In this document: one piece after another, positions 1-64,000 of the stretch
Numbering within the stretch: position 1 is the stretch's first letter
Layout of the letters: every line of letters starts with the position of its first letter
Source: Allobosea sp. Leaf344
GTDB lineage: Bacteria; Pseudomonadota; Alphaproteobacteria; Rhizobiales; Beijerinckiaceae
Length of the DNA: 64,000 bases
Reading direction: 5' to 3'
NCBI RefSeq assembly: GCF_001426225.1
Contig: NZ_LMRT01000009.1
Span: 265 to 64,264, forward strand
Translations under genes and position numbers: made by a program
Notes under the pieces: model-generated
Seen by the model: the letters and a program-made list of their open reading frames with translations, nothing else
What the model was told of the DNA's origin: nothing
Databases searched by the model: none

Positions 1-1
1 A

Positions 2-37
2 CGCGCGCGGGAGCTGCTGCCGGACGAGGACGATTGA
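2..37 (+). CDS. C-terminal tail of a gene truncated by the window edge
   Basis: An open frame runs from base 2 to a TGA at 35-37 and encodes RARELLPDEDD. Its acidic ending and position just ahead of the plus-strand hydrolase gene fit the last codons of an upstream gene, but eleven residues are too few to assign a family. It could be chance. Confidence 0.3.
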   Translation, partial: RARELLPDEDD

Positions 38-51
38 GCGCAGGCAGGCCT

Positions 52-92
52 CGCCCGCTGGCGGCATGAAGCCCCCGCCCGCTGGCGGCATG
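52..92. repeat. 17-bp direct repeat, two copies
   Basis: The sequence CGCCCGCTGGCGGCATG occurs at 52-68 and again at 76-92, a period of 24 bases. It sits in the leader between the truncated upstream gene and the creatininase-family gene. Each copy contains a short GC-rich self-complementary core. No function can be assigned. Confidence 0.75.
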
Positions 93-190
93 GCTGACCT
101 CTTCCGCAGAGGCATGGCGCCAGCCGCGGCGATCCGCTATCGCCTGAACCAGGCTGGCGCCGTCGATGCGCGCCGGCCCCGTCGCAGGGA

Positions 191-1024
191 ATGAGGCTGA
201 TGGCCGCCAGGACCGACCCGCTCGTCCATCTCGGTACGATCACCGGCGGCGAAGCCCGCGCGATCCTCGCCGCCAACCCGGTCATCCTGCTGCCCATGGG
301 CAGCCAGGAGGATCAGGGCCCGCATGCGCCGATGGGCGATTATCTGCTCGCCGAGAAGATCGCCGAGCTGGCGGCGCTGCGCGCGACGAAGGCCGGCGTG
401 CGCACCTTGGTCGCGCCGGTGCTGCCCTTCGGCGGGGCCGATTTCTTCGGCGCCATGCCCGGCGGCATCGCCCTCTCCCAGGCGACCCTGACATCGGTGA
501 TCGGCGAGATGGTCGCGAGCCTGCATCGCAACGGGCTGACCCGGCTGATCGTCCTCAACGGCCATGGCGGCAATGTCGAGCCGATCGCCGAGGTGGCGCG
601 GGAGCTCTATCGCAGCCGGCGCATCCTGCTGCCGAGCCTCTATCTCTGGCGCATCGGCTTTGCGCTGCTGCCCGGCATCCTCGGAGCCGAGACCTCCGCG
701 AAAGCGGCCGGTCACGGCGCCGATCCGCTGACCTCGATCGGCCTGCATCTCCTCCCCGAACTGATGCGCGAGGATCTGATTCCGGAGCAGCGGCCGCTGA
801 AGCGGGACCCGGTGCTCGACCTGCCCTTCACCGGCCTGGGCACCGCCAGTTTCGAGGGCGCCGAGATCGCCATGCCCAATGGCTATGAGGACAGCTTCAC
901 CCTCGGCGTCGGCCAGGGCGACCCGAAGCTGAGCTCGGCCGAGACCGGCGCCGCGCTGACGGAGAGACTGACGGATCTCTGCGCGCGCTTCATCCGGCAC
1001 TTCGCCGCCCGGGTGCCCGCCTGA
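191..1024 (+). CDS. Creatininase-family amidohydrolase
   Basis: A 277-residue protein of the creatininase/MftE/ArfB family of metal-dependent cyclic-amide hydrolases. The N-terminal metal motif is at residues 36-50 (GSQEDQGPHAPMGD, with E40, H45, D50) and the second motif NGHGGN is at 123-128. The usual E-x-H-G element reads E-D-Q-G here, so the histidine that normally binds the second metal is Q42. The substrate is unknown. It is the first gene of a run with a 2-hydroxyacid dehydrogenase and a peptide-type ABC importer, which suggests hydrolysis of an imported cyclic amide or amide-linked compound; that is inference. ATG at 191 gives the full frame; an in-frame ATG at 200 is an equally possible start. 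No signal peptide, so cytoplasmic. Confidence 0.85.
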   Translation: MRLMAARTDPLVHLGTITGGEARAILAANPVILLPMGSQEDQGPHAPMGDYLLAEKIAELAALRATKAGVRTLVAPVLPFGGADFFGAMPGGIALSQATLTSVIGEMVASLHRNGLTRLIVLNGHGGNVEPIAEVARELYRSRRILLPSLYLWRIGFALLPGILGAETSAKAAGHGADPLTSIGLHLLPELMREDLIPEQRPLKRDPVLDLPFTGLGTASFEGAEIAMPNGYEDSFTLGVGQGDPKLSSAETGAALTERLTDLCARFIRHFAARVPA

Positions 1025-1061
1025 CCGCACCCCCCTTTCCAGCGCCCACCGGACCCGCGCC

Positions 1062-2027
1062 ATGCCCGAGACCATCGTCGTCCTCGATCCCCTCGCACCG
1101 GAGCGCGCCGCAAGGCTGCGGGCCCTGCTGCCGCCGGGCTTCGTGCTGACCCATGGCACCGCCCGCGGCGACGAGCACCTCGCGCAGATCATCGCCGAGG
1201 CCGATTACGCGATCTCGGGCCAGGTCGGCGTCAGCGCCACGGTGCTGCGCGCGGCCCGCCGGTTGAAGCTGCTCCACAAATGGGGCGTCGGGGTCGATAA
1301 TCTCGATCTCGAGGCGGCGCGGGCCTGCGGCATCGCGGTCGCCCGCACCGCCGGCAGCAATGCGCTGCCCGTCGCCGAATTCACCCTCGGCCTCACCCTC
1401 GCGGCGCTGCGCTACATCGCCTATGCCCATGCCGAGCTGAAACAGGGCGAATGGCGCGGCGGCCGCCTGCCGGGCGAGACCTTCATGCTCTCGGGCAAGA
1501 CCGTCGGCATCGTCGGCTTCGGCGCCATCGGCCAGACTTTCGCCAGGCTGCTGCGCGGCTTCGGCTGCACCATCCTCTACAGCAAGCGCCACAGGCTGAC
1601 GCCGGAGGAGGAAGCCGGCCATGGCGCGCGCTTCGCCGCCCTGCCGGAGCTGCTGGAGGCGGCCGATGTCGTCTCGCTGAACTGCCCGCTGACGGCGGAG
1701 ACGACGGGGCTGATCGACAGCCGGGCCATCGCGCGGATGAAATCCACCGCCATCCTCGTCAACGTCGCCCGTGGCGGCGTGGTGGTCGAGGCGGACCTGA
1801 TCGAGGCGCTGCAGACCCGGCGGATCGCGGGCGCGGCGATGGATGTCTTCTCGGTCGAGCCCCTGCCGGCCGATTCGCCGCTGCTGCGCCTCGACAATCT
1901 GGTGGTGACGCCGCATCTCGCCGCCATCGTCGCCGAGAATTTCGACAAGACGGTGCTGCAGATGTTCGGCAACATCCTGCGCGTCTCGCGCGGCGAACCC
2001 GTCCAGCCGCAGGACCGCGTGATCTGA
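1062..2027 (+). CDS. D-isomer 2-hydroxyacid dehydrogenase, NAD-dependent
   Basis: A 321-residue member of the D-2-hydroxyacid dehydrogenase family (phosphoglycerate dehydrogenase-like), expected to reduce a 2-oxoacid or oxidise a D-2-hydroxyacid with NAD(P). The Rossmann motif GFGAIG lies at about 152-157. The catalytic arginine is in NVARGGVV, the glutamate in FSVEPLP and the histidine in VVTPHLAA near 283. The adjacent WGVGVDNLDL segment is the substrate-domain hinge typical of the family. It has no ACT domain, unlike the SerA at the end of the window, so it is probably catabolic rather than serine biosynthetic. The stop codon overlaps the start of the next gene by one base (TGATG at 2025-2029), indicating translational coupling. 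The substrate cannot be read from sequence. Confidence 0.9.
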   Translation: MPETIVVLDPLAPERAARLRALLPPGFVLTHGTARGDEHLAQIIAEADYAISGQVGVSATVLRAARRLKLLHKWGVGVDNLDLEAARACGIAVARTAGSNALPVAEFTLGLTLAALRYIAYAHAELKQGEWRGGRLPGETFMLSGKTVGIVGFGAIGQTFARLLRGFGCTILYSKRHRLTPEEEAGHGARFAALPELLEAADVVSLNCPLTAETTGLIDSRAIARMKSTAILVNVARGGVVVEADLIEALQTRRIAGAAMDVFSVEPLPADSPLLRLDNLVVTPHLAAIVAENFDKTVLQMFGNILRVSRGEPVQPQDRVI

Positions 2028-2806
2028 TGCAGAGCCATCCTCCAATCGACATCGCGGCGCTGCGTGCGCGGATGATCCCACCGACGCCGGAACTGGTGGC
2101 GCTGCTGGCGCCCGGCGGCGTTCTGCGCGCTGGCATCAACCTGTCGAATTTCCTGCTGGTCTCCGGGCGCGAAGCGGATGGCACGCCGGTCGGCGTCGCG
2201 CCCGACATGGCATGGGCGCTGGCCGCGCTGCTCGACCTGCCGGTCCACCATATCTGCTATGATTCGCCCGGGCTGGTGGCGGATGCGGCCGCAACCGACG
2301 CATGGGACGTCGCCCTGCTGGGTGCCGAGCCGCAGCGTGCCGCGGTGATCGGTTTCACATCGGCCTATACCGAGATCGAGGCGACCTATCTCGTACCGGC
2401 CGGATCTTCGCTGCGGACGCCGGCCGCCGTCGACGGCCCGGGCGTCCGCATCGCCGTCACCGACCGCACCGCCTATGGGCTCTGGCTCGACCGCCATATC
2501 CGCCAGGCCGAGCTGGTGCGAACGGGCACGATCGACGAAGCGGCGATGGTTTTCGCGGCCCGCGGGCTCGAGGCGCTGGCCGGGCTGCGGCCCAGGCTGG
2601 TGAAGGATCTCCTGGCCATGCCCGGCTCGATCCTGCTTCCGGGACGCTTCATGGCGGTCCAGCAGGCTCTGGGGACCCCGCTGCGCAAGGCGGCCGCGCA
2701 GCCCTTTCTGCAGGATTTCGTGACGGCGTCGATCGAGACCGGCTTCGTCGCGAAGCTCATCGCCCGTCACGGGATCGAGGGGCTGAGCGTGGCGCAACGC
2801 GCCTAG
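2027..2806 (+). CDS. Solute-binding-fold protein (SBP_bac_3 type) without signal peptide
   Basis: A 259-residue protein with the pattern of family 3 solute-binding domains: a first strand GVLRAGINLSNFLLVS, then GVAPDMAWALAALLDLPVHHI, the substrate-loop region DAWDVALLGAEPQRAAVIGFTSAY, and a second lobe beginning GVRIAVTDRTAYG. The start at 2027 overlaps the preceding stop by one base. No hydrophobic signal or lipobox precedes the domain, so the protein should stay in the cytoplasm, which is unusual for this fold. It may be a cytoplasmic ligand sensor or a repurposed binding protein. The true extracytoplasmic receptor of the operon is the next gene. The fold call rests on recognised sequence patterns only. 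Confidence 0.75.
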   Translation: MQSHPPIDIAALRARMIPPTPELVALLAPGGVLRAGINLSNFLLVSGREADGTPVGVAPDMAWALAALLDLPVHHICYDSPGLVADAAATDAWDVALLGAEPQRAAVIGFTSAYTEIEATYLVPAGSSLRTPAAVDGPGVRIAVTDRTAYGLWLDRHIRQAELVRTGTIDEAAMVFAARGLEALAGLRPRLVKDLLAMPGSILLPGRFMAVQQALGTPLRKAAAQPFLQDFVTASIETGFVAKLIARHGIEGLSVAQRA

Positions 2807-2849
2807 CCGGGGCGGGGGCGCCACCGGGCAGGGATACGCGCCGGCGGCA

Positions 2850-2883
2850 TTGACAGTAGTGTAATGTTATAATGTATCACACG
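2850..2883. promoter_or_regulatory. Promoter/operator-like AT-rich element ahead of the ABC operon
   Basis: TTGACA at 2850-2855 is followed by an AT-rich tract with TATAAT at 2868-2873. The tract is bounded by GTGT (2859-2862) and ACAC (2878-2881), which form the ends of an imperfect dyad. The 12-base gap between the two hexamers is too short for a standard sigma-70 promoter, so the element may be a repressor operator overlapping a promoter. It stands out as the only AT-rich patch in its surroundings and lies 45-75 bases before the start of the binding-protein gene. Confidence 0.4.
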
Positions 2884-2926
2884 TTGGTGTCCGGCCGTTG
2901 GCCGGATTCGCCTTCAGGAGACCCCT

Positions 2927-4462
2927 ATGTTCCGCTCGCCCCTCTCCCGCCGTGCCCTGCTCGCCGGGTCCCTCGCCGCGCCCTTCCTCCCCGGCCTCGC
3001 TCGCGCCGGGGCGGAGGACGATGTGCTGCGCGTCGTTGCGCCCTGGGAATACACCTCCGACGACCCCGCCGACATCGGCTATATCCTGACGCGCATGGGC
3101 ATCGCCGAGACGCTGGTACAGGTCGAGCCGGACGGCCGACTGGTCGGCGGCGTCGCCGCGAGCTGGACCCTGTCGCAGGACAGGCTGACCTGGCGTTTTA
3201 CCCTGCGCAAGGCGCTCTTCCATGACGGCACGCCGGTGATGGCCGAGGCCGTCGCCGCGAGCCTGAAGGCGGCCTTCATCGGCGAGAGCCTCTCCGCCGT
3301 GCCGATCGACCGGGTCTCGGTCGAAGCCGGGGAAGTCGTCATCCGCACCCGCACCCCGTTCAGCCTGCTGCCCGCCTTCCTCTGCGACTATGCCGCCGTG
3401 ATCCTGGCGCCCTCCTCCTACGGAGCCGACGGCAAGGTCCGGCGCATCGTCGCCACCGGCCCCTACCGGCTGGTCTCGGTCGACGGCAAGACGACGCTGG
3501 AGTCGGAACGGTTCGACGGCCATTGGGCCGGCCGGCCCGCCATCGCCAGAACCCGCTATACCGCCGTGGTCAATGGCGACACGCGCGCCAATATCGCCAT
3601 CGCCGGAGACGCCGACCTCGTCTACACCCTCGCGCCGACCGCCATCCCCCGCATCGATGCCGCGGGGCGGATGAAGGTCCGGAGCCTGACCATCCCGCGC
3701 GGCCGCGCCCTGTTCTTCGATTGCGGCCTGCCCCAGTTCGGCGACGTCCGGGTCCGCCGCGCGATCTCGCTCGCCGTCGATCGCGACGGCATAGCGCGTG
3801 CCATCCTGCGCCATCCCGATTCGCGCGCCACGCAGCTGCTGCCGCCGATCCTCGCCAGCTGGTACCGCAAGGACCTGCCGGCGCTCGGCCATGATCTGCC
3901 GGCGGCGCGGGCTCTTCTCGACGAGGCCGGCTGGCGCAGCGGAGCCGACGGCATAAGGAGCCGGGACGGCGTGCGCCTCGCGGCCAAGCTGCTGACGCTG
4001 GCCAACCGCCCGGAGCTGCCGGTCATGGCCTCGGCCCTGCAGGCCCAGCTGCGGCAGATCGGCATGGAGATCGTCATCGAGGTCGGGCCCGGCAACAGCG
4101 TTCCCGCCGCGATCAAGGACGGGACGATGCAGCTGACGCTGGTCTCGCGCACCTATGTCAACGTGCCTGAGCCGGTGGCGACGCTCATCCCCGATTTCAC
4201 GCGCGAGCGATCGAATTGGGGCAGCGTACGCTGGGACGGACGCGACCGCATGCGCCAGCTGACGGACGCCTATGTCGCGAGCTTCGACGACGCCGAGAAG
4301 GACGGGCTGCGCGGGCGGATGATCCGCCTGCTCGCCGATGAGATGCCGGTCGTGCCGGTGTCCTGGTCTGAGCATTCCGTCGCCGTCTCCGGCCGCGTCG
4401 CTCAGGTCGCGATCGACCCTTATGAGGCGCGCTATCTCGTCGAGCGGATGAAGCTCGCGTGA
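2927..4462 (+). CDS. ABC importer substrate-binding protein, family 5 (peptide/nickel type)
   Basis: A 511-residue extracytoplasmic receptor of the DppA/OppA family (SBP_bac_5). It begins with a twin-arginine-like export signal: SRRALLAGS followed by a hydrophobic stretch and an A-R-A cleavage region near residue 27. The mature part has family landmarks: W-x-Y-T-S near 40, ASWTLSQDRLTWRFTLRKALFHDGTPV (about 75-105), the ATGPYRL element near 180, and VRRAISLAVDRDGIA near 280. It delivers ligand to the two permeases encoded downstream. The ligand is unknown; peptides, opines or short amides are possible. Its stop overlaps the GTG start of the permease (GTGA), so the transporter genes form one operon. 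Confidence 0.88.
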   Translation: MFRSPLSRRALLAGSLAAPFLPGLARAGAEDDVLRVVAPWEYTSDDPADIGYILTRMGIAETLVQVEPDGRLVGGVAASWTLSQDRLTWRFTLRKALFHDGTPVMAEAVAASLKAAFIGESLSAVPIDRVSVEAGEVVIRTRTPFSLLPAFLCDYAAVILAPSSYGADGKVRRIVATGPYRLVSVDGKTTLESERFDGHWAGRPAIARTRYTAVVNGDTRANIAIAGDADLVYTLAPTAIPRIDAAGRMKVRSLTIPRGRALFFDCGLPQFGDVRVRRAISLAVDRDGIARAILRHPDSRATQLLPPILASWYRKDLPALGHDLPAARALLDEAGWRSGADGIRSRDGVRLAAKLLTLANRPELPVMASALQAQLRQIGMEIVIEVGPGNSVPAAIKDGTMQLTLVSRTYVNVPEPVATLIPDFTRERSNWGSVRWDGRDRMRQLTDAYVASFDDAEKDGLRGRMIRLLADEMPVVPVSWSEHSVAVSGRVAQVAIDPYEARYLVERMKLA

Positions 4463-5403
4463 TCGGCCTGATCGGATCGCGGTTGAGCCAGGCGCTGCTG
4501 ACCGCCTGGCTGCTCGCCAGCCTCTGCTTCGCCTTCGTCCATGCGCTGCCGGGCGATACCGCGCTGCGCATCGCGGCGGCGCGGCTCGGCGACGACCGCG
4601 TCACCGCCGAAGCGGCCGACCGGATCCGCAGGGAAGAGGGGCTGGATCGCCCGCTCTACCGGCAATATCTGAGTTGGCTCGGCCGGATCGCCAGCCTCGA
4701 TCTCGGCCATTCCCTGGTCTCGCGCAGGCCGGTCTGGCAGGATCTCGCCTATCATGCCCGCTTCACCCTCGGGCTCGGCGCGCTCGGCTGGCTGCTCTCC
4801 TATCTGATCGCGCTGCCGCTCGGCATCGCCTGCGCCTTCCGGCCGGGCAAGGCGCTGGATCGCGCCACCAACGCCGCGGCGGTCGCGCTGGCCGCCATGC
4901 CGAGCTTCATGATCGGCATCGGCCTGATCTCGCTCTTCGCCCTGAGCCTGCGCTGGCTGCCGCCGGCCGGCCACCGCACCGGCGCGCATCTCGTCCTGCC
5001 GGCGCTGACCCTGGCCCTGGGGCTCGCCGCCTTCTCGGTCCGGATCATCCGCAACGCCGTGGTCGAGGTGCGCCAGGCCTTCTACATGACCTTCGCCCGC
5101 ATCCGGGGCCGCTCGGCCGGCCAGGCCTTCCTGCATCACGGGCTGCGCAACGCCGCGATCCCGGTCGCCACCTTCGCGGCGCTGCAATTCGCCTATGTCG
5201 TCGACGGCTTCGTCATCGTCGAGACCCTGTTCAACTATCCCGGCCTGGGCGATCTTCTGGTCAAATCGCTGATCGCGCGCGACGTGCCGATGATCATGGC
5301 GGCGGGGCTGGTGATCGAACTGCTCTATGCCTGCGTCAATCTCGGCGCCGACATGATCTGCCTGGCGCTCGGCCCCCGTCATGCCGGCGGGAGCCCGACA
5401 TGA
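4459..5403 (+). CDS. ABC importer permease, DppB type
   Basis: A 314-residue inner-membrane permease of the DppB/OppB family, with about six hydrophobic segments. The first spans ALLTAWLLASLCFAFVHALPGD, and the periplasmic loop after it (DRIRREEGLDRPLYRQYLSWLG) is the conserved family signature. The EAA-type coupling loop that contacts the ATPase is the segment from about residue 197 (VEVRQAFYMTFARIRG). The GTG start at 4459 overlaps the previous stop, and its own TGA overlaps the ATG of the next permease. With the following permease it forms the heterodimeric membrane channel. Confidence 0.9.
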   Translation: MIGLIGSRLSQALLTAWLLASLCFAFVHALPGDTALRIAAARLGDDRVTAEAADRIRREEGLDRPLYRQYLSWLGRIASLDLGHSLVSRRPVWQDLAYHARFTLGLGALGWLLSYLIALPLGIACAFRPGKALDRATNAAAVALAAMPSFMIGIGLISLFALSLRWLPPAGHRTGAHLVLPALTLALGLAAFSVRIIRNAVVEVRQAFYMTFARIRGRSAGQAFLHHGLRNAAIPVATFAALQFAYVVDGFVIVETLFNYPGLGDLLVKSLIARDVPMIMAAGLVIELLYACVNLGADMICLALGPRHAGGSPT

Positions 5404-6224
5404 TCGGCGCGGCCCTCCGCCAGGATCGCAGGATCATGGCGCCGCTCGCTCTGCTCGCCGGGGTGACGATGCTGGTGATCCTGGCGCCGCTGCTGGCGCG
5501 GCAGGATCCGACCGCCCAGGATCTGCTGCTGGCGCTGGAGCCACCCTCGCTCGCCCATCCGCTCGGCACCGACCATCTCGGCCGCGACGTCGCGGCGCGG
5601 CTGGCCCATGGCGGGCTGCGCTCGCTCGGCCTGGCGCTGTCCTGCGTCGCCATCGCCACCGGCACGGGCCTCGCGCTGGGGCTGCTCGCCACCCAGGCCG
5701 GCCGCTGGGGGGACATGCTGATCATGCGGCTGGCCGATCTGATGCTGGCCTTCCCCGGCATCCTGCTCGCCCTGCTGATCGCCGGCTTTCTGGGCGGCGG
5801 CATCCTGCCGATGCTGATCGGCATCAAGCTGACGCTCTGGCCGCAATTCGCGCGGCTCGCCCGCGCCATCGCGCTGCGGGAGCTGGCGCAGCCCCATGTC
5901 GAAGCGGCGCGGCTCGCCGGGTTTCCGGCCTCGACCATCCTGCGCCGCCATGTCTTGCCGGCGGTGCTGCGCCAGACGATGACGCTGGCGACGCTGGGCT
6001 TGGGCGCGGCGATCATGTCGATCTCGGCGCTGGGCTTTCTCGGGCTCGGCCTGCAGCCGCCGACGCCGGAATGGGGCGCCATGATCAGCGAGACCCTGCC
6101 CTATATCGCGGAGGCGCCGGTGCAGATGGCGGCGCCCTGCCTCGCGATCTTCCTGACGGTGCTGGCCGCGACCCTGCTCGGGCAGGCGCTGACGGAGAGT
6201 CCCGGCTCCGGAGACCCGGAATGA
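5400..6224 (+). CDS. ABC importer permease, DppC type
   Basis: A 274-residue DppC/OppC-family permease. It starts at the ATG at 5400, which overlaps the DppB-type stop by four bases (ATGA). The motif HPLGTDHLGRDVAARLAHG near residues 51-69 is diagnostic of DppC proteins. The coupling loop is LRELAQPHVEAARLAGFP, and a conserved region ISALGFLGLGLQPPTPEWGAM lies near 220. About five to six membrane segments are evident. It pairs with the upstream permease. The next gene begins four bases before its stop. Confidence 0.9.
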   Translation: MIGAALRQDRRIMAPLALLAGVTMLVILAPLLARQDPTAQDLLLALEPPSLAHPLGTDHLGRDVAARLAHGGLRSLGLALSCVAIATGTGLALGLLATQAGRWGDMLIMRLADLMLAFPGILLALLIAGFLGGGILPMLIGIKLTLWPQFARLARAIALRELAQPHVEAARLAGFPASTILRRHVLPAVLRQTMTLATLGLGAAIMSISALGFLGLGLQPPTPEWGAMISETLPYIAEAPVQMAAPCLAIFLTVLAATLLGQALTESPGSGDPE

Positions 6225-7645
6225 GCGCCCCGGCCCTGCTCCTCTCCGGCCTGACGATCCGGGATGCGCGCGGCGACGCGCTGGTGGCGGATATCGACCT
6301 CGCTTTGCAGCCCGGCCGCGCCTCGCTGCTGATCGGCGAGACCGGCAGCGGCAAGAGCCTGATCGCCCAGGCGGTGATGGGGCTGCTGCCTCCGGGCTTT
6401 TCGGCCTCCGGGACGATCGCCATCAACGGCCACGATCCGGTACCCGCCAGCCAGTCCGGCCTGCTGCGGCTGTTCTGGGCGCGCGAGACCATGCTGCTGC
6501 CGCAGGAGCCGCGCGCCGCGCTCGACCCGACGATGCGCATCGGCCGGCAGCTCACCGCGCCGCAGCGGCCGATGGCGCTCACGCCCGGCGCGGCCCTGGC
6601 CGCCGTCGGCCTGGCGGCTGAGACGCGGCACGCCTTCCCCGGCGAGCTGTCCGGCGGCATGGCGCAGCGCGTGCTGATCGCGTCGGCGCTCGTCGGCAGC
6701 GCGCCGCTGCTGATCGCCGACGAGCCGACCAAGGGGCTGGATGCGGCCCGGATCGGACAGAGCCGGGCGCTGCTGGCCGATCTCGTGGCGCGTGGGCGCG
6801 CTTTGCTGGTCATCACCCATGACATCGCCCTGGCCCGCGCCTTCGAGGCGGATGTCGCCGTGCTGCACCAGGGCCGCATCGTCGAGCAGGGCCCGGTCAG
6901 CGAGGTGCTGGAAGCGCCCCGCCACCCCTATACCCGCGCCTGGCTCGAGGCCGATCCCGCGGGGTGGCGCCCCTGCCTGCGCTGCTGCGCCGTCGACGAG
7001 CCGGTCCTTGCCGCCCATGCGCTGCGCTTCGGATACCGCCGGCGGGCGCCGCTCTTCACCGATCTCGAGCTGCATGTTCCCGCCGGCGGCGTCCTGGCGG
7101 TGACGGGGCCGAGCGGCTGCGGCAAGTCGACGCTCGGCAACATCCTGCTCGGCCTGCAGAGACCCATCTCCGGCACCGTCTCCTGGCAGGGCATCGACCC
7201 CTATCGCAACCCTGCGGGCAGGGCCGCGCTGCGGCGCGCCTATCAGAAGCTCCACCAGGACCCGGCCTCGGTCTTCATGCCGCACCGGACGATCGGCCGG
7301 CATTTCGAGGATCTGGCCGAGGTGGTGCCGGATCTCGCTCTGGCGCGCGAGCTGCCGCCTCTGCTGGAGCGGCTGAAGCTCGACGAGCGGCTGCTCCTGC
7401 GCCATGCCGGCGCGATCTCGGGCGGCGAGGCGCAGCGTCTGGCGCTGGCCAGGATCCTGCTGCTGCGGCCCGCTCTGGTGATCGCCGACGAGCCGACCTC
7501 GCGGCTCGACCCGCTCGTGCAGCGCCAGACCATGCTGATGCTGCGCGACATCGTGATGGAAAGGCAGATCGGGCTGATCCTGATCGGCCATGACCGCAGC
7601 CTGCTGGCCGCGAGCGCCGACGAGATCCTCGACCTCTCCGCCTGA
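6221..7645 (+). CDS. Fused dual ATPase subunit of peptide-type ABC importer (DppD-DppF fusion)
   Basis: A 474-residue protein with two complete ABC ATPase domains in one chain. The N-terminal domain has Walker A GETGSGKS near 40, signature LSGGMAQR near 143, and Walker B LLIADEPTKGLD. The C-terminal domain has Walker A GPSGCGKST near 296, signature ISGGEAQR near 400, and Walker B LVIADEPTSRLD. DppD and DppF are usually separate proteins, so this single chain supplies both sites of the ATPase dimer. The Q-loop of the first domain is LLPQEP. The ATG at 6221 overlaps the preceding permease gene by four bases. It is the last gene of the transporter operon. Confidence 0.92.
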   Translation: MSAPALLLSGLTIRDARGDALVADIDLALQPGRASLLIGETGSGKSLIAQAVMGLLPPGFSASGTIAINGHDPVPASQSGLLRLFWARETMLLPQEPRAALDPTMRIGRQLTAPQRPMALTPGAALAAVGLAAETRHAFPGELSGGMAQRVLIASALVGSAPLLIADEPTKGLDAARIGQSRALLADLVARGRALLVITHDIALARAFEADVAVLHQGRIVEQGPVSEVLEAPRHPYTRAWLEADPAGWRPCLRCCAVDEPVLAAHALRFGYRRRAPLFTDLELHVPAGGVLAVTGPSGCGKSTLGNILLGLQRPISGTVSWQGIDPYRNPAGRAALRRAYQKLHQDPASVFMPHRTIGRHFEDLAEVVPDLALARELPPLLERLKLDERLLLRHAGAISGGEAQRLALARILLLRPALVIADEPTSRLDPLVQRQTMLMLRDIVMERQIGLILIGHDRSLLAASADEILDLSA

Positions 7646-7657
7646 CGCGCCGCCGCG

Positions 7658-7683
7658 GGAACCGCCGGCCCCGAAGCCGCGTT
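7658..7683 (+). promoter_or_regulatory. EcfG-type general-stress promoter (GGAAC-N17-CGTT)
   Basis: GGAAC at 7658-7662 and CGTT at 7680-7683, spaced 17 bases, match the -35 and -10 consensus of alphaproteobacterial EcfG sigma factors exactly. The element begins 13 bases after the ABC operon ends and about 30 bases before the DUF3833 start, so it would give the DUF3833-topoisomerase IB pair its own transcript. Confidence 0.7.
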
Positions 7684-7713
7684 GCCTGAAGCGTCGCGGA
7701 CAGAGGATTTCCC

Positions 7714-8190
7714 TTGAAGATCGAGGACTTTGAAGGCCGCAAGCCGGCCCTGCTGCTGGAGCGCTATTTCAGCGGCACCACGCTGGGCTGGGGCATCATG
7801 CAGAGCCGCTTCGGCGCGCTGCAGCGGCAGTTCCGGATCGAGGCGTCGGGTCGCTGGGACGAGCCCAGCCGCACCCTCAGCCTCACCGAGACCTATCATT
7901 TCGACGATGGCCAGATCGACAGGCTCGACTGGACGATCATGAAGCGCGACGACCATCGCTATGAGGGCCGCGAGACCAGGATCGAGGACGTCGCCCAGGG
8001 CGAGCAGGCCGGCAACGCCTATCATTGGCGCTACAGCCGCAGCGTCCCGGCCAAGGACGGCTCCGAGACGCTGCTCGGCTTCGACGACTGGTTCTGGCTG
8101 CAGGACGAGCGGACGCTGGTCGCCCGCGCTTCGGTGACCAAGCTCGGCATCGAGATCGCCACCCTCTCCGTCTTCTACCGGAAGGATTGA
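7714..8190 (+). CDS. DUF3833-family protein
   Basis: A 158-residue protein with the DUF3833 pattern: an N-terminal F-E-G-R-K-P-A-L-x-LERYFSGTTLGWGIMQSRFG block, then GRWDEPSRTLSLTETYHFDDGQIDRLDWTI, and a C-terminal FDDWFWLQDERTLVARASVTKLGIEIATLSVFYRK. Many family members are lipoproteins, but this one starts directly at the domain with no signal or lipobox and should be cytoplasmic. The function of the family is unknown; a lipid-binding beta-barrel is a guess. The start is TTG at 7714, preceded by AGAGGA. The topoisomerase gene begins three bases after its stop, and an EcfG-type promoter lies upstream. Confidence 0.8.
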   Translation: MKIEDFEGRKPALLLERYFSGTTLGWGIMQSRFGALQRQFRIEASGRWDEPSRTLSLTETYHFDDGQIDRLDWTIMKRDDHRYEGRETRIEDVAQGEQAGNAYHWRYSRSVPAKDGSETLLGFDDWFWLQDERTLVARASVTKLGIEIATLSVFYRKD

Positions 8191-8192
8191 CC

Positions 8193-9248
8193 ATGAGCCT
8201 CCAGGCGATTCTTCCGGCCGCCAAAGCCGCTGCCAAGGCCGCGCTGCCGACCGCGTCGCGCCCGCTGCGGCTGCGCCGCGTGAAATCCGAGGATCTCGGC
8301 ATCCGCCGCCGCAAGGCCGGCAAGGGCTTCACCTATCTCGACGAGAACGGCGCGCGCATCAGCGACGCCGAGACCTTGTCGCGGATCCGCTCGCTGGCGA
8401 TCCCGCCCGCCTATCGCGATGTCCGGATCGCGGCCGATCCGCGGGCCCATCTCCAGGCGGTGGGGCTCGACGAGGCCGGCCGCATCCAGCATCGCTACCA
8501 CCCGGAATGGGAGAAGGTGCGCGAGAAAAAGAAGCTCGCCCGCCTGCAGCGGCTGATCGACGGGCTACCGCGCATGCGCGCTGCGGTGGCGCGCGATCTG
8601 CGCGACCGGCATCTCTCGCGCACGAAAGCCCTCGCCTGTGCGGCGAGCATCATCGACAGCTGTCATATCCGGGTCGGCAACGAGACCTATGCCAAGACCA
8701 ATGGCAGCCACGGCGCCTCGACCCTGCTGAAGCGGCACGTAAAGGTCACCGGCGACCGGATCGAATTGTCGTTCCGCGGCAAGGCGGGCAAGGACATCGC
8801 CTGCGCACATAGCGATCCGAGGCTGGCGCGCGCGCTGACGCGTCTCGCCACTCTGCCCGGTCCTCGCCTGTTCCAGTATCGCCGCGAGGATGGCAGCGTC
8901 GCCGCCATCACCGCCGGCGAGATCAACGCCTATCTCAAGAGCGTTTCCGGCCTGCCGATCAGCAGCAAGGATCTGCGCATGCTGGCCGCCAACGCCGCAG
9001 CGGCGGAGCTCCTGCTGGCCGGCGAGGCCGCGACCACGGAGCCGGGCCGCAAGCGCCAGCTGGCCGAAATCATGCGGGCGATCTCGGAGCGGCTGGTGAA
9101 CACGCCGACCGTGGTGCGCAAGAGCTATGTCCATGCGATCGTCGTGGCCTCCTATGCCAGCGGCAAGCTGCAGCGCTGCTTCCAGAAGGCCCGCGCCCGG
9201 GCCGGCTGCTCGCGCATCGAGCGGGCGCTCGGCCTGCTGGCGCGCTGA
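8193..9248 (+). CDS. DNA topoisomerase IB
   Basis: A 351-residue bacterial type IB topoisomerase of the poxvirus/Deinococcus-like group, which relaxes supercoils of either sign through a 3'-phosphotyrosyl intermediate. The N-terminal domain includes GKGFTYLDENGARISD and RIRSLAIPPAYRDVRI. The catalytic domain carries RVGNETYAKTNGSHG, the KDLR element near 267, and VVRKSYVHAIV with the predicted nucleophile Y312. The start at 8193 is three bases after the DUF3833 stop, so the two are co-transcribed, apparently from the EcfG-type promoter at 7658. That context suggests topology control or DNA protection under stress rather than a housekeeping role. Confidence 0.9.
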   Translation: MSLQAILPAAKAAAKAALPTASRPLRLRRVKSEDLGIRRRKAGKGFTYLDENGARISDAETLSRIRSLAIPPAYRDVRIAADPRAHLQAVGLDEAGRIQHRYHPEWEKVREKKKLARLQRLIDGLPRMRAAVARDLRDRHLSRTKALACAASIIDSCHIRVGNETYAKTNGSHGASTLLKRHVKVTGDRIELSFRGKAGKDIACAHSDPRLARALTRLATLPGPRLFQYRREDGSVAAITAGEINAYLKSVSGLPISSKDLRMLAANAAAAELLLAGEAATTEPGRKRQLAEIMRAISERLVNTPTVVRKSYVHAIVVASYASGKLQRCFQKARARAGCSRIERALGLLAR

Positions 9249-9328
9249 CGCGCCGCGTCGCGGCCCGTGACGGCGGCCAAATCCGCGCCGCCTTTCGTCG
9301 ACGCCTCGATAAAGCTTTACCCCCTTTC

Positions 9329-9353
9329 GGCACAAAGCCGCCGCCGGGACGTT
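9329..9353 (+). promoter_or_regulatory. Weaker EcfG-like promoter (GGCAC-N16-CGTT)
   Basis: GGCAC at 9329-9333 and CGTT at 9350-9353 are 16 bases apart. The -10 element is perfect and the -35 element has one mismatch to GGAAC. The site lies 43 bases before the start of the first small hydrophilic gene. On its own it would be weak evidence, but five better matches surround it. Confidence 0.4.
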
Positions 9354-9395
9354 GCCTCCATTCCAGCCATGCAAGCAGGAACGGAGGAGGTCGCC

Positions 9396-9632
9396 ATGAC
9401 CAGCCGCGATCACGACAACCGGAGCTACAAGCAGAAGGGCCAGGATGACGGTCCTTCACGGGGCACGCAGGGCGAAGGCCACCAGTCGCCCCAGAGCGAA
9501 GAGAGCCGCAATGACGGCACCAGCTCGCAGAATGGCGGCGGCGACGGCGCCGGCGGTGCGCCGCGCCAGCAGGGTCAGGGCCAGGCCAACAAGGACGCCG
9601 GCACCCGCCAACAGAACCGCGGCCACGGATAG
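9396..9632 (+). CDS. Small Gly/Gln-rich hydrophilic protein
   Basis: A 78-residue protein made almost entirely of G, Q, N, S, D and charged residues, with no hydrophobic core and low-complexity stretches such as GGGDGAGG and QQGQGQ. It looks intrinsically disordered, like hydrophilins that accumulate on osmotic or desiccation stress. The ATG at 9396 has a strong ribosome-binding site (GGAGGAGG at 9382-9389); an upstream ATG at 9369 is also in frame. The next small gene starts nine bases after its stop. I do not recognise a named family. Confidence 0.65.
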   Translation: MTSRDHDNRSYKQKGQDDGPSRGTQGEGHQSPQSEESRNDGTSSQNGGGDGAGGAPRQQGQGQANKDAGTRQQNRGHG

Positions 9633-9641
9633 GAGAGCATC

Positions 9642-9911
9642 ATGTCGGATCAGAGCAGACGCGACGAGCAGGACGACAAGACACCCCTGCAGCAATCGAT
9701 GGAGAAGGCCCTGGAATTGAAGCAGGCCGCCCCGCCGGCCGCCAAGATCCCCGAGGATCGGACGGCCCATCAGGGCGGCATCACCAAAGCCCAGGTCGAC
9801 AGCACCGATACTTATCCCGGCCGCGAGGGAACCCATACGGAAAACCTCAGCCGCAGCCATGGCGCCCGCGTCGGCGACACCGGCAAGACGACCGGCCCGG
9901 GCAAATCCTGA
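9642..9911 (+). CDS. Small hydrophilic protein, unknown function
   Basis: An 89-residue, highly polar protein with no membrane segment or recognised domain. It is rich in D, E, K, T, G and P, with DEQDDK near the N-terminus and TENLSRSHGARVGDTGKTTGPGKS at the end. It follows the Gly/Gln-rich gene by nine bases and is probably its co-transcribed partner. Composition suggests a disordered stress protein; this is inference. The stop is 16 bases from the end of treZ on the other strand. Confidence 0.65.
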   Translation: MSDQSRRDEQDDKTPLQQSMEKALELKQAAPPAAKIPEDRTAHQGGITKAQVDSTDTYPGREGTHTENLSRSHGARVGDTGKTTGPGKS

Positions 9912-9927
9912 CCGCCCGGTCCCGGTC

Positions 9928-11691
9928 TCAGGCCTGGCCGCCGAGGATGGCGGCCAGGCTCTCTCCCGCCAGCGCGCCGCCACCGACCTCGCCGCGTGAA
10001 AAGACCGTTCGTCCCTCCGGCATCGAAAGCGGCACCGGCTCCTCTCCGAAATTGACGATCACCGACCAGATCCGGCCGTCGCCGAGCCGCCAGCCGGCGC
10101 GGACCGCCTTGTCGCCCAGCGCCTCGGCGCCGAGGCTGGTGGCACCGGCCAGTCCGGGCACCAGATGCTGTCTGCGCAGCGCCAGCAGCTCGGCATAGAA
10201 ATCCTCCCAGATCGCGGCCCCGTCGCGGCAGGGCTCGGGACGCGATCGCGCGAAGCTCTGCGGATCATTCGGATCGGGAATGCGGTCGCGCACGGCGGGA
10301 TCGCCGAAGGCTGCGAACTCCGCGAACTCGTTGCGCCGCCCTTCGCGCACCGCATCCGCCAGCGCATCGTGATAATCGGTGAAGAACAGGAAGGGCGAGG
10401 CGGAGCCGACCTCCTCCCCCATGAACAGCATCGGGATGGCGGGCGTCAGCAGCAGCAGCGCCGTTGCCAGCTTGACCGGCTCCGGTCGGCACAGAGCCGT
10501 CAGCCGGTCGCCGAAGGCGCGGTTGCCGATCTGGTCGTGGTTCTGCACGAAATTGATGAAGCTCGTGGGCGGCAGATGCCCGCTCGGCTGGCCGCGGGAC
10601 CGGCCGCGATGCCGCGAGAGATCGCCCTGATAGACGAAGCCCTCCGCCAGCGAGCGCGCCAGCTTCTCCGCAGGCCGCTCGGCGAAGCCGGCATAGTAGG
10701 ATTCGCTCTCGCCGGTCAGCAGCACATGCAGGCAATGATGGAAATCATCGTTCCACTGCGCGTCGAAGCCGGATTCCAGCAGGCCGGCATCGTTGTTCTC
10801 GTTTTCCACGACGAGATGGACATGCCGGCCGGGACCCGCCTCCGCCCGGATCTCCCGCGCCAGCTCGAGCAGGAAGTCGCGGCTGCCGATCTCGTGGACC
10901 GCATCGAAGCGCAGCCCGTCGAGACGGTAGTCGCGCACCCACATCAGCGCGTTCTCGATGAAATAATCCCTGACATGGCGGTTCTCGAAATCGATCGCCG
11001 CGCCCCAGGGCGTGTGGATGTCCTCGCGAAAGGCCGCGGGCGCATAGAGATGGAGATAGGCCCCTTCCGGCCCGAAATGATTATAGACCACGTCGAGGAA
11101 GACGCAGATCCCCAGGCTGTGCGCCGCCTCGACCAGACGCTTCAGATCCTCGGGCGTGCCATAGGCCTCGTCCGGCGCGAAGGGCAGGACGCCGTCATAG
11201 CCCCAGTTGCGGCGGCCCGGAAAATCGGCGATCGGCATCAGCTGCACCGCGGTGACGCCGAGCTCGGCCAGGCGCGGCAGCTCGGCCGCGATGCCGGAAA
11301 ATCCGCCCGCCAACCCGGCATGCAGCTCGTAGATCACCATCTCCGGCCATGGCCGGCCGGACCAGCCGCGATCCTGCCAGCGATGCGCGTCATGGTCGAC
11401 GAGCACGCTCCAACCATGCACGTCGCCGCTCTGCGCCCGCGAGGCGGGATCGGGAACGGCCGTGCCGTCGGGCAGCAGGAACCTGTAGCGCCGGCTCTCC
11501 GGCTCGCAGGCGAGGGAAAACCAGCCTTCCGCCATCGGCATCATCGCCCGGGGCGCCGCCCCTTCGATCGCGAGCGAGACCGAACTCAGCCCCGGAGCCC
11601 AGAGACGAAACCTCACCCGGCCATCCGCCAGGAATTCCGGGCCGAAATGCGCAGCGCGCCGGGCCGGCATCGTCTCAACGGGAAGGGACAC
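9928..11691 (-). CDS. treZ: Malto-oligosyltrehalose trehalohydrolase
   Basis: A 587-residue GH13 enzyme that cleaves trehalose from maltooligosyl-trehalose, the second step of the TreY-TreZ route from glycogen or maltodextrin. It has an N-terminal CBM48/E-set domain (RFRLWAPGLSSVSLAIEG, about 26-45), followed by the catalytic barrel. The conserved GH13 regions are DVVYNHFGPEG, GLRFDAVHEI (nucleophile D), VVENENND (acid/base E) and FVQNHDQIGNR. GTG at 11691 is the first start; an ATG at 11670 is an alternative. treY is divergent across a 153-bp gap that carries one EcfG-type promoter for each gene. Trehalose is a stress protectant, so this arrangement fits induction by osmotic, heat or stationary-phase stress. 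Confidence 0.95.
   Translation of the reverse strand: MSLPVETMPARRAAHFGPEFLADGRVRFRLWAPGLSSVSLAIEGAAPRAMMPMAEGWFSLACEPESRRYRFLLPDGTAVPDPASRAQSGDVHGWSVLVDHDAHRWQDRGWSGRPWPEMVIYELHAGLAGGFSGIAAELPRLAELGVTAVQLMPIADFPGRRNWGYDGVLPFAPDEAYGTPEDLKRLVEAAHSLGICVFLDVVYNHFGPEGAYLHLYAPAAFREDIHTPWGAAIDFENRHVRDYFIENALMWVRDYRLDGLRFDAVHEIGSRDFLLELAREIRAEAGPGRHVHLVVENENNDAGLLESGFDAQWNDDFHHCLHVLLTGESESYYAGFAERPAEKLARSLAEGFVYQGDLSRHRGRSRGQPSGHLPPTSFINFVQNHDQIGNRAFGDRLTALCRPEPVKLATALLLLTPAIPMLFMGEEVGSASPFLFFTDYHDALADAVREGRRNEFAEFAAFGDPAVRDRIPDPNDPQSFARSRPEPCRDGAAIWEDFYAELLALRRQHLVPGLAGATSLGAEALGDKAVRAGWRLGDGRIWSVIVNFGEEPVPLSMPEGRTVFSRGEVGGGALAGESLAAILGGQA
9932..9959. terminator. 11-bp GC stem-loop at the convergent gene ends
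   Basis: GCCTGGCCGCC at 9932-9942 and GGCGGCCAGGC at 9949-9959 form a perfect 11-bp stem with a 6-base loop. It starts 20 bases after the stop of the plus-strand hydrophilic gene and lies within the last codons of treZ. No T-run follows on either strand, so it may act as an mRNA end stabiliser or a Rho-assisted terminator. Confidence 0.4.
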
Positions 11692-11726
11692 GTCTCATCT
11701 CCGGGCGGGTCGATCGTCGCCAGCGC

Positions 11727-11752
11727 AACCCGCTCGCGCCGGCCGCTGTTCC
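11727..11752 (-). promoter_or_regulatory. EcfG-type promoter for treZ (GGAAC-N17-GGTT)
   Basis: Read on the minus strand, GGAAC (11752-11748) is followed after 17 bases by GGTT (11730-11727), about 36 bases before the treZ start. The first base of the -10 element differs from the CGTT consensus. Confidence 0.55.
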
Positions 11753-11779
11753 CGCCCTCCTGCGCTGCACAAAGCCGCG

Positions 11780-11804
11780 GGAACAAGAGGCACCGCCTCA
11801 GGTT
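11780..11804 (+). promoter_or_regulatory. EcfG-type promoter for treY (GGAAC-N16-GGTT)
   Basis: GGAAC at 11780-11784 and GGTT at 11801-11804 are spaced 16 bases, ending 40 bases before the treY ATG. It is back to back with the treZ element in the same intergenic region. Confidence 0.55.
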
Positions 11805-11844
11805 CAGCAACCGCCGCGACAGGCGGCGCCAACCGAGCTGAACC

Positions 11845-14454
11845 ATGCCGACATCGCAGCCCCAGCCCAGCGCCCCGGTGGCCCTGCGCGCGAGCTATCG
11901 CCTGCAATTCCACAAGGATTTTCCCTTCGCGGAGGGGGCGGCACTGGCTCCCTATCTGGCGCGGCTCGGGATCAGCCATGTCTATACCTCGCCCATCCTG
12001 ACCGCCCGCCGCGGCTCCCTGCATGGCTACGACGTCATCGCCTATGACGCGGTCAATCCCGAGCTCGGCGGCGAGGAGGCGTTCCGCGCCATGGCCGCGG
12101 CCCTGCGCCGGCACGAGATCGGGATCGTCCTCGACATCGTCCCCAACCATGTCGCGGTCGGCGGCGACGACAATGCGATGTGGCTGGACCTGCTGCGGCT
12201 CGGGCCCGCCAGCCGCTATGCCGGCTGGTTCGACGTGGATTTCGACAGCGCCGACCCCGTGCTGAAGGGCAAGGTCCACGCCCCCTTCCTCGGCGAACCG
12301 CTGCAGGCCGTGCTGGCGCAGGGCGGCCTCGCGCTGGAGAAGGGACAAGGCGAGACGGGTTATGCCCTGCGCTACGGCGACAACCTCTTCCCGATCCGGC
12401 CCGAGGACCAGGCCGGGATCGACGGGCAGGGGCAGGACGCCTTCCGCGATCCGGCCGCGTTGCGGGCGCTGCTCGCACGCCAGAACTTCGTGCTCGACCA
12501 TTGGCGCAATGCCGGCGACCGCATCAATTGGCGGCGCTTCTTCGACGTCACCCAGCTCGGCGCGGTGCGGATGGACGAGCCGGCGGCTTTCGCGGCCGCC
12601 CATGCGATCCCGCTGCGCCTCTATGAGGAGGGGCTGATCGACGGGCTGCGGATCGACCATATCGACGGGCTCGCCGACCCCGCCCGCTATTGCAGGGAGC
12701 TGCGCCTCGAGCTCGATGCGCGCCAGCCCCGCCGCCCCGAGGACGCCGCTCCCGGCCGCGCCTTGCTGCTGGTCGAGAAGATTCTCGCGGCGGGTGAGGA
12801 GCTGCCCGATTGGGACGTCGACGGCACCACCGGCTATGATTTCATGAACGAGGTCTCGGCGCTGCAGCATCTCGAAGCCGCTGCGCAGCCTCTGGCGCGG
12901 AGCTGGGCCGGGATCAGCGGCCGCAGCCCGAGCTTCGCGGATGAGGAGGTCGCGGCCCGCCGCGAGATCCTGGAGCATGGCTTCGACGGCCAGCGGGAAT
13001 GGCTGGTCGCGGCGCTGGCCGAACTGGCCGCGGCGGAGCGGCCGGACGCGACCATCACCCGCGCCGCGCTGAGGCGTGGCCTGACCGATGTGCTGGTGCA
13101 TCTGCGCGTCTATCGCAGCTATGTCACCGGCGAGAAAGACGAGGCGGCGCTGGAGCCGGCGCTGGACAAGGCCCTGGCGGCAGCGCTTGCCCAGCCCTAT
13201 GCCGATCGGCAGGCGCTGACCTTGCTGCGCGAGATGCTGGCCGGGCCGGTCTCCGCCGCCAGCGCGGGGCTGCGAAGCGGGCTGATCCGGCGCTTCCACC
13301 AGCTCAGTGCGCCGCTGGCCGCCAAGGCGGTGGAGGACACGGCCTTCTATCGCTATGGCCGCCTGCTCTCGCGCAACGATGTCGGCTTCGACCCCGCGGA
13401 ATTCGCGATGAGCCCCGGAGAATTCCACGAGAGGATGCGCCGGCGGGCCGCGGATTGGCCGCGCGCGCTGCTGGCGACCGCGACCCATGATCACAAGCGT
13501 GGCGAGGATCTGCGGGCGCGGCTCGCGGTGATCAGCGAGATGCCCCAGGAATGGGACGAGGCCGTGCGCGAATGGCGCGGGCTGAACCAGGCGTTGCGGC
13601 CGCAGGCGCTGGCGGCGGGCGATGAATACATGCTCTACCAGACCCTGCTCGGGGCCTGGCCGCTGGAGCTCGATCCGGGCGATGGCGCCGGCTTGCGGAT
13701 GCTGGCGGAGCGCGTCGGCGGCTGGTGGCGCAAGGCCCTGCGCGAGGCCAAGCTGCACAGCGGCTGGGCGATGCCGGACGAGGATTACGAGGCGCAGGCG
13801 CAGGGCTTCCTGGAGGCGCTGCTCGACCCCGCCCGCTCCGAGGCGTTCCTGGCGTCGCTATACCGGCTGCAGAACCGGATCGCCCCGGCCGGAGCGCTCA
13901 ACGGCATCGTCCAGATGGCGCTGAAATGCACCTTGCCCGGCGCGCCAGACATCTATCAGGGCACGGAATTCTGGGATTTCAGCCTGGTCGACCCGGATAA
14001 CCGGCGCCCGGTGGATTATGCCGCGCGGGAGACCGCTCTGGCGGAGGATGCGCCGCTGGCCGAGCTTTGCCGATCCTGGCGCGACGGCCGGGTCAAGCAA
14101 CGCCTGCTGCGCGATCTGCTGCAATTGCGTAGGCAGGAGCCGGCGCTCTTCGCCGCCGGACGCTACGAGCCCGTCACGGTGACCGGCGAGGGAACGGGCA
14201 ATATCCTGGCCTTCCTGCGACGCCATCAGGGCCGCGCCGTCCTCGTCTGCGCGGTGATCCATGCCGAGACGGGGATGTGCGACGCCGATGCGATCGCGCC
14301 GCAACCGGAATGGTGGGCCGATACGCAACTCGTGCGGCCCGCCGGTCTGCGGGATCTGCAGCCCGTGATCGGCGCCGCCCTGGGCGAGGGCGACATCCTG
14401 GTCGGGACGGCGCTCGGCAGCTGCCCGGTCGGCGTCTGGCGCGGCGCCTGCTGA
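11845..14454 (+). CDS. treY: Malto-oligosyltrehalose synthase
   Basis: An 869-residue GH13 family enzyme that isomerises the reducing-end alpha-1,4 bond of maltodextrin to alpha,alpha-1,1, giving maltooligosyl-trehalose for TreZ. The N-terminal region has the family hallmark ASYRLQFHKDFPF, then GISHVYTSPILTARRGSLHGYDV. Further motifs are DIVPNHVA, GLRIDHIDGLADP (nucleophile D), LLVEKILAAGEELP (acid/base E) and TATHDHKRGEDLRARL. The C-terminal part contains APDIYQGTEFWDFSLVDPDNRRPVD, typical of TreY. Length is within the range of bacterial TreY. It is divergent from treZ and followed, 77 bases later, by the DUF2934 gene and then glgX. No otsAB genes are seen in the window. Confidence 0.95.
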   Translation: MPTSQPQPSAPVALRASYRLQFHKDFPFAEGAALAPYLARLGISHVYTSPILTARRGSLHGYDVIAYDAVNPELGGEEAFRAMAAALRRHEIGIVLDIVPNHVAVGGDDNAMWLDLLRLGPASRYAGWFDVDFDSADPVLKGKVHAPFLGEPLQAVLAQGGLALEKGQGETGYALRYGDNLFPIRPEDQAGIDGQGQDAFRDPAALRALLARQNFVLDHWRNAGDRINWRRFFDVTQLGAVRMDEPAAFAAAHAIPLRLYEEGLIDGLRIDHIDGLADPARYCRELRLELDARQPRRPEDAAPGRALLLVEKILAAGEELPDWDVDGTTGYDFMNEVSALQHLEAAAQPLARSWAGISGRSPSFADEEVAARREILEHGFDGQREWLVAALAELAAAERPDATITRAALRRGLTDVLVHLRVYRSYVTGEKDEAALEPALDKALAAALAQPYADRQALTLLREMLAGPVSAASAGLRSGLIRRFHQLSAPLAAKAVEDTAFYRYGRLLSRNDVGFDPAEFAMSPGEFHERMRRRAADWPRALLATATHDHKRGEDLRARLAVISEMPQEWDEAVREWRGLNQALRPQALAAGDEYMLYQTLLGAWPLELDPGDGAGLRMLAERVGGWWRKALREAKLHSGWAMPDEDYEAQAQGFLEALLDPARSEAFLASLYRLQNRIAPAGALNGIVQMALKCTLPGAPDIYQGTEFWDFSLVDPDNRRPVDYAARETALAEDAPLAELCRSWRDGRVKQRLLRDLLQLRRQEPALFAAGRYEPVTVTGEGTGNILAFLRRHQGRAVLVCAVIHAETGMCDADAIAPQPEWWADTQLVRPAGLRDLQPVIGAALGEGDILVGTALGSCPVGVWRGAC

Positions 14455-14477
14455 GGGAATCGCAGATCGGCGCCATC

Positions 14478-14502
14478 GGAACCGGCTTCGCAGCGTCCGG
14501 TT
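14478..14502 (+). promoter_or_regulatory. EcfG-type promoter for the DUF2934 gene (GGAAC-N16-GGTT)
   Basis: GGAAC at 14478-14482 and GGTT at 14499-14502 with 16-base spacing, 29 bases before the ATG. It uses the same GGTT variant as the two tre promoters. Confidence 0.6.
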
Positions 14503-14531
14503 ATTCGCTGTGTCATGAAAGGAGACCCGTA

Positions 14532-14981
14532 ATGAACCGCGAGAAGATCGTCCGCGACAAGGCCTACGCCATCTGGGAGGCCGAAGGCCGGCCGGAAGGG
14601 CGCGATTCCGACCATTGGCAGCGCGCCGAGCAGCAGCTGGCGGCGGATGAAAAGAAGGCGGGCGCCAAATCCTCTGCCAAGACCTCGGCCAAGACTGCGG
14701 ACAAGAGTTCGGGCAAGAGCGCCGGGAAGGCGTCGGGCAAGGCCTCGGCGAAGGCCTCGGGCAGCTCGGCGGACGCCAAAGCCGGCGCAGGCGAGGCCGC
14801 GGCCGAAAAGCCGCCCGCGAAAGCCGCCGCGACCAAGGTCGGCCCGGGCAAATCCAGCACGAGCAAGTCCGGCGCGAGCAAGGTCAGCGCGAGCAAGTCC
14901 GGTTCGGACAAATCCGGCTCCGGCACGGCCAAATCCGCCGCCGGGACGGCCCGCAGCTCGACTCCGCGCAAGAGCAGCTAG
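14532..14981 (+). CDS. DUF2934 protein with histone-H1-like C-terminal tail
   Basis: A 149-residue protein in two parts. Residues 1-37 carry the DUF2934 pattern (I-V-R-D-K-A-Y-A-I-W-E, then GRPEGRDSDHWQRAEQQL). Residues from about 44 to the end are a low-complexity K/A/S/G-rich tail with many A-K-S, S-G-K and A-S-K repeats and no acidic balance after residue 100, resembling the basic tails of histone H1 and of bacterial H1-like proteins. DNA or polyphosphate binding by the tail is inference. The ATG at 14532 follows GGAGA. The gene stands between treY and glgX with its own EcfG-type promoter, so expression is probably stress-linked. Confidence 0.75.
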   Translation: MNREKIVRDKAYAIWEAEGRPEGRDSDHWQRAEQQLAADEKKAGAKSSAKTSAKTADKSSGKSAGKASGKASAKASGSSADAKAGAGEAAAEKPPAKAAATKVGPGKSSTSKSGASKVSASKSGSDKSGSGTAKSAAGTARSSTPRKSS

Positions 14982-15007
14982 TCCGCGCAAAGCAGCGCCG
15001 CCGGTCA

Positions 15008-15032
15008 GGAACACGCGAGCGCGCGACACGTT
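15008..15032 (+). promoter_or_regulatory. EcfG-type promoter for glgX (GGAAC-N16-CGTT)
   Basis: GGAAC at 15008-15012 and CGTT at 15029-15032 with 16-base spacing is a perfect consensus match. Transcription would begin near 15040, leaving either about 13 bases of leader (ATG at 15053) or about 85 bases (ATG at 15125) before glgX. Confidence 0.7.
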
Positions 15033-15124
15033 GAAGCTCCGCGGCAGGTGATGTGAAGCTTCGGCGGCAGAAGGTGCGGAATGGCCCGCCGCCTCGCCCC
15101 GGCCTGTCCGGGGATGATGCGACG

Positions 15125-17215
15125 ATGCTCGACAGGACGAAGACGGCGACCTACGCGGTGGAGGCTGGCCACCCGCACGATCTCGGTGCGACCTATGATG
15201 GCGAGGGGACCAATTTCGCCCTGTTTTCCGCCTGGGCGGATTCCGTGGATCTCTGCCTGTTCGACGAGAGCGGCACCACCGAAATCGCCCGCATCCCGCT
15301 GCCCGAATACACCAACGAGATCTGGCACGGCTATCTGCCCGGCGTGAAGCCGGGGCAGCTCTATGGCTACCGTGTCCATGGCCGCTTCGCCCCCGAGGAG
15401 GGCCACCGCTTCAACCCCAACAAGCTGCTGCTCGATCCCTATGCCCGCGACTTCGCCGGCGACCTGAGCTGGAACGCGGCGCATTACGGCTATGAGCAGG
15501 ATGCCGAGACCGATCGCGATCTCAGCTTCAACACGCTCGACAGCGCGCCCTTCATGCCGAAATGCGTCGTCACCGACATGGCGTCGGAGCGCGCGCCGCC
15601 GCCCGGTCCCCGCATCCCCTGGGACCGCACCATCTTCTACGAGACCCATGTGCGCGGCTTTACCAAGCTGCACCCCGCGGTGCCCGAGCCGATGCGCGGC
15701 ACCTTCGACGGCCTCGGCGAGCAGGCGATCGTCGATTACATCAAGAGCCTGGGGGTGACCTCGGTCGAGCTTCTCCCGGTCCACGCCTTCTGCGACGATC
15801 ACCACCTGCTCGAGAAGGGCCTCAACAATTACTGGGGCTACAACACCATCGGCTTCTTCGCGCCGAAGACCCGCTACAAGGGTCGCGCCGGCCTGCGCTC
15901 CTTCCGCGACATGGTTCGCCGCTTCCACGATGCCGGGCTCGAGGTGATCCTCGACGTGGTCTACAACCACACCGCCGAAGGCAATGAGCTGGGCCCGACC
16001 CTGTCCTTCAAGGGCATCGACAATTTCTCCTATTACAGGACGATGCCGGACGAGCCGCGCTTCTACATCAACGACACCGGCACCGGGAACACCGTCAACA
16101 CCAGCCATCCGCGGGTCCTGCAGATGATCCTGGATTCGCTGCGCTACTGGGTCGAGGTCATGGAGGTCGACGGGTTCCGCTTCGATCTCGGCACGATTCT
16201 GGGGCGCGAGCCGCATGGGTTCGACCAGCGCGGCGGCTTCTTCGACGCGATCGGCCAGGACCCCGTGCTGCGCCGCGTCAAGCTGATCGGCGAGCCCTGG
16301 GACATCGGCCCCGGCGGCTACCAGGTCGGCGGCTTCCCGCCTGGCTGGGCCGAGTGGAACGACAAGTACCGCGATACGATCCGCGCCTATTGGAAGAGCG
16401 AGGAAGGGGTGGTTCGCGATCTCGCCGCCCGCATCACCGGCTCGGGGGATGTCTATGATCTGCGTGGGCGCCGGCCCTGGGCGACGGTCAACTTCATTAC
16501 CGCCCATGACGGCTTCTGCCTCAACGATCTCGTCTCCTACAACGAGAAGCACAACGATGCGAATGGCGAGGACAACAAGGACGGACACGGCCACAACCTC
16601 TCCTTCAATTTCGGTGTGGAGGGGCCGACCGAGGATGGCGGCATCATCGCCGCCCGCGAGCGCCAGAAGCGCAATCTGCTGGCGACGCTGCTGCTCTCGC
16701 ACGGCACGCCGATGCTGCTCGCCGGCGACGAGCTCGGCCATACCCAGAACGGCAACAACAACGTCTATTGCCAGGATAACGAGCTCTCCTGGATCAATTG
16801 GGACAAGCTGACCGGGCGGGACAAGGCGCTGACCAATTTCGTCAGGCGCGTGGCCAAGCTGCGGGCGGACCATCCGATCTTCCGCCGCGCCAGCTTCCGC
16901 GACGGCTGCCTGCTGCGCTGGGTCAACCCGGCCGGCGGCGAGCAGCAGGAGGAGCATTGGGACGATCCCGGCCTGCGCGCCATCGGCCTGCTGCTGCACA
17001 TGCCCGATGTCGATGTCGGCGGCGACGAGGCGCTGATCCTGTTCAACAGCTTCGACGGCGAGGTGCCGTTCAAGCTGCCGCCCCGGGTCAAGGCCGGCCG
17101 CTGGTCGGTGGTGCTCGATACCGAGACGGGGCCGCAATCGGATGAGGGCCGCAAGGGGCTGGAGGCGGACGATGTCCTGAACCTGGTCCCGCGTTCGCTG
17201 ATCGTCCTGATGTAG
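15125..17215 (+). CDS. glgX: Glycogen debranching enzyme (GlgX/TreX type)
   Basis: A GH13 isoamylase-type debranching enzyme, 696 residues from the ATG at 15125. It hydrolyses alpha-1,6 branches of glycogen to release linear maltodextrin, the substrate of TreY. After an N-terminal CBM48 domain (LGATYDGEGTNFALFSAWA), the catalytic motifs are DVVYNHTAEGNELGPTLSFKG, VDGFRFDLGTILG (nucleophile), LIGEPWDIGPGGYQVGGFP (acid/base) and FITAHDGFCLNDLVSYNEKHN. An in-frame ATG at 15053 would add 24 basic residues with no family similarity that I recognise; its spacing from the promoter makes it possible. Position after treZ/treY suggests it feeds trehalose synthesis from glycogen. No glycogen synthase or branching enzyme is in the window. 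Confidence 0.93.
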   Translation: MLDRTKTATYAVEAGHPHDLGATYDGEGTNFALFSAWADSVDLCLFDESGTTEIARIPLPEYTNEIWHGYLPGVKPGQLYGYRVHGRFAPEEGHRFNPNKLLLDPYARDFAGDLSWNAAHYGYEQDAETDRDLSFNTLDSAPFMPKCVVTDMASERAPPPGPRIPWDRTIFYETHVRGFTKLHPAVPEPMRGTFDGLGEQAIVDYIKSLGVTSVELLPVHAFCDDHHLLEKGLNNYWGYNTIGFFAPKTRYKGRAGLRSFRDMVRRFHDAGLEVILDVVYNHTAEGNELGPTLSFKGIDNFSYYRTMPDEPRFYINDTGTGNTVNTSHPRVLQMILDSLRYWVEVMEVDGFRFDLGTILGREPHGFDQRGGFFDAIGQDPVLRRVKLIGEPWDIGPGGYQVGGFPPGWAEWNDKYRDTIRAYWKSEEGVVRDLAARITGSGDVYDLRGRRPWATVNFITAHDGFCLNDLVSYNEKHNDANGEDNKDGHGHNLSFNFGVEGPTEDGGIIAARERQKRNLLATLLLSHGTPMLLAGDELGHTQNGNNNVYCQDNELSWINWDKLTGRDKALTNFVRRVAKLRADHPIFRRASFRDGCLLRWVNPAGGEQQEEHWDDPGLRAIGLLLHMPDVDVGGDEALILFNSFDGEVPFKLPPRVKAGRWSVVLDTETGPQSDEGRKGLEADDVLNLVPRSLIVLM

Positions 17216-17293
17216 CAGCGGGTTGACGCCGGCTTCGCACCGGCCGAGCCTTCCGGGCGGCAGCGGATCATCCGCGCCCCCCGGGAGGCCCGA

Positions 17294-17611
17294 ATGGCGA
17301 TCTTCGAAATGCGCACCTACACCATCAGGGTCGGGCTGCTGCAGGATTATCTGAACCTCTACCACGCGGAAGGGCACGCGATTCACTGCCGCTTCCTCGG
17401 TCCCTCCGTCGCCTGGTTCTGCTCGGAGGTGGGGGAGCTGAACCAGGTCATCATGATCTGGCGCTATGACAGCCATCAGGACCGGGAAGAGCGCCGCGAG
17501 CGCCTCTATGCCGATCCCGGCTGGCTCGCCTTCATCCCCAAGACGCGCGCCTTCATCGAGCGCATGGAAAACCGCATCGTGAAACCGGCCTTCTTCTCGC
17601 CGCTGCAATGA
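17294..17611 (+). CDS. NIPSNAP-family protein
   Basis: A 105-residue dimeric alpha-beta barrel protein of the NIPSNAP family. It begins with the conserved FEMRTYTIRVGLLQDYLNLY segment, has the N-x-V-x-x-I-W-R-Y-D-S motif near 55-65 (LNQVIMIWRYDS), and ends KPAFFSPLQ. The biochemical role of bacterial members is not settled. It is alone between glgX and the convergent CoxL-like gene, with a GC-rich leader and no evident stress promoter. Confidence 0.85.
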   Translation: MAIFEMRTYTIRVGLLQDYLNLYHAEGHAIHCRFLGPSVAWFCSEVGELNQVIMIWRYDSHQDREERRERLYADPGWLAFIPKTRAFIERMENRIVKPAFFSPLQ

Positions 17612-17635
17612 TGCGCCGGGGCGCCCTGCCCCTGC

Positions 17636-19972
17636 TCAGCCGCCGCGCGCCTGGCGGATCGCATGCCAGATCCGCGCGGGCGTCGCCGGCATGTCGAGAT
17701 GGCGCACGCCGAGCGGGCGCAGCGCGTCGAGGATCGCGTGCATCACCGTCTGCGGCGCGCCGATGCAGCCGGCCTGGCCGCTGCCCTTGACGCCGAGCGG
17801 GTTCGACCGCGTCGGGATCTCCACCATGGCGAGCTCGAAATCCGGCAGGTCGGCGGCACGCGGCATCGCGTAATCCATGAAGCTCGCGCTCAGCAGCTGG
17901 CCGGAATCGGCATCATAGGCCGCCTCCTCCATCAGCGCCTGGCCCAGCCCCTGGGCGAGCCCGCCATGCACCTGCGCCTCCGTCAGCAACGGGTTCACCA
18001 GCGTGCCGTAATCATCGACGGCGACATAGCGCAGCACGTTGACCAGCCCGGTCTCGGGATCGACCTCGACCTCCGCCACCTGGGCGCCGTTCGGAAAGGT
18101 CATCAGATCGCAGCGATGATCGCCATGGCTGGACAGGGGCGCGCCGCTGCTCTCCCGCACATGCGCCGCCACGGCCAGGAGCCCGATTTCCCGCAGCGGC
18201 TCCTCCCGAGAGACGAAGCGACCGGCCTCGAAGCGCAGCGCCTCCGGCCTCACCTGCAGCAGCTGCGCCGCGACCGGCAGCGCCTTCGCGAGCAGGTCCT
18301 CCGCGGCCAGCACCAGCGCCCCGCCGCCGAGATGCAGGGAGCGCGCCCCGCCATGCCCGCCGCCGCGCGGCACACGCTGCGTATCGGCCTGCACCAGCCT
18401 GAAGGCGTCGACCGAAAGCCCCAGCCGCGCCGCCAGCACCTGGGCGAAGCTGGTCTCGTGGCCCTGCCCGTTCGACTGGGTGCCGACCGCCATCTCGATC
18501 GTGCCATCGGCCTGCACCGTCAGCCAGGCCTCCTCGTTCGGCGGCCCGCGCGAGGTTTCGAGAAAGCAGCCTATGCCGAAACCGCGCAGCCGCCCGCGCT
18601 TGCGCGCCTGCCGGCGGCGTGCCGGAAAGCCCGCCTGGTCCGCCGCCGCGAGCACCCGGTCGAGATTGCCCGAAAAATCCCCGCAATCGATCGTGATGCC
18701 GAAGGCGCTGCGATACGGAAAACTCGTGATGAAATTCAGCTTGCGCAGCGCCGCCGGGTCGCGCTTCAGCCGGTGCGCGGCCTCGTCGACCAGCCGCTCC
18801 AGCAGATAATTCGCCTCGGGCTTGCCGGCGCCGCGATAGGCGTCGATCGGCGCGGTGTTGGTGAACACGCCGGTGACCTCCATGCGGATCGCCGGAATCG
18901 CATAGAGCCCGCCCATCGCATTGGCGGCGGCGTTGGTGGCGCTGCCCGGCCCGAGCGAGGAGACATAGGCGCCGACATTGCCGAGCGTCTGCATGGACAG
19001 CGCCAGAAAGCGCCCCTTCCGGTCGATAGCCAGGCTGGCGGTGGTGAGATTGTCGCGGGCATGAGCCCCGCCGGTGAACTCCTCGATCCTGTCCGCCACC
19101 CAGCGGACCGGCCGGCCGAGCTGACGGGCCGCCCACAGGACCAGCGCATATTCCGGATAGGTGACGTTCTTCATGCCGAAGCCGCCGCCGACGTCGGGGC
19201 TGGAGACATGCAGGCGGTGGAGCGGCAGGCGGAACACCCCCTGCGCCAGCTCCTGCCGGATCGCATGGACGGAAGCCGCCGAGATCGCGAGATGATAGGT
19301 CGCCGTCGCCGGATCGAAGCGGCCGATCGCGACCCGGGGCTCGAGGGCCGCCGCGACGATCCGGTTGTTGACCAGATCGAGCGTGACGATCTCGTCGGCC
19401 ACGGCGAAAGCATCGGCGACCGCCTGCGCATCGCCGCGCTCGTAGCGATAGGCGATGTTGCCTTGCGCCTGGCTCCAGAGCTGCGGCGCGCCCGGCGCCG
19501 CGGCGGCGGCGAGATCGGTGACCGCGGGCAGGATGTCGTAATCGACGATGATCGCCTCGCAGGCGAGGCGGGCCGCATCGGCGCTCTCCGCCACCACGAA
19601 GGCGACGCCGTCGCCGACATGGCGCACATGCCCGCCGGCCAGCACCGGCCGTTCCGGCACGTGGAGAGGCGCGCCTGTGCTCAGCGCCAGCGATGTCGGC
19701 ATCGGGCCGAGCGCGGCGATATCGGCATGGCTGTAGATCGCGACCACGCCCGGCAGGCCGGCGGCGGCCTCGGAATCGATCGCGACGATCCGGGCATGGG
19801 CATGGGGCGAGCGCAGCACAGCCGCATGCAGCATGCCGTCGGCGGGGCGATCATCGAGATAATCGCCGGCGCCCGTCAGGAAGCGGTGGTCCTCGCGCCG
19901 CCTCAGCGAGCGCGGATCGTCGAAGGGCGCGCCTGGCGGCGCCTGCTGCGGGACCAAATCGCCGTCACTCAT
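17636..19972 (-). CDS. Molybdopterin-binding large subunit of xanthine dehydrogenase/CO dehydrogenase family (CoxL-like)
   Basis: A 778-residue molybdenum hydroxylase large subunit. Landmarks are RREDHRFLTGAGDYLDD at the N-terminus, DVGGGFGMKNVTYPEYALVLWAARQLGRPVRW near 255-285, the active-site loop DAYRGAGKPEANYLLERL, SNGQGHETSFAQVLAARLG near 500, and GVKGSGQAGCIGAPQ near the C-terminus. The loop lacks the cysteine of true aerobic CO dehydrogenase (AYRCSFR), so the substrate is not CO. In the last motif a glutamine (codon CAG) stands where most family members have the catalytic glutamate (G-x-G-E-x-G). The FAD and 2Fe-2S subunits that normally accompany it are absent from the neighbourhood. 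Either partners lie elsewhere or activity is altered. Confidence 0.85.
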   Translation of the reverse strand: MSDGDLVPQQAPPGAPFDDPRSLRRREDHRFLTGAGDYLDDRPADGMLHAAVLRSPHAHARIVAIDSEAAAGLPGVVAIYSHADIAALGPMPTSLALSTGAPLHVPERPVLAGGHVRHVGDGVAFVVAESADAARLACEAIIVDYDILPAVTDLAAAAAPGAPQLWSQAQGNIAYRYERGDAQAVADAFAVADEIVTLDLVNNRIVAAALEPRVAIGRFDPATATYHLAISAASVHAIRQELAQGVFRLPLHRLHVSSPDVGGGFGMKNVTYPEYALVLWAARQLGRPVRWVADRIEEFTGGAHARDNLTTASLAIDRKGRFLALSMQTLGNVGAYVSSLGPGSATNAAANAMGGLYAIPAIRMEVTGVFTNTAPIDAYRGAGKPEANYLLERLVDEAAHRLKRDPAALRKLNFITSFPYRSAFGITIDCGDFSGNLDRVLAAADQAGFPARRRQARKRGRLRGFGIGCFLETSRGPPNEEAWLTVQADGTIEMAVGTQSNGQGHETSFAQVLAARLGLSVDAFRLVQADTQRVPRGGGHGGARSLHLGGGALVLAAEDLLAKALPVAAQLLQVRPEALRFEAGRFVSREEPLREIGLLAVAAHVRESSGAPLSSHGDHRCDLMTFPNGAQVAEVEVDPETGLVNVLRYVAVDDYGTLVNPLLTEAQVHGGLAQGLGQALMEEAAYDADSGQLLSASFMDYAMPRAADLPDFELAMVEIPTRSNPLGVKGSGQAGCIGAPQTVMHAILDALRPLGVRHLDMPATPARIWHAIRQARGG

Positions 19973-20012
19973 GCCTGCCTGCCCCGCTGCGTTCGCTGAC
20001 GCCTTCTGTCAT

Positions 20013-20028
20013 GCCCTATTCGTAGGGC
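20013..20028. other. Small UUCG-type hairpin upstream of the CoxL-like gene
   Basis: GCCCTA (20013-20018), TTCG (20019-20022) and TAGGGC (20023-20028) form a 6-bp stem with a stable tetraloop. It lies 41 bases ahead of the minus-strand CoxL-like start and about 100 bases ahead of pxpB. The role is unknown; chance occurrence is possible. Confidence 0.3.
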
Positions 20029-20126
20029 GGAGCAACAGACATGCCGGCATGGGAAGCGTGCGCTTTTGCCTTGAACCGCCGCCAGAGCCTGGGTGACAAT
20101 CGCGCCCGACGCTGGCAGATGCTCGC

Positions 20127-20891
20127 GTGACGCGTCACGAGATCCCCGAGGCTCCGCCGGACATGCCTGTTGCCGCCAGCCCCCGCCTGCTCCGCTGCGG
20201 CGATGCGGCCATCTCGGTCGAATTCGGCAGCACCACCGATCCCGCCCTCAACGCGCAGGTGCTGGCGCTCGATGCGGCTCTGGCGGCGGAGCCGGTCGCG
20301 GGGGTGATCGAGACCGTGCCGACCTATCGCTCGCTGCTCGTCCAGCTCGACCCGCTGCGCACCGATTTCGCGGCGCTGGAGGCGCATATCCTGTCGCTCT
20401 GCGCCCGGCCCCCGGCGCAGCGGCCGCAGCCCCGGCGCTGGCTCGTGCCGGTCGTCTTCGGCGGCGATTTCGGCATGGATCTCGCCGATCTCGCCGTGCG
20501 CCACGCGATGAGTGTGGAGGCGCTGGTCGCGCGCTTCTGCGAGGCGACCTATCATGTCGCGATGATCGGCTTCATGCCCGGCTTCGCCTATCTCGGCGGG
20601 CTCGATCCGCAGCTCGCCACGCCGCGCCGGCTGCAGCCGCGCATGCGCGTGCCCGCCCAGTCGATCTCGATCGGCGGCGCCCAGGCGGCGATCATGACGG
20701 TGGAAGGTCCGAGCGGCTGGCACATGATGGGCCGCACCCCGATGCGCGCCTTCCTGCCCGGCCTCGACCCGGTGTTCCTCTACGAGCCCGGCGACGAGAT
20801 CCGCTTCGAGCCGATCGCCGAGGAGGCCTGGAACGGGCTCGATGCCCGCGCCGCCGCGGGCGAGCCGGTGGCGCGGCTGGAGCGGCTATGA
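20127..20891 (+). CDS. pxpB: 5-oxoprolinase subunit B
   Basis: A 254-residue PxpB (allophanate hydrolase subunit 1 family), a subunit of the ATP-dependent 5-oxoprolinase PxpABC that opens pyroglutamate to glutamate. The family pattern is clear: LLRCGDAAISVEFG near 24-37, the VPVVFGGDFGMDLADLA region near 113, FMPGFAYLGGLDPQLATPRRLQPRMRVPAQSISIGGAQAAIM near 150-192, and a closing FEPIAEEAWNGL. The start is GTG at 20127; ATG at 20163 would remove 12 poorly conserved residues. The stop overlaps the pxpC ATG by four bases. Confidence 0.9.
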   Translation: MTRHEIPEAPPDMPVAASPRLLRCGDAAISVEFGSTTDPALNAQVLALDAALAAEPVAGVIETVPTYRSLLVQLDPLRTDFAALEAHILSLCARPPAQRPQPRRWLVPVVFGGDFGMDLADLAVRHAMSVEALVARFCEATYHVAMIGFMPGFAYLGGLDPQLATPRRLQPRMRVPAQSISIGGAQAAIMTVEGPSGWHMMGRTPMRAFLPGLDPVFLYEPGDEIRFEPIAEEAWNGLDARAAAGEPVARLERL

Positions 20892-21886
20892 CGAAGCTAA
20901 TCGTCAGATCCTGCGGCCCCGCGACCTCGATCCAGGATCGCGGCCGCTTCCTCTATCAGCGCTACGGGGTCTCGCCCGCCGGCGCGATGGACAGGCTGTT
21001 CCTCGCCGCCGCCAACCTCCTCGTCGGCGCGGCGCCGGACGCGGCGGCGATCGAACTCGGCCTCGGCGGCGCGCGCTTCACGGCGGAAGGCACGCTGCTG
21101 GTGGCGCTGGCCGGTCCGTCCTGCAGCCTGAGCGTCGACGGGCAGAAGATCGCGCCCTTCACCGCCGCCCGCGCCGAGGCGGGCGCGGAGATCGTGGCCA
21201 GGATCGATCCCGGCGCGGCCTATGCCTATCTCGCGCTGGAAGGCGGGCTCGCCACGGCGCCCGACATGGGCAGCCGCTCGATGCATCGCCGCTCCGGCAT
21301 CGGCGGCGCGCCACTCGCCCCGGGAACGCGCCTGCCTGCGCAGGGCGGCGGGCCCGAACCCCTGGCCTTCGTCGAGCCGCCACGCCATGAGACGGGGCCG
21401 ATCCGAATCCTGCCGGGCCCGCAGGATGATTTCTTCCCGCCGGAGGCGCTGGCGACCCTGTGCGGTGAAGGCTACCGGCTGAGCGCCCAGGCCGATCGCA
21501 TGGGCGTCAGGCTGGAGGGGCCGGTGCTGGCGCATCGCGACGGCTACAACATCGTCTCCGACGGCATCGTGGACGGGTCGATCCAGGTGCCCGGAGACGG
21601 CCAGCCGATCGTGCTGCTGCGCGACCGGCAGACGACCGGCGGCTATCCCAAGATCGCCACCATTATCAGCGCCGATATTGGCCGTTTCGCCCAGATACCG
21701 CCGGGGGAGCCGGTCCGCTTCGCCATCGTCACGCTGGACGAGGCGATCGCCGCGGCGGCGCGGCTGGACGCGCGGATCGAGGGGCTCGTCGGCGCCTGCC
21801 AGCCCCTGGCCGCGCCCTTGACCAGCGAAAGGCTGCTCGCCCTCAACCTGATCGGCGGCGTGACGAGCGCGCAGCCGGCCGATTGA
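20888..21886 (+). CDS. pxpC: 5-oxoprolinase subunit C
   Basis: A 332-residue PxpC (allophanate hydrolase subunit 2 / biotin-dependent carboxyltransferase-like fold). It starts ATGACG at 20888 overlapping the pxpB stop. Motifs include GPATSIQDRGRFLYQRYGVSPAGAMDR (10-36), AAIELGLGGARF (56-67), RILPGPQDDFFPPEAL (176-191) and GSIQVPGDGQPIVLLRDRQTTGGYPKIATII (about 233-263), all characteristic. It forms a complex with PxpB. Its 3' end faces pxpA with a six-base gap, so the three subunits are encoded together but on opposite strands. Confidence 0.92.
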   Translation: MTKLIVRSCGPATSIQDRGRFLYQRYGVSPAGAMDRLFLAAANLLVGAAPDAAAIELGLGGARFTAEGTLLVALAGPSCSLSVDGQKIAPFTAARAEAGAEIVARIDPGAAYAYLALEGGLATAPDMGSRSMHRRSGIGGAPLAPGTRLPAQGGGPEPLAFVEPPRHETGPIRILPGPQDDFFPPEALATLCGEGYRLSAQADRMGVRLEGPVLAHRDGYNIVSDGIVDGSIQVPGDGQPIVLLRDRQTTGGYPKIATIISADIGRFAQIPPGEPVRFAIVTLDEAIAAAARLDARIEGLVGACQPLAAPLTSERLLALNLIGGVTSAQPAD

Positions 21887-21892
21887 GCCAGG

Positions 21893-22660
21893 CTAGCCGG
21901 CGGCTCCGTGGCGCCGCACCGTGACGCCCGCCGCTTCGAGCCTCTGGCGCAGCAGCCGTGCCAGCGCGACGGATTGCGGATTGTCGCCATGGACGCAGAC
22001 GGAATCGATGCCGACCTCGAGCCTCCGGCCGCTCGTCGTGGTCACCGCCCCCTCCTCCACCATGCGCAGCACATGCGCGGCCGCGGCCTCCGGATCGTGG
22101 ATGACGGCTCCGGGCAGCGAGCGGTCGGTCAGGTTGAAGCTGTCGTCATAGGTCCGGTCCGCATAGATCTCGCGGAAATGCGCCAGGCCGAGCTTCTGCG
22201 CCGCCCGCTCCGTCGCCATCCCCGGCATCACCAGGAACAGCGCGTCGGGCGCCGCCGCCTTGATGCCGCGCCCGACGGCGAGCGCCAGCGCATCGTCCTC
22301 GGCGCAGATATTGCCGAGCGCGCCATGCGTCTTCACATGCGTCATGGGATAGCCGACCAGCGACGCCATCGCCTGGAAGGCCCCGACCTGATAGGCGACG
22401 AGGTTCTCCACCTCCCGCGTCGTCAGCCCGGGCAGGCGCCGCCGGCCGAAGCCGATCAGATCGGCGAAGCCGGGATGGGCGCCGATGCCGACGCCGCGCG
22501 CGCGCGCCAGCTCCGCCGTCTTGCGCATGATCTCGGGATCGCCGGCATGGAAGCCGCAGGCGACATTGGCCGATGTGACGATGTCGAGCATCGCCGCGTC
22601 GTCGCCCATGGTCCAGGGGCCGAAGCTTTCGCCGAGATCGGCGTTCAGGTCGATATTCAT
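21893..22660 (-). CDS. pxpA: 5-oxoprolinase subunit A (LamB/YcsF family)
   Basis: A 255-residue PxpA, the LamB/YcsF-family subunit of 5-oxoprolinase. It shows DLNADLGESFGPWTMGDDAAML at the N-terminus, ANVACGFHAGDPEIM near 33-47, GVGIGAHPGFADLIGFGRR near 57-75, and VKTHGALGN near 110. The C-terminal IDSVCVHGDNPQSVALA is also typical. It is the last gene of the minus-strand series (PdxA-like, TctC, TctB, TctA, DapA-like, PxpA) and converges on pxpC. This places pyroglutamate-type ring opening in the same locus as a tricarboxylate-type importer. Confidence 0.93.
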   Translation of the reverse strand: MNIDLNADLGESFGPWTMGDDAAMLDIVTSANVACGFHAGDPEIMRKTAELARARGVGIGAHPGFADLIGFGRRRLPGLTTREVENLVAYQVGAFQAMASLVGYPMTHVKTHGALGNICAEDDALALAVGRGIKAAAPDALFLVMPGMATERAAQKLGLAHFREIYADRTYDDSFNLTDRSLPGAVIHDPEAAAAHVLRMVEEGAVTTTSGRRLEVGIDSVCVHGDNPQSVALARLLRQRLEAAGVTVRRHGAAG

Positions 22661-22748
22661 GGCGTGATCCGAAGGCTGGCGGCCGGTCCGCCCCGCCTAG
22701 CCTATCGTCGCCGCCATGGCGAGCACAACGCGCGGCAATGGCTCTCCT

Positions 22749-23666
22749 CTATTTGCCCCAGCGCAGCGCCAGCGGATCGAGCTCGCGGGCCAGCTCGATC
22801 AGCCCCTTGCGGGTCTCGGGGTGCAGCGGCGTCAGCGGGTGGCGCACCGCCTCGCTCCTGATCACGCCGCCCTCCTTCATCACCGCCTTGGCCGAGCGCA
22901 GCCCGCATTGCCGGTTCTCGTAATTGATGATCGGCAGCACTTTGGCATAGAGCGCCATCGCCTGCTTGCGGTCGCCCGCGAAATAGGCGGTCAGGATCGG
23001 CTTGATCAGGTCGGGGATCATCGCGCTGGTCATCGTGCCGGTGGCGCCGGCGTCGAGATCGGCCATCAGCGTGATCGCCTCCTCGCCGTCGAAGGGCCCC
23101 GCCACGGCCGCGCCGCCGGCCTCGATCAGCGCCCGCAGCTTGCCGGCCGTGCCGGGCACCTCGATCTTGAAATAGCGGACGAGCGGAACCTCCTTCGCCA
23201 GCCTCACCATGAAGGCGACGCTCAGCGTCACGCCCGACAGCGGCGCATCCTGCAGGATGATCGGCAGGCCGCAGGCATCCGCCACCTGCTTGAAATGCTC
23301 GATCATCCCCTGCTCGTCGGCCTTGAGCAGCGCCCCGTGATAGGGCGGCATCATCATCAGCATCTTCGCCCCGGCATCGGCCGCGGCCTTGGCGCGTTCG
23401 GCGGCGATCCGTGTCGAGAAATGCGAGGTGGTGACGATCACGGGCACGCGCCCGGCCACCTGCTCGAGCGACAGCCGCATCACCTGGTGCCGCTCCGCAT
23501 CGGTCAGCAGGAACTGCTCGGAGAAATTGGCGAGGATGCAGATCGCGTCGACGCCCTGGTCGACCATCAGATCCATCACCCGGCGGTTGCCGTCGAGATC
23601 GAGGTCGCCATTCTCATGGAACACGGTCGGGGCGATCGGCAGGATGCCCCTATAGGCTTCACTCAT
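22749..23666 (-). CDS. DapA-family aldolase/dehydratase
   Basis: A 305-residue class I aldolase of the dihydrodipicolinate synthase/N-acetylneuraminate lyase superfamily. The start MSEAYRG at 23666 was chosen because upstream in-frame residues lack similarity. The N-terminal GILPIAPTVFHENGDLDLDGNRR is typical. The predicted Schiff-base lysine is in RYFKIEVPG near residue 168, and the region VIVTTSHFSTRIAAERAKAAADAGAKMLMMMPPYH is the canonical barrel segment. It lacks obvious DapA features that would prove lysine biosynthesis, and its place between tctA and pxpA argues for a catabolic substrate such as a sugar acid or hydroxy-oxoacid. The exact substrate is unknown. Confidence 0.85.
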   Translation of the reverse strand: MSEAYRGILPIAPTVFHENGDLDLDGNRRVMDLMVDQGVDAICILANFSEQFLLTDAERHQVMRLSLEQVAGRVPVIVTTSHFSTRIAAERAKAAADAGAKMLMMMPPYHGALLKADEQGMIEHFKQVADACGLPIILQDAPLSGVTLSVAFMVRLAKEVPLVRYFKIEVPGTAGKLRALIEAGGAAVAGPFDGEEAITLMADLDAGATGTMTSAMIPDLIKPILTAYFAGDRKQAMALYAKVLPIINYENRQCGLRSAKAVMKEGGVIRSEAVRHPLTPLHPETRKGLIELARELDPLALRWGK

Positions 23667-23815
23667 GGTTTCCTCGCTTGGTCCTCGGTCGTCTATCCAT
23701 CGGCCGGGCCGACACAGCCTTTCGATCTCGCTCGCGACCGGTGCCGTCAAGAGCCGACCCCCGCGCGCCATCAGGACCGCGATCTGCCCCAGCGTGAATC
23801 GCTCGCGCGGTTCGT

Positions 23816-25327
23816 TCAGGCGGCGCGCGTGACCTCCCGGCCGCGCAGGCGGCGGATGGCCATACCGATCAGCGGCGCGAACAGCAGCACCAGCCCGATC
23901 GCCATCAGCGTCGAGACCAGCGGATTGGACCAGAAGATCGACAGCGAGCCCTGGCTGAAGATCATCGACTGGCGGAAGGCGTCCTCGGCCTTGTCGCCGA
24001 TCACCATGGCGAGCACCAGCGGCGCGATCGGGTAATCGAGCTTCTTGAAGACATAGCCGACGAGGCCGAACAGCAGGGCGAGCCAGATGTCGAAGACCTT
24101 GCTGCCGACGGTGAAGGCGCCGGTGAAACAGACCAGCACGATGATCGGCCCGATGATCGCGAAGGGGATGCGCAGGATCGAGGCGAAGAGCGGCACCGTC
24201 GCCAGCACCACGATCACCGCGACAACATTGCCGAGATACATCGAGGCGATCAGCCCCCAGACGAAATCCGGCCGGTCGGTGAACAGGGTCGGGCCCGGGT
24301 TGAGCCCCCAGATCATCAGCCCGCCCATCATCACCGCGGCGGTGGCCGAGCCGGGGATCCCCAGCGCCAGCATCGGCAGCATGGCGGCGGAGCCCGCGGC
24401 ATGATCGGCCGTTTCGGGCGCGATCACGCCCTCCGGCTCGCCCTTGCCGAAGCGTTCCGGGCTGCGCGAGGAGCGCTTGGCCATGGCATAGCTCATGAAG
24501 GAGGCGGCGGTCGGCCCGCCGGGCGTGATCCCCATCCAGATGCCGATCAGGCTGGAGCGCAGCAGCGCGAACCAGTAGCGCGGCATCTTCGCGGCGGTGG
24601 AAAGCACGTCGCGCACCCGCACCTTGGCCGCGACCCCGTCGAATTTGAGCCCCTCCTCCATGGTCTGCAGCAATTCGCCGATGCCGAACAGGCCGATCAC
24701 CGCGATCAGGAAGCTGATCCCGCCGAGCAAGATGTCGAAATCATAGGTCAGGCGGATATTGCCGGAGACCGAATCCATCCCGACCGAGGTCAGCGCGAAG
24801 CCGATGCCCATGGAGACGATGGTCTTGAAGGGGGAGGCGCCGCCGAGCCCGATGAAACTGGCGAAGGTCATGAAATAGACCGCGAAATACTCCGGCGAGG
24901 AGAAGCGCAGGGCGAAGCTCGCGACCCAGCCCGACAGCAGCGTGATCAGCACGACACCGGCCATCGCGCCGAAGCCGGCCGAGAGGAAGGCGAAGGACAG
25001 TGCCTCCGTCGCCCGGCCCTGCTTGGCCATGGGATGCCCGTCGAAGGTGGTCGCGACCGAGGAGGGTTCGCCCGGGATGTTGAACAGGATCGAGGTGGTC
25101 GAGCCGCCGAACAGCGCGCCCCAATAGAGCGAGGTCAGAAGGATGATCGCCGAGACCGGGTCCATGCTGAAGGTCAGCGGCAGCATCAGCGAGACGCCAT
25201 TGGGCGCGCCGAGCCCCGGCAGCACGCCGACCAGGATGCCGAGCAGCACGCCGGCCATCATCAGCAGGATGTGGTGGGTGGTGAGCGCGACGGAAAAGCC
25301 GTGCATCAGGGAGGCGACATTGTCCAT
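23816..25327 (-). CDS. tctA: Tripartite tricarboxylate transporter large membrane subunit
   Basis: A 503-residue TctA-family permease with about eleven to twelve hydrophobic segments. Diagnostic motifs are GILVGVLPGLGAPNGVSLMLPLTFSMDP near 25-52, YWGALFGGSTTSILFNIPGEPSSVATTFDGHPMAKQG near 62-98, and GITPGGPTAASFMSYAMAKR near 275. It is the ion-coupled transport subunit working with TctB and the periplasmic TctC. Start ATG at 25327 lies 22 bases after the tctB stop; longer in-frame upstream sequence is not conserved. A 149-base gap separates it from the DapA-like gene. Confidence 0.93.
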   Translation of the reverse strand: MDNVASLMHGFSVALTTHHILLMMAGVLLGILVGVLPGLGAPNGVSLMLPLTFSMDPVSAIILLTSLYWGALFGGSTTSILFNIPGEPSSVATTFDGHPMAKQGRATEALSFAFLSAGFGAMAGVVLITLLSGWVASFALRFSSPEYFAVYFMTFASFIGLGGASPFKTIVSMGIGFALTSVGMDSVSGNIRLTYDFDILLGGISFLIAVIGLFGIGELLQTMEEGLKFDGVAAKVRVRDVLSTAAKMPRYWFALLRSSLIGIWMGITPGGPTAASFMSYAMAKRSSRSPERFGKGEPEGVIAPETADHAAGSAAMLPMLALGIPGSATAAVMMGGLMIWGLNPGPTLFTDRPDFVWGLIASMYLGNVVAVIVVLATVPLFASILRIPFAIIGPIIVLVCFTGAFTVGSKVFDIWLALLFGLVGYVFKKLDYPIAPLVLAMVIGDKAEDAFRQSMIFSQGSLSIFWSNPLVSTLMAIGLVLLFAPLIGMAIRRLRGREVTRAA

Positions 25328-25349
25328 CGGGCGCGCCGTTCCGGTTGGG

Positions 25350-25838
25350 TCAGAGACCGAGCAGGGGCTCGAGCGGCCCCTTGAGCAGGCCGATCTGGAA
25401 GAAGCGCTCCAGCGCCAGATAGAAGGCCGCCGCCGTGCCGAAGGCCGTGGCGAGCGTCCGGATCCAGCCATAGCCGCCCTGGAACCGCATCGCGAAGACC
25501 AGGTACAGGATGGTCGCGACATACATGCCGAGCGTGACGCTGATCAGCACGAAGCCGATCAGCGGCAGCAGGAAGGCGGCGACACGGCGCGCCCGCGGCG
25601 GATCGAGGAAGGCGGCTTCGAGCGCCGCATGGCCGGCGACGCGCCTCGAGACCGTGGAGACGAGGGTGGCGAGGCTCGCCAGCGCGATCAGGCAGCCGAT
25701 ATAGAAGGGAAAGGCGCCGGGCTGCGGGCCCGAACTGTCCCAGCCGACGCCGAATTCCAGCGCGCCGTAGATGATGACGACGCCGAACAGCAGCGTCGCC
25801 AGGGCGGTGGCGGTCTCGGCCCAGAAGCGCGTGATCAT
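25350..25838 (-). CDS. tctB: Tripartite tricarboxylate transporter small membrane subunit
   Basis: A 162-residue TctB-family protein with four predicted membrane segments: near 10-27 (TALATLLFGVVIIYGAL), 44-62 (FPFYIGCLIALASLATLV), 90-118, and 125-145. The G-P-Q-P-G-A-F-P motif after the first segment is characteristic. Its role is to support TctA in the inner membrane. It lies between tctC (109-base gap containing a strong stem-loop) and tctA (22-base gap). Confidence 0.88.
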   Translation of the reverse strand: MITRFWAETATALATLLFGVVIIYGALEFGVGWDSSGPQPGAFPFYIGCLIALASLATLVSTVSRRVAGHAALEAAFLDPPRARRVAAFLLPLIGFVLISVTLGMYVATILYLVFAMRFQGGYGWIRTLATAFGTAAAFYLALERFFQIGLLKGPLEPLLGL

Positions 25839-25906
25839 CCGGCGTGTCCTTTCGTCGTCCCGGAGGCCCCGCCGCGCTTAAAGCGGTCGCGAGCGCCTGG
25901 GCGGTC

Positions 25907-25940
25907 TCGCCTGCGCGGGGACGGCGCCCCGCGCAGGCGA
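25907..25940 (-). terminator. 14-bp stem-loop between tctC and tctB
   Basis: TCGCCTGCGCGGGG (25907-25920) and CCCCGCGCAGGCGA (25927-25940) form a perfect 14-bp stem with a 6-base loop, beginning 7 bases after the tctC stop on the minus strand. There is no T-run after it, so a mRNA-stabilising or partial terminator role is more likely than full termination. Placing it after the binding-protein gene would raise TctC output relative to TctAB. Confidence 0.65.
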
Positions 25941-25947
25941 GCCGGTC

Positions 25948-26943
25948 TTACTTGACGATCCAGCCTTCGTTCTCGAAGACCTTGCGGTTGGCGGCCTCGT
26001 CCTTGGCGACGAAATCGGCCAGTTCCTTGCCTTTCAGGAAACGGCCCGTCTGCGCGGTGCGGGCCACGAATTCCTGCCATTCCGGCGACTGGCTGACCTT
26101 CTCCAGAACCCCTTCGTAGAACGCCACCGCATCGGCCGGCACATCGGCCGGCAGCCACACCGTGCGCGGCATCTGGAAGGTCTCGATCGGCAAGCCGGAT
26201 TCCTTGCAGGTGGGGATATCGCCCCAGCCCTTGCCGTCGAAGACCGGCTCGCCCTTGGCCAGCCGCACCGGCGAGAACACGCAGAGCGGCTTCACCGCAC
26301 CGGCCTTCCACTGGCCGATATTCTCGTTGGGATTGTTGACGTTGGAGTCGATATGCCCGCCGGCGAGCTGGACCGCGGCGGCACTGCCGCCCTGGAACGG
26401 CACATAGATCATCTTGGCGCCGGTGGCGTCCTGGATCATCGAGGTCAGCGTCTGGTCGGTGTCCTTCGACTGGCTGCCGCCCATCTTGAAGCCCATCGGC
26501 TTGGCCTTGACGGCGTCCAGATAGGATTTCGCGTCGGCATAGGGCGCGTCGCCCTTCACCCAGAGGATGAATTCGTCGAGCGCCAGGGCCGAGACCGGCG
26601 TCAGATCCGAGAGGCGATAGCCGAGCTTGGCGACCAGCGGCAGGAGATAGGCGTTGTTGGTGCCGAAGATCACGCGATGCGGGTCGCTCTTGCCGGCCTT
26701 GCCGTGCAGATAGCCTTCCGCGCCCGATCCGCCACCCTTGTTCACCACCACGATCGGCTGGTCGATCAGCTTGTTCTTGGTGATGATCGACTGGATCATC
26801 CGGGCGAAATTATCGGTGCCGCCACCGGCGCCCGACGTCACCACGAATTCCACCGGCTTGGTCGGCTGCCAGGCCTGCGCCGCGCCGGCGCCGGCCAGGA
26901 TGAAGCAAGCGGCGAAGCCCGCGAGCCGTGTTGTCCTCATCAT
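25948..26943 (-). CDS. tctC: Tripartite tricarboxylate transporter substrate-binding protein (Bug family)
   Basis: A 331-residue periplasmic receptor of the TctC/Bug family. A Sec signal peptide (TRLAGFAACFILAGAGAAQAW) ends near residue 25. The mature protein opens with P-T-K-P-V-E-F-V-V-T-S-G-A-G-G-G-T-D-N-F-A-R, the conserved ligand-binding beginning of the family. The second lobe has MIYVPFQGGSAAAVQLAGGHIDSNVNNPNE. The ligand is probably a carboxylate. The gene is flanked on both sides by intercistronic stem-loops, which may set its mRNA level. Confidence 0.92.
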   Translation of the reverse strand: MMRTTRLAGFAACFILAGAGAAQAWQPTKPVEFVVTSGAGGGTDNFARMIQSIITKNKLIDQPIVVVNKGGGSGAEGYLHGKAGKSDPHRVIFGTNNAYLLPLVAKLGYRLSDLTPVSALALDEFILWVKGDAPYADAKSYLDAVKAKPMGFKMGGSQSKDTDQTLTSMIQDATGAKMIYVPFQGGSAAAVQLAGGHIDSNVNNPNENIGQWKAGAVKPLCVFSPVRLAKGEPVFDGKGWGDIPTCKESGLPIETFQMPRTVWLPADVPADAVAFYEGVLEKVSQSPEWQEFVARTAQTGRFLKGKELADFVAKDEAANRKVFENEGWIVK

Positions 26944-26969
26944 CGTCTGTCTCCCTTGGGTTTGCTGGT

Positions 26970-26995
26970 AAGGCGGCTCATTTCGCGGCCGCCTT
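26970..26995 (-). other. 8-bp stem-loop between the PdxA-like gene and tctC
   Basis: AAGGCGGC (26970-26977) and GCCGCCTT (26988-26995) form a perfect 8-bp stem with a 10-base loop in the 65-base gap ahead of tctC. With the stem at 25907 it brackets the tctC message. It could slow exonuclease decay or attenuate transcription. Confidence 0.45.
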
Positions 26996-27008
26996 GCTGG
27001 AAATCGTC

Positions 27009-28046
27009 TCAGGCGGCGGCTCTGCGCCCGCCCTTTCCGTCCTTCGCCATCTTGATGGCGAGCGCGAGCGCGGCGCGCGTCGCACCGAGATTGGCGATGC
27101 CCTTGCCGGCGATCTCATAGGCCGTGCCATGGGCGGGCGTGCAGATCGGGAAGGGGAAGCCGCCGATCAGCGTGACACCGCGGTCGAAGCCGATCAGCTT
27201 CATCGCGATCTGCCCCTGATCGTGATACATCGTCAGAACCGCGTCGAAATCGCCGTTCCTGGCGCGCAGGAACACGGTATCGGAGGGAAACGGCCCCTCC
27301 ACCGTGAAGCCCCTGGCCTTGGCGGCCTTCACCGCGGGCTCGATCGTCTCGATCTCGTCGCGCCCGAAATTGCCGCCATCCCCGGCATGGGGGTTGATGC
27401 CGGCCACCGCGATGCGCGGCGGCTCGAAGCCGGCGGCGCGCAGATTGGCGTCCGCCAGGGTCAGCGCCCGCAGGATGCGCTCCTGCGTGATGTTGGCCGC
27501 GACCTCCGACAGCGGGATGTGCGAGGTGACGCGGGCGTTCCACAGCCGGTCGAGAATGTTGAACTCGCTGGCCGGCCCCTCGAAGCCGATGGCGTCGCGC
27601 ACGAAGCGGATCTCGTCGTCATAGCCGGGATAGGCGAAGCGCATCGCCGCCTTGTTGAAGGGCGTGAAGAACACTGCATCGGCCTGGCCCGACGCCGCGA
27701 ATTGCAGCGCGCGGCGGAAATTCTCGGTCGCCGCCTTGCCACCCGCCAGCGTGGCGACGCCGCGCTTCAGCTCCGCCGGATCATGATTGGCGAGGTCGAT
27801 GAAGATCGGCTTCTCGCCGGCGGCCGGCAGCGGCGCACCCTCCGCGATCACCTGCACATCCGGATCGACCTTGGCGTCCGCGGCCCCGAGATCGAGCAGG
27901 CGCTTGTCGCCGAAGACGACATAGCGCGCGGCCGATCGCAGATCCGGCTCGACCAGGATCCGGGCCGCCAGTTCCGGACTGATGCCGGACGGGTCGCCCA
28001 TCGCGACCGCGATCACCGGCAACGCGCCTTGCGCCTGGCTGTTCAT
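27009..28046 (-). CDS. PdxA-family NAD-dependent dehydrogenase
   Basis: A 345-residue member of the 4-hydroxythreonine-4-phosphate dehydrogenase (PdxA) family. It starts at ATG 28046; further upstream codons are not conserved. Conserved elements are VIAVAMGDPSGISPELAARI near 11-30, and the metal-site motifs GINPHAGDGGNFGRDEI near 205 and MYHDQGQIAMKLIGFDRGVTLIGGFPFPICTPAHGTAYEI near 273-312, containing the three histidines. Paralogues called PdxA2 act in catabolic pathways for four-carbon acid sugars, usually beside a GntR regulator and a carboxylate transporter. That setting is exactly what is seen here, so a catabolic role is more likely than vitamin B6 synthesis. Confidence 0.88.
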   Translation of the reverse strand: MNSQAQGALPVIAVAMGDPSGISPELAARILVEPDLRSAARYVVFGDKRLLDLGAADAKVDPDVQVIAEGAPLPAAGEKPIFIDLANHDPAELKRGVATLAGGKAATENFRRALQFAASGQADAVFFTPFNKAAMRFAYPGYDDEIRFVRDAIGFEGPASEFNILDRLWNARVTSHIPLSEVAANITQERILRALTLADANLRAAGFEPPRIAVAGINPHAGDGGNFGRDEIETIEPAVKAAKARGFTVEGPFPSDTVFLRARNGDFDAVLTMYHDQGQIAMKLIGFDRGVTLIGGFPFPICTPAHGTAYEIAGKGIANLGATRAALALAIKMAKDGKGGRRAAA

Positions 28047-28104
28047 CGGGCATCCTCCATCCAACGCTGCAGCAGAGCTAACACGCTGGCTTTCGAGCGG
28101 CAAG

Positions 28105-28122
28105 TATGCTGTATGCAGCATA
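28105..28122. promoter_or_regulatory. Operator-like palindrome between the PdxA-like gene and the GntR gene
   Basis: TATGCTGTATGCAGCATA at 28105-28122 has perfect 7-base arms around a 4-base centre. It lies in the 170-base divergent region, 59 bases before the PdxA-like start and 95 before the regulator start. GntR/FCD regulators usually bind short palindromes next to their own gene, so this is the best candidate operator. Confidence 0.6.
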
Positions 28123-28216
28123 ATGATCGCGCCGTGGATCGGGCAGTCGCCGCCGGTTTGACAGCGCCGGGGCCACATGCCGTAAGGGTTCGCTGGACAG
28201 GAGGGGTGACGGCACC

Positions 28217-28882
28217 ATGAGCGAGGCGATCGCAGAGTATCCGAGGATCATGCGGCGCACCCTTCACGACGAGGTGCTGGAGCGGCTCCGCGACATGATC
28301 ATCGAGGGCCGGCTGGAGCCCGGCCAGCGCATCAACGAGGGCCAGCTCGGCGCACAGCTCGGCGTCTCCCGCACGCCGCTGCGCGAGGCGATCAAGACGC
28401 TGGCTAGCGAAGGTCTCGTCGAGATCCTGCCGGCCAAGGGCGCGATCGTCCGCAAATTCAGCGCCAAGGACCTCTACCAGATCCTCGAGGTGTTGAAGAC
28501 GCTGGAGCAGCTGGCCGGCCGCATGGCCTGTGCCCAGGCGAGCGACGCGACGATCGAGGCGATCAACGCCCTCCACCAGCGCATGATCGCGCTCTACGAG
28601 ACCCGCAACCGCCTCGAATACTTCAAGATCAACCAGGCGATCCACAGCGCCATCGTCGCCGCTTCCGACAATGCCGTGCTGATGGAGATGCACGGCACGC
28701 TGCAATCCCGCATCAAGCGCCTGCGCTTCATCGGCAATGAGGGCCCGGTCAAATGGGCCGGGGCCGTGGCGGAGCATGAGGAGATGATCGCGGCCCTGCT
28801 GAAGCGCGACGGCGCGGCGCTGGCCGAGGTGATCGGCCGCCATATGGACGCGACCTTGGTCCGGGTCCGCGAGGTCCTGTGA
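28217..28882 (+). CDS. GntR-family (FadR/FCD) transcriptional regulator
   Basis: A 221-residue regulator. The N-terminal winged helix spans residues about 14-80, with LERLRDMIIEGRLEPGQRINEGQLGAQLGVSRTPLREAIKTLASEGLVEILPAKGAIV, the standard GntR motif. The C-terminal FCD domain (about 90-215) carries metal/ligand residues such as D-x-x-x-H patterns: HQRMIALYE, NQAIHSAIV, AEHEEMIAALL and GRHMDATL. It is divergent from the PdxA-Tct-DapA-PxpA series and probably represses it until a carboxylate ligand is present. Its 3' end converges on phaC. Confidence 0.92.
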   Translation: MSEAIAEYPRIMRRTLHDEVLERLRDMIIEGRLEPGQRINEGQLGAQLGVSRTPLREAIKTLASEGLVEILPAKGAIVRKFSAKDLYQILEVLKTLEQLAGRMACAQASDATIEAINALHQRMIALYETRNRLEYFKINQAIHSAIVAASDNAVLMEMHGTLQSRIKRLRFIGNEGPVKWAGAVAEHEEMIAALLKRDGAALAEVIGRHMDATLVRVREVL

Positions 28883-28919
28883 GCCGCGGCCGGATCCCGG
28901 CGCGGCAGGCCCGCTTGGA

Positions 28920-30809
28920 TCATTGCATCACATAGCGTCCCGGCGCCGCCCCGAGATCATCGCCTTGCGTCAGCGCCGGCGGTCTCACCCTCCCGCTGCC
29001 ATGACGCCGCAGCCAATCGACCCAGAGCGGCCACCACGAGCCCTCGTGATAGGTCGCGAGCTCCAGCCAGTGCCGGGGGCCGCGATGGCGGTCCTGCCGC
29101 CGGGCCGTCGCGCTGCGGTAATGCCGGTCCAGCCGGCTGGGCGGCGCGACGATCCCCTGATTATGCCCGCCATTGGTCAGCACGAAGGTGATCTCCGCAT
29201 CGGTGAGGCCGTGCAGCTTGAACACCGAGCGCCAGGGCGCGACATGGTCCCATTCCGTGCCGACGGCGAAGATCGGCCGGCTGATGTCGTGCAGCGAGAC
29301 CGGCCGCCCCTCGACCAGGAAGCGCCCCTCGGCGAGATCGTTGCGCAGATAGAGCGAGCGCAGATATTCGCTGTGCATCCGCCCCGGCATCCGCGTCGCG
29401 TCCTGCGACCAGGCGGCGATATCGGTGACCCGCTCGCGCTCGCCCAGGAGATAGGCGCGGATCATCCGCGACCAGATCAGGTCGTTCGAGCGCAGCAGAT
29501 GGAACATGCCGGACATGCGCGCCCCCTCCAGCACCCCGCTTTCCGCCATCATGTCGTCGAGGATCGCGAGCTGGCTGTCGTCGACGAAGAGCTTGAGCTC
29601 GCCCGCTTCCGTGAAATCGGTCTGGGCGGCCAGGAAGGTCAGGGTCTCGATCCTGTCGTCGAGATCCCGTGCCATCGCCGCAGCGGTGATTGCGAGCAGC
29701 GTGCCGCCGATGCAATAGCCGACGAGATGGGCGCGGCGCGCCCCGCTGAGCCGCAGCGCGGTCGACAGCGCCGGCAGCACGCCCTGGCTGCGGTAATCGC
29801 CGAAGCTGACATCGCGGTCGCGCACATCCGGGTTCTTCCAGGAGATCATGAAGACGGTGAAGCCGGCATCGACCAGATGCTTCACCAGCGAGTTCTGCTG
29901 CTGCAGATCGAGGATGTAGTATTTCATGATCCAGGCCGGCACGATGACGATCGGCTCCGCCTCGACCTCCGCCGTCGTCGGCGCATAGTGGATGATCTCG
30001 GCCAGTTCGGTGCGATGCACCACCCGCCCCGGCGTCAGCGCGACCGTCTTCCCCGGCACATAGGCATCCGCACCGACCGGCTTCTCCCGCGCCATCAGCC
30101 GCTGCCAATCCTCGATCGCGAAGGCGGCCCCGCGCAGCAGGTTGAAGCCGCGCTCGCTCACGCTGCGTTCCAGCACCTCCGGATTGGTCGCGACGAAATT
30201 CGAGGGCGCGACCAGGTCGAGCGCCTGGCGGCCGACGAAGCGCAGCATGGCGAGGTGGTGGCCGCTCGCCCCATGGATGTCGTGGGTCGCCTCGTCCAGC
30301 ATCCGCTCCGCCGCCAGCAGCGTCTCGGCATAGGCCGAAAACGGCCAGCGCTGCCATGATGCATGGCGGAAGCGCTTGTCTTGCGGCAGGCCGTGGTCGC
30401 CGGGCGTGGTGATCCCCTGCTGGCTCGCCGCGTGCAAGGCGAGCCGCGCCAGGCCGGACGCTTCGGCCGCCGCGGCGAGCCCGAGTTCGGCGAGCCGCGC
30501 CGGCGAGACCGAGAGATGGATCGCCCAGTCGAACCACGCCTCCGCCAGCCCCATCGGCGAGAACCCCGCCGAGAGCCGGCCGATGGCGGCGTGCAAGGCG
30601 CGATCCAGCTGCGGCTCCGGCGCGGGCTGCTCGTCCTCCGGAACGGGCACCGGCACGAGCGTCGCGGCAGGTGCTGACGGGGCAGGTGCTGATTGGGCAG
30701 GTGCTGGCGGGGGAGGTGCTGGCGCTGGCGCGGACGCGGGCGGGGACGCGGGCTCACGCGGCTCCAGGACGGGGATGGCGGCGGCGCGGAGGGGCTTGGT
30801 TTGGGACAT
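28920..30809 (-). CDS. phaC: Class I poly(3-hydroxyalkanoate) synthase
   Basis: A 629-residue PHA synthase that polymerises 3-hydroxyacyl-CoA. The first 65 or so residues are A/P-rich low complexity (PAPAPPPPAPAQSAP), then the PhaC N-terminal domain, including SPMGLAEAWFDWAIHLSVSP and DKRFRHASWQRWPF. The lipase-like box GYCIGG contains the nucleophile cysteine. The aspartate is in GTEWDHVAPWRSVFKLHGLTDAEITFVLTNGGHNQGIV, which also holds the histidine. The start at 30809 was chosen because upstream residues are unrelated. The phasin gene is divergent, and an FNR/FixK box at 30844 lies 34 bases upstream of this start. No phaA/phaB genes are in the window. Confidence 0.94.
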   Translation of the reverse strand: MSQTKPLRAAAIPVLEPREPASPPASAPAPAPPPPAPAQSAPAPSAPAATLVPVPVPEDEQPAPEPQLDRALHAAIGRLSAGFSPMGLAEAWFDWAIHLSVSPARLAELGLAAAAEASGLARLALHAASQQGITTPGDHGLPQDKRFRHASWQRWPFSAYAETLLAAERMLDEATHDIHGASGHHLAMLRFVGRQALDLVAPSNFVATNPEVLERSVSERGFNLLRGAAFAIEDWQRLMAREKPVGADAYVPGKTVALTPGRVVHRTELAEIIHYAPTTAEVEAEPIVIVPAWIMKYYILDLQQQNSLVKHLVDAGFTVFMISWKNPDVRDRDVSFGDYRSQGVLPALSTALRLSGARRAHLVGYCIGGTLLAITAAAMARDLDDRIETLTFLAAQTDFTEAGELKLFVDDSQLAILDDMMAESGVLEGARMSGMFHLLRSNDLIWSRMIRAYLLGERERVTDIAAWSQDATRMPGRMHSEYLRSLYLRNDLAEGRFLVEGRPVSLHDISRPIFAVGTEWDHVAPWRSVFKLHGLTDAEITFVLTNGGHNQGIVAPPSRLDRHYRSATARRQDRHRGPRHWLELATYHEGSWWPLWVDWLRRHGSGRVRPPALTQGDDLGAAPGRYVMQ

Positions 30810-30843
30810 GATACGAAAGTAACACCGTCGAAAACCGCTAGGT

Positions 30844-30857
30844 TTGACAGGGATCAA
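30844..30857. promoter_or_regulatory. FNR/FixK box between phaC and phasin
   Basis: TTGACAGGGATCAA at 30844-30857 matches TTGAY-N4-ATCAA with intact half sites. It is centred about 41 bases from the phaC start on one side and about 83 bases from the phasin start on the other. An FnrL protein that would recognise it is encoded at 39447. Confidence 0.75.
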
Positions 30858-30933
30858 TGCCCTGCGGGCGTGTGCCGCGCAGGCTGGCCGGACAGCGCAA
30901 TTCAAGACGCTGCGGCACAGGAGGCCTTTGACC

Positions 30934-31332
30934 ATGTCCACCACACGGCAGAACTCCCCCCGCGACACCTCCGGCAGCGCGCCGCTCGGCGGGCTGGACG
31001 GCATCGGCAAATCCCTTCAGGCGCAGTTCGCCACGGCGGCCGCCCTGCCCCATGCTTTGATCGAGGCGCAGCTCACCCTCGGCTCCGAGCTGATGAGCTT
31101 CATCGCACAGCGGATGAAGGCCCAGGCCGAACTCTTCGGCGCGCTCAGCCAGTGCCATGAGCTGTCCGAGGCCGTCGAGGCGCAGCGCAAGTTCAGCGAG
31201 CGCGTCGCCAGCGACTACAGCAATGAATTCGGCCAGCTGACCGAACTCATGCGCAAGGAAATGACGACCGTTCAGGGCGTTCTGGCGCAATCCGTGGAGG
31301 GCGCCAGCAAACTGGCCAAGGCGGCCGCTTGA
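30934..31332 (+). CDS. Phasin family protein
   Basis: A 132-residue phasin (phasin_2 type), an amphipathic helical coat protein of PHA granules. The body from about 25 to 130 is helical with the pattern SLQAQFATAAALPHALIEAQLTLGSELMSFIAQRMKAQAELFGAL, then EAVEAQRKFSERVASDYSNEFGQLTELM. ATG at 30934 has a strong upstream AGGAGG at 30919-30924; the in-frame extension to 30844 includes the FNR box and is rejected. The stop overlaps a TTG start of the P-type ATPase (TTGA), coupling the two. Confidence 0.9.
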   Translation: MSTTRQNSPRDTSGSAPLGGLDGIGKSLQAQFATAAALPHALIEAQLTLGSELMSFIAQRMKAQAELFGALSQCHELSEAVEAQRKFSERVASDYSNEFGQLTELMRKEMTTVQGVLAQSVEGASKLAKAAA

Positions 31333-33218
31333 CCACCCCGGCGATCGCGCGGTCCGGCGCAGCCCGCGACGACGCGCGGCGCCGGCTCGGCTTCGATCGC
31401 TCCCTGCGGCGGGTCATCCTGCTCTTCCCGCTCTCGGGTCTCGCCGGCGGCGGCGTGCTGTTCGCCCTCGGCCACCCGGATTGGGCCGCGACCTCGTGGA
31501 CGGCGACGACGCTGCCGGTCCTCGCCTTTCTCTGCATCGACATCGTCTCCAGCCTGAGGCGCGGCGAGATCGGCCTCGACATCGTGGCGGCGCTCTCGAT
31601 GAGCGCCGCGCTGATCTTCGACGAGAGCCTGGCGGCGGCGGTCGTCGCCCTGATGTATGCCGGCGGGCAGCATCTCGAGGAATTCGCCGGGCGGCGTGCG
31701 CGCCGCGAGATGACGGCGCTGCTCGACCGCACGCCCCGCACCACGCTGCGCCACCAGCCGGAGGGGCTGCGCGAGATCGCGACAGAAGCCGTGCTGCCGG
31801 GCGACCGCCTGATGATAAGGCGCGGCGACGTCACCCCCGTCGACGGCATCGTGACATCGGGCGTGGCCGTGCTCGATCAATCGACCCTGACCGGCGAGGC
31901 CCTGCCCCGGCGCTTCGGCCCCGGCGCCGAGATCGCCAGCGGCGCAAGCAATCTCGGCGATGCTTTCGATCTCGTGGCAATGCGGCGCGCCGCGGACAGC
32001 GCCTATGCCGGCATCGTCAGGCTGGTCGACGAGGCCCAGCGGTCCAAGGCGCCGATGGCGCGGCTGGCGGACACCTACGCCATCGTCTTCCTGGCAGTGA
32101 CCTTGGCGCTCGCGGGCGCCGCCTGGGCCGTGAGCGGCGACCCGATCCGCGCGGTCGCGGTGCTCGTCGTCGCCACCCCCTGCCCGCTCCTTCTGGCCGT
32201 GCCGATCGCCCTCGTCGCCGGCCTGTCGCGCGCCGCCAAACAGGGTGTGCTGATCAAGGGCGGGGGCGCGCTGGAGGCGCTGGCCCGGATCCGCGCCATC
32301 GTCTTCGACAAGACGGGAACGCTCACCGATGGCCGCCCGCAGATCGAAAAGGTGCTGGCCCAGCCCGGCTTCACCCCCGGGCTCGTCCTGGCGATGGCCG
32401 CCTCCCTCGACCAGGCCTCGCAGCATGTCGTGGCCCAGACCCTGGTGGCGGAGGCGCAGGGGCGCGGCATCACCCTCTCCATGCCGGAGGACACCGAGGA
32501 GACGCCGGGCGAGGGCCTGAGCGGTTCGGTGGCGGGACGCGCCGTCGTGGTCGGCAGCTATGATTTCGTGCTCAGCCATCTCGGCAGCTGCCGCTCCGCC
32601 CAGGCGCCGGCGGACAGCCCCGCGGGCGGGATGGTCGTGGCGGTGGCGATCGACGATCGCTATGCCGGCAGCATCCTCCTCTCGGACCGGTTGCGGGAGG
32701 GTACGGACAAGCTGCTCGCAAGCCTGCGCGATCAGGGCGTGCATCGCCTGGTGCTGGCGACGGGCGACCGCGAGGCCGTCGCGAGGGACATCGCCCAGGG
32801 CCTGGATATCGACCTCGTCCTCGCGGATCTGACCCCGGCGCGCAAGGTCGACCTGGTCAAGCAGGAGCGCCGCCACGGCCCGGTGATGATGGTCGGCGAC
32901 GGCGTCAACGACGCGCCGGCGCTGGCGGCCGCCGATATCGGCATGGCCATGGGCGCGCGCGGCTCGGCCGCCTCGGCGGAAGCGGCCGATGTGGTGCTGC
33001 TGGTCGACAGGCTCGACCGCGTGGTCAACGCCCTCGCCATCGCCCGGCAGTCCCGCGCCATCGCGCTGCAGAGCGTCGTCGCGGGCATCCTGCTGTCGGT
33101 GATCGGCATGATCGCCGCGGCCTTCGGCCTGATCTCCCCGGTCCAGGGGGCGCTGCTGCAGGAGGTGATCGACGTCGCCGTCATCCTCAACGCTTTGCGG
33201 GCGCTGGGCGAGGCCTGA
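31329..33218 (+). CDS. P-type ATPase, heavy-metal (P1B) type, TPC motif
   Basis: A 629-residue P-type ATPase. The actuator loop has TLTGEALPRRFG, the membrane metal motif reads ATPCPLLLAVPIALV, the phosphorylation site is FDKTGTLTDG near residue 325, and the hinge is GDGVNDAPALAAADIGMAMG. The N-terminus has no C-x-x-C metal-binding domain. The T-P-C triplet differs from the C-P-C of copper and zinc pumps and the S-P-C of cobalt-type pumps, so the transported metal cannot be named. TTG at 31329 overlaps the phasin stop. It is followed, 60 bases later, by an Mla-like ATPase. Co-expression with phasin from the FNR-box promoter suggests a role at low oxygen. Confidence 0.85.
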   Translation: MTTPAIARSGAARDDARRRLGFDRSLRRVILLFPLSGLAGGGVLFALGHPDWAATSWTATTLPVLAFLCIDIVSSLRRGEIGLDIVAALSMSAALIFDESLAAAVVALMYAGGQHLEEFAGRRARREMTALLDRTPRTTLRHQPEGLREIATEAVLPGDRLMIRRGDVTPVDGIVTSGVAVLDQSTLTGEALPRRFGPGAEIASGASNLGDAFDLVAMRRAADSAYAGIVRLVDEAQRSKAPMARLADTYAIVFLAVTLALAGAAWAVSGDPIRAVAVLVVATPCPLLLAVPIALVAGLSRAAKQGVLIKGGGALEALARIRAIVFDKTGTLTDGRPQIEKVLAQPGFTPGLVLAMAASLDQASQHVVAQTLVAEAQGRGITLSMPEDTEETPGEGLSGSVAGRAVVVGSYDFVLSHLGSCRSAQAPADSPAGGMVVAVAIDDRYAGSILLSDRLREGTDKLLASLRDQGVHRLVLATGDREAVARDIAQGLDIDLVLADLTPARKVDLVKQERRHGPVMMVGDGVNDAPALAAADIGMAMGARGSAASAEAADVVLLVDRLDRVVNALAIARQSRAIALQSVVAGILLSVIGMIAAAFGLISPVQGALLQEVIDVAVILNALRALGEA

Positions 33219-33278
33219 CCGCTTGATGTCGCGCAAGGCCGCTCCCGCCGCCGGCATGCGACAGTCGCGCTTCACCGG

Positions 33279-34091
33279 ATGATCCGCATGCGAGCCTTCT
33301 CACCCCCTTCCAATGGCGAGCCCGTGATCCGCATCCGCGGGCTGGAGGTCGGCTTCGGCGAGAAGCTCGTGCTCGACGGCCTCGACCTCGACCTCTATCG
33401 CGGCGAGATCCTCGGCGTCATCGGCGCCTCGGGCTCGGGAAAATCCGTGCTGGCGCGCACCCTGATCGGCCTGATCGGCAAGCGCGCCGGGCTGATCGAG
33501 GTGTTCGGCCAGGATGTCGACAATCTCTCGGCGGCCGAGCGCCGGCGCATGGAGCAACGCTGGGGCGTGATGTTCCAGCACGGCGCGCTGTTCTCGTCGC
33601 TGACCGTCGCCCAGAACATCCAGATGCCGATGCGCGAATGCCTGGATCTCTCGCCCGCGCTGCTGGACGAGCTCGCCATGCTGAAGATCGAGATGGTCGG
33701 CCTGCCCGCCGATGCCGCGACCAAATACCCCTCGGAACTCTCGGGCGGGATGACCAAGCGCGCCGCCATGGCGCGGGCGCTGGCGCTGGATCCGGAAATC
33801 CTCTTCCTCGACGAGCCCACCTCCGGCCTCGATCCGGTGTCGGCGGGGGAGATCGACACGCTGATCCTCACCCTGCGCGCCAGCCTCGGGCTGACGGTGA
33901 TGATGATCACGCATGATCTCAACAGCCTGCACACCACCTGCGACCGGATCGCCGCCATCGCCGGCGGCAAGGTGGTGGTGGCGGGCCCGCCCGAGCTCCT
34001 GCTCGAGGCGGAGCACCCCTGGGTCAAATCTTATTTCCACGGCGAGCGCGGCCGCACCATCTTCGCCGACAGGCTGGCCGGCACGGGCTGA
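33279..34091 (+). CDS. ABC ATPase of MlaF/Ttg2A type (orphan)
   Basis: A 270-residue ABC ATPase of the Mla/Mce class. Walker A is GASGSGKSVLARTLIGL near 50-66, the Q-loop region is GVMFQHGALFSSLTVAQNIQMPMRE (characteristic of MlaF), the signature is LSGGMTKRAAMARAL, Walker B is ILFLDEPTSGLDPV, and the H-loop is MITHDLNSL. MlaF energises phospholipid trafficking together with the permease MlaE and the MCE protein MlaD, but neither is nearby. It may pair with distant subunits. It follows the P-type ATPase by 60 bases on the same strand. ATG at 33279 is the first start; a second in-frame ATG follows at 33288. Confidence 0.85.
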   Translation: MIRMRAFSPPSNGEPVIRIRGLEVGFGEKLVLDGLDLDLYRGEILGVIGASGSGKSVLARTLIGLIGKRAGLIEVFGQDVDNLSAAERRRMEQRWGVMFQHGALFSSLTVAQNIQMPMRECLDLSPALLDELAMLKIEMVGLPADAATKYPSELSGGMTKRAAMARALALDPEILFLDEPTSGLDPVSAGEIDTLILTLRASLGLTVMMITHDLNSLHTTCDRIAAIAGGKVVVAGPPELLLEAEHPWVKSYFHGERGRTIFADRLAGTG

Positions 34092-34098
34092 GAGCGCG

Positions 34099-34783
<685 letters not shown>

Positions 34784-34791
<8 letters not shown>

Positions 34792-36010
34792 GGATCGCTT
34801 CCACGGGGTCGAGGCCGGCGGCGCGCAGAGCCGGGGCCATCGCCGCCAGCACCCCGGTCAGGGTCGCCAGCACGGCGGTGGCCAGGAACAGGCGGGGCTC
34901 GATGATCAGCGGAAAGATCTCGCTGCCATCCGCCTGCCGCGTCACCGAATGCCAATAGACCAGCGCCGAAGCGCCGAGGGTCGCGCCGATCATCGAGCCG
35001 AGAAAGCCCAGCAGCCCGCCCTGCAGCAGGAACAGCCTGAGCACCTGACCCCTGGTCGCGCCCATCGCACGCAGGATGCCGATATCGCGGGAGCGCTGGA
35101 TCACCGAGACGATCAGCACGGCGGCGATGCCGAATGCCACCGACAGGCCGACGAAGACGCGGATCAGCGTGTTGGTGTTCTTCTGGGCCCGCACCGCCGT
35201 GAAGAACTGGGCGTTGGTCTTGATCCAGCTATCGGCCTGCACCCCGGTCGAGGCCTGGATCTGCTGGGCCGTCGCCTCCGCCGCATAGATGTCGCGCACG
35301 GCGAGATCGATGGTGGTGACGCCGCCGATCATGTTCAGCAGCGACTGCGCGGTGCGCAGCGCGACATAGGTATTGCGCTGGTTGACCGGCTTGTTGCCGA
35401 AATCGACGAGGCCGGTGATCGTCAGCACCCGGCTCGGCCCATTGGCGGCGCTGAGCACGATCTTGTCGCCGAGGCCGACGCCCAGATTCCGCGCCAGCTC
35501 GACGCCGATGATGATGTCGTCGCTCGACAGGCGCAGCCGTCCCGCCACCAGATAATCCGGCAGCTTGACGATCTGCAGATAGCTGTCGGGCTCGATCCCG
35601 GTGACGGTGACCGAGCGGCTGGCGCTGCCGCGGACCGCCAGGGCCGAGCCGGACGCCACCGGCGCGACCACCGTCACCTCCGGCATGGCCAGCATGCGGC
35701 GCTGGATGGTGCGCCACTGGTCGATGGAGAGGATGCGCTGGCTCGGGCGCTGGACGATCGCATCGGCGACGGTGCCGGGCTCGTCGCGCAGCGGCCGGGC
35801 GACCTGGTCGGGTGGCAGCAGCTGGATCTGCGGCTGCGAGGTCAGCACCCTCTTGATGAAATTCGCCTCCAGCCCGGCCAGCATCGCCGACATGAAGACG
35901 ATGACGGCGACGCCGATCGTGATTCCGCCGATGATGAAGAGCGTCTGCAGCCGGCCTTCCCAGAGAAAGCGCAGCGCGCCGATCCAGACGAAGGACAGAA
36001 GCCGCGTCAC
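34784..36010 (-). CDS. MacB/FtsX-type ABC permease
   Basis: A 408-residue permease of the MacB class: one N-terminal membrane segment ([24 protein letters not shown], about 22-45), a large periplasmic MacB_PCD-like domain (about 50-270), and three C-terminal segments carrying the FtsX domain ([73 protein letters not shown]). Such permeases move periplasmic substrates outward by a mechanical mechanism. Its start overlaps the adaptor stop by four bases. The absence of a linked outer-membrane TolC gene means the substrate and exit path are unknown. Confidence 0.9.
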
Positions 36011-37350
36011 GGCGGCACCGGGCGCAGCTTCTGTCCGGTTACGAGCCCGGCATTGACCGGGACCACCCGGTCTCCCTCGCGCAGCCCCTCGAGGATCTCG
36101 AACTGGGTGACGCCGCGCAGGCCGATCCGCACCGGCTGGCGATGGGCGCGGTCGTCGCGGACCAGCATCACCCAGGGCCGGCTCGCCGCATCATGCACGG
36201 CGCGCACCGGCAGGATCAGCGTATCGTCCCGCCGCGCCACCTCGATATCGACCGAGACGGTCATGTCCTGGCGCAGATAGGCCGGGGGATCGGGCACGAC
36301 GAGCTTCATCTCGACGGCCGCGCGGGCGATGTCGATCCCGGGATTGATGTAGGAGACGACGGCCTGCATCCGCTCGTTGGGATAGGCATCGGCCGAGGCG
36401 AGCGCCGGCTGGCCGATCGACACCAGCCCGAGATTGCGCTCGTCGAGCTGGATCACGAGCTGGGTCTCGCCCTGCGGCGCCAGCACCAGCAGGGTCCGGC
36501 CCGGCTGCGCCACGGTGCCGCGCTCGACCTTGCGGGAGATCAGCACCCCGCTGCGCGGCGCCGCGATGACGGCATAGCCGAGCCGCGACTGCGCGCTCTG
36601 CCTCGCCGCCACGGCCTGGGCGAGCTGCGTCTGCGCCACGACATGGTCGACGCCCGACGGGCTCGAGGCGCGCACCTGCAGCTCGGCATGCCGGGCCAGC
36701 GTGCGCGCCACGTCGAGCGCCTTCACCGCCTCGTCGAGCGCCGCCTGCGTCGCCGCGCCGCTCCGCTGCAGGGCATCGAGCCGCTCATGCGAGCGTTCGG
36801 CGTTCAAGAGCACGGCGCGCGCCTGCGACAGCGTCTCGCGGGCGGCGGGCAGCGCCAGCTCCTCGATCTGCCGCAGCCTGGCCTGCGCCTGCTCGACCGC
36901 GCTCTCGGCCTGGCTCAGCGCGGCCGCGAGCTCGCGCGCTTCCAGCCGCACCAGCGGCTGGCCCTGGACCACCGCCTGCCCTTCCTCGACCAGCACATCC
37001 TCGACCGTGGCCGTGATCTGGCTGCCGATCTCGACCCGGAACGGCGTCTCGACATGGCCGCTGGCGACGAGCGTCTGGACGAGGTCGCCGCGCTTCACCA
37101 CATCCACCGCCACGGAAGGCCCGGCCAGGCTCCGCATCGCCTGCCAGCCGGCGAGACCGGTCAGCGCCAGCGCCACCAGCACGAACCAGCGATAGGACCA
37201 GATTACGGCCAGCCGGCTGCGCGGGCCCGGCACGCCGGACCGGCCGGGCGGCTCCTTCCGGGCGCGCTGGACGGCGGGCGGTGTCAGCGGCACGAGATCG
37301 GTGGCATCCGCCCCGCGCGTCGCCTGCGTCGATGTAATGGCGTCGGTCAT
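36007..37350 (-). CDS. Periplasmic adaptor (HlyD/MacA-like)
   Basis: A 447-residue membrane-fusion protein. One N-terminal membrane anchor (YRWFVLVALALTGLAGWQAM, near 52-72) is followed by a biotinyl-lipoyl-like domain (VEDVLVEEGQAVVQGQPLVRL), a long coiled-coil hairpin (about 125-235, rich in A, Q, E, R), the second lipoyl half (AVIAAPRSGVLISRKVERGTVAQPG), and beta-barrel domains. It links the MacB-like permease to an outer-membrane channel. It is the first gene of the exporter operon; the next gene upstream is hemN, 79 bases away. Confidence 0.9.
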   Translation of the reverse strand: MTDAITSTQATRGADATDLVPLTPPAVQRARKEPPGRSGVPGPRSRLAVIWSYRWFVLVALALTGLAGWQAMRSLAGPSVAVDVVKRGDLVQTLVASGHVETPFRVEIGSQITATVEDVLVEEGQAVVQGQPLVRLEARELAAALSQAESAVEQAQARLRQIEELALPAARETLSQARAVLLNAERSHERLDALQRSGAATQAALDEAVKALDVARTLARHAELQVRASSPSGVDHVVAQTQLAQAVAARQSAQSRLGYAVIAAPRSGVLISRKVERGTVAQPGRTLLVLAPQGETQLVIQLDERNLGLVSIGQPALASADAYPNERMQAVVSYINPGIDIARAAVEMKLVVPDPPAYLRQDMTVSVDIEVARRDDTLILPVRAVHDAASRPWVMLVRDDRAHRQPVRIGLRGVTQFEILEGLREGDRVVPVNAGLVTGQKLRPVPP

Positions 37351-37429
37351 GGCTTCCGGGCACGCTGTCCTGCGCCATCATCGGGCCGGGCCGCCGGCAA
37401 TGACTTGATCCAGCGCAAGCGGGGCCGGT

Positions 37430-38785
37430 TCAGAGCGCGACCGAATAGCGCGCCTGCGCCGCGGCGGAGCGGGCATCGAAGGCGGCGCTGACGACCCGCA
37501 CCAGATGGCGGGCCTCCAGCGGGATGACGATGCGATGCCGGTCCCGCACCGCCAGCCCATCGGCCAATAGCGGCGCCAGCCGGCCGAGATCGGGTGTCAG
37601 CTCCGCCGCATCGACCCGGTGCGCCGCGCAGATCGCCTCGAGATCGACGGAGAGATCGCACATCAGCCGCTCGATGATCGCGGCCCGCAGCCTGTCGGCC
37701 CGGGTGATGACGACACCGCGCGCCGTCGGCAGATCCCCCGCCTCCAGAGCGCGTCGATAGGGGCCTACCGTCGCCTGGTTCTGCGCATAGCCCTGCGGGA
37801 AGCTGGAGATGGCGGAGGCTCCGATCCCGATCAGCGTCGACGCCTCGTCGGTGGTGTAGCCCTGGAAATTGCGGCGCAGCGCCCCGGCCTCAAGCTTCAG
37901 CGCCATCGCATCGTCCGGCCGGGCGAAATGATCCAGGCCGATCTGGACATAGCCGGCATCGCAGAGCACGGCGGCGGCAGCCTCGAACTGCGCCGCACGG
38001 CCGGCCGCATCCGGCATCGCATCCTCCGGCAGCACCGCCTGGTGGCGCTTCATCCACGGCACATGCGCATAGCCGAAGACCGCGACGCGGTCGGGCGACA
38101 ATTCCAGCGCCTGTCGCGTGGAGTCCACCACATTGGCCACGGTCTGGTGCGGCAGCCCGTACATCAGGTCGAGATTGAGGGCCTCGATCCCCGCATGGCG
38201 CAGCCATTCGGTCAGGCGCTGCGTCAGCGCGAAGGATTGCAGCCGGTTCACCGTCTTCTGCACCAGCGGATCGAAGCTCTGCACGCCCAGGCTGGCCCGG
38301 GTGACCCCGCTATCCCCCAGCATCTCGACATGGGCCGGCGTCAGCGTGCGCGGATCGATCTCGACCGCGATCTCGGCATCGGCGTCGAAGGCGAAGTCCC
38401 GCCGCAGCCGCGCCACCAGCGCCTTGAAATCCGAGGGGGCGAGCATGGTCGGCGTGCCCCCGCCGAAATGCAGATGCGACACGCGCGGCCGCGCGGGCAG
38501 CAGCGAGGCCAGGCGATCGAGCTCGCGGTGCAGGAGCGCGACATAGGCAGCGACCGGACCATAGCCGCGGGCCACCGTGGTCTGGCAGCCGCAATACAGG
38601 CAGAGCTCGCTGCAGAACGGCACATGGGCGTAGAGCGACAGCGGCTGCGCGGGATCATGCGCCGCCAGCCATGCCGCATGCAGCTCCGGCCCGACCTCGT
38701 CGCCGAAATGCGGCGCCGTCGGATAGCTGGTGAAGCGCGGGACGCGGCGCGATTCATAGAGTGCGGTCGAGGCTGTGCTGCTCAT
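37430..38785 (-). CDS. hemN: Oxygen-independent coproporphyrinogen III oxidase
   Basis: A 451-residue radical SAM enzyme that decarboxylates coproporphyrinogen III without oxygen, allowing heme synthesis under low oxygen. The 4Fe-4S motif is C-S-E-L-C-L-Y-C-G-C near 54-63, preceded by LSLYAHVPF. SAM-domain features are HLHFGGGTPTML near 104 and EIDPRTLTPAHVEML. A further motif YGLPHQT near 204 and the C-terminal HemN domain (QGYTTDEASTLIGIGASAISSFPQGYAQN) confirm the family. A FixK-type box at 38819-38832 is centred about 40 bases upstream of the start, the classical activating position. Heme made here supplies the cbb3 oxidase encoded 1.6 kb away. Confidence 0.95.
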   Translation of the reverse strand: MSSTASTALYESRRVPRFTSYPTAPHFGDEVGPELHAAWLAAHDPAQPLSLYAHVPFCSELCLYCGCQTTVARGYGPVAAYVALLHRELDRLASLLPARPRVSHLHFGGGTPTMLAPSDFKALVARLRRDFAFDADAEIAVEIDPRTLTPAHVEMLGDSGVTRASLGVQSFDPLVQKTVNRLQSFALTQRLTEWLRHAGIEALNLDLMYGLPHQTVANVVDSTRQALELSPDRVAVFGYAHVPWMKRHQAVLPEDAMPDAAGRAAQFEAAAAVLCDAGYVQIGLDHFARPDDAMALKLEAGALRRNFQGYTTDEASTLIGIGASAISSFPQGYAQNQATVGPYRRALEAGDLPTARGVVITRADRLRAAIIERLMCDLSVDLEAICAAHRVDAAELTPDLGRLAPLLADGLAVRDRHRIVIPLEARHLVRVVSAAFDARSAAAQARYSVAL

Positions 38786-38818
38786 CCCACCAGCATGGCG
38801 CAGGGCTCGCGCCGCGCT

Positions 38819-38832
38819 TTGATCTGGCGCAA
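38819..38832 (-). promoter_or_regulatory. FNR/FixK-type box upstream of hemN
   Basis: On the minus strand the sequence is TTGCGCCAGATCAA, matching the FixK-type pattern TTG(A/C)-N6-(T/G)CAA with one half site identical to FNR. It is centred about 40 bases from the hemN start codon. Confidence 0.6.
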
Positions 38833-38843
38833 ACCTTGCCCGC

Positions 38844-39296
38844 CTAGCCGGTCGCGCGCCCGCGCATCGTGACCCGGTCGAGGGTGAATCCGGACTCCGC
38901 CATCACCTCGCGGTCCTGCTCCCAGACGGCCGAGGGCTGGAGGTCGAGCTGGATCGCCGGCAGTTCCAGCTCCAGCGCCAGCTTGTTGGCGAAGCTGACC
39001 AGCGAATCGATCAGCATCGTGCCCGGCAGCCGCGCGGCCGCGAGCTCCGTGACATGCAGCGTCGCCTCCCCGGCCAGCGAATGCACCACGGTGAAGGCGA
39101 ACAGCCCATGCATGCAGCCACGGCTGTCCTTGAGCGCGATCAGGCCGCGCTCGCGGCTGGCGTGACGGCCATGGGCGCGCAGATAGCGCGCCCAGGCGGC
39201 GGGGCCGACATGGGGGTGGGACATCGCGACAAGGCTGTAGGCGATCTCCGCTTCCGCAGAGGTCACGCGCTGGGCCCTGAAAAATTCCGCTGTCAC
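38844..39296 (-). CDS. GNAT-like protein of unknown function
   Basis: A 150-residue protein with the run of an acetyltransferase-like fold: strands GLIALKDSRGCMHGLFAFTVV and ATLHVTELAA, a helix LIDSLVSFANKLALELELPAIQLDL, and a final ESGFTLDRVTMRGRA strand. The acyl-CoA pyrophosphate loop (R/Q-x-x-G-x-G/A) is not obvious, so it may lack activity. The GTG start at 39296 lies opposite fnrL, sharing a divergent region with a perfect FNR box centred 64 bases upstream. I do not recognise a named family. Its neighbourhood (hemN, fnrL, ccoN) suggests a function at low oxygen. Confidence 0.6.
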   Translation of the reverse strand: MTAEFFRAQRVTSAEAEIAYSLVAMSHPHVGPAAWARYLRAHGRHASRERGLIALKDSRGCMHGLFAFTVVHSLAGEATLHVTELAAARLPGTMLIDSLVSFANKLALELELPAIQLDLQPSAVWEQDREVMAESGFTLDRVTMRGRATG

Positions 39297-39353
39297 GTCG
39301 CTACAGGCCTCCGGGTCAGAGGCTATGGGGCGCCGTCGACAAGTTGCTTTGCA

Positions 39354-39367
39354 TTGATTCAGATCAA
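39354..39367. promoter_or_regulatory. Perfect FNR box upstream of fnrL and the divergent GNAT-like gene
   Basis: TTGATTCAGATCAA at 39354-39367 is an exact TTGAT-N4-ATCAA match. It is centred 64 bases from the GNAT-like start and about 87 bases from the fnrL start, so it could serve both and allow autoregulation. Confidence 0.85.
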
Positions 39368-39446
39368 TGATGCGGCCCGCGTTCTGGACGTTGCTTCACC
39401 CCGGTGCCGGACATCGACACGCGCGCGCCAGATCGAGGTGATTTTC

Positions 39447-40169
39447 GTGGATTGCAACAGACCGAGCTGCACCACCGCCGCACATCCGGGCGAGCGCTGC
39501 ATGTCCTGCAAGGTCAGGCTGGCGAGCGTCTGCGCCTCGCTCGCGCCTGACGAGCTGGCGCTGCTCGATTCCCTGGCGCATCCCACGAGCTTCGCCCCCA
39601 AGGAGACGATCTTCTCCCAGGGCGACACGGCCCAGACCGTCTACAACATCACCGACGGCATGGTGCGGCTCTACAAGCTGCTGCCCGATGGGCGCCGCCA
39701 GATCGTCGGCTTCGCCATGCCGGGGGATTTTCTCGGCCTCGCCATGCGGGACGCCTTCGGTTTCTCCGCCGATGCGATCACCCCCGTCACCGCCTGCTCC
39801 TTCTCGCGGGCGGCCTATTCCGCGCTGATCGACACCAAGCCGCATCTCCTGCGCCGGCTGCACGACTACGCCACCCATGAGCTGACGCTCGCCCAGGAGC
39901 AGATGATGCTGCTCGGCCGGCGCACCGCGGAGGAGCGGATCGTCTGCTTCCTGCTCGCCATGCGCGAGCGCTGGAGCAAGATCGGCCGCGATTCCGTGAC
40001 CATCGAGCTGCCGATGAGCCGGCAGGACATGGCCGATTTCCTCGGCCTGACGATCGAGACCGTCAGCCGGACCCTGACCAGGCTCGCCAAGACCAAGACG
40101 ATCCTGATCGTGCCGGACGGCGTGCGCCTGATGGATACGCAGCGCATGGCGAACATGGCCGCCGCCTGA
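39447..40169 (+). CDS. fnrL: FnrL-type oxygen-sensing regulator with 4Fe-4S cysteines
   Basis: A 240-residue Crp/Fnr-family activator. The start is GTG at 39447 with GAGG ten bases before. N-terminal cysteines C18, C21 and C29 with the central C117 fit the four-ligand 4Fe-4S site of FNR; extra cysteines C3 and C8 are present. The cyclic-nucleotide-binding-like domain spans about 30-150 and the helix-turn-helix is MSRQDMADFLGLTIETVSRTLTRLAK, whose E-x-x-S-R residues read TTGAT half sites. It therefore should directly bind the boxes seen ahead of itself, hemN, ccoN and phaC/phasin. FixK proteins lack the N-terminal cysteines, so FnrL/FnrN is the better name. Confidence 0.9.
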   Translation: MDCNRPSCTTAAHPGERCMSCKVRLASVCASLAPDELALLDSLAHPTSFAPKETIFSQGDTAQTVYNITDGMVRLYKLLPDGRRQIVGFAMPGDFLGLAMRDAFGFSADAITPVTACSFSRAAYSALIDTKPHLLRRLHDYATHELTLAQEQMMLLGRRTAEERIVCFLLAMRERWSKIGRDSVTIELPMSRQDMADFLGLTIETVSRTLTRLAKTKTILIVPDGVRLMDTQRMANMAAA

Positions 40170-40339
40170 GCCATACCTCCCAAAGCCGAACCTGCGCCAC
40201 GGCGATTCCTGGCAGGCACGCCGCCTGAACGGCGCGATGCCGCGCGCGGCGGCGCTGCAGCACCGAACGTCCCCGCCGCGTTCGGCGCTGCAGCCCCCCG
40301 GCCTGAGATCACAATGCCAGCCTCCGCGCCCCCTCTACC

Positions 40340-40353
40340 TTGACCTGAATCAA
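40340..40353 (+). promoter_or_regulatory. FNR/FixK box upstream of ccoN
   Basis: TTGACCTGAATCAA at 40340-40353 matches TTGAY-N4-ATCAA. It ends 80 bases before the ccoN ATG in a 264-base intergenic region, the expected place for anaerobic activation of the cbb3 operon. Confidence 0.8.
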
Positions 40354-40433
40354 GGCTGGGGGATGCCCGTGTCGGTAACCGTCCTGTTGAGCCGGGCGGA
40401 TTGTGCGCCGCGGCAAACGATGAGGGACGACGC

Positions 40434-42107
40434 ATGTCCGCGACGGGGTATCCGATCAGGCAGGCGACAACGGGCGAGATAGCCGGCATCCTGATCGCGG
40501 GGGCATCGATCCTCCCGCTCATCATGATCGCCGCGCTGACGACCGATCCGGGCTATGCATTCCATGTGAGCCTGGGTGTCGTGGCCGCAGCCATCACCAT
40601 CTTCCTGATTGCCAACCGCTGCTTCAGCGGCCAGCCCGGCAACCCGCCGCAGGAAATCGACGGCAAGCCCAACTACAATATGGGCCCGGTCAAGTTCGGC
40701 ACCGTCGCCGCCATGTTCTGGGGCATCGCCGGCTTCACCGTGGGGCTGGTGATCGCCCTGCAGCTGGCGTTCCCGGCGCTGAATTTCGACCTGCCCTGGA
40801 CGAATTTCGGCCGGCTGCGGCCGCTGCACACCTCGGCGGTGATCTTCGCCTTCGGCGGCAACGTGCTGCTCGCGACCTCCTTCTACGTCGTGCAGCGCAC
40901 CTCGCGGGCCCGGCTGGCGGGGGAGCTCGCCCCCTGGTTCGTCATCCTGGGCTACAACCTGTTCATCGTCATCGCCGGCACCGGCTATCTCCTGGGCATC
41001 ACCCAGGGCAAGGAATACGCCGAGCCGGAATGGTATGCCGATCTCTGGCTGACCATCGTCTGGGTGGTCTACCTCCTGGTCTTCCTGCTGACGCTGGCCA
41101 AGCGCAAGGAACCCCACATCTATGTGGCGAACTGGTTCTATCTCGGCTTCATCCTGACCATCGCCGTCCTGCATATCGGCAACAACCTCAACGTCCCGGT
41201 CTCGATCTTCTCGCCGAAATCCTATGTGCTCTGGTCGGGCGTGCAGGATGCGATGTTCCAGTGGTGGTACGGCCATAACGCGGTCGGCTTCTTCCTCACC
41301 GCCGGCTTCCTCGCGATCATGTATTACTTCGTGCCGAAGCGGGCCGAGCGTCCGGTCTACAGCTACCGCCTGTCGATCATTCACTTCTGGGCGCTGATCT
41401 TCCTCTATATCTGGGCCGGCCCGCACCACCTGCACTACACCGCGCTGCCGGATTGGGCGCAGACGCTGGGCATGACCTTCTCGATCATGCTCTGGATGCC
41501 CTCCTGGGGCGGCATGATCAACGGGCTGATGACCCTGTCGGGCGCCTGGGACAAGCTGCGCACCGACCCGGTGCTGCGGATGATGGTGGTCTCGCTCGCC
41601 TTCTACGGCATGTCGACCTTCGAGGGTCCGCTGATGTCGATCAAGGCGGTGAACTCGCTGTCCCACTACACCGACTGGACGATCGGCCACGTCCATTCCG
41701 GCGCGCTCGGCTGGGTCGCCTACATCTCCTTCGGCGCCATCTACTGCCTCGTTCCCTGGCTGTGGAACCGCAAGGGACTGTATTCGCTCAAGCTGGTGAA
41801 CTGGCACTTCTGGGTCTCGACGCTCGGCATCGTCCTCTACATCTCGGCGATGTGGGTCTCCGGCATCATGCAGGGCCTGATGTGGCGCGCCTACACCTCG
41901 CTGGGCTTCCTCGAATACTCCTTCATCGAAACGGTCGCGGCGATGAAGCCCTATTACGTGATCCGCGCCATGGGCGGCGGCCTCTTCCTCGCCGGCGCGC
42001 TGATCATGGTCTTCAATCTCTGGATGACGGTACGGCACGGGGCGGAGAGCGCCCCGGAGGCCGAGACCCAGCCGAAGCTGCAGCCGCAGCTCGTCCCCGC
42101 CGTCTGA
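40434..42107 (+). CDS. ccoN: cbb3-type cytochrome c oxidase subunit I
   Basis: A 557-residue heme-copper oxidase catalytic subunit of the high-affinity cbb3 enzyme, inner membrane, about twelve to fourteen segments. Heme and copper ligand regions are recognisable: [14 protein letters not shown] near 125, [33 protein letters not shown] near 275-307, [26 protein letters not shown] near 316-340, and [31 protein letters not shown] near 412. ATG at 40434 with GAGGGA upstream was chosen over an in-frame start 11 codons earlier. It heads ccoNOQP-GHIS. It reduces oxygen to water and pumps protons under microoxic conditions. Confidence 0.97.
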
Positions 42108-42119
42108 GGAACGCGCACC

Positions 42120-42890
42120 ATGTCGACAATCCAAACCTCCGCGCCGCAGCCGCGCAAGTCGCTCTGGTCCAAGCACAAGATCTTCGAGACCAACTCGATC
42201 ATCCTGATCCTCGGCGTTCTGCTGGTGGTTTCGGTCGGCGGTCTCGTCGAGATCGCCCCGCTCTTCTACCTGAAGAACACCATCGAGAAGGTCACGGGCA
42301 TGCGCCCCTATACCCCGCTCGAACTGGCGGGCCGGTCGATCTATGTCCGCGAGGGCTGCTACAACTGCCACAGCCAGATGATCCGGCCGCTGCGCGACGA
42401 GATCGAGCGCTACGGGCATTACTCGCTTGCCGCCGAGAGCATGTACGACAAGCCCTTCCAATGGGGCTCGAAGCGGACGGGTCCCGATCTCGCCCGCGTC
42501 GGCGGCAAGTATTCCGACGAATGGCAGCGCCAGCACCTCGCCCAGCCGCGCTCGCTGGTGCCGGATTCGATCATGCCGGGCTATCCCTTCCTGGCGAAGA
42601 CCGAGCTGAAATTCGAGGATATCGACAGCCAGCTCAAGGCGAACCGTGTCGGCGGCGTGCCCTATACCGACGAGATGATCGCCCAGGCCAGGCGCGACCT
42701 CGTCGCCCAGGCGACGCCGGACGATCCCGGCCAGGCCGACCTCGAGAAGCGCTACCCCAAGGCCCAGTCGCGCGACTATGACGGCGACCCCAAGACCCTG
42801 ACCGAGGCGGATGCGCTGATCGCCTATCTCCAGGTCCTGGGCACCCTGGTCGACTTCAAGCTCTACGACGACAAAGCCAATATCCGCTGA
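42120..42890 (+). CDS. ccoO: cbb3-type oxidase monoheme cytochrome c subunit
   Basis: A 256-residue membrane-anchored monoheme cytochrome c. The N-terminal segment [23 protein letters not shown] anchors it. The heme site is C-Y-N-C-H near 81-85 within [62 protein letters not shown], a hallmark of CcoO/FixO. It passes electrons from CcoP to CcoN. It starts 12 bases after ccoN ends. Confidence 0.96.
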
Positions 42891-42901
42891 GCGAGGGCGC
42901 C

Positions 42902-43057
42902 ATGGACACCACCTATCAATGGCTGGCGGGCTTCGCCCAATCGGCCGGACTTCTCTACTTCGTCGGCATTTTCCTGACCGTCTGCTGCTACGCCTTCTGG
43001 CCCGGCAATCGCGATCGTTTCGAAGAGGCCGCCCGTACTCCGCTGCAGGAGGACTGA
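42902..43057 (+). CDS. ccoQ: cbb3-type oxidase small subunit Q
   Basis: A 51-residue protein in the usual position between ccoO and ccoP. A single membrane segment GLLYFVGIFLTVCCYAFWPG is followed by the polar tail NRDRFEEAARTPLQED, the typical CcoQ/FixQ form (aromatic W-P-x-N-R-x-x-F-E-x-A-A motif). CcoQ stabilises the complex. It starts 11 bases after ccoO and ends three bases before ccoP. Confidence 0.95.
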   Translation: MDTTYQWLAGFAQSAGLLYFVGIFLTVCCYAFWPGNRDRFEEAARTPLQED

Positions 43058-43060
43058 GCG

Positions 43061-43942
43061 ATGGACAGCAAGCACATCCAGGACGTCGACGCCGTCACCG
43101 GCATCAGCACCACCGGCCATGAATGGGACGGGATCAAGGAGCTGAACACGCCGCTGCCGCGCTGGTGGCTCAGCCTGTTCTACGTCACCATAGTCTGGTC
43201 CTTCGGCTACTGGATCGTCTACCCCGCCTGGCCGCTGGTCAGCGACGCGACCAGAGGCGTCATCGGCTATGCCTCGCGCCTCACCATCAAGGAGGATCTC
43301 GCGGCCCTGACCAAGCAGCGCGCCGCCCAGGCGAGCGGGCTGACCGACGCCACGCTGGAGCAGATCAAATCCGATCCCGCGATGTTCCGCATCGCCATGG
43401 CCCAGGGCAAGGCGGCCTTCGGCGATAATTGCGCGGCCTGCCACGGCGTCGGCGGCGGTGGCGCCAAGGGCTATCCCAACCTCAACGACGACGACTGGCT
43501 CTGGGGCGGCTCGCTGGACGCCATCCACACCACGCTCGAGAACGGCATCCGCGTCGCCGGCAACAACGACACCCGCATCAGCCAGATGCCGGCCTTCGGC
43601 CGCGACGGCGTGCTCAAGCGCGACGAGATCACCGCCGTCGCCAGCCATGTTCGCGGCCTGGCCGGGCTGTCGCAGGAGCCGAAGGCCGACAAGGCGCTCG
43701 GAGCCAAGCTGTTCCAGGAGAATTGCGCCGCCTGCCATGGCGATGGCGGCAAGGGCAACAAGGAGCTCGGCGCGCCGAACCTGACCGATGCGATCTCGCT
43801 CTACGGCATGGACATGGCCTCGCTCACCGAGACCATCGCCAACAGCCGCAACGGCGTGATGCCGGCCTGGGGCCAGCGCCTCGACCCGGTCACCATCAAG
43901 GCCCTGACCGTCTACGTCCACTCGCTGGGCGGAGGCCAGTAG
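43061..43942 (+). CDS. ccoP: cbb3-type oxidase diheme cytochrome c subunit
   Basis: A 293-residue diheme cytochrome c. The N-terminal domain has HEWDGIKELNTPLPRWWLSLFYVTIVWSFGYWIVYPAWP, the family-defining motif and membrane anchor. Two C-A-A-C-H heme sites lie near 125 (DNCAACHGVGGGG) and near 225 (ENCAACHGDGGKG), each in a cytochrome c domain with distal methionines downstream (SQMPAF, GVMPAWG). It accepts electrons from soluble cytochrome c. ccoG follows four bases after its stop. Confidence 0.97.
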   Translation: MDSKHIQDVDAVTGISTTGHEWDGIKELNTPLPRWWLSLFYVTIVWSFGYWIVYPAWPLVSDATRGVIGYASRLTIKEDLAALTKQRAAQASGLTDATLEQIKSDPAMFRIAMAQGKAAFGDNCAACHGVGGGGAKGYPNLNDDDWLWGGSLDAIHTTLENGIRVAGNNDTRISQMPAFGRDGVLKRDEITAVASHVRGLAGLSQEPKADKALGAKLFQENCAACHGDGGKGNKELGAPNLTDAISLYGMDMASLTETIANSRNGVMPAWGQRLDPVTIKALTVYVHSLGGGQ

Positions 43943-43946
43943 CGCC

Positions 43947-45383
43947 ATGTCCAGCGTCGATGCAGAGGACCTGCCGCTCTTCGCTCCGACGAAGAAGGTC
44001 TATCCACAGAGCGTGAAGGGCCGCTTCCGCCGCGCGAAATGGGTCATCCTGGCCCTCTGCCTCGGTGTCTACTACCTCCTGCCCTTCCTGCGCTGGGACC
44101 GCGGCCCGAACCTGCCGAACCAGGCGGTGCTGCTCGACCTCGCCAATAACCGCTTCTATTTCTTCTTCATCGAGATCTGGCCGCAGGAGGTCTATTATTT
44201 CACCGGGCTGCTGATCCTGGCGGCCTTCGTCCTGTTCCTGATGAACGCCGTCGCGGGGCGCGTCTGGTGCGGCTATCTCTGCCCCCAGACCGTCTGGACG
44301 GATCTGTTTCTCGCCGTCGAGCGCTTCTTCGAAGGCGACAGGCGCGAGCGCATCAAGCGCGACGAGGCGCCCTGGACCGCCGACAAGCTGCTGCGCAAGA
44401 CCGGCAAGCACGCCGTCTGGCTCCTCATCGCCTGGTGGACCGGTGGCGCCTGGGTGCTCTATTTCGCGGATGCGCCGACCCTGGTGAAGCAGCTCGCGAC
44501 GCTGACCGCGCCGATCACCGCCTATGTCTGGATCGGTGTCCTGACCTTCACCACCTATTCGCTCGCCGGCATCATGCGCGAGCAGGTCTGCCTCTATATG
44601 TGCCCCTGGCCGCGCATCCAGGCCGCGCTCACCGATGACGACGCGCTCAACGTCACCTATCGCTACGACCGCGGCGACCCGCGCGTCTCCGTCAAGCAGG
44701 CGCAGCGGCTGCGGGCCGAGAACAAGCCGGCGGGCGACTGCATCGACTGCAACCAATGCGTCGCCGTCTGCCCGACGGGCATCGATATCCGCGACGGCTC
44801 GCAGCTCGGCTGCATCCAGTGCGGCCTCTGCATCGACGCCTGCAACAACGTCATGGCCAAGATCGAGCGCCCGCTCGGGCTGATCGCCTACGACACCGAC
44901 GACAATGTCCAGCGCCGGATCAAGGGCGAGACGCCGGTCTACCAGCCGCTGCGCGCCCGCACCTTCATCTATGCCGGGCTGATCGTCATCGTCGGCGGCG
45001 CGATGATCTTCCAGCTGGCGACGAGGCGCACGGCGGAGATGTCGATCCTGCACGATCGCGCGCCGCTCTTCGTGACGCTGAGCGACGGCTCGATCCGCAA
45101 CGCCTACACGTTGCGCCTGCTCAACAAGCGGCCGGATTCCCGGCCCTTCGCCCTGACCGTCTCGGGCATTCCCGGCATCAGGATCGAGACGGTGGGCCTG
45201 CCCGCCACCGCCGATCTGCGCCCGATCGTGACCGTCGATCCCGATGCCTCGCGCGAGGTCCGCGCCCTCGTCACCGTGCCGGCGGGGACCGCGATCGACA
45301 AGTCTCAGAACATCACCTTCACCGCCTCCGATCTCTTCGCGGGCGAGGTGGTCAGCGTGCGAGAGCACTTCTTCGCGCCCTAG
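43947..45383 (+). CDS. ccoG: cbb3 oxidase assembly protein CcoG/FixG, iron-sulfur and membrane
   Basis: A 478-residue membrane protein with about five segments and two ferredoxin-like cysteine clusters, C-I-D-C-N-Q-C-V-A-V-C-P near 257-268 and C-I-Q-C-G-L-C-I-D-A-C near 282-292. The N-terminal region VYPQSVKGRFRRAKW and the RVWCGYLCPQTVWTD motif near 109-122 are characteristic of CcoG. CcoG is implicated in copper(II) reduction for oxidase maturation. The gene starts four bases after ccoP and is followed by ccoH. Confidence 0.95.
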   Translation: MSSVDAEDLPLFAPTKKVYPQSVKGRFRRAKWVILALCLGVYYLLPFLRWDRGPNLPNQAVLLDLANNRFYFFFIEIWPQEVYYFTGLLILAAFVLFLMNAVAGRVWCGYLCPQTVWTDLFLAVERFFEGDRRERIKRDEAPWTADKLLRKTGKHAVWLLIAWWTGGAWVLYFADAPTLVKQLATLTAPITAYVWIGVLTFTTYSLAGIMREQVCLYMCPWPRIQAALTDDDALNVTYRYDRGDPRVSVKQAQRLRAENKPAGDCIDCNQCVAVCPTGIDIRDGSQLGCIQCGLCIDACNNVMAKIERPLGLIAYDTDDNVQRRIKGETPVYQPLRARTFIYAGLIVIVGGAMIFQLATRRTAEMSILHDRAPLFVTLSDGSIRNAYTLRLLNKRPDSRPFALTVSGIPGIRIETVGLPATADLRPIVTVDPDASREVRALVTVPAGTAIDKSQNITFTASDLFAGEVVSVREHFFAP

Positions 45384-45392
45384 GAACAGGCC

Positions 45393-45941
45393 ATGTCCTG
45401 CTGTGGAGCCTTCATCATGCCGATCGACCTGCGAGCCCCCGTCGCGCCGCCGCCGGCCCGCCCCTTCGAGCTCACCGGGCGGATGGTGCTGTTCGGCATG
45501 ATCGCCTTCTTCCTGGTCGTCGCCGGGGTCAACGCCATCATGATGACCGTCGCCATCCGCACCATGTCGGGCGTCGATACGCGCAGCGCCTATGAGGCGA
45601 GCCAGCGCTACAATGACGAGATCGCCCGCATGCAGGCCCAGGCCGAGCGCGGCTGGCACGCCGAGGCCAGCGTCCAGCGCAACGGCGCGGATGCCGACAT
45701 CGTGCTGTCGCTCGCCGACAAGGGCGGCAGGCCGGTGCGCGGCCTGCGCGTCGCGGCCTCGCTCCAGCACCCGGCCACCCGCGCCGAGGACCGCACCGCC
45801 GCGCTGATCGAGACCGCCCCCGGCCGCTATGAGGCCAGCCTCGCCGATCTGCATGGCGGCGGCTGGACGCTCGCCTTCCAGGCGCATCGCGGCGCCGACT
45901 TGCTCTTCGTCTCGCGCAGCCGCATTCTGTTGAAGGATTGA
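45393..45941 (+). CDS. ccoH: cbb3 oxidase assembly protein CcoH/FixH
   Basis: A 182-residue FixH-family protein with one membrane anchor near 30-50 (GRMVLFGMIAFFLVVAGVNAIMMTVAI), the conserved TMSGVDTRSAYEASQRYNDEIARMQAQ element, then a periplasmic domain. It interacts with the oxidase during assembly. Two starts are possible: ATG at 45393 and ATG at 45417; the latter has GTGGAG 8 bases upstream and gives 174 residues. The N-terminal MSCC of the longer form is unusual. Confidence 0.9.
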   Translation: MSCCGAFIMPIDLRAPVAPPPARPFELTGRMVLFGMIAFFLVVAGVNAIMMTVAIRTMSGVDTRSAYEASQRYNDEIARMQAQAERGWHAEASVQRNGADADIVLSLADKGGRPVRGLRVAASLQHPATRAEDRTAALIETAPGRYEASLADLHGGGWTLAFQAHRGADLLFVSRSRILLKD

Positions 45942-45945
45942 CGCC

Positions 45946-48144
45946 ATGTCGGTCCACCAGGACCTCTCGGTCTTCGTTCGCCACGGCGCCGGCGGCGTCG
46001 CCGGCATGGAACTCGCCGTCGAGGGCATGCGCTGCGCCGGCTGCATGCACGCCATCGAAAACGGCCTCGCCGCCGATCGCGACATTCTGGGCGCGCGGGT
46101 CAACCTCGCGCTGAAGCGGGTCACGGTGGAGTGGAAGGACGGCGTTCTCAGGCCCGAGGCGGTGATCGAGCGGCTGGCGAAGCTCGGCTTCACGGCCTAT
46201 CCCTTCCTCCCCGACGGCGAGCGCGACAGCGACACGCGGGAGGAGCGCCGGCTGCTGCGCTATCTCGGCGTCGCCGGCTTCTCCGCGATGAACATCATGC
46301 TGCTGTCGGTGTCGGTCTGGTCCGGCAATGCCAGCGACATCGATCCGACGACGCGCGATTTCTTCCATTGGCTCTCGGCGCTGATCGCCCTGCCGACCGC
46401 CGCCTTCGCCGGCCGTCCCTTCTTCGAGAGCGCCATCCGCGCCCTGCGCGCCGGCGCCGTCAACATGGATGTGCCGATCACGCTCGGCATCCTGCTGGCG
46501 CTCGGCATGTCGGTCGTCGAAACCTGGAACCACGCCGAGCACGCCTATTTCGACGGCGCCATCATGCTGATCTTCTTCCTGCTGATCGGCCGCTATCTCG
46601 ACCAGCTGATGCGCCGCCGCACCCGCGACCTCGCGGGCAATCTCGCGGCGCTGAAGGCGGAGACGGCGCTGCGGCTGCTGGCCGACGGCAGCACGGTGGT
46701 GATGCCGATCGCCGCGATCCAGCCCGGCGACCGGGTGCTGATCCAGCCGGGCGACCGCGTCGGCGTCGACGGCATCGTCGAGACCGGCGAATCCGAGATC
46801 GACGCCAGCCTCGTCACCGGCGAGACCACGCCGCAGCCGATCGCCCGCGACGGCCGCCTCTATGCCGGCACGATGAACCTGACCGGGGCGCTGACCGTGC
46901 GCGTCGAGGCCGCTGCGACGGGGACGCTGCTCGACGAGATCGACAGGCTGATGGCGCGCGCCGTCGAAAGCCGCTCGCGCTACGTCAAACTGTCCGACCG
47001 CGCCGCCAGGCTCTACGCCCCGCTCGTCCACGCGACAGCCCTGGCGACCTTCCTGGGCTGGATCGCCTTCGGCCTCGCCTGGCAGCAGGCCCTGATCATC
47101 GCCATCACCGTCCTGATCATCACCTGCCCCTGCGCGCTCGGCCTCGCCATCCCCGCCGTGCAGGTGGTGACGGCATCCGCCTTGTTCAGGCGCAAGGTGA
47201 TGCTGAAGCAGGGCGATGCGCTCGAGCGCCTGGCCGAGGCCGATCTCGTCGTCTTCGACAAGACGGGGACATTGACCCTGCCGGAGCCGGAGCTGATCGA
47301 CCGCGGCGCGATCCCGGCCGACCGGCTCGCCAAAGCGGGCGCGCTCGCCGCCGCCAGCCACCACCCCCTCGCCCGCGCCATCGCGCAGGCGGCCGGCGCC
47401 CCGGCCCCGGCCGGCTCCGTCACCGAACATCGCGGCCTCGGCCTCAGTTGCCTCCTGGACGGCCGCGAGATGCGGCTCGGCAGCATCGCCTTCTGCGCCG
47501 CCGAGGCCGAAGCTGCGCGCGTCGCGGCGCAGCACCCGACGGCCTCGCTGATCGCCTGGCGCCATGGCGCGGAATGCACCGTCTTCGCCGTCGACCAGCG
47601 GCTGCGGCCCGGCGCGGTGGAGACCGTGCAGCGGCTGCGCGAGCTCGGCCTCGAACTGCGCATCGTCTCCGGCGACCGCCTGGAGGCCGTGGCACCCGTC
47701 GCCGCTGCGCTCGGCATCACCCAGTTCCAGGCGGGGCTGAAGCCGGATGAGAAGCTGCAGCAGCTGGAAGAGCTGGCGCGCGCGGGGCGCAAGGTGCTGA
47801 TGGTGGGCGACGGGCTCAACGACGCGCCGGCGCTGGCCGGGGCCCATGTCTCGATCTCGCCGATCAGCGCCAGCCATCTGGCGCAGGCCGCGGCCGACAT
47901 CGTCTTTCTCGGCGATGCGCTCGGCCCTGTCGCCGAGAGCGTCGCCCTCTCGCGCAAGGCCAGGGCGCTGATGCTGGAAAACCTATGGTTCGCGGTGGCC
48001 TATAACTTCGTGGCCGTACCGATCGCGGTCGCCGGCTTCGCCACGCCCCTGGTCGCGGCGGCCGCCATGTCGGGCTCCTCGCTGGTCGTGACCCTGAACG
48101 CGCTGCGCGCCGGCCGGGGCGTAGCCGGCAAGCGGGAGGATTGA
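45946..48144 (+). CDS. ccoI: Copper-type P-type ATPase CcoI/FixI
   Basis: A 732-residue P1B-type ATPase needed to supply copper to the cbb3 site. The N-terminal heavy-metal domain has G-M-R-C-A-G-C-M near 26-33. The actuator has VTGETTPQP, the membrane motif is TCPCALGLAIPAV near 395, the phosphorylation site is FDKTGTLTLPEPE near 438, and the hinge is GDGLNDAPALAGAHVSIS near 622. It differs from the other P-type ATPase at 31329, which lacks the metal-binding domain and has T-P-C. It begins four bases after ccoH and ends one base before ccoS. Confidence 0.95.
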   Translation: MSVHQDLSVFVRHGAGGVAGMELAVEGMRCAGCMHAIENGLAADRDILGARVNLALKRVTVEWKDGVLRPEAVIERLAKLGFTAYPFLPDGERDSDTREERRLLRYLGVAGFSAMNIMLLSVSVWSGNASDIDPTTRDFFHWLSALIALPTAAFAGRPFFESAIRALRAGAVNMDVPITLGILLALGMSVVETWNHAEHAYFDGAIMLIFFLLIGRYLDQLMRRRTRDLAGNLAALKAETALRLLADGSTVVMPIAAIQPGDRVLIQPGDRVGVDGIVETGESEIDASLVTGETTPQPIARDGRLYAGTMNLTGALTVRVEAAATGTLLDEIDRLMARAVESRSRYVKLSDRAARLYAPLVHATALATFLGWIAFGLAWQQALIIAITVLIITCPCALGLAIPAVQVVTASALFRRKVMLKQGDALERLAEADLVVFDKTGTLTLPEPELIDRGAIPADRLAKAGALAAASHHPLARAIAQAAGAPAPAGSVTEHRGLGLSCLLDGREMRLGSIAFCAAEAEAARVAAQHPTASLIAWRHGAECTVFAVDQRLRPGAVETVQRLRELGLELRIVSGDRLEAVAPVAAALGITQFQAGLKPDEKLQQLEELARAGRKVLMVGDGLNDAPALAGAHVSISPISASHLAQAAADIVFLGDALGPVAESVALSRKARALMLENLWFAVAYNFVAVPIAVAGFATPLVAAAAMSGSSLVVTLNALRAGRGVAGKRED

Positions 48145-48145
48145 C

Positions 48146-48325
48146 ATGGACATTCTCGTCATCCTCTTCCCGCTCGCTCTGGGATTGGGCCTCACCGGGC
48201 TCGCGGCCTTCTTCTGGTGCATGCGCAGCGGCCAGTTCGTCGATCTCGAAGGCCCGGGCTGGCGCGTCCTGTCCGATGAGGATCTCCGGGCGGATCCCCG
48301 GGCGGAGCCGCACGAACCGCGCTGA
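48146..48325 (+). CDS. ccoS: cbb3 oxidase maturation protein CcoS/FixS
   Basis: A 59-residue protein with one membrane segment (LVILFPLALGLGLTGLAAFFWCMRSGQF) followed by the conserved DLEGPGWRVLSDED motif of CcoS/FixS. It is needed for cofactor insertion into CcoN. It starts one base after ccoI and ends the nine-gene ccoNOQPGHIS cluster. Confidence 0.95.
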   Translation: MDILVILFPLALGLGLTGLAAFFWCMRSGQFVDLEGPGWRVLSDEDLRADPRAEPHEPR

Positions 48326-48996
48326 GCCGCGAGACAGGCGCGTCCGACCCGGCGCCGTGGCGCAGGGTAGGCTCACGGCCTTCGACAGCGCTTCTCTATC
48401 GGCGAGCCGCGCTCGCGAGCGACTGCCGTCTCCATGCCGCGCCCCTGCCGCAAGGCGTTTCAACACGGGTGAAGCTCGTCGCCGGGCGCGCTGCCGCGCT
48501 CTTGACGGCCATCGATGCGCTTCAGCGCAGTATGAATTGTTTTCATCTTGCTCGAGGCGGGATGCATATAAGTAAATTCCAGATAATTCGTCATGATGGG
48601 TTCCGCGGCAGCCGGTTCTCGCAGCAGCCGCTCCGACGCATCGAACCTGCCTCTGAGCCGCCCGTCTCGCCCGGTTTATAGAATTTTCTTCTCTTATTAT
48701 AGCGATTCTAAGATGTCATTCGCGGCCGGCTGAAATTACCGCTGCGCGACTGACGTGGGCTCTGCGCATGACGCAGGGGCATTTACAGCAAATTGAAAAT
48801 CGGCCACGGTCAATGCAGCCCTTGAGTGAGTTTTGTTCTGGATGGAACCTTTCCTGAAAGCGACAGGCGACTCTCGGACGATCACGGTAAGTCAACAGTA
48901 GAAGCTGAAAATCCAAGCTCGCCGCAGATTTCGATCCGAAAACTGCGATCGCGCGTTCACGAGCAACCGTTAACTCAGTCCGGAGAGTGAGCCATC
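48326..48996. other. 671-bp gene-free region, AT-rich for this window
   Basis: No open frame here has family similarity, and the open frames present look like chance. The part from about 48,540 to 48,930 is visibly richer in A and T than the rest of the window, with runs such as TTTATAGAATTTTC near 48,675-48,690 and TTATTATAG. I see no complete FNR box; the nearest, at 48502-48515 (TTGACGGCCATCGA), has a damaged second half. It probably holds the promoter region of the downstream Crp/Fnr gene, and could include a small RNA. Confidence 0.5.
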
Positions 48997-49668
48997 ATGC
49001 CTGAATCGATCATCGACGTCCTGAAGAGCATCCCGCTCTTCGCCACCGCCCAGGAGGAGACGCTCGCGGAACTCGCCCCGACCTGCATCTTCCAGGCCTT
49101 TTCGGCCGGCATCGAGATCAACCGGGTGGGCGAGGTGCCGCGTTTCATCTATTGCCTGCGCTCGGGCTCGATCGAAGGCTGGAGCCGCCTGAAGACCGCA
49201 GAAACCATCGTCGCTACGGCCTGCGCGCCGATGGTTTTCGAGGTCACCAGCGCGATGACCAACCACCCCTCGCAGATCTCCATCGTGACCCGCGAGCCGG
49301 CCGAGACTTTGGCGATCACCGCCAATGCCTTCCTCAAGGCGGTCAAGAGCGATCCGAAACTGTGCCACGCCGCCCTGGTTCACGCCTCCGAGGTCAATCT
49401 GATCATGATCGACCGCCTGCTCGACCAGAAGCTGCGCACGGCCGAGCAGCGCCTCGCGCAATGGGTGCTCGCCGAGATCGAGCGGCACGGCGCGACGCGC
49501 AGCTTCAACATCACCTATTCCAAGCGGGCCCTGGCCTATGAGCTCGGCATGTCGCCGGCCAATCTCTCTCGCCTGTTCAACGTCATCCGCGATCACGGCG
49601 TCGATCTCGACGGCAAGACCATGCGGATCACCGACATGGATAAGCTGACCGCGCTCGCCCATAGCTGA
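48997..49668 (+). CDS. Crp/Fnr-family regulator without iron-sulfur cysteines
   Basis: A 223-residue Crp/Fnr-family protein. The N-terminal cyclic-nucleotide-binding-like domain spans about 10-125 (IDVLKSIPLFATAQEETLAEL; VPRFIYCLRSGSIEGWSRLK) and the C-terminal helix-turn-helix is RALAYELGMSPANLSRLFNVIRDHGV near 171-196. There is no cysteine cluster near the N-terminus, so it is not an oxygen-sensing FNR. The recognition helix (S-P-A-N-L-S-R) differs from the E-T-V-S-R of FnrL, so it should read a different DNA site. The signal is unknown. The upstream gap is long and AT-rich. Confidence 0.88.
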   Translation: MPESIIDVLKSIPLFATAQEETLAELAPTCIFQAFSAGIEINRVGEVPRFIYCLRSGSIEGWSRLKTAETIVATACAPMVFEVTSAMTNHPSQISIVTREPAETLAITANAFLKAVKSDPKLCHAALVHASEVNLIMIDRLLDQKLRTAEQRLAQWVLAEIERHGATRSFNITYSKRALAYELGMSPANLSRLFNVIRDHGVDLDGKTMRITDMDKLTALAHS

Positions 49669-49696
49669 GGCGCGCGAACGCCGCGGCGCTGGCGGC

Positions 49697-50140
49697 TCAG
49701 GCCAGCGCCGCCGCGGCCAGCGCCAGCGTCACCGCGGCGGAGAGCGCGAGCCGCAGATTGCCATACCATTCGGGGGCGACGGTGCGGCAGCTCATCCCGT
49801 AATCGAGCAGCCCGACCAGCAGGAAGGCGACGGCGAGGGTCCAGAGATCGGCGGGCGCCGACATCAGCGCCGCGGCCCAGCCGACCAGAGCCGGAATCAC
49901 CGCCAGCGCATAGTCGCGCCCCGCCTGCTGCTGGTTCTCATAGCCCAGCGCCACGCCCCAGCGCACGCCGCCGAGGAAGGAGAGGATCGCGACCGCGTAG
50001 ACGATCAGCGCCCGGCGCGGCTCGCCGATCCCGGGCAGGGCCATGCCGAGATGCAGCGCTGCGGTGCAGGCCAGGAAGGGGAGAAGGCCCGCGCAACCGA
50101 GAAGAAGGGCGCTGGTGGGGATCCTGTTCGACGATGACAT
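49697..50140 (-). CDS. DUF3429-family membrane protein
   Basis: A 147-residue protein with four or five hydrophobic segments and the DUF3429 motif YAVAILSFLGGVRWGVAL near 48-65. The short start LLLGCAGLLPFLACTAALHLG is the first segment. Function is unknown; family members are inner-membrane proteins. It converges on the Crp/Fnr gene and lies 98 bases downstream of the SbtA-like gene on the same strand. Confidence 0.85.
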   Translation of the reverse strand: MSSSNRIPTSALLLGCAGLLPFLACTAALHLGMALPGIGEPRRALIVYAVAILSFLGGVRWGVALGYENQQQAGRDYALAVIPALVGWAAALMSAPADLWTLAVAFLLVGLLDYGMSCRTVAPEWYGNLRLALSAAVTLALAAAALA

Positions 50141-50238
50141 GGCTGTGCTGATTTCCCTCTGATCGCGCCAGACCTAGCGCAGCCCGGCGCGACCACAAGG
50201 GAAAACCCCGGCGTCCCGGCGATTCATCGCGGGCGCGC

Positions 50239-51198
50239 TCAATAGAGGAAGCCTGCCAGGGCGATGAAGAGCGGGATGCCCAGCACCAGATTGAAGGGGA
50301 AGGTGATGGCCAGCGGCGCGGTCAGATACAGCGCCGGATTGGCCTCCGGCAGTGCCATCCGCACGGCCGCCGGGGCGACGATGTAGGAGGCGCTGGCGCT
50401 GAGCGTCGCCAGCACCACCGCCCCGCCCTGCGACATGCCCGCGAGCCAGCCCGCAGCGAGGCCCAGCCCGCCGTTGAGCACCGGCGCGGCGAGGGCGAAG
50501 AGCACGATGCCGGCATGGGCGCGCCGCAGCGTGCCCATCTGCCGCGCCGCCTGGATGCCGAGATCGAGCAGGAACAGGCACAGCACGCCGCGGAACAGAT
50601 CGACGAAGAGCGGCTTCACCGGCTGCAGGCCCTCCCGCCCGACGATGGCGCCGATGCACAGGCCGCCGACCAGCAGCACCACGCTCTTGCTGGTCAAGGT
50701 GCGGGCGATGACGTGACCCAGCCCCTGCCGGCTGGTGCCGGAGCCTGCCAGCAGCAGGGCAACGATGATCGCCGGCACTTCCATGATCGCGAGCAGCGCC
50801 GTGACATAGGGCTCGTAGCCGATGCCGGCGCCGTCGAGATAGACCAGCACCGCCAGGAAGGTGACGGCCGAGACCGAGCCGTAATGCGCCGCCAGCGCCG
50901 CGGCGTCGATGGTGCCGAGGCCCAGCACCCGGCGCAGCACGGCATAGGCCCAGAGCGGGATCAGCAGCGCCAGGCCGATGGCGAGCAGCGCCGGCCAGAG
51001 GATGTCGCCGGCGGGTGCGGAGACCAGATCGGCCCCGCCCTTCATCCCGATCGCCAGCATCAGATAGATCGACAGGGTCGTGAAGGCGGCGTCGGGAAGC
51101 TTGAGGTCGCTGCGCAGGGCCGCGGCCACGGCGCCGAGGACGAAACACAGCGTCATCGGCGAAAACAGATGCGTGGCGGCGAGGGAGAGAGAGGACAT
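50239..51198 (-). CDS. SbtA-like sodium-dependent bicarbonate transport family permease
   Basis: A 319-residue membrane protein of the SbtA/DUF897 family with about ten segments. Conserved features are LKLPDAAFTTLSIYLMLAIGMKGGADL near 31-57, AAHYGSVSAVTFLAVLVYLDGAGIGYEPYVTALLAIMEVPAIIVALLL near 105-152, and a second repeat GTLRRAHAGIVLFALAAPVLNGGLGLAAG. Start ATG at 51198 was chosen because upstream codons are charged and unconserved. Cyanobacterial relatives take up bicarbonate with sodium; the substrate here is inferred. A LysR gene lies 1.3 kb away beyond the TerC gene. Confidence 0.85.
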   Translation of the reverse strand: MSSLSLAATHLFSPMTLCFVLGAVAAALRSDLKLPDAAFTTLSIYLMLAIGMKGGADLVSAPAGDILWPALLAIGLALLIPLWAYAVLRRVLGLGTIDAAALAAHYGSVSAVTFLAVLVYLDGAGIGYEPYVTALLAIMEVPAIIVALLLAGSGTSRQGLGHVIARTLTSKSVVLLVGGLCIGAIVGREGLQPVKPLFVDLFRGVLCLFLLDLGIQAARQMGTLRRAHAGIVLFALAAPVLNGGLGLAAGWLAGMSQGGAVVLATLSASASYIVAPAAVRMALPEANPALYLTAPLAITFPFNLVLGIPLFIALAGFLY

Positions 51199-51262
51199 TG
51201 TGCGCTCCGGACGAGGGACCGGGGCGGCTCTAGCCTCACGACCGCACAACATAAACCCAATA

Positions 51263-51276
51263 GTATCGAATGATAC
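51263..51276. promoter_or_regulatory. Short dyad GTATC-GAAT-GATAC upstream of the SbtA-like gene
   Basis: Perfect 5-base arms at 51263-51267 and 51272-51276 lie in an AT-rich patch, 65-78 bases upstream of the SbtA-like start in the region shared with the terC gene. It may be a regulator-binding site, perhaps for the LysR protein at 52493. Confidence 0.3.
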
Positions 51277-51495
51277 GATTAAATAATTCGATGCAATCGT
51301 CGCCCGGCGGCATTGACGCTTTCAATCGCATCGATTGAGGGCGGCCCCCTTGTCTCACCGCCTTCTCGCCACAATATCCCCCGCACCAGCCGGTCCGGGC
51401 CCCTCTGGCGACCCATGGTCGTGATGTCGGACCAATCGCATCCATCGCGAAGCGCAATCCCGTCGTGGAGCGCTCAACCAGAGGGCCGCATACCC

Positions 51496-52476
51496 ATGGA
51501 CACCGTCCTGTCGCTACTCATGTCCGATTTCGTCGGCAAGCCGGCCTGGCTCTGGCTGGCCTTTCTCGGCATCGTCATCGTGCTGCTCGCCTTCGACCTC
51601 GGCGTCCTCCACAAGGAGGACAAGCAGATGGGCATCGCCGAGAGCCTCAAGCTCTCGGCCTTCTACATTCTCGTCGCCATCGCCTTCGGCGGCTGGATCT
51701 GGTGGTCGATGGGGCCGACCAGCGGCATGCAGTATTTCACGGGATACGCGATCGAGAAGGCGCTCTCGATCGACAATGTCTTCGTCATCTCGATGATCTT
51801 CGCCTATTTCGCGATCCCGCCGAAATACCAGTACCGCGCCCTGGTCTGGGGCATTCTCGCCGTGCTGGTGCTCCGCGGCATCATGATCGGCGCCGGCGCC
51901 GCCCTGGTGCAGAGCTATGACTGGATTCTGCTGCTCTTCGGCGCCTTCCTCCTCGCCACGGGCGTCAAGATGCTGCTGGTCAAGGAGGGCGAGACCGACA
52001 TCTCCAAGAACCCCGTGCTGCGCTTCCTGTCGAAGCGCATGCGGGTGACCCCGGAGCTGCACGGCCAGCGCTTCTTCGTGCGCCAGCCCGATCCGGCGAC
52101 GGGGCGGCTGGTGCTGTGGGCGACGCCGCTGTTCCTGGCGCTGGTCGTGATCAACATCGCCGATTTGATCTTCGCGGTCGATTCGGTGCCGGCGATCTTC
52201 GCGATCACCACCGACACCTACATCGTCTTCACCGCCAACATCATGGCCGTGCTCGGCCTGAGGGCGCTGTATTTCGCGCTGGCGGCGATGGTGCACCGCT
52301 TCGCCTATCTCAAATACGCGCTCGCTCTGGTGCTGGTCTTCATCGGGCTGAAGATCTTCTGGAGCTACTTCTTCGGCAAGGTCGACCCCGCGCTCTCGCT
52401 GGGCGTCACCCTCGCCTTGATCGCCGGCGGCGTCGGCGTCTCGCTCTGGAAGACGCGGAGCACCGCCACCGCCTGA
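51496..52476 (+). CDS. TerC-family (Alx/TerC) membrane protein
   Basis: A 326-residue TerC/Alx-family integral membrane protein, about eight to nine segments. Motifs are WLAFLGIVIVLLAFDLGVLHKEDKQMGIAESLKLSAFYILVAIAFGGW near 20-67, YAIEKALSIDNVFVISMIFAYFAIPPKYQYRALVWGI near 83-119, and DLIFAVDSVPAIFAITTDTYIVFTANIMAVLGLRALYFAL near 220-260, with the two acidic D-N-V-F and D-S-V-P elements conserved. Homologues export manganese or protect against metals and alkali. ATG at 51496 was chosen; an in-frame frame reaches 51313 but is not conserved. I looked for a yybP-ykoY riboswitch in the leader and did not find one I could support. Confidence 0.9.
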   Translation: MDTVLSLLMSDFVGKPAWLWLAFLGIVIVLLAFDLGVLHKEDKQMGIAESLKLSAFYILVAIAFGGWIWWSMGPTSGMQYFTGYAIEKALSIDNVFVISMIFAYFAIPPKYQYRALVWGILAVLVLRGIMIGAGAALVQSYDWILLLFGAFLLATGVKMLLVKEGETDISKNPVLRFLSKRMRVTPELHGQRFFVRQPDPATGRLVLWATPLFLALVVINIADLIFAVDSVPAIFAITTDTYIVFTANIMAVLGLRALYFALAAMVHRFAYLKYALALVLVFIGLKIFWSYFFGKVDPALSLGVTLALIAGGVGVSLWKTRSTATA

Positions 52477-52492
52477 GCCGGCGGGCCTACCC

Positions 52493-53419
52493 TCACGCAG
52501 CCGGCGCAGGCGCAGGCCCGCCGGCTGCCTCCAGCGAATGCACGATGTGCTCGGCCAGAAGCGCCGCGGCCCGCGATATCCCCGGCGCCTGGTACAGCAC
52601 GATCTCGGTATCGGGCAGCGGCGGCAGCCGGCGTTCCGCCTCGCCGAGCACGATCAGCCCCGGCGGCACCATTTCGCGGGGCAGCACCGTCACGCCGAGC
52701 CCTGCCCGGACCGCGGCCTGCAGCCCCATCAGGCTCGGGCTGGTATAGATCACGCGCCACGCCCGGCCAGCCTGGTCGAGCGCGGCCTGTGCCCGGCGGC
52801 GATAGACGTCCGGGATCGGCGCCAGCACGAGCGGCAGCGGCTCCTCCGCGTCGATCACCAGCCTCGGGCTCGCCACCCAGACCAGCACCTCCCGCCAGAC
52901 GCCGACGCCCTTGGCCGAAGCGGCACGGCCGCTGCCGCCGCCCTGGGGCTCGCGCTTGAACAGGACCAGATCATATTGGCCCTTGGCGAAGCCATCGAGC
53001 AGGTTGACGGTGAAGTCGCAATTGACGTCGAGCGCTACCCGCGGATGCGCCCTGGCGAAACGCGCCAGCACGTCCGGCAGATGGAAGGTGGCGAAATCCT
53101 CGGGCGTGCCGAGCCGGACCGCGCCGTCGATCCCCGGCTCCATGATGCGCGAGCGCGCCTCGTCGCAGAGATGCAGCACCTGGCGGGCATAGCCGAGCAG
53201 GATCTCGCCATCCGGCGTCAGATGGGTCTCGCCGCCGCGTCCCCCCACCCTGTCGAAGACGCGCTTGCCGAGCCCCTCCTCCAGCTTCTTGATCTGCAGC
53301 GAGATGGTCGACTGGGTGCGCGACACCCGGTCCGCGGCCCGGGAGAACCCGCCGCTGTCGACGATGGCGACGAAGCTGCGCAGCAGGTCGAGATCGAAGG
53401 GCGGCGGCGGGGTCGGCAT
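52493..53419 (-). CDS. LysR-family transcriptional regulator
   Basis: A 308-residue LysR-type regulator. The N-terminal helix-turn-helix is DLDLLRSFVAIVDSGGFSRAADRVSRTQSTISLQIKKLEEGLGKRVFDR (about 7-55), followed by the effector-binding periplasmic-type domain from about 90. It ends 17 bases after terC on the other strand (convergent). Its target cannot be identified; the SbtA-like gene with its dyad and the NHL-repeat gene are the nearest candidates. Confidence 0.92.
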   Translation of the reverse strand: MPTPPPPFDLDLLRSFVAIVDSGGFSRAADRVSRTQSTISLQIKKLEEGLGKRVFDRVGGRGGETHLTPDGEILLGYARQVLHLCDEARSRIMEPGIDGAVRLGTPEDFATFHLPDVLARFARAHPRVALDVNCDFTVNLLDGFAKGQYDLVLFKREPQGGGSGRAASAKGVGVWREVLVWVASPRLVIDAEEPLPLVLAPIPDVYRRRAQAALDQAGRAWRVIYTSPSLMGLQAAVRAGLGVTVLPREMVPPGLIVLGEAERRLPPLPDTEIVLYQAPGISRAAALLAEHIVHSLEAAGGPAPAPAA

Positions 53420-53502
53420 CGGGGCTCGCGGGTTGACGCTGGGTTGCCGAGATTGCCCTGTCGCTCTCCGCCTGGCCAGCCAAACTTGCGGGCGGCCGGC
53501 CG

Positions 53503-54354
53503 TCAGCCGAGCCGTCTCAGGCGGGTGATGCGGCTGGGATTGCCCTCCGCCAGCAGGATATCGCCCTCCGGCGTGCCGAACAGGCCATGGGCGCCGTTCA
53601 GCACCGGCCGGCAGCGCCCCAGCCTCTCGCCCTGCGGACCGATCTTCTGCAGGCTGGGCACCATGTCGGTGACATAGGCATGGCCGTCCTCGTCGCCCCA
53701 GATCCCGACCGGCTGGTAGAACCAGTCCCAGCTCTGCCTGTGGCGCCCGTCCCTGTCGAAGACCTGCACCCGGTTCAGGCTCCGGTCGACCACCACGACG
53801 CGGCCATCGGCAAAGGTCCAGAGCGCATGCGGCCAGCCGAATTGCCCGGCCTCGCTGCCCTGGCTGCCCCAGCCGCCGATCAGGATGCCGTCCCCGGAGA
53901 AGCGGTGGACCCGGCTCGCGGCATAGCCATCGGCGACATAGATGTCGCCCCAGGCCGAGAGATGCGCGTCGGTGGGATGATTGAACGGAGAGAGCGGCTC
54001 CCCTCTTCGCCCCAGCCCGCCGATCCGCTCGCCGGAGAGCGAGCAGATGATGACTTCATGCATGTCGCGATCGACCACCAGCAGGCGCCCCTCGGCGTCG
54101 ACGGTCATCATATGCGAATCCGCGATCATCTCGCCGCCCCAGCCGCCGAGATAGGTGCCGTCCGGCGACAGCTCGACGATGCGCGGATCCGCCGGCTGCA
54201 CCAGCGGATCCTGGCGCAGCATCACGAAGACATGGCCACGCCCGTCCACCGCGACATCGGTGACGAAGCCCGCATTGGCGGGCCAGGAGCCGAAGGGCCG
54301 CTCGATGCGGTAGCTTGTGTCGCCGAGGGCGACGATGAGCTCGTGCTGGGCCAA
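53503..54354 (-). CDS. NHL-repeat beta-propeller protein
   Basis: A 283-residue protein built of NHL-type repeats, probably a six-bladed propeller: GHVFVMLRQDPLV, DGTYLGGWGGEMI, EGRLLVVDRDMHEVIICSLSGERIGGLG, WGDIYVADGYAASRVHRFSGDGILIGGWGSQGSEAGQFGWPHAL, and DGRVVVVDRSLNRVQVFDRDGRHRQSW. Similar repeats occur in peptidyl-alpha-hydroxyglycine lyases, but the catalytic residues were not confirmed. No signal peptide is seen, so cytoplasmic. TTG at 54354 is the predicted start. Confidence 0.8.
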   Translation of the reverse strand: MAQHELIVALGDTSYRIERPFGSWPANAGFVTDVAVDGRGHVFVMLRQDPLVQPADPRIVELSPDGTYLGGWGGEMIADSHMMTVDAEGRLLVVDRDMHEVIICSLSGERIGGLGRRGEPLSPFNHPTDAHLSAWGDIYVADGYAASRVHRFSGDGILIGGWGSQGSEAGQFGWPHALWTFADGRVVVVDRSLNRVQVFDRDGRHRQSWDWFYQPVGIWGDEDGHAYVTDMVPSLQKIGPQGERLGRCRPVLNGAHGLFGTPEGDILLAEGNPSRITRLRRLG

Positions 54355-54531
54355 ATCGGAAGATCCTTTGCGCGAGAGGGCGACGGCGTCGCAGCGGCTG
54401 CGCCACCGCCCGAGCTTAGACGCTCTTGCGCCGCCGCCTCAACCGCGCGCCGAGCCAGCCTCCATGCTCGAGGGCACGCTTGACAGCGCAGGCACGCTGG
54501 CGGCTAAGGCAGCAGGGCAGGAGCGCTTCGC

Positions 54532-55722
54532 ATGACGGACAGGCTGACCACCGCGATCGGCACGATCAGCGGCACCTCCATGGACGGGATCGACATCGCC
54601 CTGATCGAGACCGATGGGCGGGACAGGGTGCGCCCCGGCCCCGGCCGCACCCTGCCCTATCCGCCGGAGCTGCGCGCCGAGCTGCAGGCTCTGCTGGCCG
54701 ACCCGTCGATCGCCGAACGCGAGCCGCTGACCGCGCTGGAGGAGCGCGTCACCCTAGCCTTCACCGATGCGATCGCGCGCTTCATGGCGGATGAGGGGAT
54801 CGCGCCCGCTTCGGTCGACCTCATCGGCCTGCACGGGCAGACGGTGTTCCACCGCCCCGAACGCCGCTTCACCCGGCAGCTCGGCCGCGGCGACATCATG
54901 GCCAGGCAGCTCGGCATCGCCGTCGTCGACGGCTTCCGTCAGGCGGATGTGAAGAGCGGCGGCCATGGCGCGCCGCTGGCGCCGCTCTACCACGCCGCCA
55001 TGGTCGCGCGGCTGCCCAAGCCGGTAATGGTGCTGAACTGGGGCGGGGTCGGCAATGTCACCTATGTCGGCAGCGACAGCATCCTGGCTTTCGACACCGG
55101 TCCGGCCTCCGCCCTGATCGACGATTTCATGCAGCGCCATTACGGGCGCGCCTTCGACGCCGATGGCGCCGTCGCGGCGCAGGGGACGGTCGATTCCGGC
55201 TGTCTGGCGCAGCTGATGGATCATCCGTTCTTCGCGCTGCCGCCGCCGAAATCGCTCGATCGCCAGGCTTTTCATGCGCATGCCGGGCTGGTCGCGGGGC
55301 TCGCGCCGGAGGATGCGGTGGCCACGCTGACCGCCTTCACCATCGCCGCCACGGCCGCGGCCGTGAAGCATGTGCCGGAACCGCCGCAGCGCTGGCTCGT
55401 CGGCGGCGGTGGCCGGCACAATCGCAGCCTGATGGCGGGCCTCGCGGCCGCGCTCGGTGTCGCCGTCGATCCGGTCGAGGCGGAGGGCTGGGACGGCGAC
55501 CAGATCGAGGCACAGCTCTTCGGCTATCTCGCCGTGCGCTCCAGGCTGGGCCTGCCGCTCAGCCTGCCGACCACGACCGGCGTGCCCTACCCGATGCCGG
55601 GCGGCGCGTTCTGGCCCGCGAGCTTAGCGCGCTCGCTATCGTCCTTCAGCGCGATGCCCGAGAGCCCGCGGGCCAGCGCCTGTTCGATCAGCCAGCCGAG
55701 CCGCGCCGCCGCCTGCGCATAG
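54532..55722 (+). CDS. anmK: Anhydro-N-acetylmuramic acid kinase
   Basis: A 396-residue AnmK that phosphorylates 1,6-anhydro-MurNAc in cell-wall recycling. Motifs are TISGTSMDGIDIALIETDG near 10-28, IGLHGQTVFHRPE near 98-110, VDGFRQADVKSGGHGAPLAPLYHAAM near 134-159, and NWGGVGNVTYV near 169. The kinase part ends near residue 360 (LPLSLPTTTGVPYPMPGGA). About 35 more residues without family similarity follow before the stop, overlapping the convergent eutC by 136 bases; the original stop may have been lost. ATG at 54532 was chosen as start. Confidence 0.9.
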   Translation: MTDRLTTAIGTISGTSMDGIDIALIETDGRDRVRPGPGRTLPYPPELRAELQALLADPSIAEREPLTALEERVTLAFTDAIARFMADEGIAPASVDLIGLHGQTVFHRPERRFTRQLGRGDIMARQLGIAVVDGFRQADVKSGGHGAPLAPLYHAAMVARLPKPVMVLNWGGVGNVTYVGSDSILAFDTGPASALIDDFMQRHYGRAFDADGAVAAQGTVDSGCLAQLMDHPFFALPPPKSLDRQAFHAHAGLVAGLAPEDAVATLTAFTIAATAAAVKHVPEPPQRWLVGGGGRHNRSLMAGLAAALGVAVDPVEAEGWDGDQIEAQLFGYLAVRSRLGLPLSLPTTTGVPYPMPGGAFWPASLARSLSSFSAMPESPRASACSISQPSRAAACA

Positions 55723-56366
55723 CCCAGCCCTTCCGGGCGGATATTGGAGACGCAGTTGCGCGCCTCGTCGGTCAGCCCCGGCCGCGGCGCATAGGTGAGG
55801 TAGGCACCGAGCGAATCCGGCGCCGAAAGTCCTGGCCGCTCGCCGATCAGCACCAGGGCCAGCCGCGCCTGGAGCAGCAGGCCGACCTCGTCGCCCAGCG
55901 CCACCCGCGCCTGCGAGGCGATCACGACGGGCGCGATCGCATGGCCGCCGAGCAGCGGCAGCAGCGCGGCGAGCAACGGCGCGGCGTGGCGATGTACGGC
56001 CGTCGCCGACAGCCCATCCGCCAGGATGATCGCGAGGTCGCAGGGGCGCTGCGCCGCCGACAGCGCATTCCGCCCCGCCGCGCCGAGCCGCCGGCCGAGA
56101 TCGGGACGGCGCAGATAGGTCTCGCGGCTCTCGGCCCGGCTCTCGACCAGGAGCGTGGCCAGCCCGGCCGCCGCGAGGTCCTGGGCGAGCGCCTCGGCGC
56201 GGAACGGCTCATGCACCGCATCGCGGGCGCGCGCATGAGCGAGGCCGAAGCGCAGCACCTCGCTCGTCGGCAGCGAGGCCCCGACCCGCCCGAGCCCGAC
56301 GCGGGCCGGCGTCAGCGCCGCCAGCCGCTCGAAACCCGCGGCGACGCGCCGGCCATCGCCGCTCAT
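55587..56366 (-). CDS. eutC: Ethanolamine ammonia-lyase small subunit
   Basis: A 259-residue small subunit of adenosylcobalamin-dependent ethanolamine ammonia-lyase, which with EutB converts ethanolamine to acetaldehyde and ammonia. Recognisable regions are ALTPARVGLGRVGASLPTSEVLRFGLAHARARDAVHEPF near 16-54, LRRPDLGRRLGA, and CDLAIILADGLSATAVHRHA. The C-terminal ends RAKLAGQNAPPGIG. It is shorter than the 295-residue E. coli protein at the N-terminus, as in many non-enteric species. The ATG at 56366 overlaps the eutB stop by four bases. Confidence 0.9.
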   Translation of the reverse strand: MSGDGRRVAAGFERLAALTPARVGLGRVGASLPTSEVLRFGLAHARARDAVHEPFRAEALAQDLAAAGLATLLVESRAESRETYLRRPDLGRRLGAAGRNALSAAQRPCDLAIILADGLSATAVHRHAAPLLAALLPLLGGHAIAPVVIASQARVALGDEVGLLLQARLALVLIGERPGLSAPDSLGAYLTYAPRPGLTDEARNCVSNIRPEGLGYAQAAARLGWLIEQALARGLSGIALKDDSERAKLAGQNAPPGIG

Positions 56367-57745
56367 GCCGCCTGCCCCGGAAGCGCCGCGAGCAGCGCCT
56401 GTCCGCCGGCGCGCAGTCTTCCGGCGCCGTCGCTCAGCCCCATGCGCGCCAGCCATTCCTCGAATTCCGGCGCGCGCTTCAGCCCCAGAACCTCCCGGAC
56501 ATAGAGCTGATCGTGGAAGGAGGTGGATTGGTAGTTGAGCATGATGTCGTCGGCGCCGGGCACGCCCATGATGAAGCTGACGCCCGCCGTGCCGAGCAGG
56601 GTCAGCAGCGTGTCCATATCGTCCTGATCGGCCTCGGCATGGTTGGTGTAGCAGATGTCGCAGCCCATCGGCAGGCCGAGCAGCTTCCCGCAGACATGAT
56701 CCTCGAGCCCGGCCCGGACGATCTGCTTGCCGTCATAGAGATATTCCGGGCCGATGAAGCCGACCACGGTGTTGACGAGAAGCGGCTCATAGGCCCGCGC
56801 GACGGCATAGGCCCGCGCCTCCAGCGTCTGCTGGTCGACGCCGTGATGCGCGTCGGCCGACAGCGCCGAGCCCTGCCCGGTCTCGAAATACATCAAATTC
56901 TCCCCCAGCGTGCCGCGCCGCAGCGAGCGCCCCGCCTCGAGCCCCTCCTGCAGCAGCCCCAGCGAAACGCCGAAGGAGGCATTGGCCGCTTGCGTCCCGG
57001 CGATCGACTGGAACACCAGATCGACCGGCGCCCCTTGCTCGATCAGCGCGATCGCGCTCGTGACATGGGTCAGCACGCAGCTCTGGGTCGGGATTTCGAA
57101 ACGCGCGATCAGCGCATCCAGCATGCGCATGAGATCGCCGATCCGGTTCAGGCTGTCCGAGGCGGGATTGATGCCGATCACCGCATCGCCGCAACCATAG
57201 AGCAGCCCGTCCACCGTCGAGGCCAGGATGCCGGCCGCATCGTCGCTGGGATGGTTCGGCTGCAGCCGCACCGAGAGCCGCCCGGGCAGGCCGATCGTGT
57301 TGCGGAAGCGCGTGACCACCCGGCATTTCCGCGCCACCAGAATGAGGTCCTGGTTGCGCATCAGCTTGGACACGGCCGCGACCATCTCGGGGATCAGCCC
57401 CGGCGCCAGAGCCGTCAGCACTGCCGGCGTCGCGGCGTCCGAACACAGCCAGTCGCGGAACTCCCCGACCGTCAGCGAAGCCACCGGCGCGAAGGCCTGC
57501 GCGTCGTGCCGGTCGAGGATCAGCCGCGTCACATCGTCGGACTCATAGGGGACCACCGCTTCGTTCAGGAAGCGCGACAGCGGCAGATCCGCCAGGGCGA
57601 ACCGCGCCGCCATCCGCTGCTCATGGCTCTCCGCCGCCAGGCCGGCCAGCACGTCGCCGGAGCGCAACGGCGTCGCCTTGGCCAGCAGCATGCGCAGATC
57701 GTCGAAGACGTGGCGCGTCGTGCCGAGCGTGCAGGAATAGGACAT
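56363..57745 (-). CDS. eutB: Ethanolamine ammonia-lyase large subunit
   Basis: A 460-residue catalytic subunit. Start ATG at 57745 (MSYSCTLGTTRHVFDDLRMLLAKATPLRSGDVLAG) matches family N-termini; the longer frame upstream does not. Key regions are CGDAVIGINPASDSLNRIGDLM near 190-211, FESIAGTQAANASFGVSLGLLQEG (with F-Q-S-I-A-G here) and YFETGQGSALSADAHHGVDQQTLEARAYA near 276-305. No eutA, microcompartment or aldehyde dehydrogenase genes flank it, so this is the short eutBC form. A cobalamin supply must come from elsewhere. Confidence 0.95.
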   Translation of the reverse strand: MSYSCTLGTTRHVFDDLRMLLAKATPLRSGDVLAGLAAESHEQRMAARFALADLPLSRFLNEAVVPYESDDVTRLILDRHDAQAFAPVASLTVGEFRDWLCSDAATPAVLTALAPGLIPEMVAAVSKLMRNQDLILVARKCRVVTRFRNTIGLPGRLSVRLQPNHPSDDAAGILASTVDGLLYGCGDAVIGINPASDSLNRIGDLMRMLDALIARFEIPTQSCVLTHVTSAIALIEQGAPVDLVFQSIAGTQAANASFGVSLGLLQEGLEAGRSLRRGTLGENLMYFETGQGSALSADAHHGVDQQTLEARAYAVARAYEPLLVNTVVGFIGPEYLYDGKQIVRAGLEDHVCGKLLGLPMGCDICYTNHAEADQDDMDTLLTLLGTAGVSFIMGVPGADDIMLNYQSTSFHDQLYVREVLGLKRAPEFEEWLARMGLSDGAGRLRAGGQALLAALPGQAA

Positions 57746-58005
57746 GGCGGCTCCCGGACTTCGCGGCCGAGCCTGTGGCCGCCGACCGCGCTTGACAAGC
57801 ATCATCTTTAGCGGTGTGCATCGCCGATCCGCCGCAATGGCGCCCGGCCCCTGACGTTCCATGTGCTTTCGCGGACCAGTTCGCTTTCGCTCCAGGCGCC
57901 CCCATCGGCGGGGCCGCCCCGGCCGAGGTTGAGTGCAGCGCGACGCGCGCGTCCCATCCGTCCGCCTCCCAGAACTCAGCCGAGGAGCCGCCCGAGCCGG
58001 CGGCT

Positions 58006-58875
58006 ATGCCCATGCCAGACGAGACCGCCATCCTGACCCTGTCCTGCCCGAACCGCCCGGGCATCGTCGCCGCCGTCTCGACCCTGCTGTTCGAGGCCGG
58101 CTGCAACATCCTCGACGCGCAGCAGTTCGACGATACCGAGACGGGCCGCTTCTTCATGCGCGTCGTCTTCAACCGCCTGCCGGACAGCCAGCCCCATTCG
58201 GCCATCCATGGTGCGGTGGAGGCGCTGGCCCAGCGCTTCGCCATGGAATTCACGCTGCGGGAGACCCTGCGGACCAAGCGCGTCCTGCTGCTGGTCTCGA
58301 AATTCGATCATTGCCTGGCCGATCTGATCTATCGCTGGCGCATCGGCGAATTGCCGATGGAGATCGTCGGCATCGTCTCCAACCATGGCCGCGACAGCAT
58401 CGCCACCACCGATATCGGCGAGCTGCCCTTCCACCATCTGCCGGTGACCCGGCAGACCAAGGCCGAGCAGGAGGCGCAGCTCTGGACGCTGGTGCAGGAG
58501 ACGCAGGCCGACCTCGTCATCCTCGCCCGCTACATGCAGATCCTGTCGGACGAGCTCTCGGCCAGGCTGCTCGGGCGCTGCATCAACATCCACCACTCCT
58601 TCCTGCCCGGCTTCAAGGGCGCCAAGCCCTATCACCAGGCGCATGAGCGCGGGGTGAAGCTGATCGGCGCGACCGCGCATTACGTCACGCCGGACCTCGA
58701 CGAGGGGCCGATCATCGAGCAGGATGTCGAGCGCATCTCGCATCGCGACACGCCGGAGGATCTGATCCGCAAGGGCCGCGACATCGAGCGCCGGGTGCTG
58801 GCGCGCGCCGTGCTGCATCATCTCGAGGACAGGGTCCTGCTGAACGGCCGCAAGACCGTGGTGTTCACCGACTGA
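58006..58875 (+). CDS. purU: Formyltetrahydrofolate deformylase
   Basis: A 289-residue PurU that hydrolyses 10-formyl-THF to formate and THF. The N-terminal ACT domain begins [35 protein letters not shown]. The formyltransferase-like domain includes [13 protein letters not shown] and the catalytic triad in [45 protein letters not shown] (N, H, D). The start was set at ATG 58006; the upstream in-frame 64 residues are P/A-rich and not conserved. A second ATG at 58012 is possible. It is divergent from eutB across 260 bases. Confidence 0.95.
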
Positions 58876-58902
58876 CGGCCCAAACGCAGCGGGCCTCGGC
58901 GC

Positions 58903-59166
58903 TCACGCGCCTTTCGCGATCGCCTGCCGCAGCCGGGCCAGCGCTTCCTCGGCGCCGGCCTTGACCATGACGTCCTGCGTCTGCGCATCGGCCTCGACCC
59001 GCGCCATCAGCGCCGCCACCGTCACGGGCTCGCCGGCAGCGACCTGCTTCAGCACCGCGTTGGCCAGCACATTCGGCCAATAGGCGGCGCCGCCCTTGGC
59101 CAGGCCCTTGGCCTTGCGCCCCTCGAACTCCTTGGCCAGCTGTTCCGGCGTCTTCTTGGCCATCAT
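58903..59166 (-). CDS. Small hypothetical protein, alpha-helical
   Basis: An 87-residue basic, mostly helical protein: AKKTPEQLAKEFEGRKAKGLAKGGAAYWPNVLANAVLKQVAAGEPVTVAALMARVEADAQTQDVMVKAGAEEALARLRQAIAKG. I do not recognise a family. The first two codons are ATG ATG, so 59163 is an alternative start. It lies downstream of the glutamine amidotransferase gene on the same strand with a 27-base gap. It is shorter than any enzyme domain I know and its function is open. Confidence 0.65.
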   Translation of the reverse strand: MMAKKTPEQLAKEFEGRKAKGLAKGGAAYWPNVLANAVLKQVAAGEPVTVAALMARVEADAQTQDVMVKAGAEEALARLRQAIAKGA

Positions 59167-59193
59167 GGTCCTCGTGCGGTCGACGCTGCCGGC

Positions 59194-60078
59194 TCACGCC
59201 CGGCCGCGTTCACTCTGCTGCGGGCGAACGCGGTGGTTCAGGAAATTGCGCAGCTCGGTCACGCGCAGCCGCGCATCCAGCACCTGCTCGTCCAGCCCAT
59301 GCGCCCAGGCGAGGTCGAAGCGGGCGGGATCGGCATCGAGCGCCAGGATCTCGTCGATCCAGGCCTGGGCCTGCGCCTCGTCCTTGCGGATGCCTTCCGC
59401 CACCAGCAGCGGCTTCATCCGCGCCAGAATGGCCGCGACCTGCGTCAGCGAGAATTCCGGATGATATTGCACGCCCCAGAAAACGCCGCCGCCATGGCGG
59501 ATCTCGGCGGCGTGAACGGCGCTGTAGGCATTCGAGGCCAGCACGCTGGTGCCGGCCGGCGGCAGCGCGATGGCGTCGAGATGGATGGCGGGCGCGTCGA
59601 AGGCGAGCGGCCGGCCGGCCAGCAGCGGATGGCTGCGCCCGGCCTCCGTCATGGTGATGCGCCGGGCGAAGCCGACCTCGCGGCCGCGCGGATTGGCGGT
59701 GACGCTGCCTCCGGCCGCGACCGCCCCCATCTGAATGCCCCAGCACGAGCCGAAACAGGGCGTGCCGCTGGCATAGATCGCCCGCATCAGCTCGATCTGG
59801 CGGGTGATGGCGGGATCGTCATGATAGATGTGCAGGGCCGAGCCGGTCAGGAAGATGCCGTCATAGGATTGCAGCCCCGCCCCATCAGGCAGATTGGCGC
59901 CCTCATCGGCGGGGAAGCACAGATCCGTCACCGCATCCGGCACGATCGCCAGCACCTCCTCCGCATAGGCGGCAGCCGGCGACAGATCGCGATAGCCTGC
60001 GGCCCAGGCATCGCGCTGGGAGCGGATATTGCCGTCGACGACGAGCAGGCGAAGCGGCTTGGGGGCGATCTGGAGCAT
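59194..60078 (-). CDS. Class I glutamine amidotransferase domain protein
   Basis: A 294-residue GATase class I protein. The nucleophile elbow is C-F-G-S-C-W-G-I-Q near 114-122, and the catalytic His-Glu pair is in GVQYHPEFSLTQVAAIL. The region DGIFLTGSALHIYHDD near 74-89 is also typical of this group. No synthetase partner domain is fused, so the ammonia acceptor is unknown; similar proteins act as gamma-glutamyl hydrolases or GMP-synthase-like proteins. ATG at 60078 is the start. Confidence 0.88.
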   Translation of the reverse strand: MLQIAPKPLRLLVVDGNIRSQRDAWAAGYRDLSPAAAYAEEVLAIVPDAVTDLCFPADEGANLPDGAGLQSYDGIFLTGSALHIYHDDPAITRQIELMRAIYASGTPCFGSCWGIQMGAVAAGGSVTANPRGREVGFARRITMTEAGRSHPLLAGRPLAFDAPAIHLDAIALPPAGTSVLASNAYSAVHAAEIRHGGGVFWGVQYHPEFSLTQVAAILARMKPLLVAEGIRKDEAQAQAWIDEILALDADPARFDLAWAHGLDEQVLDARLRVTELRNFLNHRVRPQQSERGRA

Positions 60079-60189
60079 GGCTGGGATCTGGGATGCGTCG
60101 GGCGACGGGCGGCCTTGCGCCTCTTCTCACATGACGCGAAGCGCGCGCAAGGCTATTGCAGGGCTCGAACCCCGTGACAGGCGCATCCC

Positions 60190-61122
60190 TTGGCCCCCTC
60201 CTCCCCGCCGACCCAGCCGCAGAGCCTGAAGCATCGCCTCTGGGGCAACGCCTATCTGCTGCTGACGCTGACGACGCTGATGTGGGGCGGCAACGCCGTG
60301 GCCGGGCGCCTCGCCGTGGGCAGCATCTCGCCGATGGCGCTGACCTCGCTGCGCTGGGTCATCGTCTGCGCGGTGATGCCGATCCTGCTGCGCCATCAGA
60401 TCCGCGCGCATTGGCCGGTGCTGCGGGCCCGCTGGAAATTCGTGGTGGCGATGGGCACGGTCGGCTTCACCGCCTTCAACGCCCTGATGTATCTCGCCGC
60501 CTATTCCACCACCGCGATCAATATCGGCATTCTCCAGGGCTCGATCCCGGTCTTCGTGCTGATCGGCGCCTTCCTTGCCTATCGCACGCCGATCGGCCCG
60601 GTCCAGGCGCTGGGCGTGCTGGTCACGCTGCTCGGCGTCGCCGTGGTGGCGAGCCGCGGCGAACTCGCCGTGCTCCGGCAATTCGCCTTCGCCGCCGGCG
60701 ACGTCTTCATGATCGTCGCCTGCACCTTCTATGCCGGCTACACGGTTGCGATCCGCGCGCGGCCGCAAGTGCCGGGTCTGGTCTTCTTCTCGGCGCTGGC
60801 CATGGTCGCCTGCCTGGTCTCGCTGCCGCTGCTCGCTATCGAGCTGGCGAACGGCGCCTTCGTGCTGGAAGCGCCGAAAGGCTGGCTGATCCTGCTCTAT
60901 GTCGCGATCGGCCCCTCGATCCTGTCGCAGCTCTTCTTCATGCGCGCGGTCGAGCTGATCGGCCCCGGCCGCGCCGGCGTCTTCGTCAATCTCGTCCCGG
61001 TCTTCGCGCCGATCCTCGCCGTGCTGATCCTGGGCGAGCAGCTCGCCCTCTATCACGGGCTGGCGCTGCTGCTGGTGCTCGGCGGCATCTTCATCGCCGA
61101 GCGCCTGGCCAAGCGCGTCTGA
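60190..61122 (+). CDS. DMT-superfamily (EamA) transporter
   Basis: A 310-residue drug/metabolite transporter with two EamA domains and ten predicted membrane segments. The first domain begins NAYLLLTLTTLMWGGNAVAGRLAVGSISPMALTSLRW, and the second begins AGDVFMIVACTFYAGYTVAIR near 177. The motif LVPVFAPILAVLILGEQLALYHGLALLLVLGGIFIAERL closes the protein. The substrate is unknown; amino acid or metabolite export is typical. The start is TTG at 60190 in the only conserved frame. Confidence 0.9.
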   Translation: MAPSSPPTQPQSLKHRLWGNAYLLLTLTTLMWGGNAVAGRLAVGSISPMALTSLRWVIVCAVMPILLRHQIRAHWPVLRARWKFVVAMGTVGFTAFNALMYLAAYSTTAINIGILQGSIPVFVLIGAFLAYRTPIGPVQALGVLVTLLGVAVVASRGELAVLRQFAFAAGDVFMIVACTFYAGYTVAIRARPQVPGLVFFSALAMVACLVSLPLLAIELANGAFVLEAPKGWLILLYVAIGPSILSQLFFMRAVELIGPGRAGVFVNLVPVFAPILAVLILGEQLALYHGLALLLVLGGIFIAERLAKRV

Positions 61123-61129
61123 CCGCGGC

Positions 61130-62122
61130 CTATTTCAGGGCCGCGACCGCCAGCCGCGCCATGGCGGCATGGGTCGCTTCCCGCGTCGCCTCATCGGCGC
61201 GCGATCCGGCGAGATAGACCGCGATGGCGAAGGCGCGGCCGTCCGGCAGCCTCACCACGCCGATATCATTGGTCGCGTGGTTGATCCCGTCCAGCGTCAG
61301 GCCGAGCCCGGTCTTGTGGGCGAAGCGCGCGCCCGAAGGCAGCCCGGCCTTGATCCGCTTCGGCCCGGTCGGCGAATCCGTGGCGATCCGGTCGATCAGC
61401 CGGCTATGCGCGGGATCGCGCAGCCAATTGCCCTTGGCCTGGGCCTCCAGGAACAGCACGCTGGCCTCCGGCGTGCTGGCATCGCGCTTGTCCTTCAGCG
61501 CCGCCGCCAGCGCCCGCTGCCTGCGCTGCGGATCGAGCTTCGCCAGCCGCGCCCGATAGGCCGGCTCGTCGATCGCCTCGCTCCAGGCGAAGCCCGGCAG
61601 CCCATAGATCTCCGGCTGGAATTCACGCTCGTAGCGATCGACCGAGATGCCGGCGATGTCGCCGGCCTTCAGCATCGCGGTCACGGTCTTCGGCCCGCCG
61701 ATCTCGCGCATCAGGATGTCGGCCGCGGTATTGTCGCTCTCGCCGGCCGCGAGCCGGATCAGCTCGCGCACCGGATAGGCGTTGCTCTCGCCCTTGAAGG
61801 CCTTGGCGAGCGGGCTGTGATACAGCGAGAATTCGCGGCGATGGATGGTGATCGGCTGGTCGAGCTTCAGCCTCCCCGCCTCCACCGCCTGCAGCACCGC
61901 GATCGCCAGCGGCAGCTTGAAGACGCTCTGCATCGGGAAGCTCTCGGCGCCGCGATGCGACCAGAGCTCGCGATCGCGCAGATCGAGCAGCGCCACGCCG
62001 AGCCGCCCCTGCGACCGCTGCTCCAGGGCCGCGATCTCCCTGTCGAGCCGCGCCCGGTCCCAATCGGCGAGAGCGGGCGTTACGAACAGGCAAAGCAGGC
62101 AAAAGGCGGCGCGGCGCAGCAT
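61130..62122 (-). CDS. Class A serine beta-lactamase
   Basis: A 330-residue secreted class A beta-lactamase. A signal peptide (RRAAFCLLCLFVTPALA) ends near residue 19. Active-site motifs are S66-V-F-K69 (SXXK), S129-D130-N131 (SDN), the omega-loop E165 in R-Y-E-R-E, and K270-T271-G272 (KTG). The M-Q-S-V-F-K-L-P form and the long loop resemble the PER/CfxA side of the class, though that placement is by eye. No ampR-like regulator adjoins it. It ends eight bases from the convergent DMT gene. Spectrum cannot be read from sequence. Confidence 0.92.
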   Translation of the reverse strand: MLRRAAFCLLCLFVTPALADWDRARLDREIAALEQRSQGRLGVALLDLRDRELWSHRGAESFPMQSVFKLPLAIAVLQAVEAGRLKLDQPITIHRREFSLYHSPLAKAFKGESNAYPVRELIRLAAGESDNTAADILMREIGGPKTVTAMLKAGDIAGISVDRYEREFQPEIYGLPGFAWSEAIDEPAYRARLAKLDPQRRQRALAAALKDKRDASTPEASVLFLEAQAKGNWLRDPAHSRLIDRIATDSPTGPKRIKAGLPSGARFAHKTGLGLTLDGINHATNDIGVVRLPDGRAFAIAVYLAGSRADEATREATHAAMARLAVAALK

Positions 62123-62292
62123 GAATCTCTCCCTCGGGTGCCGGCAAGGGAGCGAGCGATTGCGGCGGGGTTGAGGCTGGCCGAAAGGCTGCGGGCCGAT
62201 GTTCCGCGCTCCCGGAGGGCGTCAGACCTCGGGAGCGCGCAGCGACGGCCTCGGCAGCCGCGCGTCACCGGGGATCCGGCGCGCAGCCCTTT

Positions 62293-63882
62293 TCAGAACT
62301 TCAGCCGGCGCGCCCGCTTCACCATCGGGATCTCGTGGATCCTGTCGAGCAGCGTGTCGGAGACGGCCTCGTCGATCGCGACGAAGCAGATCGCATCGCC
62401 GCCCGGCCTGTCGCGGCCGAGATTGAAGGTCGCGACATTGACGCCGGCCTCCCCGAGCAGCGAGCCGAACTGGCCGATGAAACCCGGTTTGTCGGCATTG
62501 CGGACATAGAGCATGTGCGGCGCGAATTCGGCGTCGATCTGGATGTCGCGGATCTCGACGATGCGCGGCTTGCCGTCCTGGAACACGGTGCCGGAGGCAT
62601 GGCGGGGCATGTCCTCGGCCTCGACCACGATGCGGATGACGCTTTCGAGATTGCCCGCCACCTCGCGCGTCAGCTCCTCGACCACGATGCCCTTGTCCTT
62701 CGCCGCCATCGCGGCGTTGACCATGTTGATCTCGGGCAGGAAGGGCCGCAGCACCCCGGTGATCGCGGCGGCCGAGATCGCCTTCAGGTTCAGCGCCGCG
62801 ACGGCGCCCTCATATTCGATGCGGATCGCCTTCACCGGCGCTTCCGTGAGTTGGCCCAGGAAGGAGCCGAGCTTCTCAGCCAGCGCCACGAAGGGCTTGA
62901 TCCGCGGCGCTTCCTCCGCCGAGATCGAGGGGAAGTTGACGGCGTTGGTGATCGCGCCCTTGAGCAGGTAGTCGCTCATCTGCTCGGCCACCTGCAGCGC
63001 GACATTCTCCTGCGCCTCGCTGGTGGCGGCGCCGAGATGCGGCGTGCAGACCACGTTCTCCAGCCCGAACAGCGGGTTCGTCTCCGCCGGCTCGACCGAG
63101 AACACGTCGAAGGCCGCCCCCGCGACATGGCCCGAGCGGATCAGCTCCGCCAGCGCCGCCTCGTCGACCAGCCCGCCGCGGGCGCAATTGACGATGCGCA
63201 CGCCCTTCTTCGTCTTGGCGAGGTTCTCCGCCGAGAGGATGTTGCGGGTCTTCTCGGTCATCGGCACGTGCAGCGTGATGAAATCCGCCCGCTTCAGCAG
63301 CTCGTCGAGCTCGACCTTCTCGACCCCGAGCTGCACGGCCCGCTCCGGCGTCAGATAGGGATCGAAGGCGATCACCCGCATCTTCAGCCCGATGGCGCGG
63401 TCGGCCACGATCGAGCCGATATTGCCGCAGCCGATCAGCCCCAGCGTCTTGGCGGTGATCTCCACCCCCATGAAGCGGTTCTTCTCCCATTTCCCGGCCT
63501 GGGTGGAGAGGTCGGCGGCCGGAATCTGGCGGGCGAGCGCGAACATCATGGCGATGGCGTGCTCGGCGGTGGTGATCGAATTACCGAAGGGCGTGTTCAT
63601 CACGATGATGCCGCGCGCCGTCGCGGCCGGGATCTCGACATTGTCGACGCCGATGCCGGCGCGGCCGATCACCTTCAGCCGGGTCGCGGCTTCCAGCAGC
63701 TTGGCTGTGGCCTTGGTGGCCGAGCGGATGGCGAGGCCGTCATACTCGCCGATCATCGCGGCGAGCCTGTCCTTGTCCTTGCCGAGAGCGGGATCGAACG
63801 TCACCTCGATGCCGCGATCCCGGAAGATCTGCACGGCTGCGGGGGAGAGGGCGTCGGAAATCAATACGCGTGGAGCGGTCAT
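62293..63882 (-). CDS. serA: D-3-phosphoglycerate dehydrogenase (long form with ACT domain)
   Basis: A 529-residue SerA catalysing the first step of serine synthesis. The catalytic and NAD-binding domains occupy about 1-310, with GRAGIGVDNVEIPAATARGI near 75, LGLIGCGNIGSIVADRA (Rossmann), NCARGGLVDEAALAELI and VCTPHLGAATSEAQENV. An intervening substrate-binding domain follows, then an ACT domain near 455-525 (MLYVRNADKPGFIGQFGSLLGEAGVNVATFNLG). The full long form is present. ATG at 63882 is the start. serC is not in the window. Confidence 0.95.
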   Translation of the reverse strand: MTAPRVLISDALSPAAVQIFRDRGIEVTFDPALGKDKDRLAAMIGEYDGLAIRSATKATAKLLEAATRLKVIGRAGIGVDNVEIPAATARGIIVMNTPFGNSITTAEHAIAMMFALARQIPAADLSTQAGKWEKNRFMGVEITAKTLGLIGCGNIGSIVADRAIGLKMRVIAFDPYLTPERAVQLGVEKVELDELLKRADFITLHVPMTEKTRNILSAENLAKTKKGVRIVNCARGGLVDEAALAELIRSGHVAGAAFDVFSVEPAETNPLFGLENVVCTPHLGAATSEAQENVALQVAEQMSDYLLKGAITNAVNFPSISAEEAPRIKPFVALAEKLGSFLGQLTEAPVKAIRIEYEGAVAALNLKAISAAAITGVLRPFLPEINMVNAAMAAKDKGIVVEELTREVAGNLESVIRIVVEAEDMPRHASGTVFQDGKPRIVEIRDIQIDAEFAPHMLYVRNADKPGFIGQFGSLLGEAGVNVATFNLGRDRPGGDAICFVAIDEAVSDTLLDRIHEIPMVKRARRLKF

Positions 63883-63918
63883 GGGACGATCCGATGAATG
63901 GAGGGGCAGTCGGCATTA

Positions 63919-63973
63919 GGCAGTCGGCAGTCGCAGGGAGGCGTCGGCGTCGGTTCCCCGACTGCCGACTGCC
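63919..63973. repeat. 15-bp inverted repeat upstream of serA
   Basis: GGCAGTCGGCAGTCG at 63919-63933 is repeated in inverted form at 63959-63973 (CGACTGCCGACTGCC). Further copies of the GGCAGTCGG unit occur at 63905-63913 and 63977-63985 in inverse form. The unit thus recurs several times within 90 bases in both orientations, 37 or more bases upstream of the serA start. Confidence 0.7.
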
Positions 63974-64000
63974 CGTTCCCGACTGCCCGGCGCGCAGCGC

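Follow-up and report, generated by a model that had tools for sequence, protein, structure and literature searches.

A gene region in the 64-kb stretch of DNA analysed here (the window) is very probably a Bosea general-stress-response gene cluster in which five separate EcfG promoters drive transcription. When cells are stressed, NepR is bound by phosphorylated PhyR and releases the sigma factor EcfG. The EcfG-RNA polymerase would then initiate at sites of the form GGAAC-N16/17-(C/G)GTT and raise the expression of DUF3833-topoisomerase IB, treZ, treY, DUF2934 and glgX and, less certainly, of two small hydrophilic genes. The assignment of the sites to EcfG is well supported by comparative sequence evidence, because the regulators are encoded in the genome, the motif precedes nepR-ecfG, it is conserved at orthologues of the predicted targets and it is absent at a control locus, eutB. 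We infer that EcfG binds the sites, that stress induces the genes and what their physiological roles would be. The features of the region, with promoter ranks taken from the position matrix described below, are as follows.

7658 to 7683, plus strand: predicted EcfG-type promoter of DUF3833-topoisomerase IB, GGAAC-N17-CGTT; exact, intergenic, matrix rank 2
7714 to 8190, plus strand: DUF3833 protein gene, TTG start; PF12915, E 9.8e-40, model positions 10-163
8193 to 9248, plus strand: bacterial type IB topoisomerase gene; PF21338, E 4e-24, and PF01028, E 2.9e-22
9329 to 9353, plus strand: tentative weak EcfG-type site, GGCAC-N16-CGTT; one mismatch, matrix score 8.99
9396 to 9632, plus strand: small hydrophilic protein gene 1; 78 aa, 21.8% Gly, GRAVY -2.06
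9642 to 9911, plus strand: small hydrophilic protein gene 2; 89 aa, 10.1% Gly, GRAVY -1.32
9928 to 11691, minus strand: treZ, malto-oligosyltrehalose trehalohydrolase; NCBIfam TIGR02402, 663.2 bits, cut-off 538.8
11727 to 11752, minus strand: predicted EcfG-type promoter of treZ, GGAAC-N17-GGTT; exact, matrix rank 5
11780 to 11804, plus strand: predicted EcfG-type promoter of treY, GGAAC-N16-GGTT; exact, matrix rank 4
11845 to 14454, plus strand: treY, malto-oligosyltrehalose synthase; NCBIfam TIGR02401, 887.7 bits, cut-off 498.65
14478 to 14502, plus strand: predicted EcfG-type promoter of the DUF2934 gene, GGAAC-N16-GGTT; exact, matrix rank 1
14532 to 14981, plus strand: DUF2934 protein gene, Lys/Ala/Ser-rich tail; PF11154, E 1.1e-12
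15008 to 15032, plus strand: predicted EcfG-type promoter of glgX, GGAAC-N16-CGTT; exact, matrix rank 3
15053 to 17215, plus strand: glgX, glycogen debranching enzyme, start GTG 15053 or ATG 15125; NCBIfam TIGR02100, 1012.6 bits, cut-off 640.9

Two bases lie between the stop codon of the DUF3833 gene and the ATG of the topoisomerase gene, in whose product both the Top1B N-terminal (PF21338) and catalytic (PF01028) domains were found. The -35 elements of treZ and treY are separated by 27 bases. TreY, TreZ and GlgX, the three enzyme families of this trehalose route, all exceed the cut-offs of their NCBIfam equivalog models.

The sequence-only reading had claimed five such sites, two with CGTT (7658 and 15008) and three with GGTT (11727, 11780 and 14478), and all were located at these positions as the only exact matches on both strands of the window. 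Chance would give 0.54 exact sites; the maximum in 100 shuffles was three, and none reached five. Gene calling by codon usage, with a program made for this analysis, shows all five to be intergenic and oriented toward a gene, and the end of the -10 element lies 30 (DUF3833), 35 (treZ), 40 (treY) or 29 (DUF2934) bases from the start codon; for glgX the distance is 20 bases to the GTG at 15053 or 92 to the ATG at 15125. When one mismatch was allowed in the -35 element, eight intergenic sites were obtained in the window: the five exact ones, the site at 9329-9353, which had also been described beforehand as a one-mismatch sixth, a site at 7660 on the minus strand that overlaps the 7658 site, and one at 30819, outside the stress-gene region.

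A further proposal of that reading was to scan the window with an EcfG matrix against shuffled intergenic DNA. For this we derived a position matrix from 75 sites, all of them in relatives, and the five exact sites ranked 1 to 5 of the window. At a score of at least 12 there were six intergenic matches, compared with a mean of 0.17 when the intergenic DNA of the window was shuffled 300 times with dinucleotides preserved; no shuffle reached six. The sixth match, 57836-57860 on the minus strand (GGAAC-N16-CATT), lies upstream of eutB. It was dropped as a candidate EcfG promoter: in the 29 relatives compared, out of 33 with a match, none had an exact site there and one had a relaxed site. The sequence-only reading had not listed this match.

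The regulator genes, correctly reported as missing from the window, were found on another contig, C1. A whole-genome search gave a single copy of nepR (PF18557, E 2.7e-13), adjoined by phyR (PF22029 and PF22233) and by an HWE-type kinase gene. The candidate ecfG frame overlaps the end of nepR and was identified by its place and its conservation, at 71% or more in 57 of 61 Bosea genomes; the genome studied here contains one EcfG-class match at E ≤ 1e-20. Seven of the 61 genomes lack DUF2934, namely four without a close EcfG and three with an EcfG of 71-77%. This co-occurrence was not counted as evidence because shared ancestry could explain the pattern.

Conservation of the motif before Bosea orthologues differed between genes. 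All 30 nepR-ecfG loci sampled from the 57 genomes with an EcfG of at least 71%, our own included, carry it with any NGTT or (C/G)ATT as the -10 element. At glgX, an exact site was found in 26 of 26 relatives, as compared to a mean of 0.29 and a maximum of 11 for 87 permuted motifs; this count covers the 26 best loci and leaves out a copy at a contig edge (L171), second close copies in two genomes (G012, G084) and fragments in two others (G079, on C364, and G083). At DUF2934, 20 of 28 loci were exact (permuted mean 0.13, maximum 4) and 26 of 28 had any NGTT or (C/G)ATT, with 22 of these 26 sites ending 38-40 bases before the gene start; 29 loci were given, one of which (L190) had no alignment. 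For topoisomerase IB, an exact site was present in 4 of 25 same-genus loci (permuted maximum 1) and a relaxed form, chosen after a first look at the data, in 20 of 25 (permuted mean 0.13, maximum 3); four loci of other genera in the order (L058-L061) were excluded.

The sites of treZ, treY and DUF3833 are not generally conserved across Bosea. An exact sense site precedes treZ in three of seven relatives of the closer class, and these three are near-identical (spacer identity 0.96). For treY, one of seven relatives has an exact site and one permuted motif reaches three of seven, so that conservation here is no better than that of permuted motifs; the count in the more distant class (0 of 5 loci given) is uninformative because the alignment began at residue 205. 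No site was found in the eight DUF3833 loci counted, which were drawn from ten, two of them without alignment, and include a second copy from our own genome. The description of the region as an island is appropriate for the present genome. It does not extend to the relatives, since topoisomerase IB lies within 20 kb of a close glgX in none of the 16 assemblies with both, yet generally keeps its site. This points to EcfG promoters moving with individual genes and not with a fixed operon.

The freshest point here is that -10 variants differ between genes, with CGTT fixed at glgX. This element is kept in all 26 relatives despite diverged spacers (identity averages 0.41 among the 20 sites whose spacer has 16 bases). 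GGTT is the main form at DUF2934 (14 of 26), CATT or GATT occurs in 16 of 20 topoisomerase IB sites, and TGTT is commonest at nepR-ecfG (16 of 30). In Sphingopyxis, replacement of CGTT by CATT or TGTT reduced in vitro output, and other promoter features were noted to matter as well (PMC7083833). We tentatively suggest that the -10 element may act as a gene-specific volume control for EcfG, kept by selection separately at each target, although we consider this somewhat less probable than its opposite. If true, the -10 pattern would be an evolved dose ranking within one regulon. The gene-specific pattern in any case allows the published in vitro idea of promoter strength to be tested by cross-species comparison.

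Could the cluster instead be an accident of composition, in which G+C-rich intergenic DNA resembles the motif? The exact motif occurs 136 times in the 4.35-Mb genome and its reversed pattern 71 times, but across the genus this control gave no excess of the motif, which the reversed pattern equals or outnumbers in 23 of 61 Bosea genomes (for example, 164 motif versus 255 reversed matches in G001). This favours such an accident. We rejected the reversed pattern as a genome-wide null, however, because the ratio varies so widely among the 61 genomes. Location relative to genes makes a more reliable control. Among the 30 sites that come first on contig C1, 26 fall between genes, compared with 16.8% of random nearby positions, and 21 are followed within 250 bases by a gene start in the same sense, compared with 5.9%. 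Among the genes behind these sites, 17 of 24 were scanned and 12 had a Pfam match, including CsbD, PRC-barrel, DUF883 and PAS-HWE kinase. Plus- and minus-strand matches that overlap two bases apart also occur (e.g., C1:138997/138999 in our genome), and no rule of fixed geometry was seen for divergent site pairs, whose distances vary in the maps compared. A compositional origin is further opposed by the dinucleotide-preserving shuffles, the near-fixed distance before DUF2934, the complete conservation at glgX and the negative eutB control; the conservation at glgX and DUF2934 speaks against it at those two sites. We regard it as extremely improbable.

It is also very unlikely that these sites serve an RpoE-like ECF sigma factor with a GGAAC -35 element in place of EcfG, which would put the genes in a different stimulon. 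Such -35 elements are indeed common to other ECF factors, E. coli RpoE among them (PMC8103513). The -10 elements here are, however, of the CGTT kind published for EcfG (GGAAC-N16-CGTT in R. etli, PMC3892343), and the same motif precedes every nepR-ecfG locus sampled. A less drastic alternative is that some sites, chiefly those of treY, treZ and 9329, are weak or due to chance, so that the firm targets would be only glgX, DUF2934 and topoisomerase IB. This would shrink the preferred explanation and is compatible with its core. The low conservation at treY (1/7), treZ (3/7) and DUF3833 (0/8) favours it, as does the score at 9329, equalled in 73 of 2000 local shuffles; it is opposed by the 0.54 exact sites expected in the whole window and by the EcfG dependence of treZ and treY in S. 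melonis (PMC6599016). In addition, gene order at treYZ differs in relatives, so that promoters there may have been replaced. We consider this alternative rather unlikely. The reading that we prefer remains that of five EcfG promoters.

The small hydrophilic genes occupy a less certain place in it. The 9329 site, 42 bases ahead of gene 1, is marginal. All eight genes had been proposed to form one stress regulon, and this is supported for the six that either follow an exact site or come immediately after a gene that does, but not equally for these two. Gene 1 is present in one of 61 Bosea genomes (our own) and gene 2 in two, our own included; a plasmid origin of gene 2 was considered and dropped, with no match in the plasmid collection. 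Hydrophilins are highly hydrophilic proteins with more than about 6% glycine, and by composition both products are putative hydrophilins. No intrinsic terminator was predicted between topoisomerase IB and the small genes; terminator-like sites numbered two in the whole stretch against 4.5 expected, and the fold of 9249-9330 was no better than that of shuffles.

GlgX debranches glycogen, TreY turns the freed maltodextrin ends into the trehalosyl form, from which TreZ sets trehalose free. Protection of DNA and cell contents may be the role of topoisomerase IB and the small hydrophilic proteins. The analysis thereby yields a set of predicted EcfG targets for Bosea. Among the literature matches listed for Bosea, the general stress response and EcfG, the genus was named only in a duckweed microbiome study.

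The system itself is well known, and the present region is an ordinary member of it. In Bradyrhizobium diazoefficiens, trehalose genes are likewise under SigmaEcfG control, but there the controlled genes named are a T6P-pathway locus (otsA/otsB) and treS, whereas here treY, treZ and glgX carry the sites (PMC8092242). Stressed treZY mutants of Bradyrhizobium went on accumulating trehalose, so that treZY is dispensable there and the TreY/TreZ route need not be the main source (PMC8092242). Sphingopyxis granuli TFA resembles our genome in having GGAAC-N16-CGTT before nepR-ecfG and the -10 variants CGTT, CATT and TGTT, and differs in its two EcfG paralogues (PMC7083833). In Sphingomonas melonis Fr1, treY, treZ, glgX and topoisomerase IB are all EcfG-dependent, and GGAAC...GTT promoters are enriched within 100 bases of the start. 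Its EcfG-dependent cluster contains malto-oligosyltrehalose synthase, the trehalohydrolase and glgX, with an additional 4-alpha-glucanotransferase, and its topoisomerase IB has GGAAC...CATT 24 bases before the start (PMC6599016). Motif scores there are low for treZ (2.97) and glgX (5.11), and the sequence ahead of glgX was tested as that of a putative indirect EcfG target, whereas here an exact site stands before each of treZ, treY and glgX (PMC6599016). A further difference from S. melonis is that the Bosea topoisomerase IB gene shares 7 kb with the trehalose genes and lies behind a DUF3833 gene (PMC6599016).

The sequence-only reading had described five EcfG-type sites of the form GGAAC-N16/17-(C/G)GTT, a one-mismatch sixth at 9329 and, by eye, nothing comparable in the other intergenic regions of the window. 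All five stand at the positions it gave, they are the sole exact matches in the window, and a gene caller based on codon usage, built for this analysis, places each of them between genes:

7658-7683, plus strand: site ahead of DUF3833 and topoisomerase IB, its -10 end 30 bases before the DUF3833 start codon
11727-11752, minus strand: site ahead of treZ, 35 bases before the start codon
11780-11804, plus strand: site ahead of treY, 40 bases before the start codon
14478-14502, plus strand: site ahead of the DUF2934 gene, 29 bases before the start codon
15008-15032, plus strand: site ahead of glgX, 20 or 92 bases before the start codon

A position matrix trained on 75 sites of relatives, none of them from the window, gave these sites the five highest ranks of the entire window. 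The comparison with shuffled intergenic DNA, which the reading had named as a check, came out in its favor: six matches scored at least 10, as against a mean of 1.03 and a maximum of 5 in the shuffles, and none of 300 shuffles equaled six. A GGAAC-N16-CATT sequence lies ahead of eutB (57836-57860, minus strand); for this negative control gene, the exact motif was found in 0/29 relatives and the relaxed form in 1/29; the site is not conserved in them. Close to the island lies a molybdopterin-binding large-subunit gene (17636-19972, minus strand), ahead of which the exact-match scan of the window found no motif; CoxL-like genes of S. melonis are reported to be EcfG-dependent (PMC6599016).

Pfam and NCBIfam confirmed the DUF3833, topoisomerase IB, TreZ, TreY, DUF2934 and GlgX families and gave no family match for the two small genes at 9396-9911. 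The products of the latter are glycine-rich and very hydrophilic, the genes were found in just 1 and 2 of 61 Bosea genomes, including their own, and the one-mismatch site ahead of them is at most a tentative promoter. A strong hairpin (9931-9960; z -3.18 for 9905-9960) lies where the second small gene and treZ converge. Only 2 bases separate DUF3833 from topoisomerase IB, and therefore one promoter should serve both. The DUF3833 protein (7714-8190; 158 aa, TTG start) matches its family from model position 10, whereas the open frames of 9 of 10 other matches are longer, at 197-369 aa; the host genome has a second copy at C8:373159. The glgX start codon is uncertain: the gene caller picks ATG 15125, and several relatives have no usable start codon before about residues 25 to 31 of the 720-aa frame.

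In 30/30 Bosea loci (host included), a GGAAC-N16 site stands ahead of nepR, at a distance of roughly 330 to 400 bases from ecfG; this site matches the nepR-ecfG promoter reported for Sphingopyxis (PMC7083833) and links the motif to EcfG in the genus. Its -10 element is TGTT in 16 loci, CGTT in 12, AGTT in one and CATT in one, the host. The 4.35-Mb host genome, among whose genus-mates are four loci with Bosea names, recognized through identical 3-kb stretches, has a sole nepR match (C1:1064982), adjoined by phyR (PF22029 and PF22233) and by a kinase gene of the HisKA_2/HWE type and overlapped at its end by the ecfG frame, to which no further match was found in the genome at E<=1e-20. Six exact sites within 10.6 kb (C1:1060071-1070625) form a second dense cluster around these genes. 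Among the first 30 exact sites on contig C1 of the host genome, 21 were intergenic and at most 250 bases before a sense start, versus 5.9% of random positions. Behind the 30 sites lie 24 genes; Pfam gave a family for 12 of the 17 scanned, including CsbD, PRC-barrel, DUF883, uracil-DNA glycosylase, L,D-transpeptidase and PAS-HWE kinase.

Conservation differed from gene to gene. The glgX site was exact in 26/26 relatives, with CGTT every time. Across the upstream regions compared for the several genes, permuted motifs gave means of 0.02 to 0.32, and their maximum, 11/26, was reached at glgX, where 87 permutations were run. For DUF2934, the site was exact in 20/28 loci and NGTT in 26/28; in 22 of these 26, a gap of 38 to 40 bases separates the end of the site from the gene start. 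Topoisomerase IB had an exact site in 4/25 and (C/G/T)(A/G)TT in 20/25, a relaxed form picked after the data were seen. In the closer treZ class, the exact site occurred in 3/7 loci, the three being near-identical to one another; a more distant class in other Bosea genomes (49-52% identity) had it in 1/9. A sense site preceded treY in 1/7 loci, which permuted motifs can match or pass (maximum 3), and DUF3833 had an exact site in 0/8. All seven treY loci carry an exact site pointing away from treY, 119 to 213 bases before its aligned start, one locus having both orientations; several EcfG-type sites in these trehalose regions form divergent pairs. The treY and treZ sites rest more on the host genome's own sequence than on conservation.

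In relatives, glgX lies within 8 kb of DUF2934 in 25/26 and within 20 kb of treZ in 6/7. Topoisomerase IB was within 20 kb of a close glgX in none of 16 assemblies having both, most of them drafts in which contig ends could hide a few cases. In none of 25 relatives was DUF3833 found beside topoisomerase IB, and the family search found DUF3833 in only one (G004), on another contig. These arrangements suggest that a glgX-DUF2934 core, often with treYZ nearby, is common to the genus, and that topoisomerase IB and DUF3833, which adjoin it in the host, joined it. It appears that the promoter belongs to the gene, not to the cluster.

The EcfG-type promoters of this Bosea genome are real and well supported as a set, and their kind is already known. 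Within the proposed stress regulon of eight genes, conservation backs glgX, DUF2934 and topoisomerase IB and is weaker for treZ, treY and DUF3833. The gene-specific -10 pattern may be the most interesting residue, and species relatedness could explain part of it.

In the literature, we found nothing tying EcfG to DUF2934, two listed papers that mention DUF2934 together with stress, and only work on DUF3833 that was unrelated by title and abstract opening. The R. etli motif is given as GGAAC-N16-CGTT (PMC3892343). In S. granuli, changing CGTT to CATT or TGTT reportedly reduces in vitro transcription, and non-consensus -10 boxes were suggested as possibly regulatory, although the authors warn that further features also play a part (PMC7083833). 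In B. diazoefficiens, a T6P-pathway locus and treS are described as under EcfG, and trehalose still accumulates in treZY mutants (PMC8092242). The S. melonis Fr1 report, alone among the papers searched in linking topoisomerase IB with the general stress response and a sigma factor, places GGAAC...CATT 24 bases before that gene's start, and describes a treY, treZ and glgX cluster as EcfG-dependent; glgX entered the tests there as a possible indirect target (PMC6599016).
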